Origin: Methanocorpusculum parvum
GTDB lineage: Archaea; Halobacteriota; Methanomicrobia; Methanomicrobiales; Methanocorpusculaceae
Assembly: GCA_015063085.1 (NCBI GenBank)
Contig: SUTD01000009.1
Coordinates: 1 to 49,019, forward strand
Reading direction: 5' to 3'
Length of the DNA stretch: 49,019 bases
Part shown: in pieces, positions 1-49,019 of the stretch
Layout of the letters: every line of letters begins with the position of its first letter
How positions within the stretch are numbered: the stretch's first letter is position 1
Notes under the pieces: model-generated
Seen by the model: only the letters and a program-made list of their open reading frames with translations
Told to the model about the DNA's origin: nothing
Databases searched by the model: none
Made by a program: the position numbers and the translations under genes

Positions 1-126
1 CAGAAGGCAGGAATTGAAATTTGGCACGAACCGGTTGAGTTCACCTACCGCCCGCAGGCAGACGACAAGGAGAAGTTCTTCACGCTCGGTCAGGAGATTG
101 CAAAGGCAGTCAAGCAGATGCCGTAA
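1..126 (+). CDS. C-terminal end of a probable flavin reductase/flavodoxin-like protein (partial)
   Basis: An open frame enters from the left edge and ends with TAA at 124-126, giving the last 41 residues of a protein whose start lies outside the window. The tail ends in a helix (FFTLGQEIAKAVKQMP) typical of the last helix of flavodoxin-fold proteins. The next two genes on this strand are flavodoxin-like too, which makes an FMN-binding redox protein plausible. No catalytic motif is visible, so the family is a guess. A T-rich stretch at 145-156 could end transcription. Confidence 0.45.
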   Translation, partial: QKAGIEIWHEPVEFTYRPQADDKEKFFTLGQEIAKAVKQMP

Positions 127-231
127 ACAGGGCATCTCTCCTCCTTTTTTTTTTCATTCGTTTGGAAGATTGCCGGATGTGCAGGAGCATATTCCCCTGC
201 GCGAAAAGAGAAAAAAGCCAGCCGCCCCTTT

Positions 232-564
232 TCACAACCGGTTATTATCCCCCCACTCACACATCCCGTCAAGAATCGGAATCAGCGATTTTCCGCGCTC
301 TGTCAGGCGATACTCCACCTTCGGCGGAATCTGCGGATACTCAGTCCGGTCAACAAGCCCGTCTGCTTCAAGCTCTTTGAGCGTTGCGCTCAGCGTCTTA
401 TACGAGATACTGCCGATGTATTTTTTCATCTCATTAAACCGAACCACCTCGAATTCCATGAGCGTATAGAGGATGGTCATCTTGTATTTGCCGTTTATCA
501 GCGACAAAGTATAGCTGAATCCGGTGGTGTCCAAGGATTCCTTTGCAATACAGCGAGTTCCCAT
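232..564 (-). CDS. HxlR-family winged-helix transcriptional regulator
   Basis: This 110-residue protein has the size and layout of HxlR/MarR-like repressors. A Cys near the N terminus (Cys5) is followed by a winged helix with the family signature ISYKTLSATLKELEADGLVDR and a wing strand ending VEYRLTERG. Such proteins bind DNA as dimers and often sense reactive electrophiles or redox state through the N-terminal Cys. The gene is divergent from two flavodoxin-like genes. An 8-bp-arm palindrome at 579-599 lies 15 nt before its start codon, over the expected position of its own promoter, so autoregulation and control of the flavoprotein genes are likely (inference). The family call is firm; the ligand is unknown. 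Confidence 0.88.
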   Translation of the reverse strand: MGTRCIAKESLDTTGFSYTLSLINGKYKMTILYTLMEFEVVRFNEMKKYIGSISYKTLSATLKELEADGLVDRTEYPQIPPKVEYRLTERGKSLIPILDGMCEWGDNNRL

Positions 565-578
565 GAGTACACTTTCCT

Positions 579-599
579 CAAGGTAAGTATGTTACCTTG
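579..599. promoter_or_regulatory. Palindromic operator, probable HxlR binding site
   Basis: Perfect inverted repeat CAAGGTAA-GTATG-TTACCTTG, with 8-bp arms and a 5-nt spacer, in the 83-nt gap between hxlR and the flavoprotein gene. It begins 15 nt upstream of the hxlR start codon. It lies just upstream of a TATA-like CTTTATTTG (about 612-620) that would serve the flavoprotein gene at 648. Length and symmetry fit a dimeric winged-helix repressor. Confidence 0.65.
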
Positions 600-647
600 C
601 AGTTCGTACTTCCTTTATTTGTCATTATTCCCATAAGTAATAATCAT

Positions 648-1193
648 ATGAAGAAGATTGTCATCTTAAACGGAAGCCCGAGAAAAACCGGAAACACCGC
701 AGCACTTACCGCCGCATTTACCCGCGGGGCAGAAGCTGCCGGTCATCAGGTAACAGAGTTTTTCCTCGGCGGTATGAAGATTGGCGGATGCAGAGGATGT
801 TTCGGCGGCGGAAAGGATGCAGAACATCCCTGCGTTCAGAAGGATGATATGGATTTGATTTACCCTGCCTACCGTGAGGCGGACATCGTTGTTCTCGCAT
901 CTCCGCTCTACTACTGGACCATCAGCGGACAGCTGAAAGCCGCATTTGACCGTCTGTTTGCGGTTGCGGAATGTGACGAAAACTATGCAAACCCGGTAAA
1001 AGAGTCGGTCCTGATTATGGCGGCAGAGGGAGACGGGTTTGCAGAGAGCGAGTTCTGGTATGACCATCTGGAGGAACACATCGGATGGAAGAGTCTGGGA
1101 AAAGTCCTCTGCGGCGGAGTGATGAACATTGGAGACATCGAAGGGAATGCAAAGCTTGCGGAAGCAGAAAAGCTTGGCGCATCCATTCAGTGA
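648..1193 (+). CDS. NADPH-dependent FMN reductase / iron-sulfur flavoprotein-like
   Basis: A flavodoxin-fold protein of 181 residues. The N terminus MKKIVILNGSPRKTGNT is the FMN phosphate-binding loop of the NADPH-dependent FMN reductase superfamily, and ASPLYYWTISGQLKAAFDRL is the second flavin-contacting segment. Two Cys (MKIGGCRGCFGGG, then HPCVQKDD) follow the C-x2-C spacing of the Isf family but fall short of a complete FeS motif. The start at 648 was chosen because homologs begin at this MKK; the reading frame extends 17 codons upstream without family similarity. It probably reduces flavin, quinone or oxidants in the cytoplasm. It is followed after 7 nt by a paralogue and is divergent from HxlR, its likely regulator. 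Confidence 0.85.
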   Translation: MKKIVILNGSPRKTGNTAALTAAFTRGAEAAGHQVTEFFLGGMKIGGCRGCFGGGKDAEHPCVQKDDMDLIYPAYREADIVVLASPLYYWTISGQLKAAFDRLFAVAECDENYANPVKESVLIMAAEGDGFAESEFWYDHLEEHIGWKSLGKVLCGGVMNIGDIEGNAKLAEAEKLGASIQ

Positions 1194-1200
1194 GGTCCGT

Positions 1201-1824
1201 ATGAGTAAGATTTTGTTAATCAACGGAAGCCCGCATGAGTTCGGCTGTACGTATACGGCATTAAAAGAGGTTGCTGATACGCTGGAAAAGGAGGGTGTGG
1301 AAACCGAGATTCTGTACCTTGGAAAGAAGCCGGTTGCCGGATGTATCGCCTGCGGTTCCTGTGCAGAGAGCCGGCGCTGTGTCTTTGATGATACTGTAAA
1401 TCAGGTTTTAGCACGGCTGGATGAGTATGACGGTATTGTTGTGGGTTCTCCGGTGTATTATGCCGGTCCTGCCGGACAGTTGTGTGCGTTTCTGGACCGG
1501 CTTTTCTACTGCAGTGAGGAGCGGATGGCAGGAAAGCTTGCGGCGTCGGTTGTTTCCTGCCGCAGGGGCGGAGCGTCTGCTGCGTTTGACCGGCTGAACA
1601 AGTATTTCGGTATCTGTAATATGCATGTCGTCGGTTCGCAGTACTGGAATCAGGTTCACGGGTTTACCCCGGAGGATGTGCGGCAGGACAAGGAAGGTCT
1701 GCAGACGATGCGTACTTTAGCGCAGAATATGGCGTGGCTTCTGAGAAGTATTAATGCTGGAAAAGAGGCAGGATGTCCGTTCCCGCAGTATGAGGATAGA
1801 CTGCGGACGCATTTTATTGAGTAG
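1201..1824 (+). CDS. NADPH-dependent FMN reductase / iron-sulfur flavoprotein-like, second copy
   Basis: This 207-residue flavodoxin-fold protein starts MSKILLINGSPHEFGCTYTAL, the FMN phosphate loop. It carries the segment VAGCIACGSCAESRRC, with Cys spaced C-x2-C-x2-C-x5-C like the compact cluster motif of archaeal iron-sulfur flavoproteins. The flavin-contacting GSPVYYAGPAGQLCAFLDRL follows. It starts 7 nt after the upstream paralogue, with a GAGGT ribosome site in the gap, so the two form one transcription unit. The likely role is electron transfer from ferredoxin or NADPH to flavin substrates or oxygen species (family knowledge; substrate unknown). A hairpin terminator follows at 1830. Confidence 0.85.
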   Translation: MSKILLINGSPHEFGCTYTALKEVADTLEKEGVETEILYLGKKPVAGCIACGSCAESRRCVFDDTVNQVLARLDEYDGIVVGSPVYYAGPAGQLCAFLDRLFYCSEERMAGKLAASVVSCRRGGASAAFDRLNKYFGICNMHVVGSQYWNQVHGFTPEDVRQDKEGLQTMRTLAQNMAWLLRSINAGKEAGCPFPQYEDRLRTHFIE

Positions 1825-1829
1825 AGGGT

Positions 1830-1860
1830 AAATTGAGGGTTTGTACCTCAATTTTCTTTC
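1830..1860 (+). terminator. Hairpin with T-rich tail after the flavoprotein pair
   Basis: AAATTGAGG (1830-1838) and CCTCAATTT (1846-1854) form a perfect 9-bp stem with a 7-nt loop, followed by TCTTTC. It starts 5 nt after the stop codon of the second flavoprotein gene. The form is that of an intrinsic terminator; archaeal termination depends mainly on the T-rich tract. Confidence 0.55.
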
Positions 1861-1950
1861 GGGAGCACGAGCGCCCGTTTTAAGCCGTGGGCAGACACTG
1901 TAGAAGCCCTCGGATTCCTCATCATCATCCTTGAACGGATAATCGCTGAA

Positions 1951-1970
1951 CTCTCTCCTGCAGGAGAGAG
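1951..1970. repeat. Perfect 20-bp palindrome upstream of queD
   Basis: CTCTCTCCTGCAGGAGAGAG reads the same on both strands. It lies in the 213-nt gene-free stretch between the flavoprotein pair and queD, 68 nt before the queD start codon. It may be an operator or a hairpin in a long 5' leader. No preQ1-type aptamer was recognised around it. Confidence 0.5.
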
Positions 1971-2037
1971 CTCACCCTGACATTTTTCCCCATCCCCACC
2001 CAGAGGTATTATCCCTTCCCGCGGACAATATAACAAT

Positions 2038-2442
2038 ATGGTTCTTCGCATCTACAAGGAAACCCACTTTGACGCATCCCACCGCCTGATGCACTACGAA
2101 GGAAAATGTTCCCGCCTCCACGGACACCGCTGGAGCGTCGAAGTCTGGATGGAAGGAGTTCCAGACGCCAAATCCTCAATCCTCGTCGACTACAATATCA
2201 TCAAAAATATCATCAACATCTACGACCACCAGGTAATCCTGAACAAAGACGACCCGCTTGTTGAAGCAATCGCTCCCTTCCAGACGCCGGTCTTAACCAA
2301 CGGCGATCCGTCAAGCGAACTCCTGGCAGAAGACATCCGCATGCGTCTTGACGCATTCTGCCGCGAGCATGACATGGATGCACACGTCTCAAAAATCCGG
2401 GTGTGGGAGTCTGACGGATGCTATGCGGAGGTAGAAGCATGA
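2038..2442 (+). CDS. queD: 6-carboxy-5,6,7,8-tetrahydropterin synthase QueD
   Basis: QueD converts 7,8-dihydroneopterin triphosphate to 6-carboxytetrahydropterin, the second step toward preQ0, which archaea place in tRNA as archaeosine. The 134-residue length is normal for the 6-pyruvoyl-tetrahydropterin synthase fold. The zinc ligands are visible as His15 (HFDASHRL), His28 and His30 (CSRLHGHRW). The catalytic Cys is Cys24, and the pterin-anchoring Glu is Glu124 in RVWESDG. The stop overlaps the queE start as ATGA, so queD, queE and queC are translated as one unit. AATATAACAATATG precedes the coding region with no clear ribosome site. Confidence 0.95.
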   Translation: MVLRIYKETHFDASHRLMHYEGKCSRLHGHRWSVEVWMEGVPDAKSSILVDYNIIKNIINIYDHQVILNKDDPLVEAIAPFQTPVLTNGDPSSELLAEDIRMRLDAFCREHDMDAHVSKIRVWESDGCYAEVEA

Positions 2443-3050
2443 AAATCGTTGAAACATTCGTAAGCCTTCAGGGCGAGGGCATCAGACAGGGCATGCCCTG
2501 CTTTTTCGTCCGCCTTGCCGGATGCAACTTAAACTGCGCATGGTGCGACACTCCCGCATCTCTTGCCGAAGGCGTCGAGATGTCTGTCGAAGAAGTCATC
2601 GGAAAGATTGCCGAATCAGGACTTTCGTATGTCTGCATCACCGGCGGCGAACCGCTCTTACAGAAAGACGAAGTAAAGGAACTCTTAGCCGTCCTCAAAG
2701 GAGCGGACTTAATCGTCGACATCGAAACCAACGGCACATTAGGCTTCGAGGACTTATTTGACGCCGCATACATCTGCATGGACGTCAAATGCCCGTCGTC
2801 TGGTGAAATCAGCGACCTCTCGCTGATAACCACGCTTCGCGAAACGGACTGCGTAAAGTTCGTCATCGGAGACGAAGCAGACTATCTCTATATGGTCGAA
2901 GTCCTGGCAGCTCACCCCGACCTCAAAGCTGCGGTCTGCATCACTCCGGTCTACGGAACTGATGTCTCGTGGCTTATTGAGACCATTATCGCAGAGCGTC
3001 TTCCGGTACGATTCCAGCTTCAGCTCCACAAGCAGGTAAACATCCCATGA
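2439..3050 (+). CDS. queE: 7-carboxy-7-deazaguanine synthase QueE (radical SAM)
   Basis: QueE rearranges 6-carboxytetrahydropterin to 7-carboxy-7-deazaguanine using S-adenosylmethionine. The 203-residue protein opens with the family signature [17 protein letters not shown]. The 4Fe-4S-binding C-x3-C-x2-C follows at Cys29, Cys33 and Cys36 ([13 protein letters not shown]), and the SAM-binding GGEP sits in [11 protein letters not shown]. The start at 2439 overlaps the queD stop (ATGA), and the stop overlaps the queC start the same way. I read this as a normal, intact member of the family. Confidence 0.95.
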
Positions 3051-3712
3051 AAAAAGCAGTCTGCCTTTTATCCGGCGGAATGGATTCGACAACGCTTGCG
3101 TACGTTGCCCGCGAGATGGGCTACGAAATCTTAGCGCTTCACATGAACTACGGTCAGCGAACCGAGAAAAAAGAGCGGGAATGCGCAGTCCGAATCGCAG
3201 AGCACCTTGATGCCGCGGATTTCGTGGAAATCTCTCTTGACTACTTCACGAAATTCGGGGCAAGCAGTTTAACTGATGCCTCAATCGAGGTTGAGCCCGG
3301 AGTGCTTGGAAAAGCCGAGCAGCCGAATACGTATGTTCCGTTCAGAAACGCAAATCTGATTTCAATCGCCACTTCGTACTGCGAGGCAAGAAACGGAGAT
3401 GCGGTTTTCATCGGTGTACAGTCCGGAGACCACACCGGATATCCTGACTGCACACCGGAGTTTATCTCGGCGATGCAGAACGTGATTTCGATTGGAACTC
3501 AGACGGAAAAGGACATCCGGCTGATTACACCGTTTGTTTCGATGAACAAAACCGACATTCTCCGGGAAGGGTTGCGCCTTGGTGTGCCGTATGAGGACAC
3601 ATGGTCATGCTACAGTGAGGATGACGCAGCATGCGGCGTGTGTTCGTCATGTCTTTCGAGGCTGAAAGCGTTTGCTGATGTCGGAATTAAAGATCCGATT
3701 TCCTATGTATAA
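3047..3712 (+). CDS. queC: 7-cyano-7-deazaguanine (preQ0) synthase QueC
   Basis: QueC is an ATP-dependent enzyme that turns 7-carboxy-7-deazaguanine into preQ0, the base inserted into tRNA for archaeosine. The PP-loop motif SGGMDS is at residues 9-14. The C-terminal zinc site is formed by Cys188, Cys196, Cys199 and Cys202 ([15 protein letters not shown]). The length of 221 residues is usual. The start overlaps the queE stop, and the following unknown gene starts inside its last codons. TGT transglycosylase and the amidotransferase step are not in the window. Confidence 0.95.
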
Positions 3713-4067
3713 GGAACTGACAGCCCCTCTTGGAAATCCGCTGGGCGATGCATACGCGGTTTTTGACCTGCTGACGCAGAGCCCGGATTTTTCCGGAGAG
3801 AATCCGGTGCTTCTCCTCCGCCCGACAGGACTTTCCTTCGGGCGTGCTGTCTCTTCTGCCCTTTCCGTCCGCAAAGCAGAGACGCCGGTTGGTGTCTGTC
3901 TTGGCGACGGCGGCGTTTTTGTGACAACGCTTGAAGCGATTGGTGAGTATGACGAGCTTTTAGACGAAGGAGCGGCGGTTGTTATCGGAGGCTCTAAAAC
4001 GCGGTTTCTGGAAGATGAGGATGGAGATGTCTGCGGGATGATAACCGGCCAGGATTTTTCCCGGTGA
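3705..4067 (+). CDS. Unknown protein translationally coupled to queC
   Basis: I do not recognise this 120-residue protein. It starts at ATG 3705, 8 nt inside queC, in another frame; an in-frame ATG at 3672 would overlap more. It is soluble and alpha/beta in appearance. It has a Gly/Asp-rich segment ([25 protein letters not shown]) and a strand-loop [17 protein letters not shown] that could bind a phosphate or nucleotide. No Cys cluster or membrane segment is present. The overlap implies co-translation with queC and perhaps a role in archaeosine or pterin metabolism (inference only). Confidence 0.7.
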
Positions 4068-4183
4068 TTTTCCCTTCGGGCTTTCTGCGGCACGCGGGGA
4101 CGGATGTTTGCGGATATGCCCGCGATTCGTAAAACCAAAAGCCCATCCAACACCTTATCTTCAATACCGTCCAATATACATGC

Positions 4184-5998
4184 ATGTTTTCCGCCAGACC
4201 TCCGCTTCCGCAGCCTAAATACCTCCCGATAAAAAACAGCGAAGCGAAGAAACTCTGGAACAAAAATCCCGACATCATCTTAGTATCCGCTGACGCATAT
4301 GTTGACCACCCGTCATTTGCCGCAGCGCTTCTCGGCCGAACCTTAATCGAAGCAGGATATTCGGTTGCCGTCATCAGCCAGCCGGACTGGAAGGACCGCT
4401 CAGGAAAAAGCTTTACCGAGTTTGGGCGTCCGAACCTCTTCTTCGCCGTTGTCCCGGGAGCAGTTGATCCAATGATTAACGCCTACACGCCTGCCCTTCG
4501 AAAAAGGCGTGATGACGCATACTCTCCAGGCGGAAAGCTGACCAGACCTGATAGAGTCAGCATCGTTTACACAAACATGCTGCACCGCCTCTATCCGGAT
4601 GTTCCAATCATCCTCGGCGGCGTTGAGGCAAGCCTTCGGCGGTTTGCGCACTATGATTACTGGAGCGACAGCGTAAGGCAGGGCATCTTAGCCGATGCTC
4701 CGGCTTCGCTTCTCGTCTACGGAATAGGTGAGCGGGCACTCTGCGAAATCGCAGACCGGCTTGCCGCAGGGGCGAAGGCTTCGAAGATCCGCGATGTGAG
4801 GGGTACCTGTTATACGATGAGTGTTGGTGAGTACCGCAAATCCGATATTGCAGGAACGCAGCTTCCGGCATATCCGGTCGTCTCCGAAAAACCGACCTTC
4901 GCTGCTGCATGGAAAACCTTCTCTGAAACGGACGGCATTTTAATCCAGCTGCATCCAAAAACCGTTATCGTCCAGAATCCGCCGGCACTCCCGCTTACCA
5001 CAGAAGAGCTTGACAGAATCTATGAACTGCCGTTTACCAGAAAACAGCACCCTGCAGTCAAAGAGACGATTCCCGCTCTCGCTCCGATTCAGTTCTCGAT
5101 AACAACGCACCGCGGATGCTTTGGTGCATGTTCATTCTGCTCAATCACTCACCATCAGGGAAAGCAGATTGTGTCAAGAAGCGAGGAATCCATCCTCCGC
5201 GAAGCAAAGCGGATGGCAAAGATGGCAGAATTCCGCGGGACGATTTCGGATGTCGGAGGGCCTTCTGCTAATATGTACGGCAGTTTCTGCCCGAAATGGG
5301 AAAAGCATGGGGCATGCAGAAACAAATCCTGTATCGGATGCCCCTCCCTTCAGGACGGAACAAAAAGACAGCTTGCCCTGCTTTCTGAAATCAAAAAGAT
5401 TCCAAAAGTCAAACATGTCTTTATCAGCTCCGGCATCCGGTATGATTTAATTCCGGAAAACGCGGACGGGGATGCATATCTTAAGACAATTTCCGAGTCT
5501 CATATCTCAGGACATATGAAGGTAGCGCCGGAACACATCTCAGACCGTGTGACCGAACTGATGAATAAGCCGGGAGAAGCGGTTTTCGAGAGATTCCGCA
5601 GACGCTTCGAAAAACTGCAGGAAGGAAAGCACAAACGCCAGTATTTGGTTCCCTATCTGATGTCGTCTCACCCCGGATGCAGAATCGAGGATATGGTAAA
5701 ACTCGCTCTCTATCTTCGCGAGCACAACATGTACACCGAGCAGGTGCAGGATTTCACGCCTTCTCCGATGACGCTTTCTACTGCGATGTACTACACCGGT
5801 CTTCATCCGTTTACCGGAAAGAAGGTCTATGTTCCATCCGGCGGAGAAAAACGCATCCAGAGGGCAGTTCTTCAGTGGAAAGATCCAAAGCAGTATGATC
5901 TTGTGGTCTCCGGTCTTTTGAAGGCCGGAAGGCGGGATTTAATCGGAGATTTAGTGCCGGATAAAGGAATTCCGGCACGCCCGCCGAAGAAAAAATAA
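4184..5998 (+). CDS. YgiQ-family radical SAM protein
   Basis: A 604-residue member of the YgiQ/UPF0313 family. The N-terminal segment (DIILVSADAYVDHPSF) resembles the B12-binding-like fold of such enzymes. The radical SAM cluster is C-x3-C-x2-C at Cys312, Cys316 and Cys319 (HRGCFGACSFCS). A second Cys group (KHGACRNKSCIGCPSL) is characteristic of the family and may bind another cluster. The C terminus is basic (PARPPKKK). The reaction is unknown; members occur in bacteria and methanogens. It is a single gene, separated from queC's partner by 116 nt with no obvious gene in it. Confidence 0.9.
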   Translation: MFSARPPLPQPKYLPIKNSEAKKLWNKNPDIILVSADAYVDHPSFAAALLGRTLIEAGYSVAVISQPDWKDRSGKSFTEFGRPNLFFAVVPGAVDPMINAYTPALRKRRDDAYSPGGKLTRPDRVSIVYTNMLHRLYPDVPIILGGVEASLRRFAHYDYWSDSVRQGILADAPASLLVYGIGERALCEIADRLAAGAKASKIRDVRGTCYTMSVGEYRKSDIAGTQLPAYPVVSEKPTFAAAWKTFSETDGILIQLHPKTVIVQNPPALPLTTEELDRIYELPFTRKQHPAVKETIPALAPIQFSITTHRGCFGACSFCSITHHQGKQIVSRSEESILREAKRMAKMAEFRGTISDVGGPSANMYGSFCPKWEKHGACRNKSCIGCPSLQDGTKRQLALLSEIKKIPKVKHVFISSGIRYDLIPENADGDAYLKTISESHISGHMKVAPEHISDRVTELMNKPGEAVFERFRRRFEKLQEGKHKRQYLVPYLMSSHPGCRIEDMVKLALYLREHNMYTEQVQDFTPSPMTLSTAMYYTGLHPFTGKKVYVPSGGEKRIQRAVLQWKDPKQYDLVVSGLLKAGRRDLIGDLVPDKGIPARPPKKK

Positions 5999-6038
5999 CT
6001 CTCTTTTTATTTTACCGCGAAAAAATCTAAAAAAAGTA

Positions 6039-7292
6039 TTAGTGGTGAGCCTGAATCTCAGCCGCACATGCATGTGCTTCTTTTCGCTCTTTTCTGAAGA
6101 AGATTCCGTTGAAGATCAGCGGCACAACAATTGTTGTCACCAGAGATACCACAACAATCGCGATAAAGAGCTCATTTCCGATAGCCAGAAGTTCTGCCGC
6201 CTCTGCCGGATTGACGGTAGCTTCTGCAAGCTCCTTGAAGTGATTTAAGGCGATAAGACCGACAATCATCGCCACCTCTCCGCGGGGCGTCATACCCACA
6301 CCAATCATCATCGACTCCTTCCAGGTCATACCCATAAACTTCGCCGGAAGACCGCAGCCGAGAATCTTTGTTGCGAGAGCCACAATACAGAGCACCACGA
6401 TAAATATCAGCATATCAGACTGCAGATAGCGCAAATCTGCGATGATACCCAAGGACACGAAGAAGATGGATGCGAATATGATGTAGAGATACTCTGCTCC
6501 AAGCTTGATATCCATACTGTGCTTCAAGTCCACACGGTTCACACACACACCGGCTAAGAATGCTCCAACGATTGCGGAGATGCCGACTGCTTCTGCACAC
6601 ATTGCATAGAAGAATGCAATCATCATTGCGAAGATGAACACGAACTCAGGGAATTTGCGGACAATTCTTGTGCCGTCCATCCAGTTGAGCAGCTTCGGGA
6701 TGAACTTTGCTCCAACGAGCGCTCCGACAATTACAAAGCCGAATGCTTTGATGATCATAAAGAGCACTCCGGTAAATGCAAGTTCACCGGTGGAACTTAA
6801 GTCCTGACAGACGGATAAGACAATTAAACTCAGCACATCATCAATAACGGCTGCACCAATAATCGCTTTCGCAAACGGTTGATGCAGCTTTCCCATTTCC
6901 CGCAAAACATTTGCGGTAATTGCGATACTTGTTGCCGTAAGCGCTGTTCCGATGAAGATTGCGGAATAGAAATCCATTCCAAACAGCATCGTACAAAGAT
7001 AACCGCCAATCCATGGTACAACCACACCGATGAGTGCTATCACTGCATATTTCCAGTTTGCAATGTCCCGCACTTCAAACTCGAAGCCGATAACGAACAG
7101 CAGAACAATTGAACCAAGTCCGGCAAGACCGTCAATGAAGTCTGTATAGGTGATAAGGCCGAGGACACTTGGACCTACCAGCAGACCGACCAGAATTTCT
7201 CCGATAACCGCGGACTGGTGAATACGGGTTGCCAGAAGATATCCACCAAGAGCCACGAAGAGTAATAAACTCATCTGGAATTCGATGGTGGA
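6039..7292 (-). CDS. CPA2-family cation:proton antiporter
   Basis: An integral membrane protein of about 417 residues with some twelve hydrophobic segments and no TrkA-type soluble domain. It belongs to the Na+(K+)/H+ antiporter family CPA2 (NapA/KefB type). Conserved signs are LVGPSVLGLI near the start, VIDDVLSLIVLSV (the Asp pair expected for ion binding) and MTPRGEVAMIVGL. The start at 7292 is chosen because GAGGAG lies directly before it; an in-frame ATG at 7310 lacks a ribosome site. It probably regulates cytoplasmic pH or Na+ in a methanogen that builds a Na+ gradient (inference). The C terminus is His/Ala rich. Confidence 0.9.
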   Translation of the reverse strand, partial: STIEFQMSLLLFVALGGYLLATRIHQSAVIGEILVGLLVGPSVLGLITYTDFIDGLAGLGSIVLLFVIGFEFEVRDIANWKYAVIALIGVVVPWIGGYLCTMLFGMDFYSAIFIGTALTATSIAITANVLREMGKLHQPFAKAIIGAAVIDDVLSLIVLSVCQDLSSTGELAFTGVLFMIIKAFGFVIVGALVGAKFIPKLLNWMDGTRIVRKFPEFVFIFAMMIAFFYAMCAEAVGISAIVGAFLAGVCVNRVDLKHSMDIKLGAEYLYIIFASIFFVSLGIIADLRYLQSDMLIFIVVLCIVALATKILGCGLPAKFMGMTWKESMMIGVGMTPRGEVAMIVGLIALNHFKELAEATVNPAEAAELLAIGNELFIAIVVVSLVTTIVVPLIFNGIFFRKERKEAHACAAEIQAHH

Positions 7293-7385
7293 CATAATCT
7301 CCTCAAACATAATACGATAATATTGTCCTGTGAGATAAAAAGTGTTGTCAATTCAGGCGGACTAAAAAATAGTTTGGGTGTATTC

Positions 7386-8102
7386 TCAGCTGAGACGGTT
7401 TGCAAAGTACTTTGCCCGGAGGACGAGGATAATGGGGTTTATGACTGCGGTAACGATTCCGCCGATTATCGGGAGTCCGAAGGTTGTAAGGATTGCTGTC
7501 GGAACAGCAACGACCATCTGAATTACGAGGAATATCAGGAATGAACCGATGAACATTCCCCATCCTGCCTTTTCGATGCGTGAGAGAATCTCGCTGATTC
7601 TAAATGCGCCACCGACACCGGTGCTGTGTGCATAGTTTACGGCTGCCGGGATGATAAATGCACTTGCAAGAAATGCTAAGATGAGGGCAGGCATGAGGAT
7701 AACTAACCCGATGGCTGCTCCTGTCAAACCTGCTTCGGGGCTTCCTGATAAAATCGGCACCAGCATAACAACAATGGCAATTACCATGAGAATCAGTGCC
7801 GGAAGTGAGTAAACAAGGGCTGCGACATTGTATCCGATACCCTTTATGATTACTGTTCCAAATGAGGCAAAGGTAACATCTCCTCCTGCATAAATCCGCA
7901 CGATGAGACCGGAAATGATAACCGATGCTGCAATAGTGAGGACTGCCCAGAGAAGTTCTAAGTTGGGAAACAGTTCGGTAAGAAATGTTCCGGTGAAGAA
8001 CGCGAGAACAAAGAGAATCACCCAGTTTTGGATTTTTCCAAGAAGGTTCTCTTTGGTAAACGCAAAAGACTGCTTAAAATTTTCAGAGATACCAATAGAC
8101 AT
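7386..8102 (-). CDS. DUF4013-family membrane protein
   Basis: A hydrophobic protein of 238 residues with about five or six membrane segments in two bundles. The N-terminal amphipathic start (ISENFKQSFAFTKENLLGKIQNW) is typical of DUF4013 proteins in archaea. Function is unknown; related bacterial proteins are loosely linked to membrane organisation. The start at ATG 8102 is preceded by GGTGGAG; an in-frame GTG at 8111 is the alternative. It is transcribed alone, with 75 nt before the downstream antiporter gene on the same strand. Confidence 0.8.
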   Translation of the reverse strand: MSIGISENFKQSFAFTKENLLGKIQNWVILFVLAFFTGTFLTELFPNLELLWAVLTIAASVIISGLIVRIYAGGDVTFASFGTVIIKGIGYNVAALVYSLPALILMVIAIVVMLVPILSGSPEAGLTGAAIGLVILMPALILAFLASAFIIPAAVNYAHSTGVGGAFRISEILSRIEKAGWGMFIGSFLIFLVIQMVVAVPTAILTTFGLPIIGGIVTAVINPIILVLRAKYFANRLS

Positions 8103-8180
8103 GCTCTCCACCTCTGCTATACCGTTGAGATGGATGGTATATATACTTTCTTGAGAAAACGGCTTTTTTTCAGCAATCTC

Positions 8181-8786
8181 TCACAGACACCGCTCGTCCT
8201 GAACCGCCGGACAGTAATTGCACAGCGCCTGCGGCAAATCCTTTTCCTTATCCCGGATGGGGCAGAGAATTTCTCCGTTCTCTTCAAGCACCTTCCACCC
8301 TCCCGGAAACGGCATTCCAATTGGATGTCCCGGAAGCCCTGCGATTAACATCGCATATCCGTACACCAGGCGGTAAAAGAATTTTCCCGCAGGATTTCCA
8401 AGACCTGCCTCCGGAGCATTTTTGGAGACTTCTTCTGAAAATGAACTCTCCTCAGCCCGCCCCCAGAACTCATCCCAAAGCTTACGGTCGAGAATTGCGC
8501 CTGTTGCAGCCTTTCCGGATCTCACATCTGCAAGGAATGCATGATACTGACTGAGCAGATCCTGACTGTACGGGCGGTATCTGCTCCGGTACGGTTCGGG
8601 GAGCACTTCCACTTCTCGGCGGATGTTTCCGCCGATTCTCTGGAGATCAAAAATCGTATACTTCTCCAGAGCTTTCTTTATCACCGGCACTGCGTCTTTG
8701 GCTGAACCTGCTGCCAGAAGCTCTGCAGATGTTTCTGCAATCAGCTCTGCAAGCTGTTCCTTTGGATAATCAAAGACGTTGGCCAT
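8181..8786 (-). CDS. DUF2115 (UPF0305) protein, methanogen-restricted
   Basis: A soluble 201-residue protein matching the DUF2115 family, known essentially from methanogens. A helical N-terminal half leads to the conserved FFYRLVYGYAMLIAGLPGHPIGMPFPGG. A C-terminal Cys group follows (CPIRDKEKDLPQALCNYCP, then ERCL), giving four Cys that could bind zinc or an FeS cluster. The function is not known. It is separated by about 78 nt from the downstream DUF4013 gene and is divergent from the DUF475 gene at 8869. Confidence 0.85.
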   Translation of the reverse strand: MANVFDYPKEQLAELIAETSAELLAAGSAKDAVPVIKKALEKYTIFDLQRIGGNIRREVEVLPEPYRSRYRPYSQDLLSQYHAFLADVRSGKAATGAILDRKLWDEFWGRAEESSFSEEVSKNAPEAGLGNPAGKFFYRLVYGYAMLIAGLPGHPIGMPFPGGWKVLEENGEILCPIRDKEKDLPQALCNYCPAVQDERCL

Positions 8787-8868
8787 TTCTCATTGGTTGG
8801 ATGTCCACTATTAAATACTTGTGGTGTGGGAAGTCCTTTATAGTGTCGAAGGCAACATATGAGGTATC

Positions 8869-9840
8869 ATGGATATTCTCTATGCAGTAATTGTAGTGGT
8901 TGGTCTCGTTGTCTTCGAGACTATCGCAAGCATAGACAATGCCATTATTAATGCAGATATTTTATCCACGATGAGTGCGTGGGCAAAGCGATGGTTCTTA
9001 ACCTGGGGTCTGATTATTGCGGTTTTCGGTGTCCGCGGTATCCTGCCGTGGCTGATTATCTGGTTCTCGACTCCGTCTTTGGGACCAATCGGTGCTTTGA
9101 CTGCAACATTCTCGGATGATGCAACAGCAGCAGCCGCGATTGAAGCGAGCGCTCCTTTCCTGCTTTTGGCAGGAGGTATGTTTATGGTTCTTCTGTTCCT
9201 GCACTGGCTTATGGCAGAGCAGAAGAACTGTATTGTTCCAGGAGAACTCGCTCTTTCCAAGCAGGGCCCATGGTTCTATGCGGTTGCAGCCATTCTGCTT
9301 CTGGCAATTGTCTACTTTGCAGTACAGATTAATCCGTTCCTCGGTGTGGCAGCGGTTGCCGGTTCGGCGATTTATTTCGTGATGTCGGGCTTCCGTCTGT
9401 TCGCGGACAAAAAATCCGCTGAGCTGGAAAAAGGCGGCGGCGATTCGAAGGCGGCAAAGCATTCGGATTTAAGCAAGCTCGTCCTTCTCGAAGTTATTGA
9501 TGCATCCTTCTCAGTGGACGGAGTTATCGGCGCATTCGCATTTACGATGTCGGTCCCGCTTATCTTAATCGGTAACGGTATTGGTGCATTTGTTGTTCGT
9601 GAGATGACGATTCGAAACCTCGATACGATTCGAAAGTTCGCCTACCTAAAGAATGGTGCAATGTATTCCATCTTCTGTCTTGGTATCATCATGTGTGCAG
9701 AAGCATTCGGTCTGCATATTCCAATCTGGTTCGCTCCGCTGGTAACCATTATCATCGTTGCAGTCTTCCTTGGACTCTCCATCAGAAAGATTAAGAAAAA
9801 CGATTTCGGTGTCTGCTCAGTTGAGCCGAAAACCGAATAA
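8869..9840 (+). CDS. DUF475 / TerC-like integral membrane protein
   Basis: A 323-residue membrane protein with seven to nine hydrophobic segments. The first segment ends in FETIASIDNAIINADIL, where the acidic residue and Asn-rich stretch resemble the metal-coordinating helix of TerC/LysE-type exporters. A second half repeats this as LLEVIDASFSVDGVIGAFAF. DUF475 proteins are relatives of TerC, some of which export Mn2+; metal export is inference here. The gene has a TATA-like CTTTATAG about 30 nt before the ATG and also GAGGT close to it. An 8-T run directly follows the stop. Confidence 0.85.
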   Translation: MDILYAVIVVVGLVVFETIASIDNAIINADILSTMSAWAKRWFLTWGLIIAVFGVRGILPWLIIWFSTPSLGPIGALTATFSDDATAAAAIEASAPFLLLAGGMFMVLLFLHWLMAEQKNCIVPGELALSKQGPWFYAVAAILLLAIVYFAVQINPFLGVAAVAGSAIYFVMSGFRLFADKKSAELEKGGGDSKAAKHSDLSKLVLLEVIDASFSVDGVIGAFAFTMSVPLILIGNGIGAFVVREMTIRNLDTIRKFAYLKNGAMYSIFCLGIIMCAEAFGLHIPIWFAPLVTIIIVAVFLGLSIRKIKKNDFGVCSVEPKTE

Positions 9841-9841
9841 C

Positions 9842-9849
9842 TTTTTTTT
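9842..9849 (+). terminator. Oligo-T tract between convergent DUF475 and birA genes
   Basis: Eight consecutive T start 2 nt after the TAA of the DUF475 gene. Archaeal RNA polymerase stops at such tracts without needing a hairpin. Only 7 nt separate the two convergent coding regions, so the tract overlaps the 3' end of birA. Confidence 0.55.
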
Positions 9850-10639
9850 ACTGAATCCGAAGCGTAATCTCTCCGGAGACCAGCGTCTTTTCTGTTCCGT
9901 TCTCTAAAATAACCAGCCCGCCGTTTTCGTCAATCCTGACCGCTTCTGCATCATGCCACACAGTATTTTCCAGATAGCGAATCGGTTTTCCCGGAACCGC
10001 AGAGCGTCTGCGGTAGTCATCGATGAACTTCCGCGAAGACAAATCCGCAGATTCTTCCAGAAGATTTTTCAGAATCTCTGCGATGAGCTGATTTCTCGAA
10101 ACCGGCGGCTCATCAAACAAAATACCTGCGGTTTCAGAAATCTCCTCCGGAAATTCCTGTGCAGAAAAGTTTACTCCGACTCCAAGAATCACCGAATCAA
10201 CCGTTTCCCCAGAAAACACTGCTTCGCATGAGATGCCGCAGATTTTCCTGCCGTCCAAAAGAATATCATTTACCCACTTAATCTGAGGCCGCACATCTGA
10301 TACAGCCTCAATCGCCTTACACACAGCAACCGAGGCGGCAGCGGTCACCAGCACCGCATCGGAGAACGCAAGTCCGAGCTTTAAGATAACACTCATATAA
10401 ATGCCGCCTGCAGGCGCAAAGAAACTCTTTCCAAGTCTGCCGCGGCCTTCTGTCTGCGCGTCTGCGATGACGGTTGTTCCATGCAGTGCCTCCTTTGCGA
10501 TACATGCTGCATCTCTGTTTGTGGACTCCGTGATTTCCTTTACTATGATTTCTCCGGAAAAATCAGCCGGAAGGGAGGATTTTATCGCATCCGCTGACAG
10601 AATGTCTGCGTTTTTCCCGCCTTCTGCTGAGTTAGACAT
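9848..10639 (-). CDS. birA: Biotin--[acetyl-CoA-carboxylase/pyruvate carboxylase] ligase
   Basis: This enzyme makes biotinyl-AMP and transfers biotin to a carrier lysine, in methanogens that of pyruvate carboxylase subunit B. The 263-residue protein has the ligase core: ITESTNRDA, the biotinyl-AMP loop GRGRLGK at residues 65-71, and KWVNDILLDGRKICGI. The small C-terminal SH3-like domain ends GEITLRIQ. There is no N-terminal helix-turn-helix, so it should not act as a DNA-binding repressor. It is divergent from the por operon, whose pyruvate product is the substrate of the biotin enzyme, a sensible functional link. Confidence 0.93.
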   Translation of the reverse strand: MSNSAEGGKNADILSADAIKSSLPADFSGEIIVKEITESTNRDAACIAKEALHGTTVIADAQTEGRGRLGKSFFAPAGGIYMSVILKLGLAFSDAVLVTAAASVAVCKAIEAVSDVRPQIKWVNDILLDGRKICGISCEAVFSGETVDSVILGVGVNFSAQEFPEEISETAGILFDEPPVSRNQLIAEILKNLLEESADLSSRKFIDDYRRRSAVPGKPIRYLENTVWHDAEAVRIDENGGLVILENGTEKTLVSGEITLRIQ

Positions 10640-10715
10640 ACATCAGAATAGGTCGTGTAAAGCAATAAGCATTCGGCCTTGTGCACTGTGTCACACAATA
10701 TCAAAGAGTAAGCCT

Positions 10716-10725
10716 CATTATAATT
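10716..10725 (+). promoter_or_regulatory. TATA box of the por operon
   Basis: CATTATAATT lies about 27 nt before the porB start codon at 10749, the distance expected for a leaderless archaeal transcript. No ribosome site precedes the ATG. A second A/T-rich site (AAATAAATAC) is too close to the start to act as a TATA box for it. Confidence 0.5.
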
Positions 10726-10748
10726 CGTGACAAATAAATACTGATTTC

Positions 10749-11639
10749 ATGACGGAAATTCCAAAAGAAGAGATGCTCTTAAAGTGTCCCTCAACCTGTG
10801 CAGGCTGCGGTTCACTCTTAGCACTCCGCTATATCTTAAAAGCAGCAGGAAAAGACACTGTCTTAGTAATTCCTGCATGCTGCAACAGTGTCATTCAGGG
10901 TGTGTACCCGTACATGCTCCACACTGTGCCTGTATATAACATCGCCTTTGCCGCAGCTGCCGCCTGTGCATCCGGTATGAGCGAAGCACTTCGTGCAAAA
11001 GGACAGAAGACCAACGTTATCGTATATGCCGGAGACGGCGGAACTGCAGATATTGGAATTCAGGCACTTTCCGGCGCACTCGAGCGCGGAGAGGACTTCC
11101 TCTACATCTGCTACGACAACGAAGCATACGGAAACACCGGAATGCAGCGCTCAGGCGCTACCCCGCTTGGTGCAATCACCACCACTACTCCGAACGGAAA
11201 GCGCGTTGTCAAGAAGGATCTCGACAGAATCATCGAAGCACACAACCTTCCATACCAGGCAACCGCCTGCGCTTCTTACCCTGCTGACATCTACAACAAG
11301 GTCAAGAAGGCATTATCGATTCCGGGACCGAAGTTCCTCCACATCTTAGCACCGTGCCCGCCGGGATGGAGAACTCCGTCCGAGAAGACTGTCGAAATCG
11401 GAAAGATGGCTGTCAAGAGCGGAATCTGGGTGCTCTGGGAGAAGGAATACGATAAACTCACCATCAGCGCACCGTCCAGAGCTGCAATGAAGAAGCCGAT
11501 GCCGGTCATCGACTACTTAAAAGCTCAGGGAAGATTCAAGAAGGTCGATGAAGAGACTGCCGCACAGATTCAGGCAAACGTCGACAAGAACTTAAAGAAG
11601 ATTGCAGCTGAAGTCAGAATCCAGGAGGAAACAGCATGA
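10749..11639 (+). CDS. porB: Pyruvate:ferredoxin oxidoreductase subunit beta (PorB)
   Basis: PorB is the thiamine diphosphate and FeS subunit of pyruvate synthase, which makes pyruvate from acetyl-CoA, CO2 and reduced ferredoxin in methanogens. Cys13, Cys17 and Cys20 (CPSTCAGC) with a later Cys (ATACASYP) fit the 4Fe-4S site. The TPP/Mg2+ motif is GDGGTADIG (from residue 95) with YDNEAYGNTGMQ. The 296-residue length is normal. The stop overlaps the porA start as ATGA. It is the first gene of four in the order B-A-C-D. Confidence 0.93.
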   Translation: MTEIPKEEMLLKCPSTCAGCGSLLALRYILKAAGKDTVLVIPACCNSVIQGVYPYMLHTVPVYNIAFAAAAACASGMSEALRAKGQKTNVIVYAGDGGTADIGIQALSGALERGEDFLYICYDNEAYGNTGMQRSGATPLGAITTTTPNGKRVVKKDLDRIIEAHNLPYQATACASYPADIYNKVKKALSIPGPKFLHILAPCPPGWRTPSEKTVEIGKMAVKSGIWVLWEKEYDKLTISAPSRAAMKKPMPVIDYLKAQGRFKKVDEETAAQIQANVDKNLKKIAAEVRIQEETA

Positions 11640-12763
11640 GCGATAAACTGGTAATGTCTACCGGAAACAAAGCAGTCGCAGCCGCAGTCAAGATGGCTCA
11701 GCCGACTGTTGTTGCCGCATATCCGATTACCCCGCAGACCGAAGTCATCGAAGCAATCGCAGACTACGTCGAAGGCGGCGAGATGACTGCACGATACATT
11801 CCGGTCGAGTCCGAGCACTCCGCAATGACCGCATGTATCGGTGCTGCAATCACTGGTGTCCGCGTCTTTACTGCAACCAGTTCTCACGGTCTCTTATACA
11901 TGCACGAGATGCTCCACTGGGCAGCAGGCGCAAGACTTCCAATCGTTATGGGACAGGTTAACAGAACCATTGCCCCAGGATGGAACATCTGGGCAGAACA
12001 CTCCGATGCACTCTCCCAGAGAGACACCGGATGGCTTCAGATTTACGTCTCCACTGTTCAGGAAGCATACGATGCAACCTTGATGGCATTCCGCATCGCA
12101 GAAGACAACAGAGTCCTTCTACCCGTCATGATCAATATGGACGGATTCTTACTGTCTCACATCATGCAGCCGTTCGAGATGACTGAGCCGGGAGATTTCA
12201 TCCCGCCAATCCACCTGCCGCACGCAATCGATGTCAACGATCCGCACGGATACGGTGCAATGAGTCCGGCAAACGTCCACTATCAGTTCAGATTCGACAT
12301 GGAAAAATCCATGCGTGCAGCACGCGAAGTCATCGCAGAAACCGAAGCCGAGTTTGCAAAGCGCTTCGGCAGAAGCTACGCACCGGTTGAAGAGTACCGC
12401 TGCGAGGATGCAGAGGTTGTCATCGTTGCGATGGGAACCATGGGTAAGGAAGCAGAAGTCGCAGCCGACCTCTTAAGAGATGAGGGAATCAAGGCAGGCG
12501 TTATGCGCATCCGCTGGCTTAGGCCATTCCCGGAGTTAAACGTTGCCGGAAAAGAGCTCGTTGTCATTGACCGCGACTACTCCTTTGGATTCGGCGGCGT
12601 TATCGCTGGTGAAATTCAGGCACGCTATCCGGAAGCAAAGATTGCCCGCGTAATCGCCGGTCTCGGCGGTCAGGAAGTCACCTTCGAAGATATGGCTGAG
12701 TTTGTCCGCTCAAGAAAGATTGGAACCGAGTTCTGGTTCGGTATTCCGGAGGAGGAGCAGTAA
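11636..12763 (+). CDS. porA: Pyruvate:ferredoxin oxidoreductase subunit alpha (PorA)
   Basis: A 375-residue subunit containing the pyrimidine-binding domain of the 2-oxoacid:acceptor oxidoreductases. It has the usual N-terminal segment AAYPITPQTEVIEAIADYVEGG and the conserved ESEHSAMTACIGAAITGVRVFTA in two adjoining pieces. The TSSHGLLYMHEMLHWAAGARLPIV segment and the VVIVAMGTMGKEAEVA domain follow, the latter equivalent to domain II. PYITPQTE-like sequence and the context of beta, gamma and delta subunits argue for pyruvate rather than 2-oxoglutarate. It overlaps porB (ATGA) and porC (TAATG). Confidence 0.92.
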   Translation: MSDKLVMSTGNKAVAAAVKMAQPTVVAAYPITPQTEVIEAIADYVEGGEMTARYIPVESEHSAMTACIGAAITGVRVFTATSSHGLLYMHEMLHWAAGARLPIVMGQVNRTIAPGWNIWAEHSDALSQRDTGWLQIYVSTVQEAYDATLMAFRIAEDNRVLLPVMINMDGFLLSHIMQPFEMTEPGDFIPPIHLPHAIDVNDPHGYGAMSPANVHYQFRFDMEKSMRAAREVIAETEAEFAKRFGRSYAPVEEYRCEDAEVVIVAMGTMGKEAEVAADLLRDEGIKAGVMRIRWLRPFPELNVAGKELVVIDRDYSFGFGGVIAGEIQARYPEAKIARVIAGLGGQEVTFEDMAEFVRSRKIGTEFWFGIPEEEQ

Positions 12764-13293
12764 TGTACGAGATTCGCATTCACTCAAGAGGCGGTCAGGG
12801 AGGAGTTACTGCTGCTCGTATGATGGCATCCGCTGCTGTCAAGGACGGAAAGTTCGCAACCGCCTGCCCGTTCTACGGAGCAGAGAGACGCGGAGCACCA
12901 ATCGTTTCCTTTGTCAGAATCGATGATGCACCGGTCAGAATCTACTCGCAGATCAGAAAGCCGGATATGATTATTGTCCTCGACCCGACAGTCATGGAGA
13001 CCGTTGATGTCTTAGACGGATTAAAGGAGGGAGGTTCTATCTTCATCAACACTCACGAAGATGTTGAATTCCCGCCGCAGTACAAAGTGTACAAGGCAGA
13101 CTTAACCGGAATTGCTCTTTCCAAGAACCTTGTTGTCGCAGGAAGCCCGATTTTAAACACCCCGGTTATCGGTGCACTTGCAAAACTTGGTCTCTTCACC
13201 CATGAGTCCGGAAAGAAGGCAATCGAAGAAACCTTTGCCGATGTCAGAAACATTGAGGTTGCAGAGAAAGCATTCGAGGAGGTCACCGCATGA
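12763..13293 (+). CDS. porC: Pyruvate:ferredoxin oxidoreductase subunit gamma (PorC)
   Basis: A 176-residue protein starting MYEIRIHSRGGQGGVTAAR, the glycine-rich CoA-interacting signature of the gamma subunit, followed by FYGAERRGAPIVSFVRID. The start overlaps the porA stop by one base, and the stop overlaps the porD start. All four subunits are therefore likely made in fixed proportion from one mRNA. Confidence 0.93.
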   Translation: MYEIRIHSRGGQGGVTAARMMASAAVKDGKFATACPFYGAERRGAPIVSFVRIDDAPVRIYSQIRKPDMIIVLDPTVMETVDVLDGLKEGGSIFINTHEDVEFPPQYKVYKADLTGIALSKNLVVAGSPILNTPVIGALAKLGLFTHESGKKAIEETFADVRNIEVAEKAFEEVTA

Positions 13294-13538
13294 TGCCGAA
13301 GATTACTATCAGCACGCCCAAAGAGGCAGCCATGGGCTTAACCGGTTCATGGAGAACTTTCCGCCCGGTTGTAAACCGCGAGGCATGCAACCGCTGCGGA
13401 ATCTGTGCAATGTACTGCCCGGATGCAGTCATTGATCAGGATACTATGGAGATTGATTTAGTATACTGCAAGGGATGCGGTATCTGTTCCAACGAGTGTC
13501 CGAAGAAGTGTATTGAGATGGTTAGAGAAGAGCACTAA
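13290..13538 (+). CDS. porD: Pyruvate:ferredoxin oxidoreductase subunit delta (PorD), 2[4Fe-4S] ferredoxin
   Basis: This 82-residue ferredoxin subunit passes electrons between PorB and external ferredoxin. Two clusters are visible: CNRCGICAMYCP and CKGCGICSNECP, each C-x2-C-x2-C-x3-C. The start may be ATG 13290 (overlapping the porC stop) or the adjacent in-frame ATG at 13293. A T-rich stretch at about 13557-13574 follows the operon. Confidence 0.94.
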   Translation: MMPKITISTPKEAAMGLTGSWRTFRPVVNREACNRCGICAMYCPDAVIDQDTMEIDLVYCKGCGICSNECPKKCIEMVREEH

Positions 13539-13590
13539 GGCTCTTCACCAATCATTCTCTTTTGTAATTTTTCTCTAGGAGTGAGAGTCT

Positions 13591-13827
13591 ATGAACATGA
13601 GTCCCAGAAAATATAACCATATTTTCCTTGCTGTTCTTGCATTTTCCATCATCCTGTTAGTCGTTGGGATGGTGACGGAAAACATCATACTTTTAGGTGC
13701 AGGATTCCTGATTGCTTTTGGCTCTTTTGTTTTTCGCGTGATTACTTTCCGCTGTCCCTACTGCGGATATTATCTTGGCAGGCGAAGCGGAACATATTGC
13801 CCGCATTGTAAGAAAGATATTGAATGA
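13591..13827 (+). CDS. Small membrane protein with C-terminal zinc ribbon
   Basis: A 78-residue protein with two membrane helices (about residues 10-27 and 31-49) and a C-terminal zinc ribbon formed by CPYCGYYLGRRSGTYCPHC. AGGAG lies upstream at the right distance from ATG 13591. Small proteins of this kind are common in archaea and gut bacteria; function is unknown. The next gene on this strand starts 45 nt downstream. Confidence 0.75.
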   Translation: MNMSPRKYNHIFLAVLAFSIILLVVGMVTENIILLGAGFLIAFGSFVFRVITFRCPYCGYYLGRRSGTYCPHCKKDIE

Positions 13828-13871
13828 CCTAAGTATTCTGGCTGTCTGATTTTTTGGAGACTATAGAACAG

Positions 13872-14432
13872 ATGAAGACATTTTATACCGCTGACAGGCA
13901 GGAGTGGAGACGCTGGCTTCAGGAGCATTTTGAAACGGAAACAGAAATCTGGTTCATTTTTCCGATGAAAGCCGCGAATGAAAAAAGCCTGAGCTATAAT
14001 GATGCGGTAGAAGAGGCTCTCTGTTTCGGCTGGATTGACAGCACCATCAGAAATATTGATGCAGCACATCGGGCACAGCATTTCACCCCGCGGAAAAAAG
14101 GAAGCGGCTACTCACGGCCGAATATTGAGCGTCTCATCCGGCTGGAACAGCAGGGCATGATTCATCCGAAGGTAAGAGCTGAAATCCTCCCCATTATTCA
14201 GATGCCGTATGAGTTCCCGGCAGATATTCTCGAAGCACTGCAGGAAGAGGAAACGGTCTGGAAAAATTATGTGCAGTTTCCCGAACCGTACAAAAGAATC
14301 CGCATCGCCTATATTGATGCCGCACGAAAACGTCCTGCTGAGTTTGAAAAACGCCTGCGGAATTTTATCGCGAAAACCCGGGAGAATAAAATGATTGCCG
14401 GGTATGGCGGGATAGATAAGTACTATTTCTAA
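13872..14432 (+). CDS. YdeI/OmpD-associated family protein
   Basis: A soluble protein of about 186 residues with the features of the YdeI/OmpD-associated family: WRRWLQEHFETETEIWF, SYNDAVEEALCFGWIDSTIR and FTPRKKGSGYSRPNIERL. These are widespread in bacteria and a few archaea; the biochemical role is not known. The ATG at 13872 is preferred, with GGAG upstream; an in-frame TTG at 13854 would add six residues but has no ribosome site. A bacterial origin is possible given the family's distribution (inference). Confidence 0.85.
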   Translation: MKTFYTADRQEWRRWLQEHFETETEIWFIFPMKAANEKSLSYNDAVEEALCFGWIDSTIRNIDAAHRAQHFTPRKKGSGYSRPNIERLIRLEQQGMIHPKVRAEILPIIQMPYEFPADILEALQEEETVWKNYVQFPEPYKRIRIAYIDAARKRPAEFEKRLRNFIAKTRENKMIAGYGGIDKYYF

Positions 14433-14441
14433 AAAAAAAGG

Positions 14442-16022
14442 TTATGCGGACTTGCCGTTTCCGGCAGTCCATGAGAGAATAATTGCCACCACCAGCACAA
14501 TAATCGAGGCAATTACAACTCCGTCTAACATCTGCAGGAATGCAGATGAGTATCCTGCGGCGTCTCCGGAGAGGAAGACGTTCTTTAAGATGTTCACGAT
14601 TCCAATCGAGATGGCCATACCAAGCATACGCGTCGTCGAAAGCGTACCGGATGCCATGCCGTACTCAGCGGCAGTAACGGAATTCATGATGGCTGTACTG
14701 TTCGGTGTCACAAAGATAGCAATACCAAGACCGAACAGCGCCTGAACCGCAATCATACTCCAGACCGCAACACTTTCTCCGCAGAGGAGGAGCACAATCA
14801 TGCCGAGCGTGATAATCACCAGACCGGTCGTTGTTGCAATCTTCGGCGGAGCATTCTTCATCACGCGGTCAACGATCGTCAGAATAAGAGAACCGACACC
14901 GAATGCCGCAACGCTTGCAAAGATAACAGCAGCCGCAAGCCACATGGGTTCGGTGGAAGCAGAGCCCACAAGGAAGCATCCCGCAGCACCGATGACAGTC
15001 AGCACTGCACCTACTGCCATCAGGGATTTTGGCAGCAGATGATCATAGAACTTTCCGGCAACAATCGTGAAGAGAACCAGAATCAGTCCCTGCGTGGTCA
15101 CAATAATTGCTCTTGGAAGCGCATCCGTGATTCCCCAGACATTAGTCATGTAGAGGGAAACAAGAGAACCCATCGAATAGATTGCCACATAGTAGAGCAG
15201 GTTTGCTCCGTTGTTAAACGTAAATGCCCGGTTGTGGAGAATCAGGTTCACCGGAATCAGCGGGTTTTTGTTCTTCGTCTCGTAGAAGAGGAAAACTCCG
15301 AGCAGAACAATTCCTGCAATCAGCATAACAAGAGCTTCGGTGTTCGGCTGCTTGGAGAATCCGTAGAGCGCAAGAGCCATTCCGGCAATGAAGAGAATTG
15401 CGCCGAGCCAGTCGTACCGTCCTTTGTCGGTCGGCTCATCTTTTGGAATGAACGGAAGAGCTAAGATAAAGGAAATCAGAGCAATCGGACAGAGAATAAT
15501 ATACACTGCCTGCCATCCGACAGCATCAGTGAGCGCTCCGGCAAGCAGCGGACCTGCAAGCTGTCCCATGAATACACCGGTCATTGCAACACCGATGGCT
15601 GTACCGCGAAGCTCGACTTTTACTGCGGAAGCAACCAAAGCAACGGCTGTTCCAAACATCAGCGCGTTTCCGATTCCCTCAATCGCTCTCATAATCAAAA
15701 CCATCTCGCCGGTTGTCGAGAAACCGATTCCAAGAGATCCGAATCCGAGCAGAAGAACACCAATGCAGAAGAACAGCTTCTTGCTGAACTTATCCGCCAA
15801 GCGTGCCGCTGGGATTAAGAAAATCGTCGATGTCAGAAGATATACGGTTAAAACCCATCCGTACAGCGACCAGTAGTCAGGCCCAAGCGAGAGACCAAGA
15901 CCGGTCAGCATATTTGGAAGAGCGATGTTTGTAGCTTCCCCGATGAACGGCGGAAGGAAACATGCAATAGCCACGGTGATTGCAATAATATACTGCCGCG
16001 GCGATAAACGCAGTTCACTCAT
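14442..16022 (-). CDS. MFS exporter, EmrB/QacA (DHA2) type
   Basis: A 526-residue membrane protein with about fourteen hydrophobic segments, the number typical of the DHA2 drug:H+ antiporters. Recognisable parts are ATNIALPNMLTGLG in helix 1, the A-motif-like ARLADKFSKKLFF after helix 2, and AVALVASAVKVELRGTAIG. The TATA box of a probably leaderless transcript sits inside a near-palindrome at 16042-16057. Likely role: export of toxic hydrophobic compounds at the cytoplasmic membrane; substrate unknown. Confidence 0.9.
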   Translation of the reverse strand: MSELRLSPRQYIIAITVAIACFLPPFIGEATNIALPNMLTGLGLSLGPDYWSLYGWVLTVYLLTSTIFLIPAARLADKFSKKLFFCIGVLLLGFGSLGIGFSTTGEMVLIMRAIEGIGNALMFGTAVALVASAVKVELRGTAIGVAMTGVFMGQLAGPLLAGALTDAVGWQAVYIILCPIALISFILALPFIPKDEPTDKGRYDWLGAILFIAGMALALYGFSKQPNTEALVMLIAGIVLLGVFLFYETKNKNPLIPVNLILHNRAFTFNNGANLLYYVAIYSMGSLVSLYMTNVWGITDALPRAIIVTTQGLILVLFTIVAGKFYDHLLPKSLMAVGAVLTVIGAAGCFLVGSASTEPMWLAAAVIFASVAAFGVGSLILTIVDRVMKNAPPKIATTTGLVIITLGMIVLLLCGESVAVWSMIAVQALFGLGIAIFVTPNSTAIMNSVTAAEYGMASGTLSTTRMLGMAISIGIVNILKNVFLSGDAAGYSSAFLQMLDGVVIASIIVLVVAIILSWTAGNGKSA

Positions 16023-16041
16023 ACTATGATAGTGGTCTGCG

Positions 16042-16057
16042 GAGGTATATATGCCTC
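16042..16057 (-). promoter_or_regulatory. TATA box within a near-palindrome, promoter of the MFS exporter
   Basis: GAGGTATATATGCCTC, a 16-bp imperfect palindrome with only one asymmetric pair, contains a TATATA core 24-29 nt upstream of the exporter start codon at 16022. A repressor bound here would directly block TBP. No regulator gene is adjacent. Confidence 0.5.
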
Positions 16058-16097
16058 ACGTTTGGACGCCCTCTCCAACATTGAGTAAAAAAGAAAT

Positions 16098-16658
16098 TTA
16101 TTCGGTCAGTTTCTTACCGAATGCCTTTGCCTCTGCGAGGGCTTCCGGCTGACCGGCGACTGCCTTTCTGTCGTGCATCATGTTCTTCCAGAGGAAACCG
16201 CAGTCAGTCCAGCCGAACATACCGCCAAAGATTCCGGCGAGGGTTGCATGCATCGGCTCAACAGTCTCCAGTCCTCCTCCGCCTAAGGTGATAACAGTTG
16301 CAAACTTCTTGTCCTTTGGAAGTCTTGGGGAGAAGTCCGGATTTGCCATTGCGTACATACGGTCGTTGAACTGCAGGAATGGCGCATTCGGGCGTCCGAA
16401 GTAAACCGGCATACCAAATACCACTGCATCGGCTTCTGCGAGTTTTGCGTAGATGTCTGCCATAGCATCCTTCTGCACACAGGTAGTGTTTCCTTCCTTC
16501 TTACAGAATCCGCAGTCAAGGCACGGCTTGATTTCCACATCAGTCAGGCGAATCAGTTCGGTTTCCGCTCCGTTTTCTGCTGCGCCTGCTAAGACATTCT
16601 CAACGAGTGTCTGACCGTTTCCCTTTCTTGGGGATGAGACAAGACCTAATACTTTCAT
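16098..16658 (-). CDS. Flavodoxin-family protein (NADPH-dependent FMN reductase-like)
   Basis: A 186-residue flavodoxin-fold protein. The FMN phosphate loop is GLVSSPRKGNGQT. A Cys group, KPCLDCGFCKKEGNTTC, has the C-x2-C-x2-C-x6-C order of archaeal iron-sulfur flavoproteins. The segment FGMPVYFGRPNAPFLQFNDR follows. The start at 16658 is chosen because the family begins at this Met; the frame runs 17 codons further without similarity. It is divergent from the dipeptidase gene, with only 57 nt between start codons. It is one of three intact proteins of this kind in the window. Confidence 0.87.
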   Translation of the reverse strand: MKVLGLVSSPRKGNGQTLVENVLAGAAENGAETELIRLTDVEIKPCLDCGFCKKEGNTTCVQKDAMADIYAKLAEADAVVFGMPVYFGRPNAPFLQFNDRMYAMANPDFSPRLPKDKKFATVITLGGGGLETVEPMHATLAGIFGGMFGWTDCGFLWKNMMHDRKAVAGQPEALAEAKAFGKKLTE

Positions 16659-16715
16659 GAAATAGTATTGTACAGCAGTCTTAATAAACAAGTTCCTCAA
16701 AACATACATGCAGGT

Positions 16716-18074
16716 ATGCCGTCTGCATTAGAGTACTTTGAAGAGATTGCAAAAATCCCCCGTCCGTCCGGTCATGAAGAAAAAATCCGCGAATATCTGA
16801 AAGAATTTGCAAAAGCAAACTCCTTTGCATGCATCGAAGATGAGTCGGGAAATATCATCATCCGCAGAGGTGATCCCAAGGTCACTTTGCAGGGACATAT
16901 GGATATGGTTCCGGAATCAGTTTCGCCTTTTGATTTTGAGACCTGCGGAATCAAAACCTGCGTCAAAGACGGATGGATTTGTGCAGACGGCACAACACTT
17001 GGTGCGGACAACGGTGCCGGCGTTGCTCTGATGCTTTCTGCCCTAACGGCTCCCAAGCTTTCAGACATCCCTCTTGAATGTCTCTTTACAGTGGATGAAG
17101 AGGTCGGCATGACCGGAGTTGAAGCACTCGCGTCTGATGTTTTGAAAGGAAACACCTTAATCAACCTCGACCATGAGGACGGAAACTCGCTTCTTGTCGG
17201 CTGTGCAGGAGGCGTCAATACCGAAGCGGTCTTCCCGAAAATCCGAACACTCCCAAAAGGCGAATGGTACACTCTGAAAATCAGCGGCCTTGCAAGCGGG
17301 CATTCCGGAATCGATATCGGTCTTGGAAGAGTGAATGCGGTAAAACTTGCAGCAGATTTTATGACACGGGTGAACGCAGAGCAGGTGTCTGCGTTTTCTT
17401 CGGGAACGAAGTGCAATGTTATCCCAAAGGAGGCAGAAGTTACCTTCTCGACCGATTCGGACGCGGTCGAATCAGTCTTTGCTGCGTATGCAGATGAGGT
17501 AAGAGAGCGGTATGCAGCGGCTGATCCTGCAGTCAGCATGTCACTGGAAAAAACCGATGAGCCGGCTGCTGCGTACGATGGATATTTTGTACACGCATTG
17601 CATGAGTGCAGAAACGGTGTTGTGGAAGAGGATGCACGCGGAGTTTTGACCTCGTCAAATCTTGCGGCTGTGGTTGACGAAGCAGATGCGTTTCGCATCA
17701 TAACTCTGCAAAGAAGTGCGGTGAATACCTCCCGCGATGCGTTGTCTGCGGAGATAGCATTCGTATTCCGCGAAGCAGGCGCTGATGTGTTTACTCACAG
17801 CAGTTTTTCCGGATGGCTTTTAGCGGAGAACTCAGCACTTGTTCTGCGGGCTGCAGAGGTTTATGAGCAGATGTTTGGCAGAAAGCTGGAGATTGAGACA
17901 ACGCACGGCGGTGTTGAGTGCGGAATGATTCAGGAAAAATATCCAGAGATGGAAATCATCTCTTTAGGTCCGACGATTGAAGGATGCCATACGGTAAATG
18001 AGCGGATGTCGATTCAATCTCTGGAAGAGACGGAGCGGTTTTTGTCTGCGCTGATTCTGGAGCTTTGGAATTAG
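16716..18074 (+). CDS. pepD: Aminoacyl-histidine dipeptidase-like M20 metallopeptidase (PepD)
   Basis: A 452-residue cytosolic dipeptidase of family M20, close to PepD (Xaa-His dipeptidase). Metal-binding parts are visible: QGHMDMVPE with His61 and Asp63, TTLGADNGAGVA, and LFTVDEEVGMTG, which holds the Glu pair. Near the end the conserved THGGVECGMIQEKYP is present. The ATG at 16716 starts the family sequence; a frame extension to 16668 is not conserved. It probably recycles peptides. A compact hairpin (18107-18124) follows. Confidence 0.9.
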   Translation: MPSALEYFEEIAKIPRPSGHEEKIREYLKEFAKANSFACIEDESGNIIIRRGDPKVTLQGHMDMVPESVSPFDFETCGIKTCVKDGWICADGTTLGADNGAGVALMLSALTAPKLSDIPLECLFTVDEEVGMTGVEALASDVLKGNTLINLDHEDGNSLLVGCAGGVNTEAVFPKIRTLPKGEWYTLKISGLASGHSGIDIGLGRVNAVKLAADFMTRVNAEQVSAFSSGTKCNVIPKEAEVTFSTDSDAVESVFAAYADEVRERYAAADPAVSMSLEKTDEPAAAYDGYFVHALHECRNGVVEEDARGVLTSSNLAAVVDEADAFRIITLQRSAVNTSRDALSAEIAFVFREAGADVFTHSSFSGWLLAENSALVLRAAEVYEQMFGRKLEIETTHGGVECGMIQEKYPEMEIISLGPTIEGCHTVNERMSIQSLEETERFLSALILELWN

Positions 18075-18106
18075 CGAACTGCCGGATAAGCATACTTTCT
18101 GTCTGC

Positions 18107-18124
18107 GCAATGCTGTCGCATTGC
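18107..18124 (+). terminator. Hairpin after pepD
   Basis: GCAATGC (18107-18113), loop TGTC and GCATTGC (18118-18124) form a perfect 7-bp stem, followed by TTTC. It lies 33 nt after the pepD stop and 52 nt before ubiX. It may end the pepD message or sit in the ubiX leader. Confidence 0.4.
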
Positions 18125-18175
18125 TTTCATCCAACGATTCATTAACAATCTATCAGCGCCAATATATACACCAGA

Positions 18176-18715
18176 ATGAAACGGATTGTTGTCGGCATCA
18201 CCGGAGCTTCAGGCATCCTCTATGCCAAACGCTTACTCGATGCCCTCTCCGGCAAAGCGGAGATACATATCATCATCTCCGATGCCGCAAAAAAAGTTGC
18301 CGCATACGAGCAAATCACCCTTGACGGCTATCCTGCCGTCTATGAAGACAACTCGCGTATCGAAGCAGATATTGCAAGCGGTTCTTTTCTCTACGACTGC
18401 ATGGTCATTGTCCCCTGCAGCATGAAAACGCTCTCTGCTGTTGCAAACGGCTACGCAGACACCCTCATCGCCCGTGCGGCTGACGTCTGTCTCAAAGAAC
18501 GCAGACGCCTAATCCTCGTCCCGCGGGAAACACCCTACAACCGCGTACACTTAACCAACATGCTCGCAGCGCACGATGCGGGAGCCGTTATCATGCCCGC
18601 ATCCCCTCCGCTTTACACCAACCCGGCATCCGTTTCAGATTTAGCCGACATGATTGTAGCCCGCATCCTCGACCACTGCGGAATCGAACATCAGATGGGA
18701 AAACGGTGGCAGTAA
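18176..18715 (+). CDS. ubiX: UbiX-type flavin prenyltransferase
   Basis: UbiX makes prenylated FMN, the cofactor of UbiD-type decarboxylases, from FMN and dimethylallyl (pyro)phosphate. The 179-residue protein has GITGASGILYAKRLLDAL at the N terminus (flavin loop) and VPCSMKTLSAVANGYADTLIARA. The C-terminal segment LVPRETPYNRVHLTNML is conserved. The UbiD homolog starts 1 nt after its stop, so enzyme and cofactor synthase are made together. In archaea this pair belongs to the modified mevalonate route, which the aconitase-X gene downstream supports. Confidence 0.94.
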   Translation: MKRIVVGITGASGILYAKRLLDALSGKAEIHIIISDAAKKVAAYEQITLDGYPAVYEDNSRIEADIASGSFLYDCMVIVPCSMKTLSAVANGYADTLIARAADVCLKERRRLILVPRETPYNRVHLTNMLAAHDAGAVIMPASPPLYTNPASVSDLADMIVARILDHCGIEHQMGKRWQ

Positions 18716-18716
18716 C

Positions 18717-19970
18717 ATGAGAGATTTTATCCAGAACATGAAAGATGCCGGTCTTGCGGAAACAATTCCGCATCCGGTCTCCTCCAATCTTGAAGCTGCA
18801 CAGCTTGCCTTCAGCACAGACAAAATGCTCGTCTTCGAAGACTTAGACGGACATCCCGCAGTCATGAACACCGTAGTCGACCGCAGATCGCTTGCAGTCG
18901 CTCTTGGAATTCCCGAAGGCGATTTGGTAAAACGGCTTGCCGCATGCAGCTTCTCAGGAGATGTTACTGACGGCGGAAATCTCGAGTTCGAAGAGGCCTG
19001 CCTCTCCAAACTTCCGATTCTCAAACACTTCCCAAAAGACGCCGGACGCTATCTTACAACCGGCATCGTCTTCTCCGCATTCGACGGCGTTGAGAATGCA
19101 TCCATCCACCGGCTGCTCGTCAAAGACGACACGCATCTGGTGGGAAGAATCGTTGAAGGACGCCACACCTACAAACTCCTGCAGGCAGCAATCGCCAAAG
19201 GAGAAAAACTCCCGATTGCAATCACGATTGGAACGCACCCTGCAGTCACCTTTGCCGCCTGCACCCGCGTCCCCGAAGGAAAAGAGATGGCCTACGCCGC
19301 AGAAATCTGCGGCAGACCGCTTGCTCTCTACACCTGCCCGAACGGTGTCAGAGTTCCTGATGCAGAAATCATCCTCTACGGATGGATGACCGCAGAGCTT
19401 GCAGAGGAAGGGCCGTTTGTCGACATCAGCGGAACGTATGACCCAATCCGCATGCAGCCGGTAATCGAGCTTGCAGGAATGCACCTGAAAGAGAACTTCA
19501 TCTACCATGGATTGGTTCCCGCAGGTGCTGAACACAAAATGCTCATGGGAGCACCCTACGAGCCGAAGATTTACGCAGCCGTTGCAGGTGTTACCAACGT
19601 CCGCGATGTGTATCTCACCAAAGGGGGAGCCGGATACTTCCATGCGGTTGTACAGATTAAGAAAATGACCGAAGGTGACGGCAAAAACGCCATCATGGCT
19701 GCATTTGCCGCTCACACAAGCTTAAAACACGTGGTTGCCGTCGACTCCGACATCAACATCTACAGCCCGGAGGATGTTGAGTTTGCGATAGCAACGCGTG
19801 TTCGCGCCGACGAAGATGTCATAATCATCTCCGGAGTTCGCGGATCATCGCTTGATCCGTGCAGAATCGGAGACGGATTAAATGTAAAAGCCGGAGTGGA
19901 TGCAACAATCCCTCTCGGCCGCGAGGATGAATTTATACGGGCTGACTGGCAGAATAATAAGGAGGAATAA
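18717..19970 (+). CDS. UbiD-family decarboxylase, probable anhydromevalonate phosphate decarboxylase
   Basis: A 417-residue UbiD-family enzyme that should use prenyl-FMN from the preceding UbiX. In archaea a UbiD homolog decarboxylates trans-anhydromevalonate 5-phosphate to isopentenyl phosphate (established for the archaeal mevalonate pathway). The immediate company of UbiX and aconitase X supports this substrate over an aromatic acid. Family parts visible include NTVVDRRSLAVALGI, PIAITIGTHPAVTFAA, and ISGTYDPIRMQPVIELAGMH. The C-terminal KHVVAVDSDINIYSPEDVEF region is also typical. It is shorter than bacterial UbiD, as is usual for archaeal members. Confidence 0.9.
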   Translation: MRDFIQNMKDAGLAETIPHPVSSNLEAAQLAFSTDKMLVFEDLDGHPAVMNTVVDRRSLAVALGIPEGDLVKRLAACSFSGDVTDGGNLEFEEACLSKLPILKHFPKDAGRYLTTGIVFSAFDGVENASIHRLLVKDDTHLVGRIVEGRHTYKLLQAAIAKGEKLPIAITIGTHPAVTFAACTRVPEGKEMAYAAEICGRPLALYTCPNGVRVPDAEIILYGWMTAELAEEGPFVDISGTYDPIRMQPVIELAGMHLKENFIYHGLVPAGAEHKMLMGAPYEPKIYAAVAGVTNVRDVYLTKGGAGYFHAVVQIKKMTEGDGKNAIMAAFAAHTSLKHVVAVDSDINIYSPEDVEFAIATRVRADEDVIIISGVRGSSLDPCRIGDGLNVKAGVDATIPLGREDEFIRADWQNNKEE

Positions 19971-19975
19971 GAAGA

Positions 19976-21160
19976 ATGCAGTTAGATAGATACGACCAGG
20001 CTCTCTTAGACGGAGAGTACGGCGAAACAAAGCAGAAAATGATGGAAATCCTCGTTTCCCTCGGCAAAATATATGACGCCGAGCGGCTCATCGAGGTCAA
20101 AAACGTTCAGGTTTCCGGCGCGTCATTCAAAACCATTGGAGATGCCGGACTTGAGTGGCTCAACTCTTTATCCGGAAAGGCAGTTGTCCCTTCCTTCTTA
20201 AATCCGATCGGAATGCCGCGGGAAGGCTGGGAGTCTCTTGGAATCACTCAGGAGTTTGCCAAAAAACAGCTTGAAGTAAATGCCGCATATACCCGTCTCG
20301 GCATCAGACCATCGTGCACCTGCACCCCGTACTACTTCACCTTAATCGAGCGCGGAGACCACCTTGCATGGTCTGAGTCTTCCGCGGTTGTCTACGCAAA
20401 CTCTGTTCTTGGAGCCAGAACCAACCGCGAGGGAGGCCCGTCTGCTCTTGCATCCGCATTAACCGGAAAAACTCCGGAGTACGGTCTGCATATCGTCAAG
20501 AACAGACTGCCGGAGATTGAGTTCCGGTTAGCAGAGCCGGAGGTCGCCAAAACATGGACGCAGGCTGAGTACGGAGCTCTTGGAATTATTGCCGGAGCAA
20601 TCTCCGGAAACAAAATTCCGCTCTTTAGAGGCATCCGTCCCAAAGCAGACATGCTCAAGAGCATGGGAGCTGCCATGGCTGCATCCGGTGCTGTGGCTCT
20701 TTTCCATGTCGAAGACATCACGCCGGAAGCCCGCTTCCCGTTCTTCAAGAAACACTTCGCAGAGGACAAGCGTGAGGTAATCACAATCGAGACCGAGGAA
20801 ATCAAAGAGCTCTTCAGCGAGCTTGAACCGGAAGCGGTTGCTGTCGGCTGTCCGCACTTATCCCGCGAAGAGCTTGCAGAACTCGCAGACCTGCTTGACG
20901 GAAGAACGGTTCAGATGCCGTTCTATGTCTTTGCCGCAGCAGAGATGAAAGGCTCCTGCATGGACGCAATCGCAAAGATTCAGAAGAGCGGAGCCCGCGT
21001 AATTCCGGACACCTGCATGATTGTCTCTCCGCTCTTTGAAAAGCGCGGATGTGTTATGACCAACTCCGGAAAGGCATTCACCTATCTGCCGGGAATGTGC
21101 GACACCGTTCCGCGTCTTGGAAGCCTTGAGGACTGTGTCCGTGTTGCCTGCGGGGAGTAA
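19976..21160 (+). CDS. Aconitase X large (catalytic) subunit, probable phosphomevalonate dehydratase
   Basis: A 394-residue aconitase-X (DUF521) protein. Archaeal AcnX dehydrates mevalonate 5-phosphate to trans-anhydromevalonate 5-phosphate with an FeS cluster. Candidate cluster Cys lie in RPSCTCTPYYF (about residues 112-116), PDTCMIVSPLF and KRGCVMTNSGKAF; the substrate-facing ESSAVVYANSVLGARTNREGG is conserved. The start is 5 nt after the UbiD gene, with GGAGGAATAAGAAG before it. The small AcnX subunit (DUF126), normally separate in archaea, is not in this window and must be elsewhere. The substrate is inferred from context. Confidence 0.93.
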   Translation: MQLDRYDQALLDGEYGETKQKMMEILVSLGKIYDAERLIEVKNVQVSGASFKTIGDAGLEWLNSLSGKAVVPSFLNPIGMPREGWESLGITQEFAKKQLEVNAAYTRLGIRPSCTCTPYYFTLIERGDHLAWSESSAVVYANSVLGARTNREGGPSALASALTGKTPEYGLHIVKNRLPEIEFRLAEPEVAKTWTQAEYGALGIIAGAISGNKIPLFRGIRPKADMLKSMGAAMAASGAVALFHVEDITPEARFPFFKKHFAEDKREVITIETEEIKELFSELEPEAVAVGCPHLSREELAELADLLDGRTVQMPFYVFAAAEMKGSCMDAIAKIQKSGARVIPDTCMIVSPLFEKRGCVMTNSGKAFTYLPGMCDTVPRLGSLEDCVRVACGE

Positions 21161-21163
21161 TGT

Positions 21164-21880
21164 ATGAAATTTAAACTGTCACCATTCGAAAAGAAGGACT
21201 TAATCATCGCCTGGCTTGCGTTAGCGGTCGCCTTCACTCTTGGAGCAAGCGGAATCCTTGCCGTATTCATGGAAGGATTTTCCGTTCTGTCTCCGGAGAG
21301 GATGCTTCTTACCTTCGTCATCTCTTTAATCACTGTCGGACTCTCCTTTGTTCTCCACGAGCTTGCCCACAAGTTTGCGGCAATCAAGTTCGGCTATTGG
21401 GCAGAGTTTAGAAAAAGCGCCCAGATGCTGGTTATCGCTGTGGCTGTGGCTGTCATCACCGGAATCGTCTTTGCAGCTCCGGGAGCAACGCTTATCAACA
21501 CCGCAGGACGCGAGATGACCAGACGCGAGAGCGGAATCATCTCCATCTCCGGACCGCTTGTCAACATTATCTTAATCATTCCGTTTGCGGGACTCCTGTT
21601 TGCCGGTGTTTTCCTCGGCGGCGTTGAAGCTGTTGCCGGAGGATTACTCTTCAATCCGTTCACCCTTGCAGGATTCCTGTTCTATCTGGGAATGATCGGC
21701 TGTCAGATTAACGCTATGCTTGCATTCTTCAACATGCTGCCGGTCGGTCCTCTTGACGGAAAGAAGATTCTTGCCTGGAAGCCGGCAATCTTTGCAGTGG
21801 TTCTGGTAATCACTCTTCTCCTCGTCTACTTTGCAGTTGACCCTGTTGTATTAGTCAATATAATTACTCCGATGGTATAA
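21164..21880 (+). CDS. M50-family (site-2 protease-like) membrane metalloprotease
   Basis: A 238-residue polytopic membrane protein with the zinc protease signature HELAHK (His65, Glu66, His69) in the second hydrophobic segment. The distal Asp motif appears in MLPVGPLDGKKIL. About six membrane segments, no PDZ or CBS domain. Such enzymes cut membrane-bound proteins in regulated intramembrane proteolysis; the substrate is unknown. It starts 3 nt after the aconitase-X gene, and its stop overlaps the cobyric acid synthase start (TAATG), so it sits within the longest tightly packed run of the window. Confidence 0.9.
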   Translation: MKFKLSPFEKKDLIIAWLALAVAFTLGASGILAVFMEGFSVLSPERMLLTFVISLITVGLSFVLHELAHKFAAIKFGYWAEFRKSAQMLVIAVAVAVITGIVFAAPGATLINTAGREMTRRESGIISISGPLVNIILIIPFAGLLFAGVFLGGVEAVAGGLLFNPFTLAGFLFYLGMIGCQINAMLAFFNMLPVGPLDGKKILAWKPAIFAVVLVITLLLVYFAVDPVVLVNIITPMV

Positions 21881-23319
21881 TGTCAATAATGATTCTCGGC
21901 TCTTCCTCGCACGCAGGGAAGAGCACTATTGTTGCCGGTATTTGCCGGATTTTAAGCAACAGAGGCATTGCCTCTGCTCCTTTTAAGTCACAGAATATGA
22001 GTTTGAACTCGTATGTGACAGAACTTGGAAAGGAAATCGGTATCGCACAGGCAGTTCAGGCTTTTGCTGCCAGAACTGCTCCTTCTGAACTGATGAACCC
22101 GATTCTTTTGAAGCCGAAGTCAGATGGCATCTCACAGGTGGTTTTACTTGGTGAGCCGCTCAAAGATGTGAGAATATCGGATTACTATCAGGAAACTGAT
22201 GATCTTTTGGAAAAAGCTGTTGACGCGTACAAACAGCTTGCAGAATCGTACGATACGGTTGTTATCGAAGGTGCAGGGGGTGCTGCAGAAGTAAATCTCT
22301 ATGAGCGCGACATCGCAAATATTCTGCTTGCCAAACGCCTCCGCCTCCCGATTATCCTGGTGGCCGACATTGAAAGAGGCGGAGTTTTTGCGCAGGTGTA
22401 TGGAACAATCTCTCTTCTGCCGGATGATGTGCGTCCCTTAGTCAAAGGAGTTATCATCAATAAATTCAGAGGAGACGTCAGCCTCTTTGATTCGGGACGG
22501 AAAATCCTTGAAGAGCTCACAGGAGTTCCGGTTTTGGGAGTTGTGCCGTTTGCCGATATCGCCATTCCGGATGAGGATTCACTCTCCCTTGGCGATAAGA
22601 AGCCGGCGGACTTCCCGATAAAAATCGCAGTCCCGCGAATGTCCCACATCGCAAACTTTACTGATTTTGCTCTGCTCGAGCGTGCGGCGGCTGTAGAGTA
22701 TGTCAATCCGGCGGCTGATTTGAGCGGCTTTGACTGCGTCATTCTTCCGGGCTCGAAAAACACGGTTGAAGACCTCGAAGAACTGAAAGCCGCGGGAGGA
22801 TTTGAGCGCGTGAAAGCATTTGCCGCCTCAGGAAAACCGGTTATCGGCATCTGCGGCGGATATCAGATGATGGGGGAGAGCATCTTTGATGATGCGTTCG
22901 AGGGAACGGTGTCCAAAGAGTATGAGGGATTGGGACTTCTTTCCATGCGCACGGAGTTTCTAACGGATAAGAAGATTACCGTTCAGAAATCACGAACCGC
23001 ACAGCCCATCGGCCCTATTCTTTCCCGCATGGGAACCGTTCACGGTTACGAGATTCATGCCGGAGTATCGGAGGTTTTCGGCGAATCGGTATTCGGAGAT
23101 GAAGGAGCTTCGGCAGCAGGCGGTCTGGTGTTTGGAACATATCTTCATGGGCTCTTTGACAATGCATCGGCTGTTGATGCTCTGGTGTCTTATCTTTGCG
23201 AGGCCAGAGGGCTGCCCTATGAGCCGATTGCAGAGTTGGGCGATCCGTATGATAACCTTGCCCGCCATCTGGAAGGATGTCTGGATGTGGATGAGGTGCT
23301 TAAAATCTGCGGTATATAA
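21880..23319 (+). CDS. cbiP: Cobyric acid synthase
   Basis: CbiP/CobQ amidates the b, d, e and g side chains of adenosylcobyrinic acid a,c-diamide, a step in making the corrinoids needed by methyltransferases of methanogens. The 479-residue protein has an N-terminal dethiobiotin-synthetase-like P-loop (GSSSHAGKST, residues 7-16) followed by SQNMSLNSYVT. The C-terminal class I glutaminase has its nucleophile Cys in GICGGYQMMG and a His in GTYLHGLFDN. It overlaps the M50 protease stop by one base. No other cobalamin biosynthesis gene is present nearby. Confidence 0.95.
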   Translation: MSIMILGSSSHAGKSTIVAGICRILSNRGIASAPFKSQNMSLNSYVTELGKEIGIAQAVQAFAARTAPSELMNPILLKPKSDGISQVVLLGEPLKDVRISDYYQETDDLLEKAVDAYKQLAESYDTVVIEGAGGAAEVNLYERDIANILLAKRLRLPIILVADIERGGVFAQVYGTISLLPDDVRPLVKGVIINKFRGDVSLFDSGRKILEELTGVPVLGVVPFADIAIPDEDSLSLGDKKPADFPIKIAVPRMSHIANFTDFALLERAAAVEYVNPAADLSGFDCVILPGSKNTVEDLEELKAAGGFERVKAFAASGKPVIGICGGYQMMGESIFDDAFEGTVSKEYEGLGLLSMRTEFLTDKKITVQKSRTAQPIGPILSRMGTVHGYEIHAGVSEVFGESVFGDEGASAAGGLVFGTYLHGLFDNASAVDALVSYLCEARGLPYEPIAELGDPYDNLARHLEGCLDVDEVLKICGI

Positions 23320-23401
23320 TCCCTGCAGACCGCATATCCTCTATTTTTTCTGCTGTTTACATTAAAGCCGCTTCAATCTAACCGGCGGAATAAAAAAAAG
23401 A

Positions 23402-24922
23402 TTATGGGGCGATATAGGAGAATGCCCAATCCGGAAGACCGATGCTCATACCGAAGATGTTCAGCACGAAGGTAAACATGAAGATGGTAAAGAGAACAAT
23501 ACCAATCAGATTGAGGATACCTCCTGCTGTCACCATATCTTTCATGGTAACATACTCCGTACCGTAGGCAACCGCATTCGGCGGAGTTGCGACCGGAAGC
23601 ATGAATGCAAGAGAGGAAGCGACAGCTACCGTCATCATCATAAGCATCGGGTTGACGGCAAGAGCGGTGACGGAAATTCCGGCAAGCACCGGAATCATAA
23701 TATTTGCGACCGCGGTGTTCGAGGTGAACTCGGTTAAGATCATCACAACAATTGCTAAGATGAAGACCAAGAGTATAATTGGAACTCCGTTTAAGAATCC
23801 GAAGTATTCTGCGATACACTCGGAAAGACCGGATGCCTTGAATGCATTGGATAATGCCATACCGCCGCCGAAGAGAAGCAGAATTCCCCACGGGATTCTG
23901 ACAGCCCACTGCCAGTTTAAGGTAAACTCATGCCTCTTCCAGGAGACCGGAAGCATGAACAGAAGCACTGCTCCAAGGATTGCAATCGTACAGTCCTCGA
24001 TTCCCGGGAAGAGCATATCAAGACCGGGAATCACGAATCCTCCAATATCTTTGGATGCACGGAAAATCCATGCGACTGCAACGAGGATAAAGACAAAGAG
24101 CGTGTTCTTTTCTCCGCGGCTCATCGGACCCATAGACTCGATTTCATGCTGAAGAGCTTCTTTGGTATTATCTAATGTCTTCGGCATCTTTCTGTATGCA
24201 ACTTTGGTAAGCCAGAGCCACATAATCGGAAGCATGAGAGCGACAAACGGAACACCGAAGAGCATCCACTGGAAGAAGTCAATAGCCGGTGCTCCCGGGA
24301 AGAGTTTTGCAAGCTGAGCAACTAAAATTCCGTTTGCCGGCGTTCCGATTAACGTTCCAATTCCGCCAAGACCTGCTGCGTATGCAATTCCAAGGACTAA
24401 ACATCCGGAGAATGCCTTCTGCGACTCATCCATATCCTTATAGTTTTTCGTCGGCAGAACGGTTGCAATAATGGCGATTGCAATTGGAACCATCATCATG
24501 GCCGTTGCAGAGTTGGACATCCACATGGAAAGGAATGCCGTTGCAATCATGAATCCGAGAATCAGCCTGGAAGGACTCGTTCCCGTGATTGCGATAATTT
24601 TCAGCGCAATACGCTTGTGCAGATTCCATCTCTGCATAGCCATTGCAATCATAAAGCCTCCCATAAAGAGGAAAATCACATTATCTGCATAGGACACTCC
24701 GACCTGAGACGGCGATAAAATGCCGAGAACCGGAAATGCCACAAGCGGAATAAGCGAGGTTGCCTCGATTGGGATCGGCTGTGTGATCCAGAAAATAACC
24801 ATCATCGCGGTAACGGCTGCAGTGATTCTGGCCGCTTCCGGCATGATGGATGGATCGATGGGGGCAAGCAGCAAAATAATGAAAGCTGCAATACCTGCGA
24901 TAAGCCCATAACCCTTATTCAT
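23402..24922 (-). CDS. SLC13/DASS-family dicarboxylate (or anion):Na+ symporter
   Basis: A 506-residue membrane protein of the divalent anion:Na+ symporter family. Two SNT-type signatures, one per half, are visible: WMSNSATAMMMVPIA and EFTSNTAVANIMIPV. The DASS motif LMLPVATPPNAVAYGT-like segment is near the end (AFMLPVATPPNAVAYG). The protein probably imports a C4 dicarboxylate or another anion with Na+. The substrate cannot be told from sequence. A run of A at 23393-23400 marks the oligo-T terminator of this minus-strand gene. Confidence 0.9.
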   Translation of the reverse strand: MNKGYGLIAGIAAFIILLLAPIDPSIMPEAARITAAVTAMMVIFWITQPIPIEATSLIPLVAFPVLGILSPSQVGVSYADNVIFLFMGGFMIAMAMQRWNLHKRIALKIIAITGTSPSRLILGFMIATAFLSMWMSNSATAMMMVPIAIAIIATVLPTKNYKDMDESQKAFSGCLVLGIAYAAGLGGIGTLIGTPANGILVAQLAKLFPGAPAIDFFQWMLFGVPFVALMLPIMWLWLTKVAYRKMPKTLDNTKEALQHEIESMGPMSRGEKNTLFVFILVAVAWIFRASKDIGGFVIPGLDMLFPGIEDCTIAILGAVLLFMLPVSWKRHEFTLNWQWAVRIPWGILLLFGGGMALSNAFKASGLSECIAEYFGFLNGVPIILLVFILAIVVMILTEFTSNTAVANIMIPVLAGISVTALAVNPMLMMMTVAVASSLAFMLPVATPPNAVAYGTEYVTMKDMVTAGGILNLIGIVLFTIFMFTFVLNIFGMSIGLPDWAFSYIAP

Positions 24923-25158
24923 AACATACTATATTGGTTTGGAAGTGATATGAGTGTTGCTGTTCTCGAAAATCAGGGTTTTATGCGGTCTAATTGCGTA
25001 AATTGTTCATTTACGGGTGGAGGAATGGTATTTGTCAGTGCAGTTCTTCAGAGAAAGCATCTGCAGCTTCCATCATCGAAAAGCCCATCTTCTCCGGTGC
25101 AGTGCGTTTTCATCAACACTATATTTAATCATCTCGCGCGTCCAATAATATACAACAT

Positions 25159-25184
25159 TTTGTCCGCCTCATATATCGGACAAA
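25159..25184. promoter_or_regulatory. Inverted repeat in the promoter/leader of prf1-argS
   Basis: TTTGTCCG (25159-25166) and CGGACAAA (25177-25184) form perfect 8-bp arms around CCTCATATAT. It lies 15-40 nt before the prf1 start codon. An upstream TATA-like AATAATATA (about 25145-25153) would place the transcription start inside the repeat. It could be an operator or a 5'-leader hairpin. The rest of the 277-nt gap back to 24923 shows no convincing gene. Confidence 0.5.
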
Positions 25185-25199
25185 CAGGTTGTACAGAAT

Positions 25200-26486
25200 A
25201 TGGCAGGCGAATATTCCCAAAACGAAGTCGAAAAAGACGAAGCGCGAAAGCGGTATGAGTTCAAGAAGGCTCTTGAACGCCTCGAGGAGAAGGAAGGTTC
25301 CGGAACTGAACTTATCTCTCTCTACATCCCGCCGGACAAGCAGATTTACGATGTCACAGCACACCTCCGTGACGAATACGGACAGTGTGCAAACATCAAG
25401 AGCAAACAGACCAGAACCAATGTTCAGAGTGCAATCTCCTCCATCCTTGCACGCTTAAAGTACTACAAAGCCCCTCCGGAGAACGGAATGGCTGTCTTCT
25501 GCGGAGCAGTCAACATCGGAGGAGACAAGACTGATCTTGAATCTATCATCGTCGAACCTCCGGAGCCGATTAGAACCTACAGCTACCGCTGCAGTTCATC
25601 CTTCGAACTGGAAACCTTAAAGGACATGCTCGACGACAAGTTCGTCTATGGTCTTTTAGTCATTGACCGTCGTGAAGCACACTGGGGATTCCTTCGCGGA
25701 ACCAGAATCGAGTCCTTAGGTGGCACCCACTCCACTGTTCCAGGAAAGCAGAGAAAGGGAGGTCAGTCCAGTATTCGTTTCGAGCGTCTGAGATTAATCG
25801 CAATCCACGACTTCTACACCAAAGTCGGAGAACGTGCATCCGAGGCATTCTTAGCTGAGCCGAACTTCTTCGACAAGTTCAAGGGTCTCTTAATCGGCGG
25901 TCCGATGCCGACGAAAGAAGAGTTTGCAGAAGGAGACTTCCTCCACCACGAAATCAAGCGCAGAATTGTCGGTCTCTTTGATGCATCCTACACCAACGAG
26001 TTCGGTCTCAAAGAACTCGTCGACAACGCACAGGATGCCCTTCGCGGTGTTGACATCGCAGATGAGAAGTGGGAGATGGCAAGATTCTTCAAAGAACTTG
26101 TCAAAGACAACGGGGCTGCAGCATACGGAGAGGATTCTGTCCGTGCAAATCTCGAAGCAGGCGCAGTCGATACTCTGCTCTTATCCGAGAAACTGAGAAA
26201 GGCACGCTTAACCATCACCTGCGGAAACTGCGGAGCACAGGAGGTCAAGACTATGCAGATTGAGGCAGGAAAGAAGTTCAAGGACTTACCGCTCGGCCGC
26301 TGTCCAAACTGCCAGTCCTCGTTAATCCTTGAGAAGGAAGAGGATATCATTGACGAACTGACTGCTCTTGCCGATATGTCAAACACCCGCGTTGAAATTA
26401 TCTCTGACGACTTCGAAGAAGGAGGAATGCTCATGTCCGCATTCGGCGGAATTGCTGCAGTTCTCCGCTACCCAACAGGACTCTAA
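25200..26486 (+). CDS. prf1: Archaeal peptide chain release factor 1 (aRF1)
   Basis: aRF1 recognises all three stop codons and triggers release of the nascent chain. In the 428-residue protein the stop-recognition NIKS motif is at residues 65-68, the YxCxxxF motif is YRCSSSF (129-135), and the GGQ catalytic loop is at 187-189 (KQRKGGQSS). A C-terminal zinc ribbon uses CGNCGAQ and CPNCQS. The length is usual. argS follows 2 nt after the stop, so the two translation genes share a transcript; an inverted repeat precedes the start. Confidence 0.96.
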   Translation: MAGEYSQNEVEKDEARKRYEFKKALERLEEKEGSGTELISLYIPPDKQIYDVTAHLRDEYGQCANIKSKQTRTNVQSAISSILARLKYYKAPPENGMAVFCGAVNIGGDKTDLESIIVEPPEPIRTYSYRCSSSFELETLKDMLDDKFVYGLLVIDRREAHWGFLRGTRIESLGGTHSTVPGKQRKGGQSSIRFERLRLIAIHDFYTKVGERASEAFLAEPNFFDKFKGLLIGGPMPTKEEFAEGDFLHHEIKRRIVGLFDASYTNEFGLKELVDNAQDALRGVDIADEKWEMARFFKELVKDNGAAAYGEDSVRANLEAGAVDTLLLSEKLRKARLTITCGNCGAQEVKTMQIEAGKKFKDLPLGRCPNCQSSLILEKEEDIIDELTALADMSNTRVEIISDDFEEGGMLMSAFGGIAAVLRYPTGL

Positions 26487-26488
26487 AT

Positions 26489-28165
26489 ATGTACCGCGAA
26501 TATCTTGCAAAAACAACCGAACTCCTCCGCGAGGCAACCGGGTTATCGGATGTTTTAATCACTGACGGCGGAGAGCATGCTGATGTCGCATCGACAGCTG
26601 CTTTCGCTCTTGCAAAGGCTGAGAAGAAAAACCCTGCATTAATTGCAAAAGACATTGTTGAAAAGATTGCCGCAAATCCAAAGTCTGCCGGAATTGCGGT
26701 AACCTGCAAAGGTCCGTACATCAACTTCGTCTTCGGTTCTGAATATGTTGCAGAATCCGTTGCAGCAGCCCGCAAAGAAACCTACGGTGAGCTTCCGGAG
26801 AAGACCGAAAAAGTCATCATCGAGCACACCAGTGCAAACCCGAACGGTCCGCTTCACGTTGGACACATCAGAAACACGGTTATCGGTGACACCCTTGTCC
26901 GCGTTTTCAGAAAAGCAGGCTATCCGGTCGAAGCTCAGTACTACTTAAACGATATGGGCCGCCAGATCGCAATCGTTGCATGGGGTGTCAAGAATCTCCA
27001 CTACGAGCGCGAGGAAGGCGAGAAGGGAGACGAGTTTATCGTCAGACACTATGTCGAGGCAAACAAGATCGCCAAGGAAAAGCCGGAGATTGAGCCTGAG
27101 TTCGATTTAATGATGGAGAAAATCGAGGCAGGAGATGAAGAGACTGTCAAACTCTTCCACGACTCCGTTGACATCTGCGCAGAAGGTATCAAGGAAACCC
27201 TTGCCTCCATGAACGTCCACCACGACAGATTTGTCCGCGAGACCACTTTCCTCTGGGATGGTTCGATGGCAGAGGTTCTTGGAAGAATCGAGAAGATGGA
27301 AGACACTCAGTTCGACGGTAAGATGATGTACCTCGACCTTTCCAAGCAGGGATTCGGAAACCGTTATGTCCTTCGCAGAAGCAACGGAACTTCCGTCTAC
27401 GCAGCCCGCGACCTTGCTTTCCACCTCTGGAAGAACACCCAGTGCGACAGAAGCATTGATGTCCTTGGTGCAGACCACAAGTTAATCGGTTCTCAGCTTC
27501 AGACCACCTTATCCCTCATCGGCGAGAGACCGCCGGAGATTGTAAACTTCGAGTTCGTTTCTCTTCCGGAAGGTTCGATGACGACCAGAGGAGGTGTCTT
27601 CATCACCGCAGATGAGTTAATCGCTGAGACGAAGAAGCGTGCATTAGAGGAGGTTACCGTCCGCCGTCCGGAGCTTTCCGCAGAAGAGCGTGAGAAGATT
27701 GCAAACGCGGTCGCTGTCGGTGCTGTCCGCTATGATATCGTCAAAGTCTCGGCAGAAAAGTCCACCGTCTTTGACTGGAAGGAGGCTCTTGACTTCGAGC
27801 GTCAGAGTGCTCCGTATGCACAGTACGCACACGCAAGAGCCTGCTCTATCTTAGAGAAGGCAAAAGAGGAGGGCGGATTTGCAGAATGCTATGAGTTCTC
27901 TGACTCTTACGAGATTGCTCTTGCAAAGCACATCGCACAGTTCCCGTATGTTATCGAGAAGGTTGTAGTCGAGCTTCGCCCGCATCTCCTTGCAACCTAT
28001 GTCCGCGACCTTGCAGATCTCTTCAACTCCTTCTACCGCTTCGATCCGGTCTTAAAGGCAGAGGGCAAAGTCCGCGATGCACGGTTAACGTTAGTTGACG
28101 CCTGCAGAAACACTCTCTTCCAGGCTCTCGATGTCTTAGGTATCGAGGCTCTGGAGAGTATGTAA
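26489..28165 (+). CDS. argS: Arginyl-tRNA synthetase
   Basis: A class I synthetase of 558 residues that charges tRNA-Arg. The N-terminal Add-1-like domain is followed by the signature SANPNGPLHVGHIRNT, with HVGH at residues 123-126. The KMSKS position is replaced by MTTRGG (EGSMTTRGGVF), as in many archaeal ArgRS. The C-terminal anticodon-binding domain holds QSAPYAQYAHARACSIL and DLADLFNSFYRFDPVL. It starts 2 nt after prf1. Confidence 0.96.
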   Translation: MYREYLAKTTELLREATGLSDVLITDGGEHADVASTAAFALAKAEKKNPALIAKDIVEKIAANPKSAGIAVTCKGPYINFVFGSEYVAESVAAARKETYGELPEKTEKVIIEHTSANPNGPLHVGHIRNTVIGDTLVRVFRKAGYPVEAQYYLNDMGRQIAIVAWGVKNLHYEREEGEKGDEFIVRHYVEANKIAKEKPEIEPEFDLMMEKIEAGDEETVKLFHDSVDICAEGIKETLASMNVHHDRFVRETTFLWDGSMAEVLGRIEKMEDTQFDGKMMYLDLSKQGFGNRYVLRRSNGTSVYAARDLAFHLWKNTQCDRSIDVLGADHKLIGSQLQTTLSLIGERPPEIVNFEFVSLPEGSMTTRGGVFITADELIAETKKRALEEVTVRRPELSAEEREKIANAVAVGAVRYDIVKVSAEKSTVFDWKEALDFERQSAPYAQYAHARACSILEKAKEEGGFAECYEFSDSYEIALAKHIAQFPYVIEKVVVELRPHLLATYVRDLADLFNSFYRFDPVLKAEGKVRDARLTLVDACRNTLFQALDVLGIEALESM

Positions 28166-28239
28166 GAAGGGATTTTATTTCCCTGCTTTTTTTTGGATTT
28201 TTTTGGAAGTTTTTTGTTGGTTTTCGTCCTTACTCTTGG

Positions 28240-28398
28240 AACACGAATCCGCACGAATTGATACGAATCGCGTGCCTATGCACGGCCCCTTTCCCCGCTT
28301 ATCGCGGGGAGCCGCGGCACGCGATTCGTTTTGATGGCGAGAGCGTGCTCGAGCCGTGAGCAAGTCTGAAGGACTGGCGATTCGCGTGGATTCGTGTT
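28240..28398. repeat. Large nested inverted-repeat element between argS and the BtuF-like gene
   Basis: Three nested stems are visible. Outer arms AACACGAATCC (28240-28250) and GGATTCGTGTT (28388-28398) are perfect over 11 bp. Inner arms ACGAATCGCGTGCC (28263-28276) and GGCACGCGATTCGT (28316-28329) are perfect over 14 bp. A terminal CCCCGC/GCGGGG hairpin lies at 28293-28309. The hexamer CGAATC/GATTCG recurs about eight times in some 300 bp here. The element could be a miniature mobile or REP-like element, a structured RNA, or a protein-binding array. No coding sequence fits it. Confidence 0.7.
28336..28376 (+). repeat. Dispersed intergenic repeat, copy 1
   Basis: The segment from GGCGAGAGCGTGCTCGAGCC to CTGAAGGAC matches 41831-41870 at roughly 80% by eye, including the core GCTCGAGC palindrome and the CTGAA-GAC end. 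It lies within the large inverted-repeat element. Its second copy is also intergenic. Confidence 0.5.
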
Positions 28399-28696
28399 TC
28401 TAGGGTAAGGGATGCCCACAAATTCTTAATTTTGCTCCTAAATCTATGGATTGCCTTTTTACTCCTCATTTAATTGGAGTTTATGGGCAAAGCCTCTATT
28501 TACTATTTTATTGCGATTCGCTGAGATTCGCTGAGATTCGCGGACGGCAAATCGACTGCAGCACATCCACCGCCCCATGCCCCCCTTCACAAACGAATAA
28601 CCCCGCAGAACAACTGCCGGGAAAACCATCTGAAAAAATCAGATCGCCTGACTCTCTCCAAATCAATTAATAGGAAGTAAACGCAAATTATCCTGT
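28399..28696. other. Gene-free stretch with a short tandem repeat upstream of the BtuF-like gene
   Basis: No supported gene. It holds a tandem CTGAGATTCG (28521-28530 and 28531-28540), preceded by a degenerate copy, and then a C-rich stretch. A possible small hairpin GTTTTCCCGGCAG/CTGCCGG is not convincing. Promoter elements for the gene at 28697 are unclear; ATTAATAGGAAG about 30 nt upstream is the best candidate. Confidence 0.45.
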
Positions 28697-29686
28697 ATGA
28701 ACATGCGAGGTCTGCTCATTACAGCCGTTCTGCTCTCCCTCTTCTGCGGAGCAGCAGGGGCGGCTGTTGTCACCGATGATCTGGGTGTTACCGTGGAAAT
28801 CCCCGAATATCCGCAGAGAATCATCTCCCTGTCGCCGGCAAACACCGAGATTCTCTTTGCCTTAGGGCTCGATGAACGAATCGTCGGGGTTACCGAATAC
28901 TGCACCTACCCGGATGCCGCCAGAACCAAAGAGACCGTTGGCGGATTTACCACCATCAATGTCGAAAAAATCGCGGCACTCAACCCCGACCTCATTGTTG
29001 CAGCGCATGGAAACTCACGCGAGACCGTTGTCCACCTGCGCGAGCTCGGCTTTACCATCATTACGGTAAATGCTGATACCATCGGGCTTACCATAAACGA
29101 CATCGCAATCCTCGGAAAAGCAACCGGAACGGAAGCGCAGGCCAAAGCGCTGATATCCTCGCTGCAGGAGTATCTGGATGAGGTTGCAGCGCTTACCGCC
29201 AATCGGGAGAAGCCGACCATTCTCCACTGCTTATGGACCGATCCGTTATGGGTTTCCGGAAGCAGAACCTTCCAGGATGAGATGATTACTGCAGCAGGCG
29301 GAATCAATGCGGCGGCCGCAGAGGATGAATGGGTTGCTCTGACGATGGAGAAGTTCCTGATGATGAATCCGGACATTATTGTGGTGGATTCCGGAAACGG
29401 TATGGGTGTCGGCGCTGATGATGCTCTTCTGCACTACTTCTTAGAAGATCCGCGGATGCAGACGTTATCGGCGGTCAAAAACGGCCGCGTCTATGTGGTC
29501 GATGCAGACCTCATTGACAGAGGCGGCCCGAGGATCAAAGAGGGCGTCGAAGCGCTTGCACAAATCGCCCACCCGGACATCTTCGGCGAGTACGGCGGAC
29601 ACAGTCAGGCCGCTGCATCTCCGGGTTTTGGAGCCGGTTTGGTTCTTGCCGGACTTGGTGCTCTTCTCCTGCTGAGAAGAAGATAA
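28697..29686 (+). CDS. BtuF-like ABC transporter substrate-binding protein with PGF-CTERM anchor
   Basis: A 329-residue secreted protein. An N-terminal signal peptide (about residues 1-22, GLLITAVLLSLFCGAAGAA) precedes a class III binding-protein fold: RIISLSPANTEILFALGLDERIVGVTEYC, here given in part, is typical of cobalamin/iron-siderophore receptors. The C terminus ends SPGFGAGLVLAGLGALLLLRRR in outline, that is PGF, a hydrophobic helix and a basic tail. This is the sorting signal cut by archaeosortase A, so the protein should end lipid-anchored on the outer face of the membrane. Substrate is probably a corrinoid or iron chelate. No BtuC/BtuD permease or ATPase is adjacent. Confidence 0.88.
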   Translation: MNMRGLLITAVLLSLFCGAAGAAVVTDDLGVTVEIPEYPQRIISLSPANTEILFALGLDERIVGVTEYCTYPDAARTKETVGGFTTINVEKIAALNPDLIVAAHGNSRETVVHLRELGFTIITVNADTIGLTINDIAILGKATGTEAQAKALISSLQEYLDEVAALTANREKPTILHCLWTDPLWVSGSRTFQDEMITAAGGINAAAAEDEWVALTMEKFLMMNPDIIVVDSGNGMGVGADDALLHYFLEDPRMQTLSAVKNGRVYVVDADLIDRGGPRIKEGVEALAQIAHPDIFGEYGGHSQAAASPGFGAGLVLAGLGALLLLRRR

Positions 29687-29727
29687 TATTCCCGGGGGAT
29701 TTCCCCTCTGTTTTTTCAAAAAAGAAG

Positions 29728-30258
29728 TTAGTGTGAGAACAGCTCTGCGTTTTTAAAACAGTGGGCTGCCCGTTCTTCCTGCTCCATTGCAAGAAGCAGT
29801 CTGCCTTTTCTTGCCCAGAAATCCGCATCGCAGGGCGTGATTTCAATCCCGCGCTCGAAGGCCGAGAGGGCTTTTTTGTAATCTTCGACTGCTGCATAGG
29901 CAAGGCCTAAGTTCATCCAGTAGTCGGCTGCGTCTGCATTTAAGCGGACTGCTCTGTCGAATGCGGAGATTGCGCCCTCTATGTCTCCGGCTCTGAAATG
30001 CACAACGCCCTTTCCGCACCAGATTGCAGCACACAAGGGATCGAGGTCTGCTGCACGGCGCAGGCAGAGGATTGCTTCGTCTGCTTTGTCCTGCTCGCTC
30101 ATGGCAAGCCCTAACTCTGCGTAGTAGACTGCTTTGCAGGGGTTGAGTTCGACTGCTTTCTGGAAGCAGAGCTCAGCCTGGCGGAAGTGTCCCATATCGC
30201 GCTCGGTTTCTCCTCTTGAGAACCAGTAGGCATCATCTGATGCGGAGTCTGGTGTCAT
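29728..30258 (-). CDS. TPR-repeat protein
   Basis: A 176-residue protein made of about five 34-residue tetratricopeptide repeats. They are recognisable from recurring A-x2-YY/W, G/L-A and A-F-x-K/R-A-V positions, for example AELCFQKAVELNPCKAVYY, AISAFDRAVRLNADAADYW and ALSAFERGIEITPCDADFW. TPR units bind other proteins; the partner is unknown. It lies 3 nt downstream of purE on the same strand and is probably co-transcribed with it. Confidence 0.87.
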   Translation of the reverse strand: MTPDSASDDAYWFSRGETERDMGHFRQAELCFQKAVELNPCKAVYYAELGLAMSEQDKADEAILCLRRAADLDPLCAAIWCGKGVVHFRAGDIEGAISAFDRAVRLNADAADYWMNLGLAYAAVEDYKKALSAFERGIEITPCDADFWARKGRLLLAMEQEERAAHCFKNAELFSH

Positions 30259-30261
30259 TAC

Positions 30262-30651
30262 TTAGTTCTTTCCTAAGATGCGGGCTGCAAAGTGTCCGGC
30301 ATTTTCTCCGCCGTCAACAGCCATGCAGGCAACAGGGACGCCTTTCGGCATCTGCGCGATGGAAAGCAGTGCGTCAAGTCCTCCTGCAATCTTTCCGGAG
30401 ACTGGAACACCGATTACCGGCTTTTTGGTTCTTGCGGCAACAACGCCCGGAAGTGCTGCAGACATTCCGGCAATGCAGATGAAAATCTCTGCATCGGATG
30501 CCTTTACATACTCATCTAATGCTTCTGCATCGCGGTGTGCGGAGAGAATTTTTACTTCATAGGAAATCTGGTACGATTCAAGAGCTGATACTGCCTTGTC
30601 GATGATTGCCTGATCAGATGCGGATCCGGCGATAACTGCAACTTCGGTCAT
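30262..30651 (-). CDS. purE: N5-carboxyaminoimidazole ribonucleotide mutase PurE
   Basis: PurE converts N5-CAIR to CAIR (or, as class II, AIR and CO2 to CAIR) in purine synthesis. The 129-residue protein is a little shorter than bacterial PurE but has its signatures: GSASDQAIIDKA, the catalytic SAHRD, and GMSAALPGVVAA with KPVIGVPVSG. Residues GENAGHFAARIL close the C-terminal helix. It leads a two-gene unit with the TPR protein. The class cannot be settled here; methanogens often lack PurK. Confidence 0.93.
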   Translation of the reverse strand: MTEVAVIAGSASDQAIIDKAVSALESYQISYEVKILSAHRDAEALDEYVKASDAEIFICIAGMSAALPGVVAARTKKPVIGVPVSGKIAGGLDALLSIAQMPKGVPVACMAVDGGENAGHFAARILGKN

Positions 30652-30701
30652 ATGAATGACTATAATTATGTTGGTTCACATATATGTAAACGACTAGTCA
30701 T

Positions 30702-31835
30702 ATGTATAATCAGACACTTCTCATGATGCCCGGACCTGTCCCCATGGCAGAATCGGTTCGCGGCGCAATGCTGAATCAGGCAATCAACCACAGAAGCAAG
30801 CAGCTTGGAGACTGCTACTCCGATATCGTCCGCATTTTACAGCCGGTCTTTGGAACCAAGAACGAGATTCTCGTCCTTTCCGGTTCAGGAACTGCCGGAC
30901 AGGAGGCAGCCATCGGCTCTTTTGCAAAGGGAAAGAAGGTCGCATCCTTAGTCAACGGTAAGTTCGGTGAGCGTCTTGGATTAATCTCCCAGATTTACGG
31001 CGAGACCACCATGATTGAGTCCGAGTGGGGACATGCACTGAATCTCGAGGCACTCGCAGAGTCTCTCGAAAACGGTGCTGAGGTGGTAACCCTTGTCCAC
31101 AACGAGACCTCTGCCGCCATCTTAAACCCGGCAGAAGAGGTTGGAAAGCTCTGTAAGAAACATGATGCCTTATTCATCCTCGACGGTATCACCTCTATCG
31201 GAGGAGATGTGGTCAAAGCTGATGAGTGGGGCGTTGATGTTGCAATCGTCGGCAGTCAGAAGTGTCTTGCAGCACCGGCAGGTCTTGCTGCTGTTTCTGT
31301 TTCCGAGAAGGCATGGGATAGACTTTCCGAGAACAGACCGTTCTACCTTGATTTAAAGAAGGCAAAGAAGTCCGCAGACGCATCTCCGAAGGAGACTCCG
31401 ACAACGCCTGCAGTTCCGCTCTTTATGGCAATGCGCGAGGCATGCCGCTTAATTGAGGAGGAGGGAATCGAGAACAGAATCGCCCGCCACAGAAAACTTT
31501 CCGCAGCAGTCCGCGAGGCAGGAAAGGTCTGGGGTCTTGCTCCGGTCCCGCAGGTTGATGCACTGCACGCTGCATCCAACACGGTCACCGGTTTCTTCTA
31601 TCCAGAGGGAATCGAGGACTCGCAGATTCGCGGATTCTGTAAGAAGATGGGAATCGAGTTTGCCGGCGGTCAGGACAGATTCAAGGGTAAGATTTTCCGT
31701 GTCGGCAATATGGGAATCATCGATACGCCGGAAATCCTCGCAACCGTCGCAACGATTCAGCTTGCATTCAAGAAGGCAGGATTCAAGCTCGGAGGAGACG
31801 GTCTCGAGGCAGCAGCAGAGATTCTCTCTGCATAA
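30702..31835 (+). CDS. Class V PLP aminotransferase (serine-pyruvate/alanine-glyoxylate type)
   Basis: A 377-residue pyridoxal phosphate enzyme. The family start LLMMPGPVPMAESVRGAM is followed by SGSGTAGQEAAIGS, the cofactor loop, and LFILDGITSIGGDVV with the PLP-binding Asp. The Schiff-base lysine is Lys187 in VGSQKCLAAPAG. In methanogens such proteins have been linked to aspartate or serine/glyoxylate transamination; the amino donor is not clear from sequence. It is divergent from purE across a 50-nt AT-rich promoter region. Nine T follow its stop. Confidence 0.9.
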   Translation: MYNQTLLMMPGPVPMAESVRGAMLNQAINHRSKQLGDCYSDIVRILQPVFGTKNEILVLSGSGTAGQEAAIGSFAKGKKVASLVNGKFGERLGLISQIYGETTMIESEWGHALNLEALAESLENGAEVVTLVHNETSAAILNPAEEVGKLCKKHDALFILDGITSIGGDVVKADEWGVDVAIVGSQKCLAAPAGLAAVSVSEKAWDRLSENRPFYLDLKKAKKSADASPKETPTTPAVPLFMAMREACRLIEEEGIENRIARHRKLSAAVREAGKVWGLAPVPQVDALHAASNTVTGFFYPEGIEDSQIRGFCKKMGIEFAGGQDRFKGKIFRVGNMGIIDTPEILATVATIQLAFKKAGFKLGGDGLEAAAEILSA

Positions 31836-31844
31836 TTTTTTTTT
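31836..31844 (+). terminator. Oligo-T terminator after the aminotransferase
   Basis: Nine consecutive T directly after the TAA. It separates the aminotransferase from the foreign-looking cassette that begins downstream. Confidence 0.6.
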
Positions 31845-31876
31845 CGCGCGCCAACCACGCTTCCCGGATTTTATTT

Positions 31877-31890
31877 CCAACACGTGTTGG
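31877..31890. promoter_or_regulatory. Palindromic site 1, candidate TetR operator
   Basis: CCAACACGTGTTGG is a perfect 14-bp palindrome, upstream of the TATA box of the cassette. It shares the ACAC/GTGT half-sites with site 2. Confidence 0.5.
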
Positions 31891-31921
31891 TTTTTTGCAG
31901 ATTCATTTCTGACAGCCCAAA

Positions 31922-31934
31922 ACATATTATATTC
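31922..31934 (+). promoter_or_regulatory. TATA box of the cassette promoter
   Basis: ACATATTATATTC lies about 40-50 nt upstream of the start codon at 31973. Initiation some 25 nt downstream would fall in or just after the palindrome at 31937-31953, which suits repression by a bound regulator. Confidence 0.45.
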
Positions 31935-31936
31935 AA

Positions 31937-31953
31937 AAACACAACATGTGTTT
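31937..31953. promoter_or_regulatory. Palindromic site 2, candidate TetR operator
   Basis: AAACACA-ACA-TGTGTTT has perfect 7-bp arms and lies between the TATA box and the start codon of the cassette's first gene. It resembles site 1. The likely ligand protein is the TetR regulator encoded convergently at 33510-34052. Confidence 0.55.
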
Positions 31954-31972
31954 AATTAATGATGGTGAGTGT

Positions 31973-32209
31973 ATGATTTCACTGAAAAAACAGAACGATA
32001 AAATCCGTGATGCAGCAGTCGGCGGCTATTTTGCCATCGAAAACGGTGTTGTCTGCGGATACAAAAAAATCGAGACTGGAGTTGTTTCCGGTTACAGGAA
32101 GATTGAAGACGCATTTCTGCAGAACTTTGTCTGCGGATACGGCGAGAGCATTGAAGATGCCAGAAAGCGGATTTCCGAGCCGAGGGATTTTGTGCGGAGG
32201 AGACGCTGA
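31973..32209 (+). CDS. GYKKIE-repeat small protein of Clostridia type
   Basis: A 78-residue polar protein with three imperfect 11-14-residue units: GYFAIENGVVC, GYKKIETGVVS and GYRKIEDAFLQ. It ends GESIEDARKRISEP and a basic tail. Proteins of this pattern are familiar from gut Clostridia (Lachnospiraceae and relatives), where they are uncharacterised; I know none typical of methanogens. The start at 31973 has GGTGAG just upstream; the frame opens at 31946 but that ATG lies inside the palindrome. The stop overlaps the next gene (TGATG), so the two are co-translated. Confidence 0.78.
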   Translation: MISLKKQNDKIRDAAVGGYFAIENGVVCGYKKIETGVVSGYRKIEDAFLQNFVCGYGESIEDARKRISEPRDFVRRRR

Positions 32210-32583
32210 TGAAAAAGCTGAACTTTGTATCTCTCCTGCTTGGCATCATCGGCACTCTGCTCCTCGGTTTTGGTATGAGCTGCTGTTTAGTTCCGGAGTT
32301 TAATGCACCAACCGCAGGGATTGTTCTCGGCATCATCGGCATTCTTGTTCTTCTCGTGATGCTGGTTGTAAGACGCAAAATGCAGGGAAAATCTGTTATT
32401 GTTGCACTGAATGCAAAAACAGTGTTTGCAATCCTTATTGGAATTGTCGGCACTCTCCTGTTCGGTCTTGGATTATGCCTCTGTATGGTGTTTACCGAAT
32501 ACTTCATCTGGGGAATTGTCGCGGCAGTCGCAGGAATTGCCGTACTGCTCAGCTTAATTCCGTTCTGCGGAAAACTCGAATAA
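32209..32583 (+). CDS. Small membrane protein with duplicated two-helix unit, Clostridia-like
   Basis: A 124-residue protein with four membrane helices arising from a tandem duplication. Unit 1 has LLGIIGTLLLGFGMSCCLV and unit 2 has LIGIVGTLLFGLGLCLCMV, each followed by a Gly/Ile-rich helix; RRKMQGK joins them. Similar proteins are common in Firmicutes with no assigned function. It overlaps the preceding gene by one base and ends 28 nt before the next. Confidence 0.78.
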   Translation: MKKLNFVSLLLGIIGTLLLGFGMSCCLVPEFNAPTAGIVLGIIGILVLLVMLVVRRKMQGKSVIVALNAKTVFAILIGIVGTLLFGLGLCLCMVFTEYFIWGIVAAVAGIAVLLSLIPFCGKLE

Positions 32584-32611
32584 ATTCACCGCTTCCTCCG
32601 CCAAATAACCC

Positions 32612-33502
32612 ATGAGCGCAAGACTATTCAGGATTCTCTGGACAAAACTCCTCTCCCCTCCTCTTTGGCTCACCTGCATATTTGCGTTAGTCTCTGCTGT
32701 ATCTCTTTTTCAGATATTCTCCGGCGGGCTTGAAAATTCACCTGCTGCGTATGCAATGTATGCGTTCTCGTTCTACTCTCTTCTTGTGCTCTCTTTTGCA
32801 GTTGTAATTTATGTGCCGCGCTTGTATTCCGCTATGAGGAATACTGTGTATGATAACTCGTACACAAGACAGTATATTACTGATGCAGTATTCAAGACTC
32901 AGATTAATCTTGCAGGCTCGGTGATTCTTGATGTTTCCTATGCAGGAGTGAATGTTCTGCTTGCCGTCTTTTACCAGACAAACTGGTTCACAATTTTTGC
33001 AGGATACTATGCTGTTCTTTCCTTCCTTCGGGTTCTGCTTTTCCAGAATCTTTTCAGAAGGAAGGAACATCCGCTTCACGGATTAAAACGAGCACGGTTC
33101 TGCTCCGGCATTCTCCTGACGGTAAATCTGGTGCTTTCTGCACTGGTTTTGATGATGCTGTACCGTCCGCATGAGTTCGGCGATATGGGAGTGCTCATTT
33201 ATGTTGCCGCACTCTACACATTCTCCGCTCTTGCTGTGTCGCTTACCGGACTTATCAGATTCAGAAAATATACGAGCCCTGTTTTATCCGTCTCCCGGAT
33301 GATTAGCCTGACTGCGGCTCTTGTGTCTCTGCTGATTTTAGAAACAGCAATGCTTTCTCAGTTTGGTGGAGACATGCCTCTTTCAACGCAGAATATTCTC
33401 ATCGCGGCAACAGGAGCTGGAATCAGCATTTTCATTATCGTGACAGCACTTTATATGATTATCCGCACCACACAAAAAATCAATAGGGTAAAAGAATCCT
33501 GA
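32612..33502 (+). CDS. Multi-spanning membrane protein of unknown function, Clostridia-like
   Basis: A 296-residue integral membrane protein with about eight hydrophobic segments and a basic C terminus. Recognisable stretches (RNTVYDNSYTRQYITD, SPVLSVSRMISLTAALVSLLILETAMLSQF) match, from memory, a family of unnamed membrane proteins in gut Firmicutes. No catalytic motif or transporter signature is visible. It is third in the cassette and converges on the TetR gene, with 7 nt between stop codons. Confidence 0.75.
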   Translation: MSARLFRILWTKLLSPPLWLTCIFALVSAVSLFQIFSGGLENSPAAYAMYAFSFYSLLVLSFAVVIYVPRLYSAMRNTVYDNSYTRQYITDAVFKTQINLAGSVILDVSYAGVNVLLAVFYQTNWFTIFAGYYAVLSFLRVLLFQNLFRRKEHPLHGLKRARFCSGILLTVNLVLSALVLMMLYRPHEFGDMGVLIYVAALYTFSALAVSLTGLIRFRKYTSPVLSVSRMISLTAALVSLLILETAMLSQFGGDMPLSTQNILIAATGAGISIFIIVTALYMIIRTTQKINRVKES

Positions 33503-33509
33503 GGAGTAC

Positions 33510-34052
33510 TCAGATTCTTTTTTCGATACTTTTTTCCTGGTATTCAGAATAGAGGATGCTGAGCATTTCTTCTGGTGTTTCCTTGCATCCTTCGTTTAAC
33601 CAGAGTTTGATTATGGCGCTTAAGCCGTGACGGAAAAATTCCTGGTGGTACTTTCCATAGATATCCTGATGGTATGTACTTGCTTTTGCGGCTCCGTCAT
33701 TCGGTATTGGCAAACGGCCGTCTCGTCCGAGTTTAAAGTATGTTTTATATTGCGGCTGATTTTCTTTAATGTGGGTGAAGAGAGACAGAAGGACTGAATC
33801 GGATCTGCTTCTGTTCAGCATCTCGTTGCCGAAAATTGCAATGGTTTCTGCTTCCAGACGGTTCATCTCCGCATTTGCCAAATCCTGCAGGTCGCGGTAG
33901 TTCATGTAGAAGGTTGTCCGGTTGATTCCTGCTTTGCTGCAGATATCAGTGACACTGATGTCGTCAAGCTCGCGGGTTTCCAGAAGGTCAATAAATGCAG
34001 TATGAATTTTGAGAAGAGTATTTTGTCTGCGTTTATTGTTTGGAACGTTCAT
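33510..34052 (-). CDS. TetR/AcrR-family transcriptional regulator, Clostridia-like
   Basis: A 180-residue TetR protein. The N-terminal helix-turn-helix reads TLLKIHTAFIDLLETRELDD, then ISVTDICSKAGINRTTFYMNY. The C-terminal half (KYHQEFFRHGLSAIIKLWLNEGCKETPEEM) is of the kind found in low-GC Gram-positive regulators (TetR_C_8-like). It is convergent with the three cassette genes and probably controls them through the palindromes at 31877 and 31937. Its own start is 39 nt from the 3' end of tRNA-Val. The inducer is unknown. Confidence 0.87.
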   Translation of the reverse strand: MNVPNNKRRQNTLLKIHTAFIDLLETRELDDISVTDICSKAGINRTTFYMNYRDLQDLANAEMNRLEAETIAIFGNEMLNRSRSDSVLLSLFTHIKENQPQYKTYFKLGRDGRLPIPNDGAAKASTYHQDIYGKYHQEFFRHGLSAIIKLWLNEGCKETPEEMLSILYSEYQEKSIEKRI

Positions 34053-34091
34053 GATAGTGTTTAGTGGAATTGAGAAAATCAGAAAAAGAAG

Positions 34092-34165
34092 TGGACCCGC
34101 TGAGATTCGAACTCAGGACCTCCGCCATGTCAAGGCGACGTCATAGCCTGCTAGACCACGAGTCC
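34092..34165 (-). tRNA. tRNA-Val (anticodon GAC)
   Basis: A 74-nt cloverleaf reads on the minus strand: acceptor GGACTCG paired to CGGGTCC (one G-U), D arm GTC/GAC, anticodon stem TCGCC/GGCGG with loop TTGACAT, and T arm CTGAG-TTCGAAT-CTCAG. The discriminator base is A and no CCA is encoded. Anticodon GAC reads GUC/GUU valine codons. A TATA box lies upstream at 34216-34223. Confidence 0.93.
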
Positions 34166-34215
34166 CTGCAGCTCAGGCACTGCGCCTGTGTGCTCTAATA
34201 CATACGATTCGTGAC

Positions 34216-34223
34216 TATTTATA
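34216..34223 (-). promoter_or_regulatory. TATA box for tRNA-Val
   Basis: On the minus strand this reads TATAAATA, 51 nt before the 5' end of the mature tRNA. This implies a 5' leader of about 25 nt, removed by RNase P. Confidence 0.6.
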
Positions 34224-34233
34224 CTTTTTGAAA

Positions 34234-34713
34234 TCACTTTGACTCAATCTGAGCCAGAAGCTCTGCTCTGTGCGGTGCGGCATCTGCTCCGTACTTCTTT
34301 GCAAGAAGAACAACAGCCGCATAATCTCCAATCAGATTGTCGAAATGCGCTCTGATTTCGCTTAGTTCGCCAACGAGCGCCTTCGTATCAAGACCGGACT
34401 TTGCAGCAACCTCTGCGAGAAGCGTATCCAAAACATCCTTCTTCTCCGGCAAAGGCGCGGAAAATATTTCATCAGTCGGCCGGAAGCCGAGCGGAATCTT
34501 CTCCTCGCGCAGAGACTCCGTCAGCACAAACTCCCCGTGCTCATCCTTTGTCAGAATCCCTGCGGCAAGACCGATTGTTATCAGCTTCTTCGCATCATCC
34601 AGCCCCATCCACCGCTTATCCTGCGTATAGTAAAACACCAGCTTCATCTGCGAAAGAACCGGTGAACGCATGTGAACGAAAGGTGCTGCTAAAGTAATCT
34701 CCAGTTCTCCCAT
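34234..34713 (-). CDS. DUF2240 family protein
   Basis: A 159-residue soluble protein matching DUF2240, an archaeal family of unknown function. An N-terminal winged-helix-like part (DDAKKLITIGLAAGILTKDEHGEFVLTESL) is followed by a helical region ending NLIGDYAAVVLLAKKYG. It overlaps the preceding gene's stop by one base (TAATG) and is co-translated with it. A role in RNA or DNA transactions is only a guess. Confidence 0.82.
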   Translation of the reverse strand: MGELEITLAAPFVHMRSPVLSQMKLVFYYTQDKRWMGLDDAKKLITIGLAAGILTKDEHGEFVLTESLREEKIPLGFRPTDEIFSAPLPEKKDVLDTLLAEVAAKSGLDTKALVGELSEIRAHFDNLIGDYAAVVLLAKKYGADAAPHRAELLAQIESK

Positions 34714-35129
34714 TATGCCATCACCTGATAAATATATTCAGCCGCATCCTTTGACGAAATCATCTGCGGATTTGTCGTATGCGACACATAAATCTCAGTC
34801 ACGCCTCCATTGTCGAGCAGTTTTACCATAAACTTCTGTGCGGGTTCAGGTCTGTATCCGTCAGATTTGAGCACCGTATCAGAAATCGTCAGCAGAAAAT
34901 CCGCCTCATCGCTGACACCGGAAAGCGCCTGCAAAGATGCCGTCTCAAAATCCAGGCGGTTGCAGGCAACCTGCAGATGAATCTCCCGCTTCACTGCTCC
35001 CTTCTCTGTTCGGAAATTATCCTGCATCGAAGACAATGCCGCAATCCTCTCAAGACAACAGGAAAACGGTTTTCGGACAAGAAGCGAACAGTCAAAAGTC
35101 TTCGGGAACTGATAGGAGACGCGGCGCAT
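34713..35129 (-). CDS. Conserved archaeal protein of unknown function upstream of DUF2240
   Basis: A 138-residue protein I do not recognise by family. The start at 35129 (MRRVSYQFPKTFDCS) is preferred over an in-frame Met eight codons earlier. It shows an alternating strand pattern (REIHLQVACNRLDFE, FMVKLLDNGGVTEIYVSH) and a C-terminal helix DAAEYIYQVMA. This suggests a small alpha/beta domain, possibly KEOPS Pcc1-like (CTAG/PCC1 proteins have similar length), but I cannot confirm that. Its stop overlaps the DUF2240 start. Confidence 0.65.
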   Translation of the reverse strand: MRRVSYQFPKTFDCSLLVRKPFSCCLERIAALSSMQDNFRTEKGAVKREIHLQVACNRLDFETASLQALSGVSDEADFLLTISDTVLKSDGYRPEPAQKFMVKLLDNGGVTEIYVSHTTNPQMISSKDAAEYIYQVMA

Positions 35130-35190
35130 GAATAGTATTCGACGCCAACGCACATGAATCTTACAGTAAAGGGTAGAAAAAAAATTATAT

Positions 35191-35568
35191 TTATTCGATC
35201 AGAACTGCGTTGATAACGCCGTCCTGACCTGGTCTGCTGACGATGCGTGCTTTACCGAGGTCGGTTGCAATGACTGCGCCCTTGGTCATAAGGTTACGGC
35301 GGACGTAGTTCGGGTTTGCTGCGTTCTCTGCAACGGAGAGAATCTTGACCTTCTGGACCTTTCCGGTCTTGGTGTCGCTGACGTTTGCGAACTCACAGCG
35401 GAGTGCGCGAACCTTGGTGTTGCCTCCGGTAGTGCGGATAGTCTTGACCTTGTTCTCTCCAAGGACAGTATCTGCTGCCGGTCTTCCGATTTCGGTTCTT
35501 CTCTTTCCGCGGGCTGCGTGGTAGCGGCCTCCGGTGGATTTACGGGTGGATTTTCCCTGCCAAAGCAT
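35191..35568 (-). CDS. rps8e: 30S ribosomal protein S8e
   Basis: An archaeal/eukaryotic-type small-subunit protein of 125 residues, the usual archaeal length. It is recognised by the basic start WQGKSTRKSTGGRYHAARGK, then NPNYVRRNLMTKGAVIATD and the end RPGQDGVINAVLIE. A run of T on the coding strand follows (AAAAAAAATT at 35177 onward on the plus strand). It is transcribed alone. Confidence 0.96.
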   Translation of the reverse strand: MLWQGKSTRKSTGGRYHAARGKRRTEIGRPAADTVLGENKVKTIRTTGGNTKVRALRCEFANVSDTKTGKVQKVKILSVAENAANPNYVRRNLMTKGAVIATDLGKARIVSRPGQDGVINAVLIE

Positions 35569-35678
35569 TTTGAATATCTCCTAAATTTTAATATCTCTGA
35601 TTAACGATAATGAGTTGCCTCATCGCATCAGTCTTTCAAAGAGTCCTTTACATATTGGATGTTAAGGTATATTAAACC

Positions 35679-36326
35679 TCAGGCCAGAATTGCATCGGCA
35701 ACTTCAGAAACACCCTCGCCCTTCTTGAGAACGGTCTTGATAATAACCATCTCCGGGTTGTAGCGCTTAATGTCTGCAATCATTCTTTCGACGTTGCATC
35801 CGACCGCTTCTGCTAAATCGACCTTGTTGATTACTGCGATATTGCAGTCTCTAAACATCATCGGGTGCTTGTTTACCACATCATCGCCTTCGGTGGTGGA
35901 GATGACAACAATGCGCTTCTCTGCGCCGAGCTTGAAGTCGGTCGGGCAGACCATATTGCCGACATTTTCGATGAATACGACATTTACGCCGTCTAAATTC
36001 ATGTGGTCGAGTGCGTGGTGGACAAGATGCGCGTCTAAGTGGCACTCCTTTCCGGTGTTTGCGTTGTATGCCTGAATTCCGGTTTTGACAATTCTCTGGA
36101 AGTCATCATCGCCGTAAACATCGCCTGCAATAGCAGCCGTTACAAGACCTCTCTTCTGCAGCTCGGGGACAAGCTGCTCGATTAAGGATGTCTTGCCGGA
36201 ACCGATTGCGCCGAGAAGATCAAACGCGCGGACACCGTGCTCTTTAAAGTGTTCGGCGTTATGCTCGGCAAGGCGGTTGTTTGCGCCGTATATTTCGGCT
36301 TCCATAGAAACATCGATATGATGCAT
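35679..36326 (-). CDS. hypB: Hydrogenase/urease nickel incorporation GTPase HypB
   Basis: HypB is the GTPase that, with HypA, delivers Ni to [NiFe] hydrogenases, which methanogens growing on H2 need. The 215-residue protein has the P-loop GAIGSGKTSL and the metal-binding switch segment ENVGNMVCPTDF (Cys). The guanine motif NKVDLAE and the HLDAHLVHHALDHM region follow. It lacks a His-rich N-terminal nickel store. The start at 36326 was chosen as the first Met matching family length; the frame extends to 36410. It is divergent from SRP19. Confidence 0.95.
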   Translation of the reverse strand: MHHIDVSMEAEIYGANNRLAEHNAEHFKEHGVRAFDLLGAIGSGKTSLIEQLVPELQKRGLVTAAIAGDVYGDDDFQRIVKTGIQAYNANTGKECHLDAHLVHHALDHMNLDGVNVVFIENVGNMVCPTDFKLGAEKRIVVISTTEGDDVVNKHPMMFRDCNIAVINKVDLAEAVGCNVERMIADIKRYNPEMVIIKTVLKKGEGVSEVADAILA

Positions 36327-36452
36327 GAGAATATATTGGTCACAAAAGGGTTTATAGATACTCATACCAAATCGAAAAATAGTATTACCAATGCTATTCT
36401 GCCGTAACACGACAGCAGACTTATTTTCTTACAAACGAAACAAGTATTCAGT

Positions 36453-36716
36453 ATGGCACTCCGCACAATATATCCCTGCTACTTTGACGTCTCGCTTACC
36501 CGCGCTGCGGGCAGAAGAGTCTCCAAGAGCGAAGCGGTTCCGCAGCCGAACCTCTCGCGCATAGCAAGAGCTGCAAAAGCAGCCGGACTTTCCATTGCAG
36601 AAGAGGACGCATCCGCATCACATCCTGCCCGCTGGTTTGCAAAAGAAGGCAGAATTGTTATTGAATACGCCGGCTCAAAGGAAGAACTCCTGCACAAAAT
36701 CGCAGAAAAACTCTAA
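36453..36716 (+). CDS. srp19: Signal recognition particle subunit SRP19
   Basis: An 87-residue basic protein that binds 7S RNA and readies it for SRP54, in the co-translational targeting of membrane proteins. The start TIYPCYFDVSLTRAAGRRV is the family signature (YP-x-Y-D, with the R-x-GRR-basic patch), and HPARWFAKEGRIVIEY follows. It is 3 nt from the next gene. The 7S RNA is not in the window. Confidence 0.94.
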   Translation: MALRTIYPCYFDVSLTRAAGRRVSKSEAVPQPNLSRIARAAKAAGLSIAEEDASASHPARWFAKEGRIVIEYAGSKEELLHKIAEKL

Positions 36717-36719
36717 GAT

Positions 36720-37364
36720 ATGTACGACTTCCACTGTCACACAACCTACTCTGACGGCGAATTAATCCCATCCGAACTCATCCGCAGAATGGCATATGCA
36801 GGATACACCGAGATGGGAATCGCCGACCATGCGGACTTTTCCAATATCGAAGAGCTCATTGCAGCCCAGAAGCGGGTGAAGCGCTCGGCAGAGCTGTATG
36901 GAATCTCGCTTTATACTGGCGTTGAGTTAACGCATGTCCCGCCGGAGGAGATTGACGAGCTCGCACACCTTGCAAAATCCCTCGGCGCAGAGATAGTAAT
37001 TGTGCACGGGGAAACAACCGCAGAACCGGTAGCGGAGGGAACAAACTTTGCCGCACTCTCCTCGGATGCAGTGGATATTTTAGCGCATCCGGGATTAATC
37101 ACCGAAGAAGAAGCAAAGCTTGCGGCAAAGAACGGCGTTTATCTGGAGATTACTTCCCGCGGAGGGCACAACAGAACAAACGGACATGTTTTATCTCTTG
37201 GAAGACGCGCGGGCGCGCGGTTCGTTATCCAGTCGGACATTCACTCCCCCGACGACATCATATCGGAGCATACGCGCTGTATTGTGGCAAGGGGGGCAGG
37301 TATGACGGAAGACGAGGCAAAATCTGTTCTCTCCTATACTGCATCGGATATCCGAAAACCCTAG
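36720..37364 (+). CDS. PHP-domain phosphoesterase (histidinol-phosphatase-like)
   Basis: A 214-residue PHP-fold metal-dependent phosphoesterase. The first metal motif is DFHCHTTYSDGEL (His-x-His), then GIADHADF, TGVELTHV, and a further His in IVHGETTA, DILAHPG and IQSDIHSP. Archaeal members are annotated as histidinol-phosphate phosphatase-like; whether it acts in histidine synthesis is unknown. It starts 3 nt after SRP19 and is probably co-transcribed. Confidence 0.88.
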   Translation: MYDFHCHTTYSDGELIPSELIRRMAYAGYTEMGIADHADFSNIEELIAAQKRVKRSAELYGISLYTGVELTHVPPEEIDELAHLAKSLGAEIVIVHGETTAEPVAEGTNFAALSSDAVDILAHPGLITEEEAKLAAKNGVYLEITSRGGHNRTNGHVLSLGRRAGARFVIQSDIHSPDDIISEHTRCIVARGAGMTEDEAKSVLSYTASDIRKP

Positions 37365-37414
37365 TTCTATTTTACCGTTCTGGGAAAAACATTTATAGAA
37401 CATCAACATCATAA

Positions 37415-37428
37415 ATATATGCATATAT
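37415..37428. promoter_or_regulatory. AT-rich palindrome in the gar1-tfb promoter region
   Basis: ATATATGCATATAT is a perfect 14-bp palindrome about 75-88 nt before the gar1 start. It could be the TATA region of the gar1-tfb operon. A second TATA-like CATTTATAG is at about 37390. Confidence 0.4.
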
Positions 37429-37502
37429 ATCCTGCGGTTTGATTCGGGCCGCAAAAGCGCTAACACGAATTACATTGAATGTTCCATCAGAGGATTGGTT
37501 TT

Positions 37503-37838
37503 GTGAAAATTGCAGGGAAAGTAGTGGCCAAACGCGGAAAGCGTCTTCTCATCGCGGAGTGTGACGCCGGTCAGCTTCCCCCGCTGTACATCAGCGTTGC
37601 AGACGAAACAAACCGCCTTGTTGGAAAAATTGTTGACCTCTACGGCAGTGTCGCGAGGCCGTATGTCACTGTTCTTTGCAGTGAGGATGGATGTGAGGTC
37701 TTACCCGGTTCATTATTATATGCGATTCCGGAATCAAAGCCTGAATCGGGAAAGAAGAACTTCCGCCGACGGCAGAACAGCAATCGGAAACAGTCTCCGT
37801 TTCCGAAGAGGAATTTGAAGAAGCATGACAGAAATTGA
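37503..37838 (+). CDS. gar1: H/ACA ribonucleoprotein subunit Gar1
   Basis: Gar1 is part of H/ACA RNPs that guide pseudouridylation of RNA together with Cbf5, Nop10 and L7Ae. The 111-residue protein has the Gar1 beta-barrel ([20 protein letters not shown]) and a basic, Arg/Asn/Lys-rich tail ([20 protein letters not shown]). The GTG at 37503 is preferred as start because GAGG lies 9 nt before it; an in-frame ATG at 37479 has none. It overlaps tfb by 14 nt in another frame. Confidence 0.88.
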
Positions 37839-38844
37839 AAAACTCAGACAGTTAAAACAGCAGAGGGAAAAGATGAAGGAGCGTCAGGGCATTGCTCTGG
37901 CGCCGAAAGAGAAGGAAAAGCCGGCAGGAGAGAATACTGCCGTTACTGTCTGTCCGGAATGCGGCAGCAAGCAGCTTGTTCATGATTATGAGCGTGCAGA
38001 GCTTGTCTGTCAGAACTGCGGTCTTGTGCTTGATGATGACTTCATCGACAGAGGACCGGAGTGGCGTGCATTCGATCACGACCAGCGCATGAAGCGTTCC
38101 CGTGTGGGAGCTCCGATGACCTTTACCATCCACGATAAAGGTCTGTCAACGATGATTGACTGGAGAAACCGTGACTCCTACGGCCGCGCAATCTCCTCCA
38201 AGAACCGCGCTCAGCTCTACCGTTTAAGAAAATGGCAGCGCCGTATCAGAGTTTCCAATGCAACGGAGAGAAACCTTGCATTCGCACTCTCTGAACTTGA
38301 CCGTATGGCATCTGCACTCGGTCTTCCAAGAAATGTCAGAGAGACTGCAGCAGTTGTCTACCGTGATGCGGTTGACAAGAACCTCATTCGCGGAAGAAGT
38401 ATCGAAGGTGTTGCAGCGGCAGCACTCTATGCAGCATGCCGCCAGTGCAATGTCCCAAGAACCCTTGATGAGATTGCAGAAGTTTCCCGTGTCACCAGAA
38501 AGGAGATTGGCAGAACCTACCGTTTCATCTCCCGTGAGCTTGGATTAAAGCTGCTGCCGACCTCTCCGGGAGACTATGTCCCGAGATTCTGCTCCGGTCT
38601 TGGACTCAAAGGAGAAGTTCAGTCCCGCGCAATGGAGATTTTAAAGCAGGCAGGCGAGCGCGAACTGACCTCCGGAAGAGGTCCGACCGGTGTTGCTGCT
38701 GCTGCAATCTACATCTCCTCAATTCTTTCCGGTGAGCGCAGAACCCAGCGCGAGGTAGCAGATGTGGCAGGAGTAACCGAAGTTACCATCAGAAACAGAT
38801 ACAAAGAGCTTGCAGAACAGCTCGACATTGAGATTATTCTCTAA
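37825..38844 (+). CDS. tfb: Transcription initiation factor TFB
   Basis: TFB recruits RNA polymerase to TBP-bound promoters. The 339-residue protein has a zinc ribbon (Cys43, Cys46, Cys62, Cys65; CPECGS and CQNCGL) and the B-reader/linker ([21 protein letters not shown]). Two cyclin folds follow, the second ending in the BRE-contacting helix [20 protein letters not shown]. It begins inside gar1's last codons. A charged N-terminal helix of about 25 residues precedes the ribbon, slightly longer than in some archaea. A 9-T terminator follows. Confidence 0.97.
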
Positions 38845-38847
38845 TTC

Positions 38848-38856
38848 TTTTTTTTT
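38848..38856 (+). terminator. Oligo-T terminator after tfb
   Basis: Nine T four nt after the tfb stop codon, before the Yip1-type gene at 38900. Confidence 0.6.
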
Positions 38857-38899
38857 AATCCTGAATCTTTTATACTATTCTGCCTAATAGAGTAGTGAC

Positions 38900-39463
38900 A
38901 TGCATATCTTTTCGTCTTTGTATAATCTCCTCTTTGACCAGAAGACGTTCTTTTCCGGGAATGCGCCGTCTGGTCTGAAAATCCCGATTCTCGTAACCGC
39001 GCTCTACGCAGTTGTCTCAGCTCTGGTTTCCATCCCTCTCCTCAGCGAGGCAGCGGCTCTTGTTCCGGCTGAGCTTTCCGGAATCATCATCGGAACTGGT
39101 GTTGTGTCTTCGCTGATCGGCGCATTCATAAGCTGGGTTTTTGTATCCGTCCTTTTCTTCGCCTGCCTGAAGTTCATCGGATACGCCGCGTGTTCGTTTA
39201 AAGATGTTCTTGCCGTCTGCGGTTATGTCTCGGTGATTTCGGGTATCAGTGCGGTATTAACCGTTCTTGTGTGGTTTATCGGTCCGGCGCCGGCGGTTCT
39301 TCTGGTCGTTCTTGAATTGGTTTTCCTGCTCTGGTCTGTGCCGGTGTGGTATTTCGGATTCAGTGCGGTGTGTGATGTTCCGGCAAAAAAGATGCGGGTT
39401 TGTGTTGCGGTTCCGGCAGTTCTGATGGCGGCAGTATCTCTTCTGTCCCTGATCGGCGCATAA
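38900..39463 (+). CDS. Yip1-domain membrane protein
   Basis: A 187-residue protein with five hydrophobic segments and the Yip1 layout: an N-terminal amphipathic LYNLLFDQKTFFSGNAP, then a bundle with FKDVLAVCGYVSVISGIS and LLWSVPVWYFGFSAVCD. Archaeal Yip1-family proteins are common, of unknown function. It converges on the next gene, with 1 nt between. Confidence 0.8.
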   Translation: MHIFSSLYNLLFDQKTFFSGNAPSGLKIPILVTALYAVVSALVSIPLLSEAAALVPAELSGIIIGTGVVSSLIGAFISWVFVSVLFFACLKFIGYAACSFKDVLAVCGYVSVISGISAVLTVLVWFIGPAPAVLLVVLELVFLLWSVPVWYFGFSAVCDVPAKKMRVCVAVPAVLMAAVSLLSLIGA

Positions 39464-39464
39464 T

Positions 39465-39857
39465 CTAATCCCGGATTTCTTCTTTTTTCTCCGCCAGCTT
39501 TTCGGAAAAATCGTTCAGCGAAAAAAACGCCAGAACCAGAGCGATGATGAGTGCGGATATCGGCAGAATTGTTACGTCGTGCATATAGTAATCCAGAAGC
39601 ATAAGCACGCCGAAAGTGGATGCCGCATCAAGTACGGCAAACAGAATATGTGCTGTACGGCCGGAAAGTTTTCCAAGTTCAAAAAGTGCCCGCGGGATTG
39701 CGGAGGCAAACATTTCCAGAGGAAGGCTTACGGCACAGAAGACAACGGCGAATATGACGCCTGTCCAGACGGATGCAAACGAAAAGCCGAAGATTACCAG
39801 AAGAATACAGAAAAGTACTGCGGCAAATGTCACAGCTTTTCTGATCAGTATATTCAT
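39465..39857 (-). CDS. Four-helix membrane protein, YrvL-like
   Basis: A 130-residue protein with four membrane helices. The pattern FASVWTGVIFAVVFCAVSLPLEMF and DYYMHDVTI resembles the YrvL family of Bacillus and relatives, in which YrvL regulates oxalate decarboxylase expression. The match is by eye and moderate. It is convergent with the Yip1 gene and transcribed alone. Confidence 0.6.
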   Translation of the reverse strand: MNILIRKAVTFAAVLFCILLVIFGFSFASVWTGVIFAVVFCAVSLPLEMFASAIPRALFELGKLSGRTAHILFAVLDAASTFGVLMLLDYYMHDVTILPISALIIALVLAFFSLNDFSEKLAEKKEEIRD

Positions 39858-39909
39858 ACATCCTGGTATGAGGGATGCATATACTAAGTTTTTGAAAAAA
39901 AAGAGGGAT

Positions 39910-40149
39910 TTATTCCCCGATGAATTTTTTAATTTCTGCGTAGAGGAACTCGTTTACCTTTTCAATTTCTTCTCTTTTTCCGCGGAATGCTAAGAGTTCG
40001 CGTTCGTCATTTACCATGTTTGCGAAGTTGAGCGGTCTGGTGACTGATACCAGCTCAACATCGAACTTCAGTGCGGCATCGCGGATTGCAGCTCTCGGAG
40101 TTCCCGGCGGGATTACTAAATCGAATTCGTCTTCAATATTTTCCGTCAT
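39910..40149 (-). CDS. Small conserved methanogen protein coupled to marker 14
   Basis: A 79-residue acidic protein I cannot name. The start at 40149 has GGGAAG upstream; the frame continues further but overlaps marker 14. It seems a single alpha/beta unit: DEFDLVIPPGTPRAAIRDAALKF, a strand VELVSVTRPL, and a C-terminal helix KVNEFLYAEIKKFIGE. It begins 2 nt after the marker 14 stop, so it is probably translated with it and may act with it (inference). Confidence 0.75.
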   Translation of the reverse strand: MTENIEDEFDLVIPPGTPRAAIRDAALKFDVELVSVTRPLNFANMVNDERELLAFRGKREEIEKVNEFLYAEIKKFIGE

Positions 40150-40151
40150 AA

Positions 40152-41642
40152 TTACTTCCCAATCTTTTGTCTCTTCGCCATAATACATTTTCCGCCGCGA
40201 ACGCCGCCGATCGGGCATTTCGGCTGTCCGATGCTGTTCATACAGCGTCCCATCAGAGCAGATCCGCGGGCAAGACCGTCATCGACGAAGACTAAGTGGT
40301 TAATCGGCTCGGCATAGAGTCCGCGTTTGGTGACTCCTTCCAAGATGTACTGCGGCTTATTTCCGGAGATGATTGCACGTCCGGTAAATCCGATGGAGCT
40401 GTTTGGCGGAAGCAGATTTCTTTCGGCGCAGAGGTCGATGATCTGGAGTGCAATTTCTGCACAGACGCGGTCGATTACCTCTTTGATTACTGCCTTCTTC
40501 TCGTTCTTTGCCATCTCGGCGCCGATTGCTTCAAGCTCAGGGATTCTGTCTCCGTTAACGCCTGCGTCAACTCCGATTAAGACGATGTTGGACTCCTTTG
40601 CGACATCAGCACAGACCGGAACTTTTCCAAAGCGGGTGCGGTCTGCCGGAACTTCGCAGACCTCGATAATCTCGAGACAGCGGTCGATGTACGGCTGGGC
40701 TTTCTTCGCAGCACGGGATGAGGACGGAGCACAGTGCTCGCCGAATAAATCAAGAGCTGTTCCCTTCTTTTTGTCCACAAGACCGGTGCCCCTGATAATT
40801 GCATCAGGAATAGCTCCTGCAAGACCGCAGAAGTTTCCAATCGTTTTGGCGAACGGGGATTCTGCATTCGGGTCAACATCGCTTGTGATTCTTCCGTCAA
40901 GGGTTGTTCCAAAGTCCATTGAGATGCACGGGTTTCTGAAATCAACCGGAGTCCATTTTGCTCCTTCCTTGATTCCTGCCATGGCAAGCTCTCCTTCCAT
41001 CTCGTTTGCGACCATCTCAACGCCGGTCGTTCCAGACGGCGGCGTAACGCCTGCAACAGCGCCGGTAAAGACTAAGCGGTCTGCGAAACTGTGCGGGCGA
41101 AGTTTCGGCGGAAGGCTTCCAATCCCCATCGGCGGCGTCATCTTCTTCGGCGGAACTCCTGCCAGAAGACAGCCGTCTGCTAAAGCTTTGATGAACTCGC
41201 CGACCTGATCGGGAGAGTCCATTGCGGCAACAACTCCGGTACTTCTGACCACGAAGTCGAGGTCATCTTTGATGCTTAAATCAGCTTCTTTGTGGCACTT
41301 TACCAGCGTGTCGCGGACAAGTTCGGTGACTGACTCGCGGGTAAGTTCGGTTCCGTCAAGGGTTGCACCAAAGACGGTCTCTCCCGGTTTTGGCGCTCTG
41401 ACGTCACGACTCATGGATACGGTCTTTCCTAGGATGTAGGACTGACCGGTTGCAAGGTCTGTTCCGGTTAAGATGCATTTGGTTGTGGTATTTCCCATCT
41501 CAACGGATGCGACGATGAAGTATGGTTTTGATTTATATTCGGGAACCTGCATTCCCGCACCATGTCCTGTCGAAGGCGGTGCGACACTTTCAACAACCCA
41601 TGGTTTCTTCGAGGTAAAACGATCAAAAAAACCTGCCGTCAT
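40152..41642 (-). CDS. Methanogenesis marker protein 14 (DUF2114)
   Basis: A 496-residue member of the DUF2114/marker 14 family found in methanogens. An ASKHA-type ATP-binding fold is suggested by VASVEMGNTTTKCILTGTD and SMDFGTTLDGRITSD, each a phosphate-binding loop, as in reductive activators of corrinoid proteins. The C terminus has Cys (GQPKCPIGGVRGGKCIMAK). The molecular role is unknown. A TATATA core at 41670-41675 lies 28 nt upstream of the start, so the transcript is probably leaderless. A small gene follows after 2 nt. Confidence 0.93.
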   Translation of the reverse strand: MTAGFFDRFTSKKPWVVESVAPPSTGHGAGMQVPEYKSKPYFIVASVEMGNTTTKCILTGTDLATGQSYILGKTVSMSRDVRAPKPGETVFGATLDGTELTRESVTELVRDTLVKCHKEADLSIKDDLDFVVRSTGVVAAMDSPDQVGEFIKALADGCLLAGVPPKKMTPPMGIGSLPPKLRPHSFADRLVFTGAVAGVTPPSGTTGVEMVANEMEGELAMAGIKEGAKWTPVDFRNPCISMDFGTTLDGRITSDVDPNAESPFAKTIGNFCGLAGAIPDAIIRGTGLVDKKKGTALDLFGEHCAPSSSRAAKKAQPYIDRCLEIIEVCEVPADRTRFGKVPVCADVAKESNIVLIGVDAGVNGDRIPELEAIGAEMAKNEKKAVIKEVIDRVCAEIALQIIDLCAERNLLPPNSSIGFTGRAIISGNKPQYILEGVTKRGLYAEPINHLVFVDDGLARGSALMGRCMNSIGQPKCPIGGVRGGKCIMAKRQKIGK

Positions 41643-41669
41643 AGTAATAGAAATTATCTCGTGAGGGCG

Positions 41670-41675
41670 TATATA
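41670..41675 (-). promoter_or_regulatory. TATA box of the marker 14 gene
   Basis: The minus strand reads CCTATATACGCCC here, 28 nt before the marker 14 ATG. This spacing predicts a leaderless mRNA. Confidence 0.55.
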
Positions 41676-41830
41676 GGTTTCTACTCGCCCATATGAGATG
41701 CGGCGCCTGACCTGCCTGCGGCTCTTCGAGCCTTAGCAGGAATGCATTTCTTTTCGATTATACTGTTATTGAATTCTGATAAAACAGTTTGAATAGTTTA
41801 GACATGCATCCTTTTAAAGCGGCTGCGAAG

Positions 41831-41870
41831 GGCGAGAGCTTGCTCGAGCTTTGAGCACGGCTGAAAGACG
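41831..41870 (+). repeat. Dispersed intergenic repeat, copy 2
   Basis: GGCGAGAGCTTGCTCGAGCT to CTGAAAGACG matches 28336-28376 at about 80% by eye, with the GCTCGAGC core conserved. Both copies lie between genes and in the same orientation. Confidence 0.5.
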
Positions 41871-41996
41871 TGCGAAGCAGGTCGCGACCGAAGGGGGTGG
41901 CAGCATTATCAGCGTTTTTTCAAAATATGTACTGTGGCAATCTCATAAAACATAATTTAGGAGCAAAGCCGTTTGGAGTAAAAAAAAGTAATTTGG

Positions 41997-42353
41997 TTAT
42001 TCCATTTCTGCGAAGACCAGCTCGTAAATCCAGTCTTCAAGCATTTTACAGGTTGGGACATCGCACTCTTCGGTACATGCGACGCAGGGGAGGATGGTAT
42101 CTCCTGCCATGAGGAGCATCGGGTCGGAGTTCTTTTCCGTTTTCACCCAGCTCACCAGGAATGTTCCGCCTTTGGACGGTTCGCGGATGATTTTTCCTGC
42201 ATCTTCCAGGTGTTTTAAGAGACGGGAGCAGGTACGGCTGTCTGTTCCAAGCTCTTTCCAGAGGTCACTCTGAAGAATTCCGTCCGGGTGTTTTTTAATG
42301 TGCGCGAGTACCTGTTCTGCTTTCTGTGCTAATTCTTCTGCGCTGGATGTCAT
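41997..42353 (-). CDS. Winged-helix protein with C-terminal Cys cluster, TFE-beta/RPC39-like
   Basis: A 118-residue protein. Residues 8-70 form a winged helix (ILQSDLWKELGTDSRTCSRLLKHLEDAGKI). Four Cys at 90, 93, 97 and 102 (PCVACTEECDVPTCKMLEDW) give C-x2-C-x3-C-x4-C, followed by an aromatic helix. This order, a winged helix then a small cubane cluster ending in C-x5-W, resembles archaeal TFE-beta and eukaryotic RPC39. It starts 7 nt after the LSm gene and is co-transcribed with it. Databases may call it a MarR/Lrp-like regulator; the TFE-beta link is inference from pattern. Confidence 0.75.
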   Translation of the reverse strand: MTSSAEELAQKAEQVLAHIKKHPDGILQSDLWKELGTDSRTCSRLLKHLEDAGKIIREPSKGGTFLVSWVKTEKNSDPMLLMAGDTILPCVACTEECDVPTCKMLEDWIYELVFAEME

Positions 42354-42360
42354 GATGAAT

Positions 42361-42594
42361 TTAGTTGAGCGGTGCGATGCTCAGAATGTTGTTTCCGCGG
42401 ATGACGACACATCCAAGGGTTCTTCTGCCTGCTGCAGTGATTTCTACGGCGTTTTCGAGGTGGAGGTTGAGGTATTCATCCATTGCGACAAGCAGTCCCT
42501 CGAATTTGCATCCTTCATCCTTAATCTCAACAACGATATTTGAGTCAACGAGAGAATTGACTTTCTTTATTGGGAGAACGATACCAGATACCAT
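42361..42594 (-). CDS. LSm/Sm-like archaeal RNA-binding protein (SmAP)
   Basis: A 77-residue Sm-fold protein. Sm1 is VDSNIVVEIKDEGCKFEGLLVAMDEYLNLHLENA, given here for its key D-x-N-L-x-L (YLNLHL) part, and Sm2 is CVVIRGNNILSIAPL with the RGNNI motif. It forms ring oligomers that bind U-rich RNA. It is the first gene of a two-gene unit with the winged-helix protein. It lies next to, and on the same strand as, the tRNA-Leu upstream. Confidence 0.94.
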   Translation of the reverse strand: MVSGIVLPIKKVNSLVDSNIVVEIKDEGCKFEGLLVAMDEYLNLHLENAVEITAAGRRTLGCVVIRGNNILSIAPLN

Positions 42595-42696
42595 ATCTCT
42601 ATAGGTTTGGTTTGTAGACTAATTAATGTGCTTATTTGATTCTAGCCGCAGATAGGGTTTGTCATCGTCAGAAATTTTCAGAAAAAACAAAAACAG

Positions 42697-42781
42697 TGCG
42701 AGGGATGGGATTCGAACCCAAGAACTCCTATGAGACTAGCCCCTCAAGCTAGCGCCGTTGACCTGGCTTGGCTACCCTCGC
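42697..42781 (-). tRNA. tRNA-Leu (anticodon GAG)
   Basis: An 85-nt class II tRNA on the minus strand. The acceptor is GCGAGGG/CCCTCGC, the anticodon stem CTAGC/GCTAG with loop TTGAGGG, and a long variable arm contains TCTC-ATAG-GAG. The T arm is TGGGTTCGAATCCCA. The discriminator is A; no CCA is encoded. Anticodon GAG reads CUC/CUU leucine codons. Confidence 0.93.
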
Positions 42782-42810
42782 CTTATGACCTATACATATT
42801 AGACAGTTGA

Positions 42811-42820
42811 AAATATAAAT
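42811..42820 (-). promoter_or_regulatory. TATA box for tRNA-Leu
   Basis: The minus strand reads ATTTATATTT, 30 nt before the 5' end of the tRNA, so transcription starts within a few bases of the mature end. Confidence 0.6.
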
Positions 42821-42894
42821 CCTTCGAATCGTCTTCAAAATACTGCCTCAACAGGGCAATGCATTTATCTTCTTCTGCCTCACACGATTATGTA

Positions 42895-43395
42895 ATGTGG
42901 CAGCGAATTCTTGAGCTCTTTTCCGACTCTCCGTCCCAGCAGAAGGTCGTACGCTTCCTTTTGGAGAACGGATTCGGAATTTCCCGCGAAGGAAAGGTCA
43001 TGGTAAATGATATTGAGATAACCGCGTCAGCCCTTTCCCGCGCGATAAAAGTCGACCGGCGTGTCGTTGATACGACTATCCGGCGCATCCGGGAATTTTC
43101 TGAGCTCGAGCCGGTTTTTACGCGTCTTCGGGCAACGCCTGACTTTACTGACGTTGCCAAATATCTGGGGCTTTCGGTGATTACCATTCTGCCGAAGAAT
43201 GCAGGAGACAAAAATATTGTATCCTCTGCGGTATCGGTTCTTGCAAGCTACGACTTGCCTCTCCGGCAGATTTTCGTAACCGATCCGTATGCGGTGGAAA
43301 ATCCGCGCCTTGTTATCATCATTGACGGGCAGCTTCCGGCAGAAGCGCTTCAGAAACTGCAGCGGCTGCCGGCAGTCGATTCCATTATTCTCTAA
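42895..43395 (+). CDS. ACT-domain-type regulator of amino acid metabolism (COG2150-like)
   Basis: A 166-residue protein. The N-terminal part is a winged helix (FSDSPSQQKVVRFLLENGFGI, EITASALSRAIKVDRRVVDTT), and the C-terminal part is ACT-like (LGLSVITILPKNAGDKNIV, VTDPYAVENPRLVIIIDGQLP). Such archaeal proteins are presumed amino-acid-sensing regulators. The start at 42895 (MWQRILELF) matches homologs; an in-frame ATG at 42859 is the alternative. It is divergent from tRNA-Leu. Eight T follow its stop. Confidence 0.83.
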   Translation: MWQRILELFSDSPSQQKVVRFLLENGFGISREGKVMVNDIEITASALSRAIKVDRRVVDTTIRRIREFSELEPVFTRLRATPDFTDVAKYLGLSVITILPKNAGDKNIVSSAVSVLASYDLPLRQIFVTDPYAVENPRLVIIIDGQLPAEALQKLQRLPAVDSIIL

Positions 43396-43403
43396 TTTTT
43401 TTT
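43396..43403 (+). terminator. Oligo-T terminator after the ACT regulator
   Basis: Eight consecutive T directly after the TAA at 43393-43395. Confidence 0.5.
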
Positions 43404-43474
43404 GTCGTCTCCGCAGGTATTAATAGCTTTGAATGACAATTATTGTACATCAAAGCACATTGTTGTGAATACTT

Positions 43475-44971
43475 ATGCTGAATATAACCACCTTCCTTGA
43501 TGCAAATGCCTGCCGTCTGGATAAACCCGTCTTTTACTGCCCGGAAAGGGATGTAAGCTACACTTCAAAGGAGATTCTCTCCATCTCATCTGAGATTGCG
43601 CGGAAGATTCAGGTGCTCGGAGTAGAGAAAGGCGACCGCGTAATGCTGTATATGAACAGCACTCCGGAGTATCTCTTCTCGTACTTTGCCGTCTGGCGTC
43701 TTGGTGCGGTCGCCATTCCGACCAACCGCGTCTATACGCCAAGCGAGCTTTCCTATATGGTGGAAAATGCCGGAGCGAAGGTGATTATCACGGATGCAGA
43801 CGGCGCTTCTCCGGCTGCAGGTCTTGGAATCTCGGTGTATGTTCCAGACGGCATCGAGGAGTTCCGCACGGCAGAGGTGCTGCCGCCGGCAAAAACGGAT
43901 TTCAATGATTTATGTCAGCTCCAGTACACCTCCGGCACAACCGGAAAACCAAAGGGAGCGATGCTTACGCACGGAAACTGGCTGGCTGCGATTCACAACG
44001 AGTGCGATGTCTTAACCTTAAAGCAGGATGATGTCTACTTGGGCATTTACCCGATGGGGCATGTCGGTCTCTCCTGGGGAATTGCCGCGCTTCGGGCAGG
44101 CGCTCTTTATGTGATGATGGAGCGCTATGAGCCGGTTCGCTATCTGGAGCTCTGCAAAGAGTTCGGTGTCACCGTTTTAGCCGGAATGCCGCCGGTTATC
44201 CACTCGTTAACCGAGGCTCCGGAGAATGCAGGATACGAGGATTCGCTCAAAACGGTTCGCGAGATTATCTCCGGCGGCGGTCCGCTGCATCACGAAATCT
44301 GGAAGCGCTTCCACTGCCGCTACAACATTCCGGTCATCAATGCCTACGGTCTTTCCGAGACGGTTGTCATCGGCACCGGAACCGTCATCCGTCCGGAGGA
44401 TTATGCATCCGCCGACCGTTTCCAGAGCGTTGGTCATCCGGTCTGTTTCTCGGAAGTAAAAATTGTTGATGAAGCGGATGCTTCCCGTGAGATGCCGACC
44501 GGAACTCCGGGAGAGGTTGCGCTTAGAGGTCCCGCGGTTGCCCTCGGCTACTGGAATATGGAAGAGGAGACTGCGGCTGCTTTCCTTGAGGACGGATGGT
44601 TCTTAACCGGCGATGTGGGATATCTGGATTCTGACAACCGTCTCTGCATCACCGACCGCAAGAAGGATATGATTGTGATGTCCGGCTGGAAGATTTATCC
44701 GACCGAAGTCGAGGATGCTTTAATCCGCTTCGAAGGAATTGCCGAGATTGCCGTCTTTGGAATCCCGCATGAGCACCGCGGAGAAATTCCGGCAGCGGCT
44801 GTTGTGTGGAAGGACGGATTCTCTGCAGAAAACGAGTCCGACCTCGTGGAGTTTGCAAAACAGCACTTAGCAGGATACAAGGTTCCGCGAAAGATTATCT
44901 CGGTTGCAGAGCTTCCGCGGGTGAACGGCTGGAAACTGCTTCGCCGCGAACTCAGGGAAAAGTACGCATAA
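43475..44971 (+). CDS. AMP-forming acyl-CoA synthetase/ligase (ANL superfamily)
   Basis: A 498-residue adenylate-forming enzyme that activates a carboxylic acid with ATP, usually to a CoA thioester. The phosphate loop YTSGTTGKPKGAM is intact. YGLSET binds the adenylate, WFLTGDVGYLDSDNRL carries the ribose-binding Asp, and DRKKDMIVMSGWKIYPTEVE is the hinge. The catalytic lysine near the end is in NGWKLLRREL (usually GK). The substrate is unknown; fatty or aryl acids are typical. No CoA-linked partner gene is adjacent. Confidence 0.9.
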   Translation: MLNITTFLDANACRLDKPVFYCPERDVSYTSKEILSISSEIARKIQVLGVEKGDRVMLYMNSTPEYLFSYFAVWRLGAVAIPTNRVYTPSELSYMVENAGAKVIITDADGASPAAGLGISVYVPDGIEEFRTAEVLPPAKTDFNDLCQLQYTSGTTGKPKGAMLTHGNWLAAIHNECDVLTLKQDDVYLGIYPMGHVGLSWGIAALRAGALYVMMERYEPVRYLELCKEFGVTVLAGMPPVIHSLTEAPENAGYEDSLKTVREIISGGGPLHHEIWKRFHCRYNIPVINAYGLSETVVIGTGTVIRPEDYASADRFQSVGHPVCFSEVKIVDEADASREMPTGTPGEVALRGPAVALGYWNMEEETAAAFLEDGWFLTGDVGYLDSDNRLCITDRKKDMIVMSGWKIYPTEVEDALIRFEGIAEIAVFGIPHEHRGEIPAAAVVWKDGFSAENESDLVEFAKQHLAGYKVPRKIISVAELPRVNGWKLLRRELREKYA

Positions 44972-45014
44972 CCTAACCAATATCTTCTTCTTTTTTGCCG
45001 TAGACATATAAGAT

Positions 45015-45194
45015 ATGTCTCAGCGCGCCGCAGATGCGGTTTTTCAGGGCCTTTTTGCCCTCACTGATATCCGTTCAATACTCAGAATCACCGCGCCGTC
45101 CCACCAGTTAGACGACGACCAGAAAAAGAAGGCCGAAAAAGCCCTCGCATCTGTAGAAAAACAGATTGCCATTCTTCGGCAGGAGCTCTTATGA
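45015..45194 (+). CDS. 59-residue helical protein overlapping SepCysS, possible minimal SepCysE
   Basis: ATG 45015 opens a frame of 59 codons ending TGA at 45192-45194, overlapping the SepCysS start as ATGA. The product starts MSQRAADAVFQGLFALTDIR and continues into a charged helix (DDDQKKKAEKALASVEKQ) ending in a Leu-rich tail. It is all-helical, with no Cys. In methanogens that make Cys-tRNA from Sep-tRNA, the scaffold SepCysE uses helices to join SepRS and SepCysS, and some SepCysS carry a related N-terminal extension. Position and composition fit a separate, short version. That is inference; the coding assignment itself is well supported by the overlap. Confidence 0.72.
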   Translation: MSQRAADAVFQGLFALTDIRSILRITAPSHQLDDDQKKKAEKALASVEKQIAILRQELL

Positions 45195-46372
45195 AGTGCG
45201 GAGCATGCAATGTGGATGCCCGCATGCGCGATGAAACTGCCATCAACCTTGATCCGATTCAGGTCGGCGGCCGTTTAACGCCGGAAGCCATGAAGGCCAT
45301 GATTTCCTGGGGGGACGGGTACTCTGTCTGTGACGCCTGCAGAAAACCGTTCCGCCTCGACTACATCGAACAGCCGCCGTTAAAAGACTTCCATGTCGAT
45401 GTCGCAGAATGGCTCGGCATGGCTCAGGCAAGAACGGTTCCGGGAGCCCGCAGAGGATTCCAGCAGGTTGCAGGAACCTATGTCGAAAAAGGCGATCCGG
45501 TCTTAATCGGCGCTCTTGCACACTATACCTCCTATCTTTCCGTTGAGATTCAGCAGGGTGTTGTCCGCGAGATTCCAAAAACCGAGGACAACCACATAAC
45601 AGCCGAAGCTGCCGCAGAAAGAATCGAGGATGTCATAACCGAGTTCGGCAGACCGCCGAAACTTCTCTACATCGACCATGTGGACTACCAGTACGGAAAC
45701 ATGCATGATGTAAAAGGAATCGCCAAAGTCGCCCATCAGTATGATATTCCGGTGCTCTACAATGGTGTCTATACGGTTGGAATCATGCCGGTCAACGGAA
45801 AAGACTTAGGTGTTGACTTCATCATCGGTTCCGGACACAAGAGTATGGCAGCTCCGGCTCCATCCGGAATCCTTGCCGCAACAGAAGAAAGAGCAGATGA
45901 AGTCTTCCGCACCACCCAGATGGAAGGAGACTTAACCGGACGCAGATTTGGAATCAAGGAGGTCGGAATTCTTGGCTGCTCCTTAATGGGAGCGCCGATT
46001 GTCGGAATGCTTGCATCCTTCCCGACCGTCAAGGAAAGAGTCAACCACTTCGACGAAGAGCTTGCAAACAGTAAGATTGTAATCGACGCACTTGCATCCA
46101 TCGAAGGAACGAAGGTTCTCTCTGAGATGCCAAGACAGCACACCTTAACCCGCTTAGACACCACCGGTTCGTTCGACGTGGTTGCCCAGACGCACAAAAA
46201 GCGCGGATTCTTCCTCTCGTCTGCCTTATCCAAGAAGGGTATTACCGGAATCATTCCGGGAGCAACCAAGGTATGGAAGATTAACACCTACGGCATGACC
46301 AGAAAGCAGGCCGAGTACGTCGCAGACACTTATCTCGAAATCGCCGAGACCAACGGCCTTACCATCCAGTAA
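45191..46372 (+). CDS. pscS: O-phospho-L-seryl-tRNA:Cys-tRNA synthase (SepCysS)
   Basis: SepCysS is a PLP enzyme that converts Sep-tRNA(Cys) to Cys-tRNA(Cys) with a sulfur donor; it is the main cysteine route in many methanogens. The 393-residue protein begins with CGACNVDARMRDETAINLDP, holding active-site Cys, and ICDACRKPF-like YSVCDACRKPFRLDY. The PLP lysine is Lys217 in IIGSGHKSMAAPAPSG. Cysteine residues near the start are those that carry persulfide or a cluster in the family. It overlaps a 59-residue helical gene upstream and is 2 nt from the radical SAM gene downstream. Confidence 0.95.
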   Translation: MKCGACNVDARMRDETAINLDPIQVGGRLTPEAMKAMISWGDGYSVCDACRKPFRLDYIEQPPLKDFHVDVAEWLGMAQARTVPGARRGFQQVAGTYVEKGDPVLIGALAHYTSYLSVEIQQGVVREIPKTEDNHITAEAAAERIEDVITEFGRPPKLLYIDHVDYQYGNMHDVKGIAKVAHQYDIPVLYNGVYTVGIMPVNGKDLGVDFIIGSGHKSMAAPAPSGILAATEERADEVFRTTQMEGDLTGRRFGIKEVGILGCSLMGAPIVGMLASFPTVKERVNHFDEELANSKIVIDALASIEGTKVLSEMPRQHTLTRLDTTGSFDVVAQTHKKRGFFLSSALSKKGITGIIPGATKVWKINTYGMTRKQAEYVADTYLEIAETNGLTIQ

Positions 46373-46374
46373 TC

Positions 46375-47481
46375 ATGTTCTACCACCTGATGGTAACAGA
46401 CGACTGCAACCTCTGCTGTTCGTACTGCCGTGCAAAGATGTTCGACGAAGAGGATGAGCCGGCAGGCTCTCCGGGCACGATTGACGAGACCATCACGGAG
46501 AACTTCTCCTGCGGAAAGAGAGAACTCTATGCCTTCCTCGAAAAAGATGCGGATGCCGTTCTGACCTTCATCGGCGGAGAACCGCTCTTAAACATCCCCT
46601 TCGTCCGCGAAGTAATGGATGAAGCGCCCGTCAAACGGTTCATGCTCCAGACAAACGGCACGAAACTCTTAGAGCTTGGAGCTGAGTACATCAACCGCTT
46701 CGAGACGATTTTAATCTCGATTGACGGAGATAAAGAGCTCACCGACGGACACCGCGGATATGGAATCTATGAGACGGTGACTTCCGCCGCCCGCAAAATC
46801 CGTGAGGACGGATTTACCGGAGAACTCATTGCCCGGATGACCATCGCTGAGGACACGGAAATCTTCTCCGCGGTAACGCATCTCGCAGACACGAAACTGT
46901 TCAGCTCGATTCACTGGCAGATGGATGCGGACTTTACCGGAGACTTATCCCGCAGACGCTTTGCCGAGTGGAAGAACGGATACAATGCAGGCATTCGCCG
47001 CCTTGCAGAGGAGTGGGTTTCCAGGATGCAGTCCGGAACAGTTCCAAAGTGGTATCCGTTCCTTTCAACAACCGAAGATTTGCTGACCGGACAGAAGACG
47101 AAGCTTCGCTGCGGTTCGGGATATGTCAACTACAGTATCATGACCAACGGCTTTATTGCTCCGTGCCCGATTATGGTGGGAATGGCTGATTATTATGCAG
47201 GACATATCAGTTCCGCCAATCCGGCAGAACTGCCGGAGATTCCAATTCAGGAGCCGTGTCTTTCCTGCGACATCTATGATTTCTGCGGCGGAAGATGTCT
47301 TTACTCAAACATCGTCCGTCCATGGGGGGAGGAGTATGCACTGGTCTGTGATACCGTGCGGAATCTGAAAGAATCCCTCGAAGCAGTGCTTCCGCGGATT
47401 GAAGAACTGATGAAGTCCTGCGTGCTGTCGCTTGAAAGTTTTGCCCACACGCGGTATAACGGCTGTGAGATTATCCCGTAA
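46375..47481 (+). CDS. Radical SAM/SPASM protein, TIGR04084 family
   Basis: A 368-residue radical SAM protein restricted largely to methanogens. The cluster motif is C11-x3-C15-x2-C18 (DDCNLCCSYCRAK), and SAM-binding GGEP appears in TFIGGEPLLNI. A C-terminal SPASM domain is marked by APCPIMVG and EPCLSCDIYDFCGGRCLY, with a final CDT. SPASM proteins often modify peptides, but no substrate is known for this family. It starts 2 nt after SepCysS and is 0 nt from the TSUP exporter gene. Confidence 0.9.
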   Translation: MFYHLMVTDDCNLCCSYCRAKMFDEEDEPAGSPGTIDETITENFSCGKRELYAFLEKDADAVLTFIGGEPLLNIPFVREVMDEAPVKRFMLQTNGTKLLELGAEYINRFETILISIDGDKELTDGHRGYGIYETVTSAARKIREDGFTGELIARMTIAEDTEIFSAVTHLADTKLFSSIHWQMDADFTGDLSRRRFAEWKNGYNAGIRRLAEEWVSRMQSGTVPKWYPFLSTTEDLLTGQKTKLRCGSGYVNYSIMTNGFIAPCPIMVGMADYYAGHISSANPAELPEIPIQEPCLSCDIYDFCGGRCLYSNIVRPWGEEYALVCDTVRNLKESLEAVLPRIEELMKSCVLSLESFAHTRYNGCEIIP

Positions 47482-48261
47482 ATGGAACTTATCTTCATCC
47501 TCTTTTTAATCGCAGTCGGAATTTTTGCCGGCTGTATGTCCGGTCTGCTTGGTGTCGGCGGCGGGTTTGTTTTTGCTCCGGCGATGTTTTTTGTTCTGCA
47601 GGCATCCGGAGTGCCCGAGGATGCCGCACTTTTAACCGCGTTTGGAACAAGTTTAGCTGCGGCACTGCCGACCGTTTTAACCGGAGCGCTGTCACATACA
47701 AAGCAGGGAAATGTAATCTGGCGCGATGCGCTGATTCTGGGAGGGGCCGGAATTCTTACCGGATTTCTCGGCGGGACTGCCGCAACGTATCTTCCAGTTA
47801 GAGTGCTTACCATCCTCTTCGCGGCGGTTCTGATTGTCGGAGCAGTCCGGATGGTAACAACACTTCCTGCAGGAGAAAACACCCGGATGAAGGCGCCTCT
47901 TGCCGCGGGAATCGGCGGCATCACAGGGTTTTTCTCCGGGCTTCTGGGTGTTGGCGGCGGGACGATTCTCGTGCCGCTGATGACGATGCTTGGGAAGTTT
48001 CCGATGAAGAAAGCCGCGGCAACGTCTTCGGCGGCCATTGTGTTCATAACACTCGGCGGGATTGGTTCGTATCTGTTAAACGGCTACTTCGACCTGCTGA
48101 TGTGGGTGATTCTAGTGATTTGTGCAGTTCCGGCGGCCGCGGTTTCTTCGCGGATTCGGGTATCTGATGTCTGGCTTCGCCGGATGTTTGCTCTCCTGAT
48201 GATTGGGATTTCCCTGCACATGCTTGGGGTTTTTGAGTGGCTCTTTTCTCTTATGGGATAG
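47482..48261 (+). CDS. TSUP (TauE/SafE) anion exporter
   Basis: A 259-residue membrane protein with about eight hydrophobic segments and the duplicated TSUP signature GLLGVGGGFVFAP (residues 21 on) and GLLGVGGGTILVP (about residue 154 on). TSUP proteins transport sulfite, sulfoacetate or other sulfur anions. Adjacency to SepCysS and a radical SAM enzyme hints at sulfur handling (inference). It starts directly after the radical SAM stop, with no spacer. Confidence 0.88.
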   Translation: MELIFILFLIAVGIFAGCMSGLLGVGGGFVFAPAMFFVLQASGVPEDAALLTAFGTSLAAALPTVLTGALSHTKQGNVIWRDALILGGAGILTGFLGGTAATYLPVRVLTILFAAVLIVGAVRMVTTLPAGENTRMKAPLAAGIGGITGFFSGLLGVGGGTILVPLMTMLGKFPMKKAAATSSAAIVFITLGGIGSYLLNGYFDLLMWVILVICAVPAAAVSSRIRVSDVWLRRMFALLMIGISLHMLGVFEWLFSLMG

Positions 48262-48270
48262 GCGTTTTGC

Positions 48271-48306
48271 GTGAGCCTTCGGCTCTCGCCAACCGCGGCG
48301 GCTCAC
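48271..48306 (+). terminator. Hairpin with A-rich flank after the TSUP gene
   Basis: GTGAGCC (48271-48277) pairs with GGCTCAC (48300-48306), and a competing smaller stem GAGCC-TTC-GGCTC lies inside (48273-48285). An A run follows on the plus strand. On the minus strand this would be a stem followed by nothing T-rich downstream, so it may be a processing site rather than a terminator. Confidence 0.4.
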
Positions 48307-48373
48307 AAAAAAAACACCTCATAACGATATCATATGAAAAACCTATTAGTATTGCCAAACCAAAATAATAGGC

Positions 48374-48559
48374 ATGGCACTTACTTTAGATTCAACTATT
48401 GCCGACCTCCTCCGTGAGAAGCCGGAAAGCGCAGCAGTTCTCCAGAGCTTCGGCATGGGATGTCTCGGATGCGCAATCGCAAACAACGAAACCATCCGCG
48501 AGGCAGCAATGGTTCACGGAATCCCATTAGAAGAGCTTGCAGCAAAGCTCGGATTCTAA
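48374..48559 (+). CDS. DUF1858 domain protein
   Basis: A 61-residue protein equal to one DUF1858 domain (related to the N-terminal domain of ScdA/RIC di-iron proteins). It has the family start LTLDSTIADLLREKPESAAVL and a conserved Cys pair at 30 and 33 (MGCLGCAIAN), then ETIREAAMVHGIPLEELA. The Cys pair may bind metal or a cluster. It is transcribed alone and the exact role is unknown. Its stop is 50 nt from that of phoU. Confidence 0.92.
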   Translation: MALTLDSTIADLLREKPESAAVLQSFGMGCLGCAIANNETIREAAMVHGIPLEELAAKLGF

Positions 48560-48609
48560 GTACCGTAATAGAGATAAAATATCAGTGGTTTGAATACCAC
48601 TCAATTTTT

Positions 48610-49019
48610 CTATTGTATCTCCGAAAGAGGTACATGTTTTCCCGTCTGCATATAATACATCTTCTCGCCCATTCTGCATGCATGATCAGAACAGCGTTCC
48701 AGATACCGGTTCATCATCAAACAGGCGCAGCCGTATGCAACAGAGACGGTCTTTTCCTCAATCTGTGTCACCAGCTCTGCATACACCTCATTATACAGAC
48801 GGTCAACCGTATCCTCAATAGAGGCGCATTCCTTCAGAAGCGAGAGGTCATCTGATGCAAAGACATTGTATATATGCTCCAGATTTTTGCCGGTAAGCTC
48901 TCCCATCTCATACAGTTTTTCCGGAAGGAAATACTTCTCTGTCTCAGCGGATACAAGCTCTGCAATATCCTTTCCATATCTTCCGATGCGCTCCGACGAG
49001 GTCACCACATCCATTGCGC
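48610..49019 (-). CDS. phoU: PhoU-family phosphate uptake regulator (partial, N terminus missing)
   Basis: The frame is open at the right edge of the window, so the start is outside; an internal Met at 49014 is not the start. The visible 136 residues are the C-terminal helical bundle: KNLEHIYNVFASDDLSLLKEC, EEKTVSVAYGCACLMMNRYLERCSDHACRMGEKMYYMQTGKH, abridged to its key ERCSDHA motif that carries metal-binding residues. PhoU proteins modulate Pst transporters and phosphate signalling. pst genes may lie just beyond the edge. Confidence 0.9.
   Translation of the reverse strand, partial: AMDVVTSSERIGRYGKDIAELVSAETEKYFLPEKLYEMGELTGKNLEHIYNVFASDDLSLLKECASIEDTVDRLYNEVYAELVTQIEEKTVSVAYGCACLMMNRYLERCSDHACRMGEKMYYMQTGKHVPLSEIQ

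Follow-up and report, generated by a model that had tools for sequence, protein, structure and literature searches.

Membrane-stress systems of the LiaIH and PspA type combine small membrane proteins with an amphipathic protein at the membrane periphery, under the control of stress signals. The working mode that we propose here for a four-gene cassette of Methanocorpusculum would be similar, although the amphipathic candidate of the cassette, GYK, has no PspA/LiaH family match in Pfam. For the cassette's TetR-family regulator, whose profile aligns over residues 12–167 to TetR structures, the best solved relatives are DhaS-like proteins (TIGR02366; PDB 4mk6, E 4.5e-16, and 2iu5); the TetR_C_8 domain is common to both, but the cassette is without dihydroxyacetone kinase genes and its TetR scores under the DhaS equivalog cut-off (41.3 against 129 bits). 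A likeness to the fold of CDF proteins (ZnT, YiiP) is predicted for residues 94–296 of the largest membrane protein, TM8, which differs from them in matching no family, in not keeping the ligand residues and in having two further helices at its N-terminus. FadR of Sulfolobus acidocaldarius is introduced in its report (PMC6449355) as a TetR-family factor regulating fatty acid metabolism genes in an archaeon; the cassette TetR is likewise a TetR-family factor in an archaeon but, unlike FadR as introduced there, has as candidate targets the genes of an unnamed membrane operon whose candidate operators are of clostridial type. The GYKKIE motif was not found in the literature, and the titles and opening abstract lines of papers on Methanocorpusculum transfer, interdomain transfer, operators in archaea, and TetR, amphipathic proteins or membrane stress contain no description of the module.

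The cassette lies in a window of 49,019 nucleotides, the whole stretch analysed, from a Methanocorpusculum parvum contig (SUTD01000009.1). Its four open reading frames are intact and, as the initial annotation described, three co-oriented genes (GYK, TM2 and TM8) converge on the tetR gene:

31836–31844, plus strand: nine-T run directly 3' of the aminotransferase stop (sequence and pattern scan)
31875–31892, no strand assigned: candidate operator 1, TTCCAACACGTGTTGGTT (motif score)
31924–31933, plus strand: TATA-like element, ATATTATATT, between both candidate operators (read by eye)
31939–31956, no strand assigned: candidate operator 2, ACACAACATGTGTTTAAT (motif score)
31973–32209, plus strand: GYK, 78 aa, 11-residue repeats (VVxGYKKIExG), probable amphipathic surface helix
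32209–32583, plus strand: TM2, 124-aa duplicated two-helix (four-helix) membrane protein
32612–33502, plus strand: TM8, 296-aa eight-helix membrane protein, residues about 94–296 predicted to be CDF-like
33510–34052, minus strand: TetR-family regulator of the TetR_C_8 type, convergent with the operon
34091–34165, minus strand: tRNA-Val (gac), neighbour on the right, on the strand of tetR and upstream of it (ARAGORN)

At the left edge, a hairpin (31815–31831) beside the aminotransferase stop codon (31833–31835) forms a terminator-like signal with the nine T residues, and at the right the TetR start (34052) is separated from the tRNA-Val 3' end (34091) by 38 nt. The start of GYK is most likely the ATG at 31973, behind GGTGAG at 31964–31969, and not the mechanical frame start at 31946; a matching ATG yields a 78-aa GYK in all five archaeal carriers. 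The cassette is more than a chance arrangement, because the content and order GYK-TM2-TM8-TetR are kept in four other MAGs of the Methanocorpusculum clade and pairwise dN/dS among carriers is below 0.5 for all four genes (range 0.03–0.47), a computation that supports purifying selection on each of them.

None of the three output proteins is named above cut-off by Pfam or NCBIfam, and none has a match in PHROGs. GYK, which has no Pfam match at E up to 1 and a single NCBIfam match far below cut-off, repeats with a period of 11 residues, its self-identity at that offset being 34% in the window and 51% in a homolog from locus L069; this periodicity and its moment count in favour of the scheme proposed below. 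TM2 is internally duplicated (15 identities at offset 65 in the best ungapped self-match; 71% for the DNA repeat 32234/32432) and is modelled with four long helices (pLDDT 66.8). TM8 is predicted to have eight long helices in a poor model (pLDDT 58.6), in which residues 94–296, about the last 200, are predicted at low confidence to adopt the zinc-transporter (CDF) fold. The regulator matches TetR_C_8 (PF14278) with 36.6 bits against a cut-off of 26.1, and the TetR_N helix-turn-helix (PF00440) with 14.9 bits, under the cut-off of 24. It is 47% identical to the TetR of clostridial locus L037, and the recognition-region residues G42, N44, R45, T47, F48, Y49 and N51 are the same in the TetR proteins of the window, L034 and L037.

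The initial annotation's proposal that all four proteins have their kin in gut Clostridia is supported by protein searches, trees and counts of TM2, which is present in 42 of 291 genomes of one clostridial class sample (25 full-length) and in 26 of 95 genomes of another clostridial order; L037 has all four components. Among 47 bacterial loci fetched, 27 have a divergent TetR (18 with all four components), 15 a two-component system and 5 no regulator that we could see. Outside the module, the commonest recurrent neighbour cluster occurs in 8 of the 47. The usual layout is a divergon, with tetR on one side and TM2-TM8-GYK on the other. This unnamed divergon (e.g. L037/L069, L090, L228) shares the four components and a pair of operator-like sites with the archaeal cassette, but its TM8 is mostly short and its tetR divergent, whereas in the archaea TM8 is long, tetR convergent and the order GYK-TM2-TM8; a common four-gene order, which had been suggested as a check, thus holds among the archaeal MAGs and not in Clostridia. 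The two-component form (TM2, GYK, response regulator, kinase and long TM8; L088, L091, L233) has the long TM8 seen in archaea and holds the nearest TM2 and TM8 kin of the archaeal proteins, yet it is run by a PhoB/OmpR-type regulator and kinase and is without the TetR operators. Trees were built from 32 TM8, 32 TetR and 44 TM2 rows, with hits below a set length left out and L086 omitted for TM8 on account of a very long branch in an earlier tree; GYK was covered by the earlier set of trees only. In archaea, TM2 and TM8 fall with the two-component branch, and the regulator and candidate operators are of the TetR-branch type, which suggests that the archaeal unit is a mosaic of the two. A single clade of TetR-type TM2 was not rejected by an AU test (p 0.101, with L234 as one long row), and no clostridial locus combining TetR with a long TM8 was seen.

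The candidate operators were recognized by means of a motif derived from the intergenic DNA of clostridial TetR loci and scored across the window; the seed consensus of the first motif was chosen with the archaeal sites in view, and the motif was later relearned. Candidate operator 1, which contains the perfect palindrome CCAACACGTGTTGG and occupies the place where tetR would lie in a clostridial divergon, is the best position in the window with both motifs (22.9 with the first, 18.9 relearned), and candidate operator 2, placed after the TATA-like element and ahead of the start codon, is the second best (16.7 and 15.0). The four other carriers have a similar TATA-like element at the same place. 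With the relearned motif, site 2 ranks third in L036 and outside the top three in L033. The most enriched words in the 27 clostridial regions belong to the -10 element (up to 24 regions), and half-words of the operator occur in up to 15 of 27, against 14 for the most frequent word, whatever its kind, in 100 shuffles; as controls, 10 of the 20 loci without a divergent TetR were scored. In the carrier's own genome the consensus, with 8 forward and 9 reverse matches, does not outnumber its backward control, with 11 and 8, so that no wider TetR regulon is indicated.

A close TetR is found in five of 25 Methanocorpusculum genomes, all inside one clade of six, GYK in the same five among 61 relatives, and TM2 in two of 392 genomes of the phylum, namely the carrier's own and one doubtful weak match inside a 524-aa frame; on this distribution we rejected vertical archaeal inheritance, and neither refuting observation named in the initial annotation (vertically inherited archaeal genes, or an order ancestral to the Methanomicrobiales) is borne out. 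Ancient vertical descent followed by many losses, or an archaeal donor for the bacteria, could account for the long archaeal stems (1.0–2.0 changes per site), but it is very improbable given the TM2 counts, far higher in Clostridia, and the nesting of archaeal TM2 and TM8 within bacterial diversity in midpoint-rooted trees. Contamination or misassembly may be thought of, as every carrier seen is a MAG; five divergent MAGs, from goat, cattle and water deer besides the window's own, have the same flanks, however, on contigs of up to 389 kb, and we consider it extremely improbable. The initial annotation also suggested insertion at the end of the tRNA-Val gene. The short distance between that gene and the cassette, together with the variability across the genus of the sequence 3' of tRNA-Val, would suit a tRNA-targeting integrative element or its remnant, but the last 19 nt of the tRNA occur once in the window with up to three mismatches allowed (the initial annotation, too, found no duplication) and in Pfam and NCBIfam no integrase family matches any of the four genes. 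In a near relative, G014, 441 nt without the cassette follow the aminotransferase before the contig ends, while the 17 nt following tRNA-Val, where a second contig ends, resemble those of carriers; an empty site in G014 would thus put the junction elsewhere than at the tRNA end. The suggestion therefore found no support, and such an element is improbable. Carriage by phages or plasmids was rejected separately, no match being found for GYK in phage and plasmid records, for a clostridial TM2 in plasmids or, at E 1e-15, for the TetR of L037 in plasmids, yet the cassette TetR matches two PHROGs families of unknown function, phrog_14982 (3.6e-21) and phrog_11366. TetR and TM2 alignments had no match in viral contigs, patterns from so few rows being weak tests, and PADLOC models of anti-phage defence matched none of seven proteins at E up to 0.1.

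As for control and function, the two palindromes might not be operators, site 1 being instead a terminator hairpin (it can be read as five pairs followed by T) with a coincidental motif match. The plain consensus with one mismatch has an unremarkable four matches in the window, as many as in 7 of 100 shuffles, and the operator case rests on score, position and conservation, not on match count. None of 200 shuffles reached the site 1 score with the relearned motif, none of 200 contained two sites less than 150 bp apart at the lower of the two scores, the second site is located at the promoter, and the spacing is fixed at 64 bp in all five archaeal carriers (68–69 bp in 21 of 27 clostridial regions); a reading in which neither is an operator is accordingly improbable. 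TM8 could be a working exporter of a metal, organic cation or drug, in a TetR-regulated efflux operon with TM2 and GYK as accessories. We regard this as unlikely, since TM8 matches no Pfam family even at E up to 1, PF01545 included, and its profile, from which L086 was left out, scores 22.2 against 30 CDF proteins, which is not significant beside 20.2 for a reversed control and 21.9 for CDF against a kinase alignment. In the same non-significant alignment the CDF ligand positions, which we take from YiiP to be Asp and His of helices 2 and 5, are by eye mostly hydrophobic or aromatic in TM8.

We favour a bacterial origin for the whole unit. That it was transferred from Clostridia with its operator DNA is very likely, judging from sequence comparison, and the initial annotation's proposal of a bacterium-to-archaeon transfer is supported by the clostridial homologs and the restriction to one archaeal clade; its description of the unit as self-contained is supported as well. 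TetR likely represses the archaeal operon. Taken jointly, and setting the role aside, it is reasonably probable that a clostridial TetR regulon entered a Methanocorpusculum ancestor together with its operators and that its TetR represses the operon. Under this scheme a TetR-run membrane-response regulon would have entered the ancestor of a ruminant-gut clade, where TetR would bind both candidate operators and, operator 2 being placed past the TATA-like box but before the start codon, may block the archaeal promoter until a hydrophobic or membrane-active ligand frees it. At the membrane the three products would then come together, TM2 and TM8 embedded in it (TM8 perhaps as a CDF-like scaffold that has no metal site) and GYK lying on its surface as an amphipathic helix, and might protect or stabilize it by a logic like that of the Lia and Psp responses. 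The membrane stress or resistance system suggested in the initial annotation is likewise conjectural, and membrane protection as the role of the module is, in our estimate, possible but doubtful.

Bacteria and archaea differ in promoters and transcription machinery, which raises the question of how transferred genes come under control in an archaeon. Counterparts of the genes, the repressor and the likely operators are all present in gut Clostridia, so the circuit appears to have passed from one domain to the other together with its control elements; repressor, output genes and two candidate operators can be compared side by side across both, which makes it testable whether the archaeal TetR still recognizes clostridial operators and represses by covering the TATA and start region. 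The module is common in Clostridia, yet its output proteins go without a family name. Tentatively, we see in it an undescribed membrane-protection module of gut Firmicutes, comprising an 11-residue-repeat helix, a duplicated two-helix protein and a CDF fold lacking the metal site, with TetR and two-component systems as interchangeable controllers, which may have reached methanogens in mosaic form, operators included; the repressor would now act on an archaeal TATA promoter that was perhaps made from an old bacterial -10 element.

The initial annotation suspected that a clostridial cassette had moved into an archaeon, and our searches bear this out: kin of all four of its parts occur in Clostridia, and among the archaeal genomes searched the cassette was found in one clade. 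The window is a single contig (C9, 49,019 nt) of a metagenome-assembled genome of 1.40 Mb and 79.8% completeness, in which genes for a 78-aa GYKKIE-repeat protein (GYK), a 124-aa duplicated two-helix protein (TM2) and a 296-aa eight-helix membrane protein (TM8) form an operon facing a convergent TetR gene:

30702-31835, class V aminotransferase gene, left neighbour of the cassette
31924-31933, TATA-like box, read by eye
31973-32209, + strand, GYK
32209-32583, + strand, TM2
32612-33502, + strand, TM8
33510-34052, - strand, TetR
34091-34165, tRNA-Val(gac), right neighbour of the cassette

Among the four proteins, TetR alone matches a Pfam/NCBIfam family above cut-off (TetR_C_8). The phage protein families phrog_14982 (3.6e-21) and phrog_11366, neither of known function, match it as well.

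Close homologs of TetR are found in five of 25 Methanocorpusculum genomes, the window genome counted; the four besides it show 82-90% identity, and further matches in the genus are paralogs (24-40%). Of 61 genomes searched for GYK, those same five, hereafter the carriers, have it. TM2 was matched in two of 392 genomes of the phylum, namely the window genome and a weak, partial match within a 524-aa frame that we regard as spurious. A tree built on three flanking genes of 22 genomes unites the carriers with a near relative, G014, in one clade (100/100 support) without fixing the place of G014 inside it. The named carriers are metagenome-assembled genomes sampled from the cecum (goat) or the colon (goat, dairy cattle, water deer), hosts that agree with 'host clade 2' (pachyderms and ruminants) of PMC10035134, which also reports further genes of bacterial origin in Methanocorpusculum.

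A pattern scan of species genomes for GYK returned four metagenome-assembled genomes of Methanocorpusculum and one of an Oscillospiraceae bacterium from water buffalo cecum (L037), which contains all four components, with identities to the window of 47% (TetR), 51% (GYK), 36% (TM2) and 26% (TM8). A TM2 profile matched 42 of 291 genomes in the class of this bacterium (25 full-length) and 26 of 95 genomes of another order. Since bacterial diversity is wide against a single archaeal twig, it follows that the transfer was from bacteria. Among 47 bacterial loci fetched for comparison of architecture, TetR is divergent from the operon in 27, with all four components in 18 of these; a response regulator and/or kinase takes its place in 15 (one, L233, with an additional distant TetR), and no regulator is seen in five, some of them cut by contig ends. 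In the nine two-component loci with a whole TM8, the protein measures about 300 aa or more; TetR loci mostly have a shorter one. TM8 and GYK share one continuous frame in L069, L070, L071, L072, L078 and L228, with an internal ATG for GYK that is preceded in several by a GGAGG-like signal, so that both a TM8-GYK fusion and free GYK could be produced. The two-component locus L088 (10409-10840) encodes a further small protein that joins a soluble N-terminal part to one TM2-like two-helix unit, and similar proteins occur in the two-component loci L085, L091, L096, L097 and L233.

Phylogeny suggests a mosaic. In the TM8 tree (32 rows), 17 TetR-type rows are split with 100/100 support from a set containing the archaea, eight two-component rows and two rows with no regulator seen; in the TM2 tree (44 rows) the archaea fall in a 96/91 set with seven two-component and four regulator-less rows, and a separate set of trees agrees. 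The archaeal TetR groups within the TetR-type rows at modest bootstrap values (85-87); in a smaller, midpoint-rooted tree it lies next to the whole set of 18 bacterial rows. GYK, being so short, could not be placed. At locus L234 the genes under a divergent TetR run GYK-TM2, and L221 has TM2, GYK and a long TM8 with no visible regulator. No bacterial locus seen combines TetR with a TM8 from the branch of long forms, so that either the donor has yet to be sampled or the two were joined secondarily.

Clostridial TetR/operon intergenic regions contain two CAACA-N2-TGTTG-type sites, one adjoining tetR and one directly past the -10 element. Of 27 regions, 21 space them 68-69 bp apart, five have spacings of 71, 71, 63, 60 and 19 bp (the last with a weak partner), and one has a single site. 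A matrix built from 53 clostridial sites ranked palindromes at 31875 (site 1) and 31939 (site 2), before the archaeal operon, highest and second-highest in the window; in each of the other four carrier loci the same sites are the best two, and the distance between them is 64 bp throughout. Because its seed consensus had been picked with both archaeal and clostridial sets in view, a second motif was learned afresh with clostridial words alone (162 starts) and an imposed palindromic form. Sites 1 and 2 again took the top two ranks in the window (18.9 and 15.0); no dinucleotide shuffle of 200 reached 18.9, and none held a pair scoring at least 15.0 within 150 bp. The same pair leads in L034 and L035, while site 2 is third in L036 and outside the top three in L033. 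Upstream of ten bacterial loci without divergent TetR, matrix scores were -2.0 to 10.3; the 27 TetR regions that supplied the matrix scored 15.3-22.1. Word counts of the clostridial regions weigh against the sites: -10 words come out on top (up to 24 of 27), and operator half-words reach up to 15 of 27 where no word in 100 shuffles exceeded 14, even though the expectation for each such word is about one or below. The third-best operator-like palindrome in the window (6122-6139, GCACAACAATTGTTGTCA) is possibly a second target or chance.

By count the sites are not rare, for the plain consensus with one mismatch has four window matches, as many as arise in 7 of 100 shuffles, and genome-wide it is no more frequent than a backward control; a short hairpin terminator is another reading of site 1. 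We weighed score, promoter position, fixed spacing and conservation more heavily, and on this sequence evidence treat both as putative operators. Site 1 is retained in all five carriers although tetR no longer adjoins it there, suggesting that it takes part in controlling the operon. Site 2, lying after the TATA-like box and before the start codon, would be suited to blocking archaeal initiation.

Insertion at the tRNA end, as initially proposed, found no support. In G014 (L137) 441 nt lacking the cassette follow the aminotransferase gene, and the 17 nt after the tRNA resemble those of carriers, the window differing at one position. Both flanks stop at contig ends and so do not display a closed empty site, but they speak against a junction at the tRNA end. 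The 441 nt, at the cassette position of carriers, are repeat-like, non-coding DNA that may have broken the assembly. DUF2240 has homologs in 24 Methanocorpusculum genomes; tRNA-Val adjoins it in six, which are the carrier clade, and no tRNA was found near it in the 1.5 kb flanks of the other 18, so that the flanking order is clade-specific. In that clade DUF2240, a 146-aa protein and an S8e-like 125-aa protein (34237-35568) adjoin the tRNA gene, and DUF2240 has other neighbours elsewhere in the genus. DNA downstream of this tRNA varies widely among Methanocorpusculum genomes (L163-L187), a possible insertion hotspot.

Pairwise dN/dS among the five carriers is 0.03-0.47 for GYK, 0.05-0.22 for TM2, 0.18-0.29 for TM8 and 0.09-0.20 for TetR, and the GC content of the cassette genes is 0.435-0.506 against 0.50 for the window, values in keeping with an old acquisition. 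Between the window and the other four carriers, dS is 0.49-1.11 for TM8 and TetR (32612-34052) and far lower, 0.12-0.31, for GYK and TM2 (31973-32580), as if the right half of the cassette had a different recombination history. The original suspicion can be sharpened, in that the operators appear, on sequence evidence, to have come along with the genes: what was transplanted into this archaeal lineage, and kept there by selection, appears to be a clostridial regulon together with its operators.
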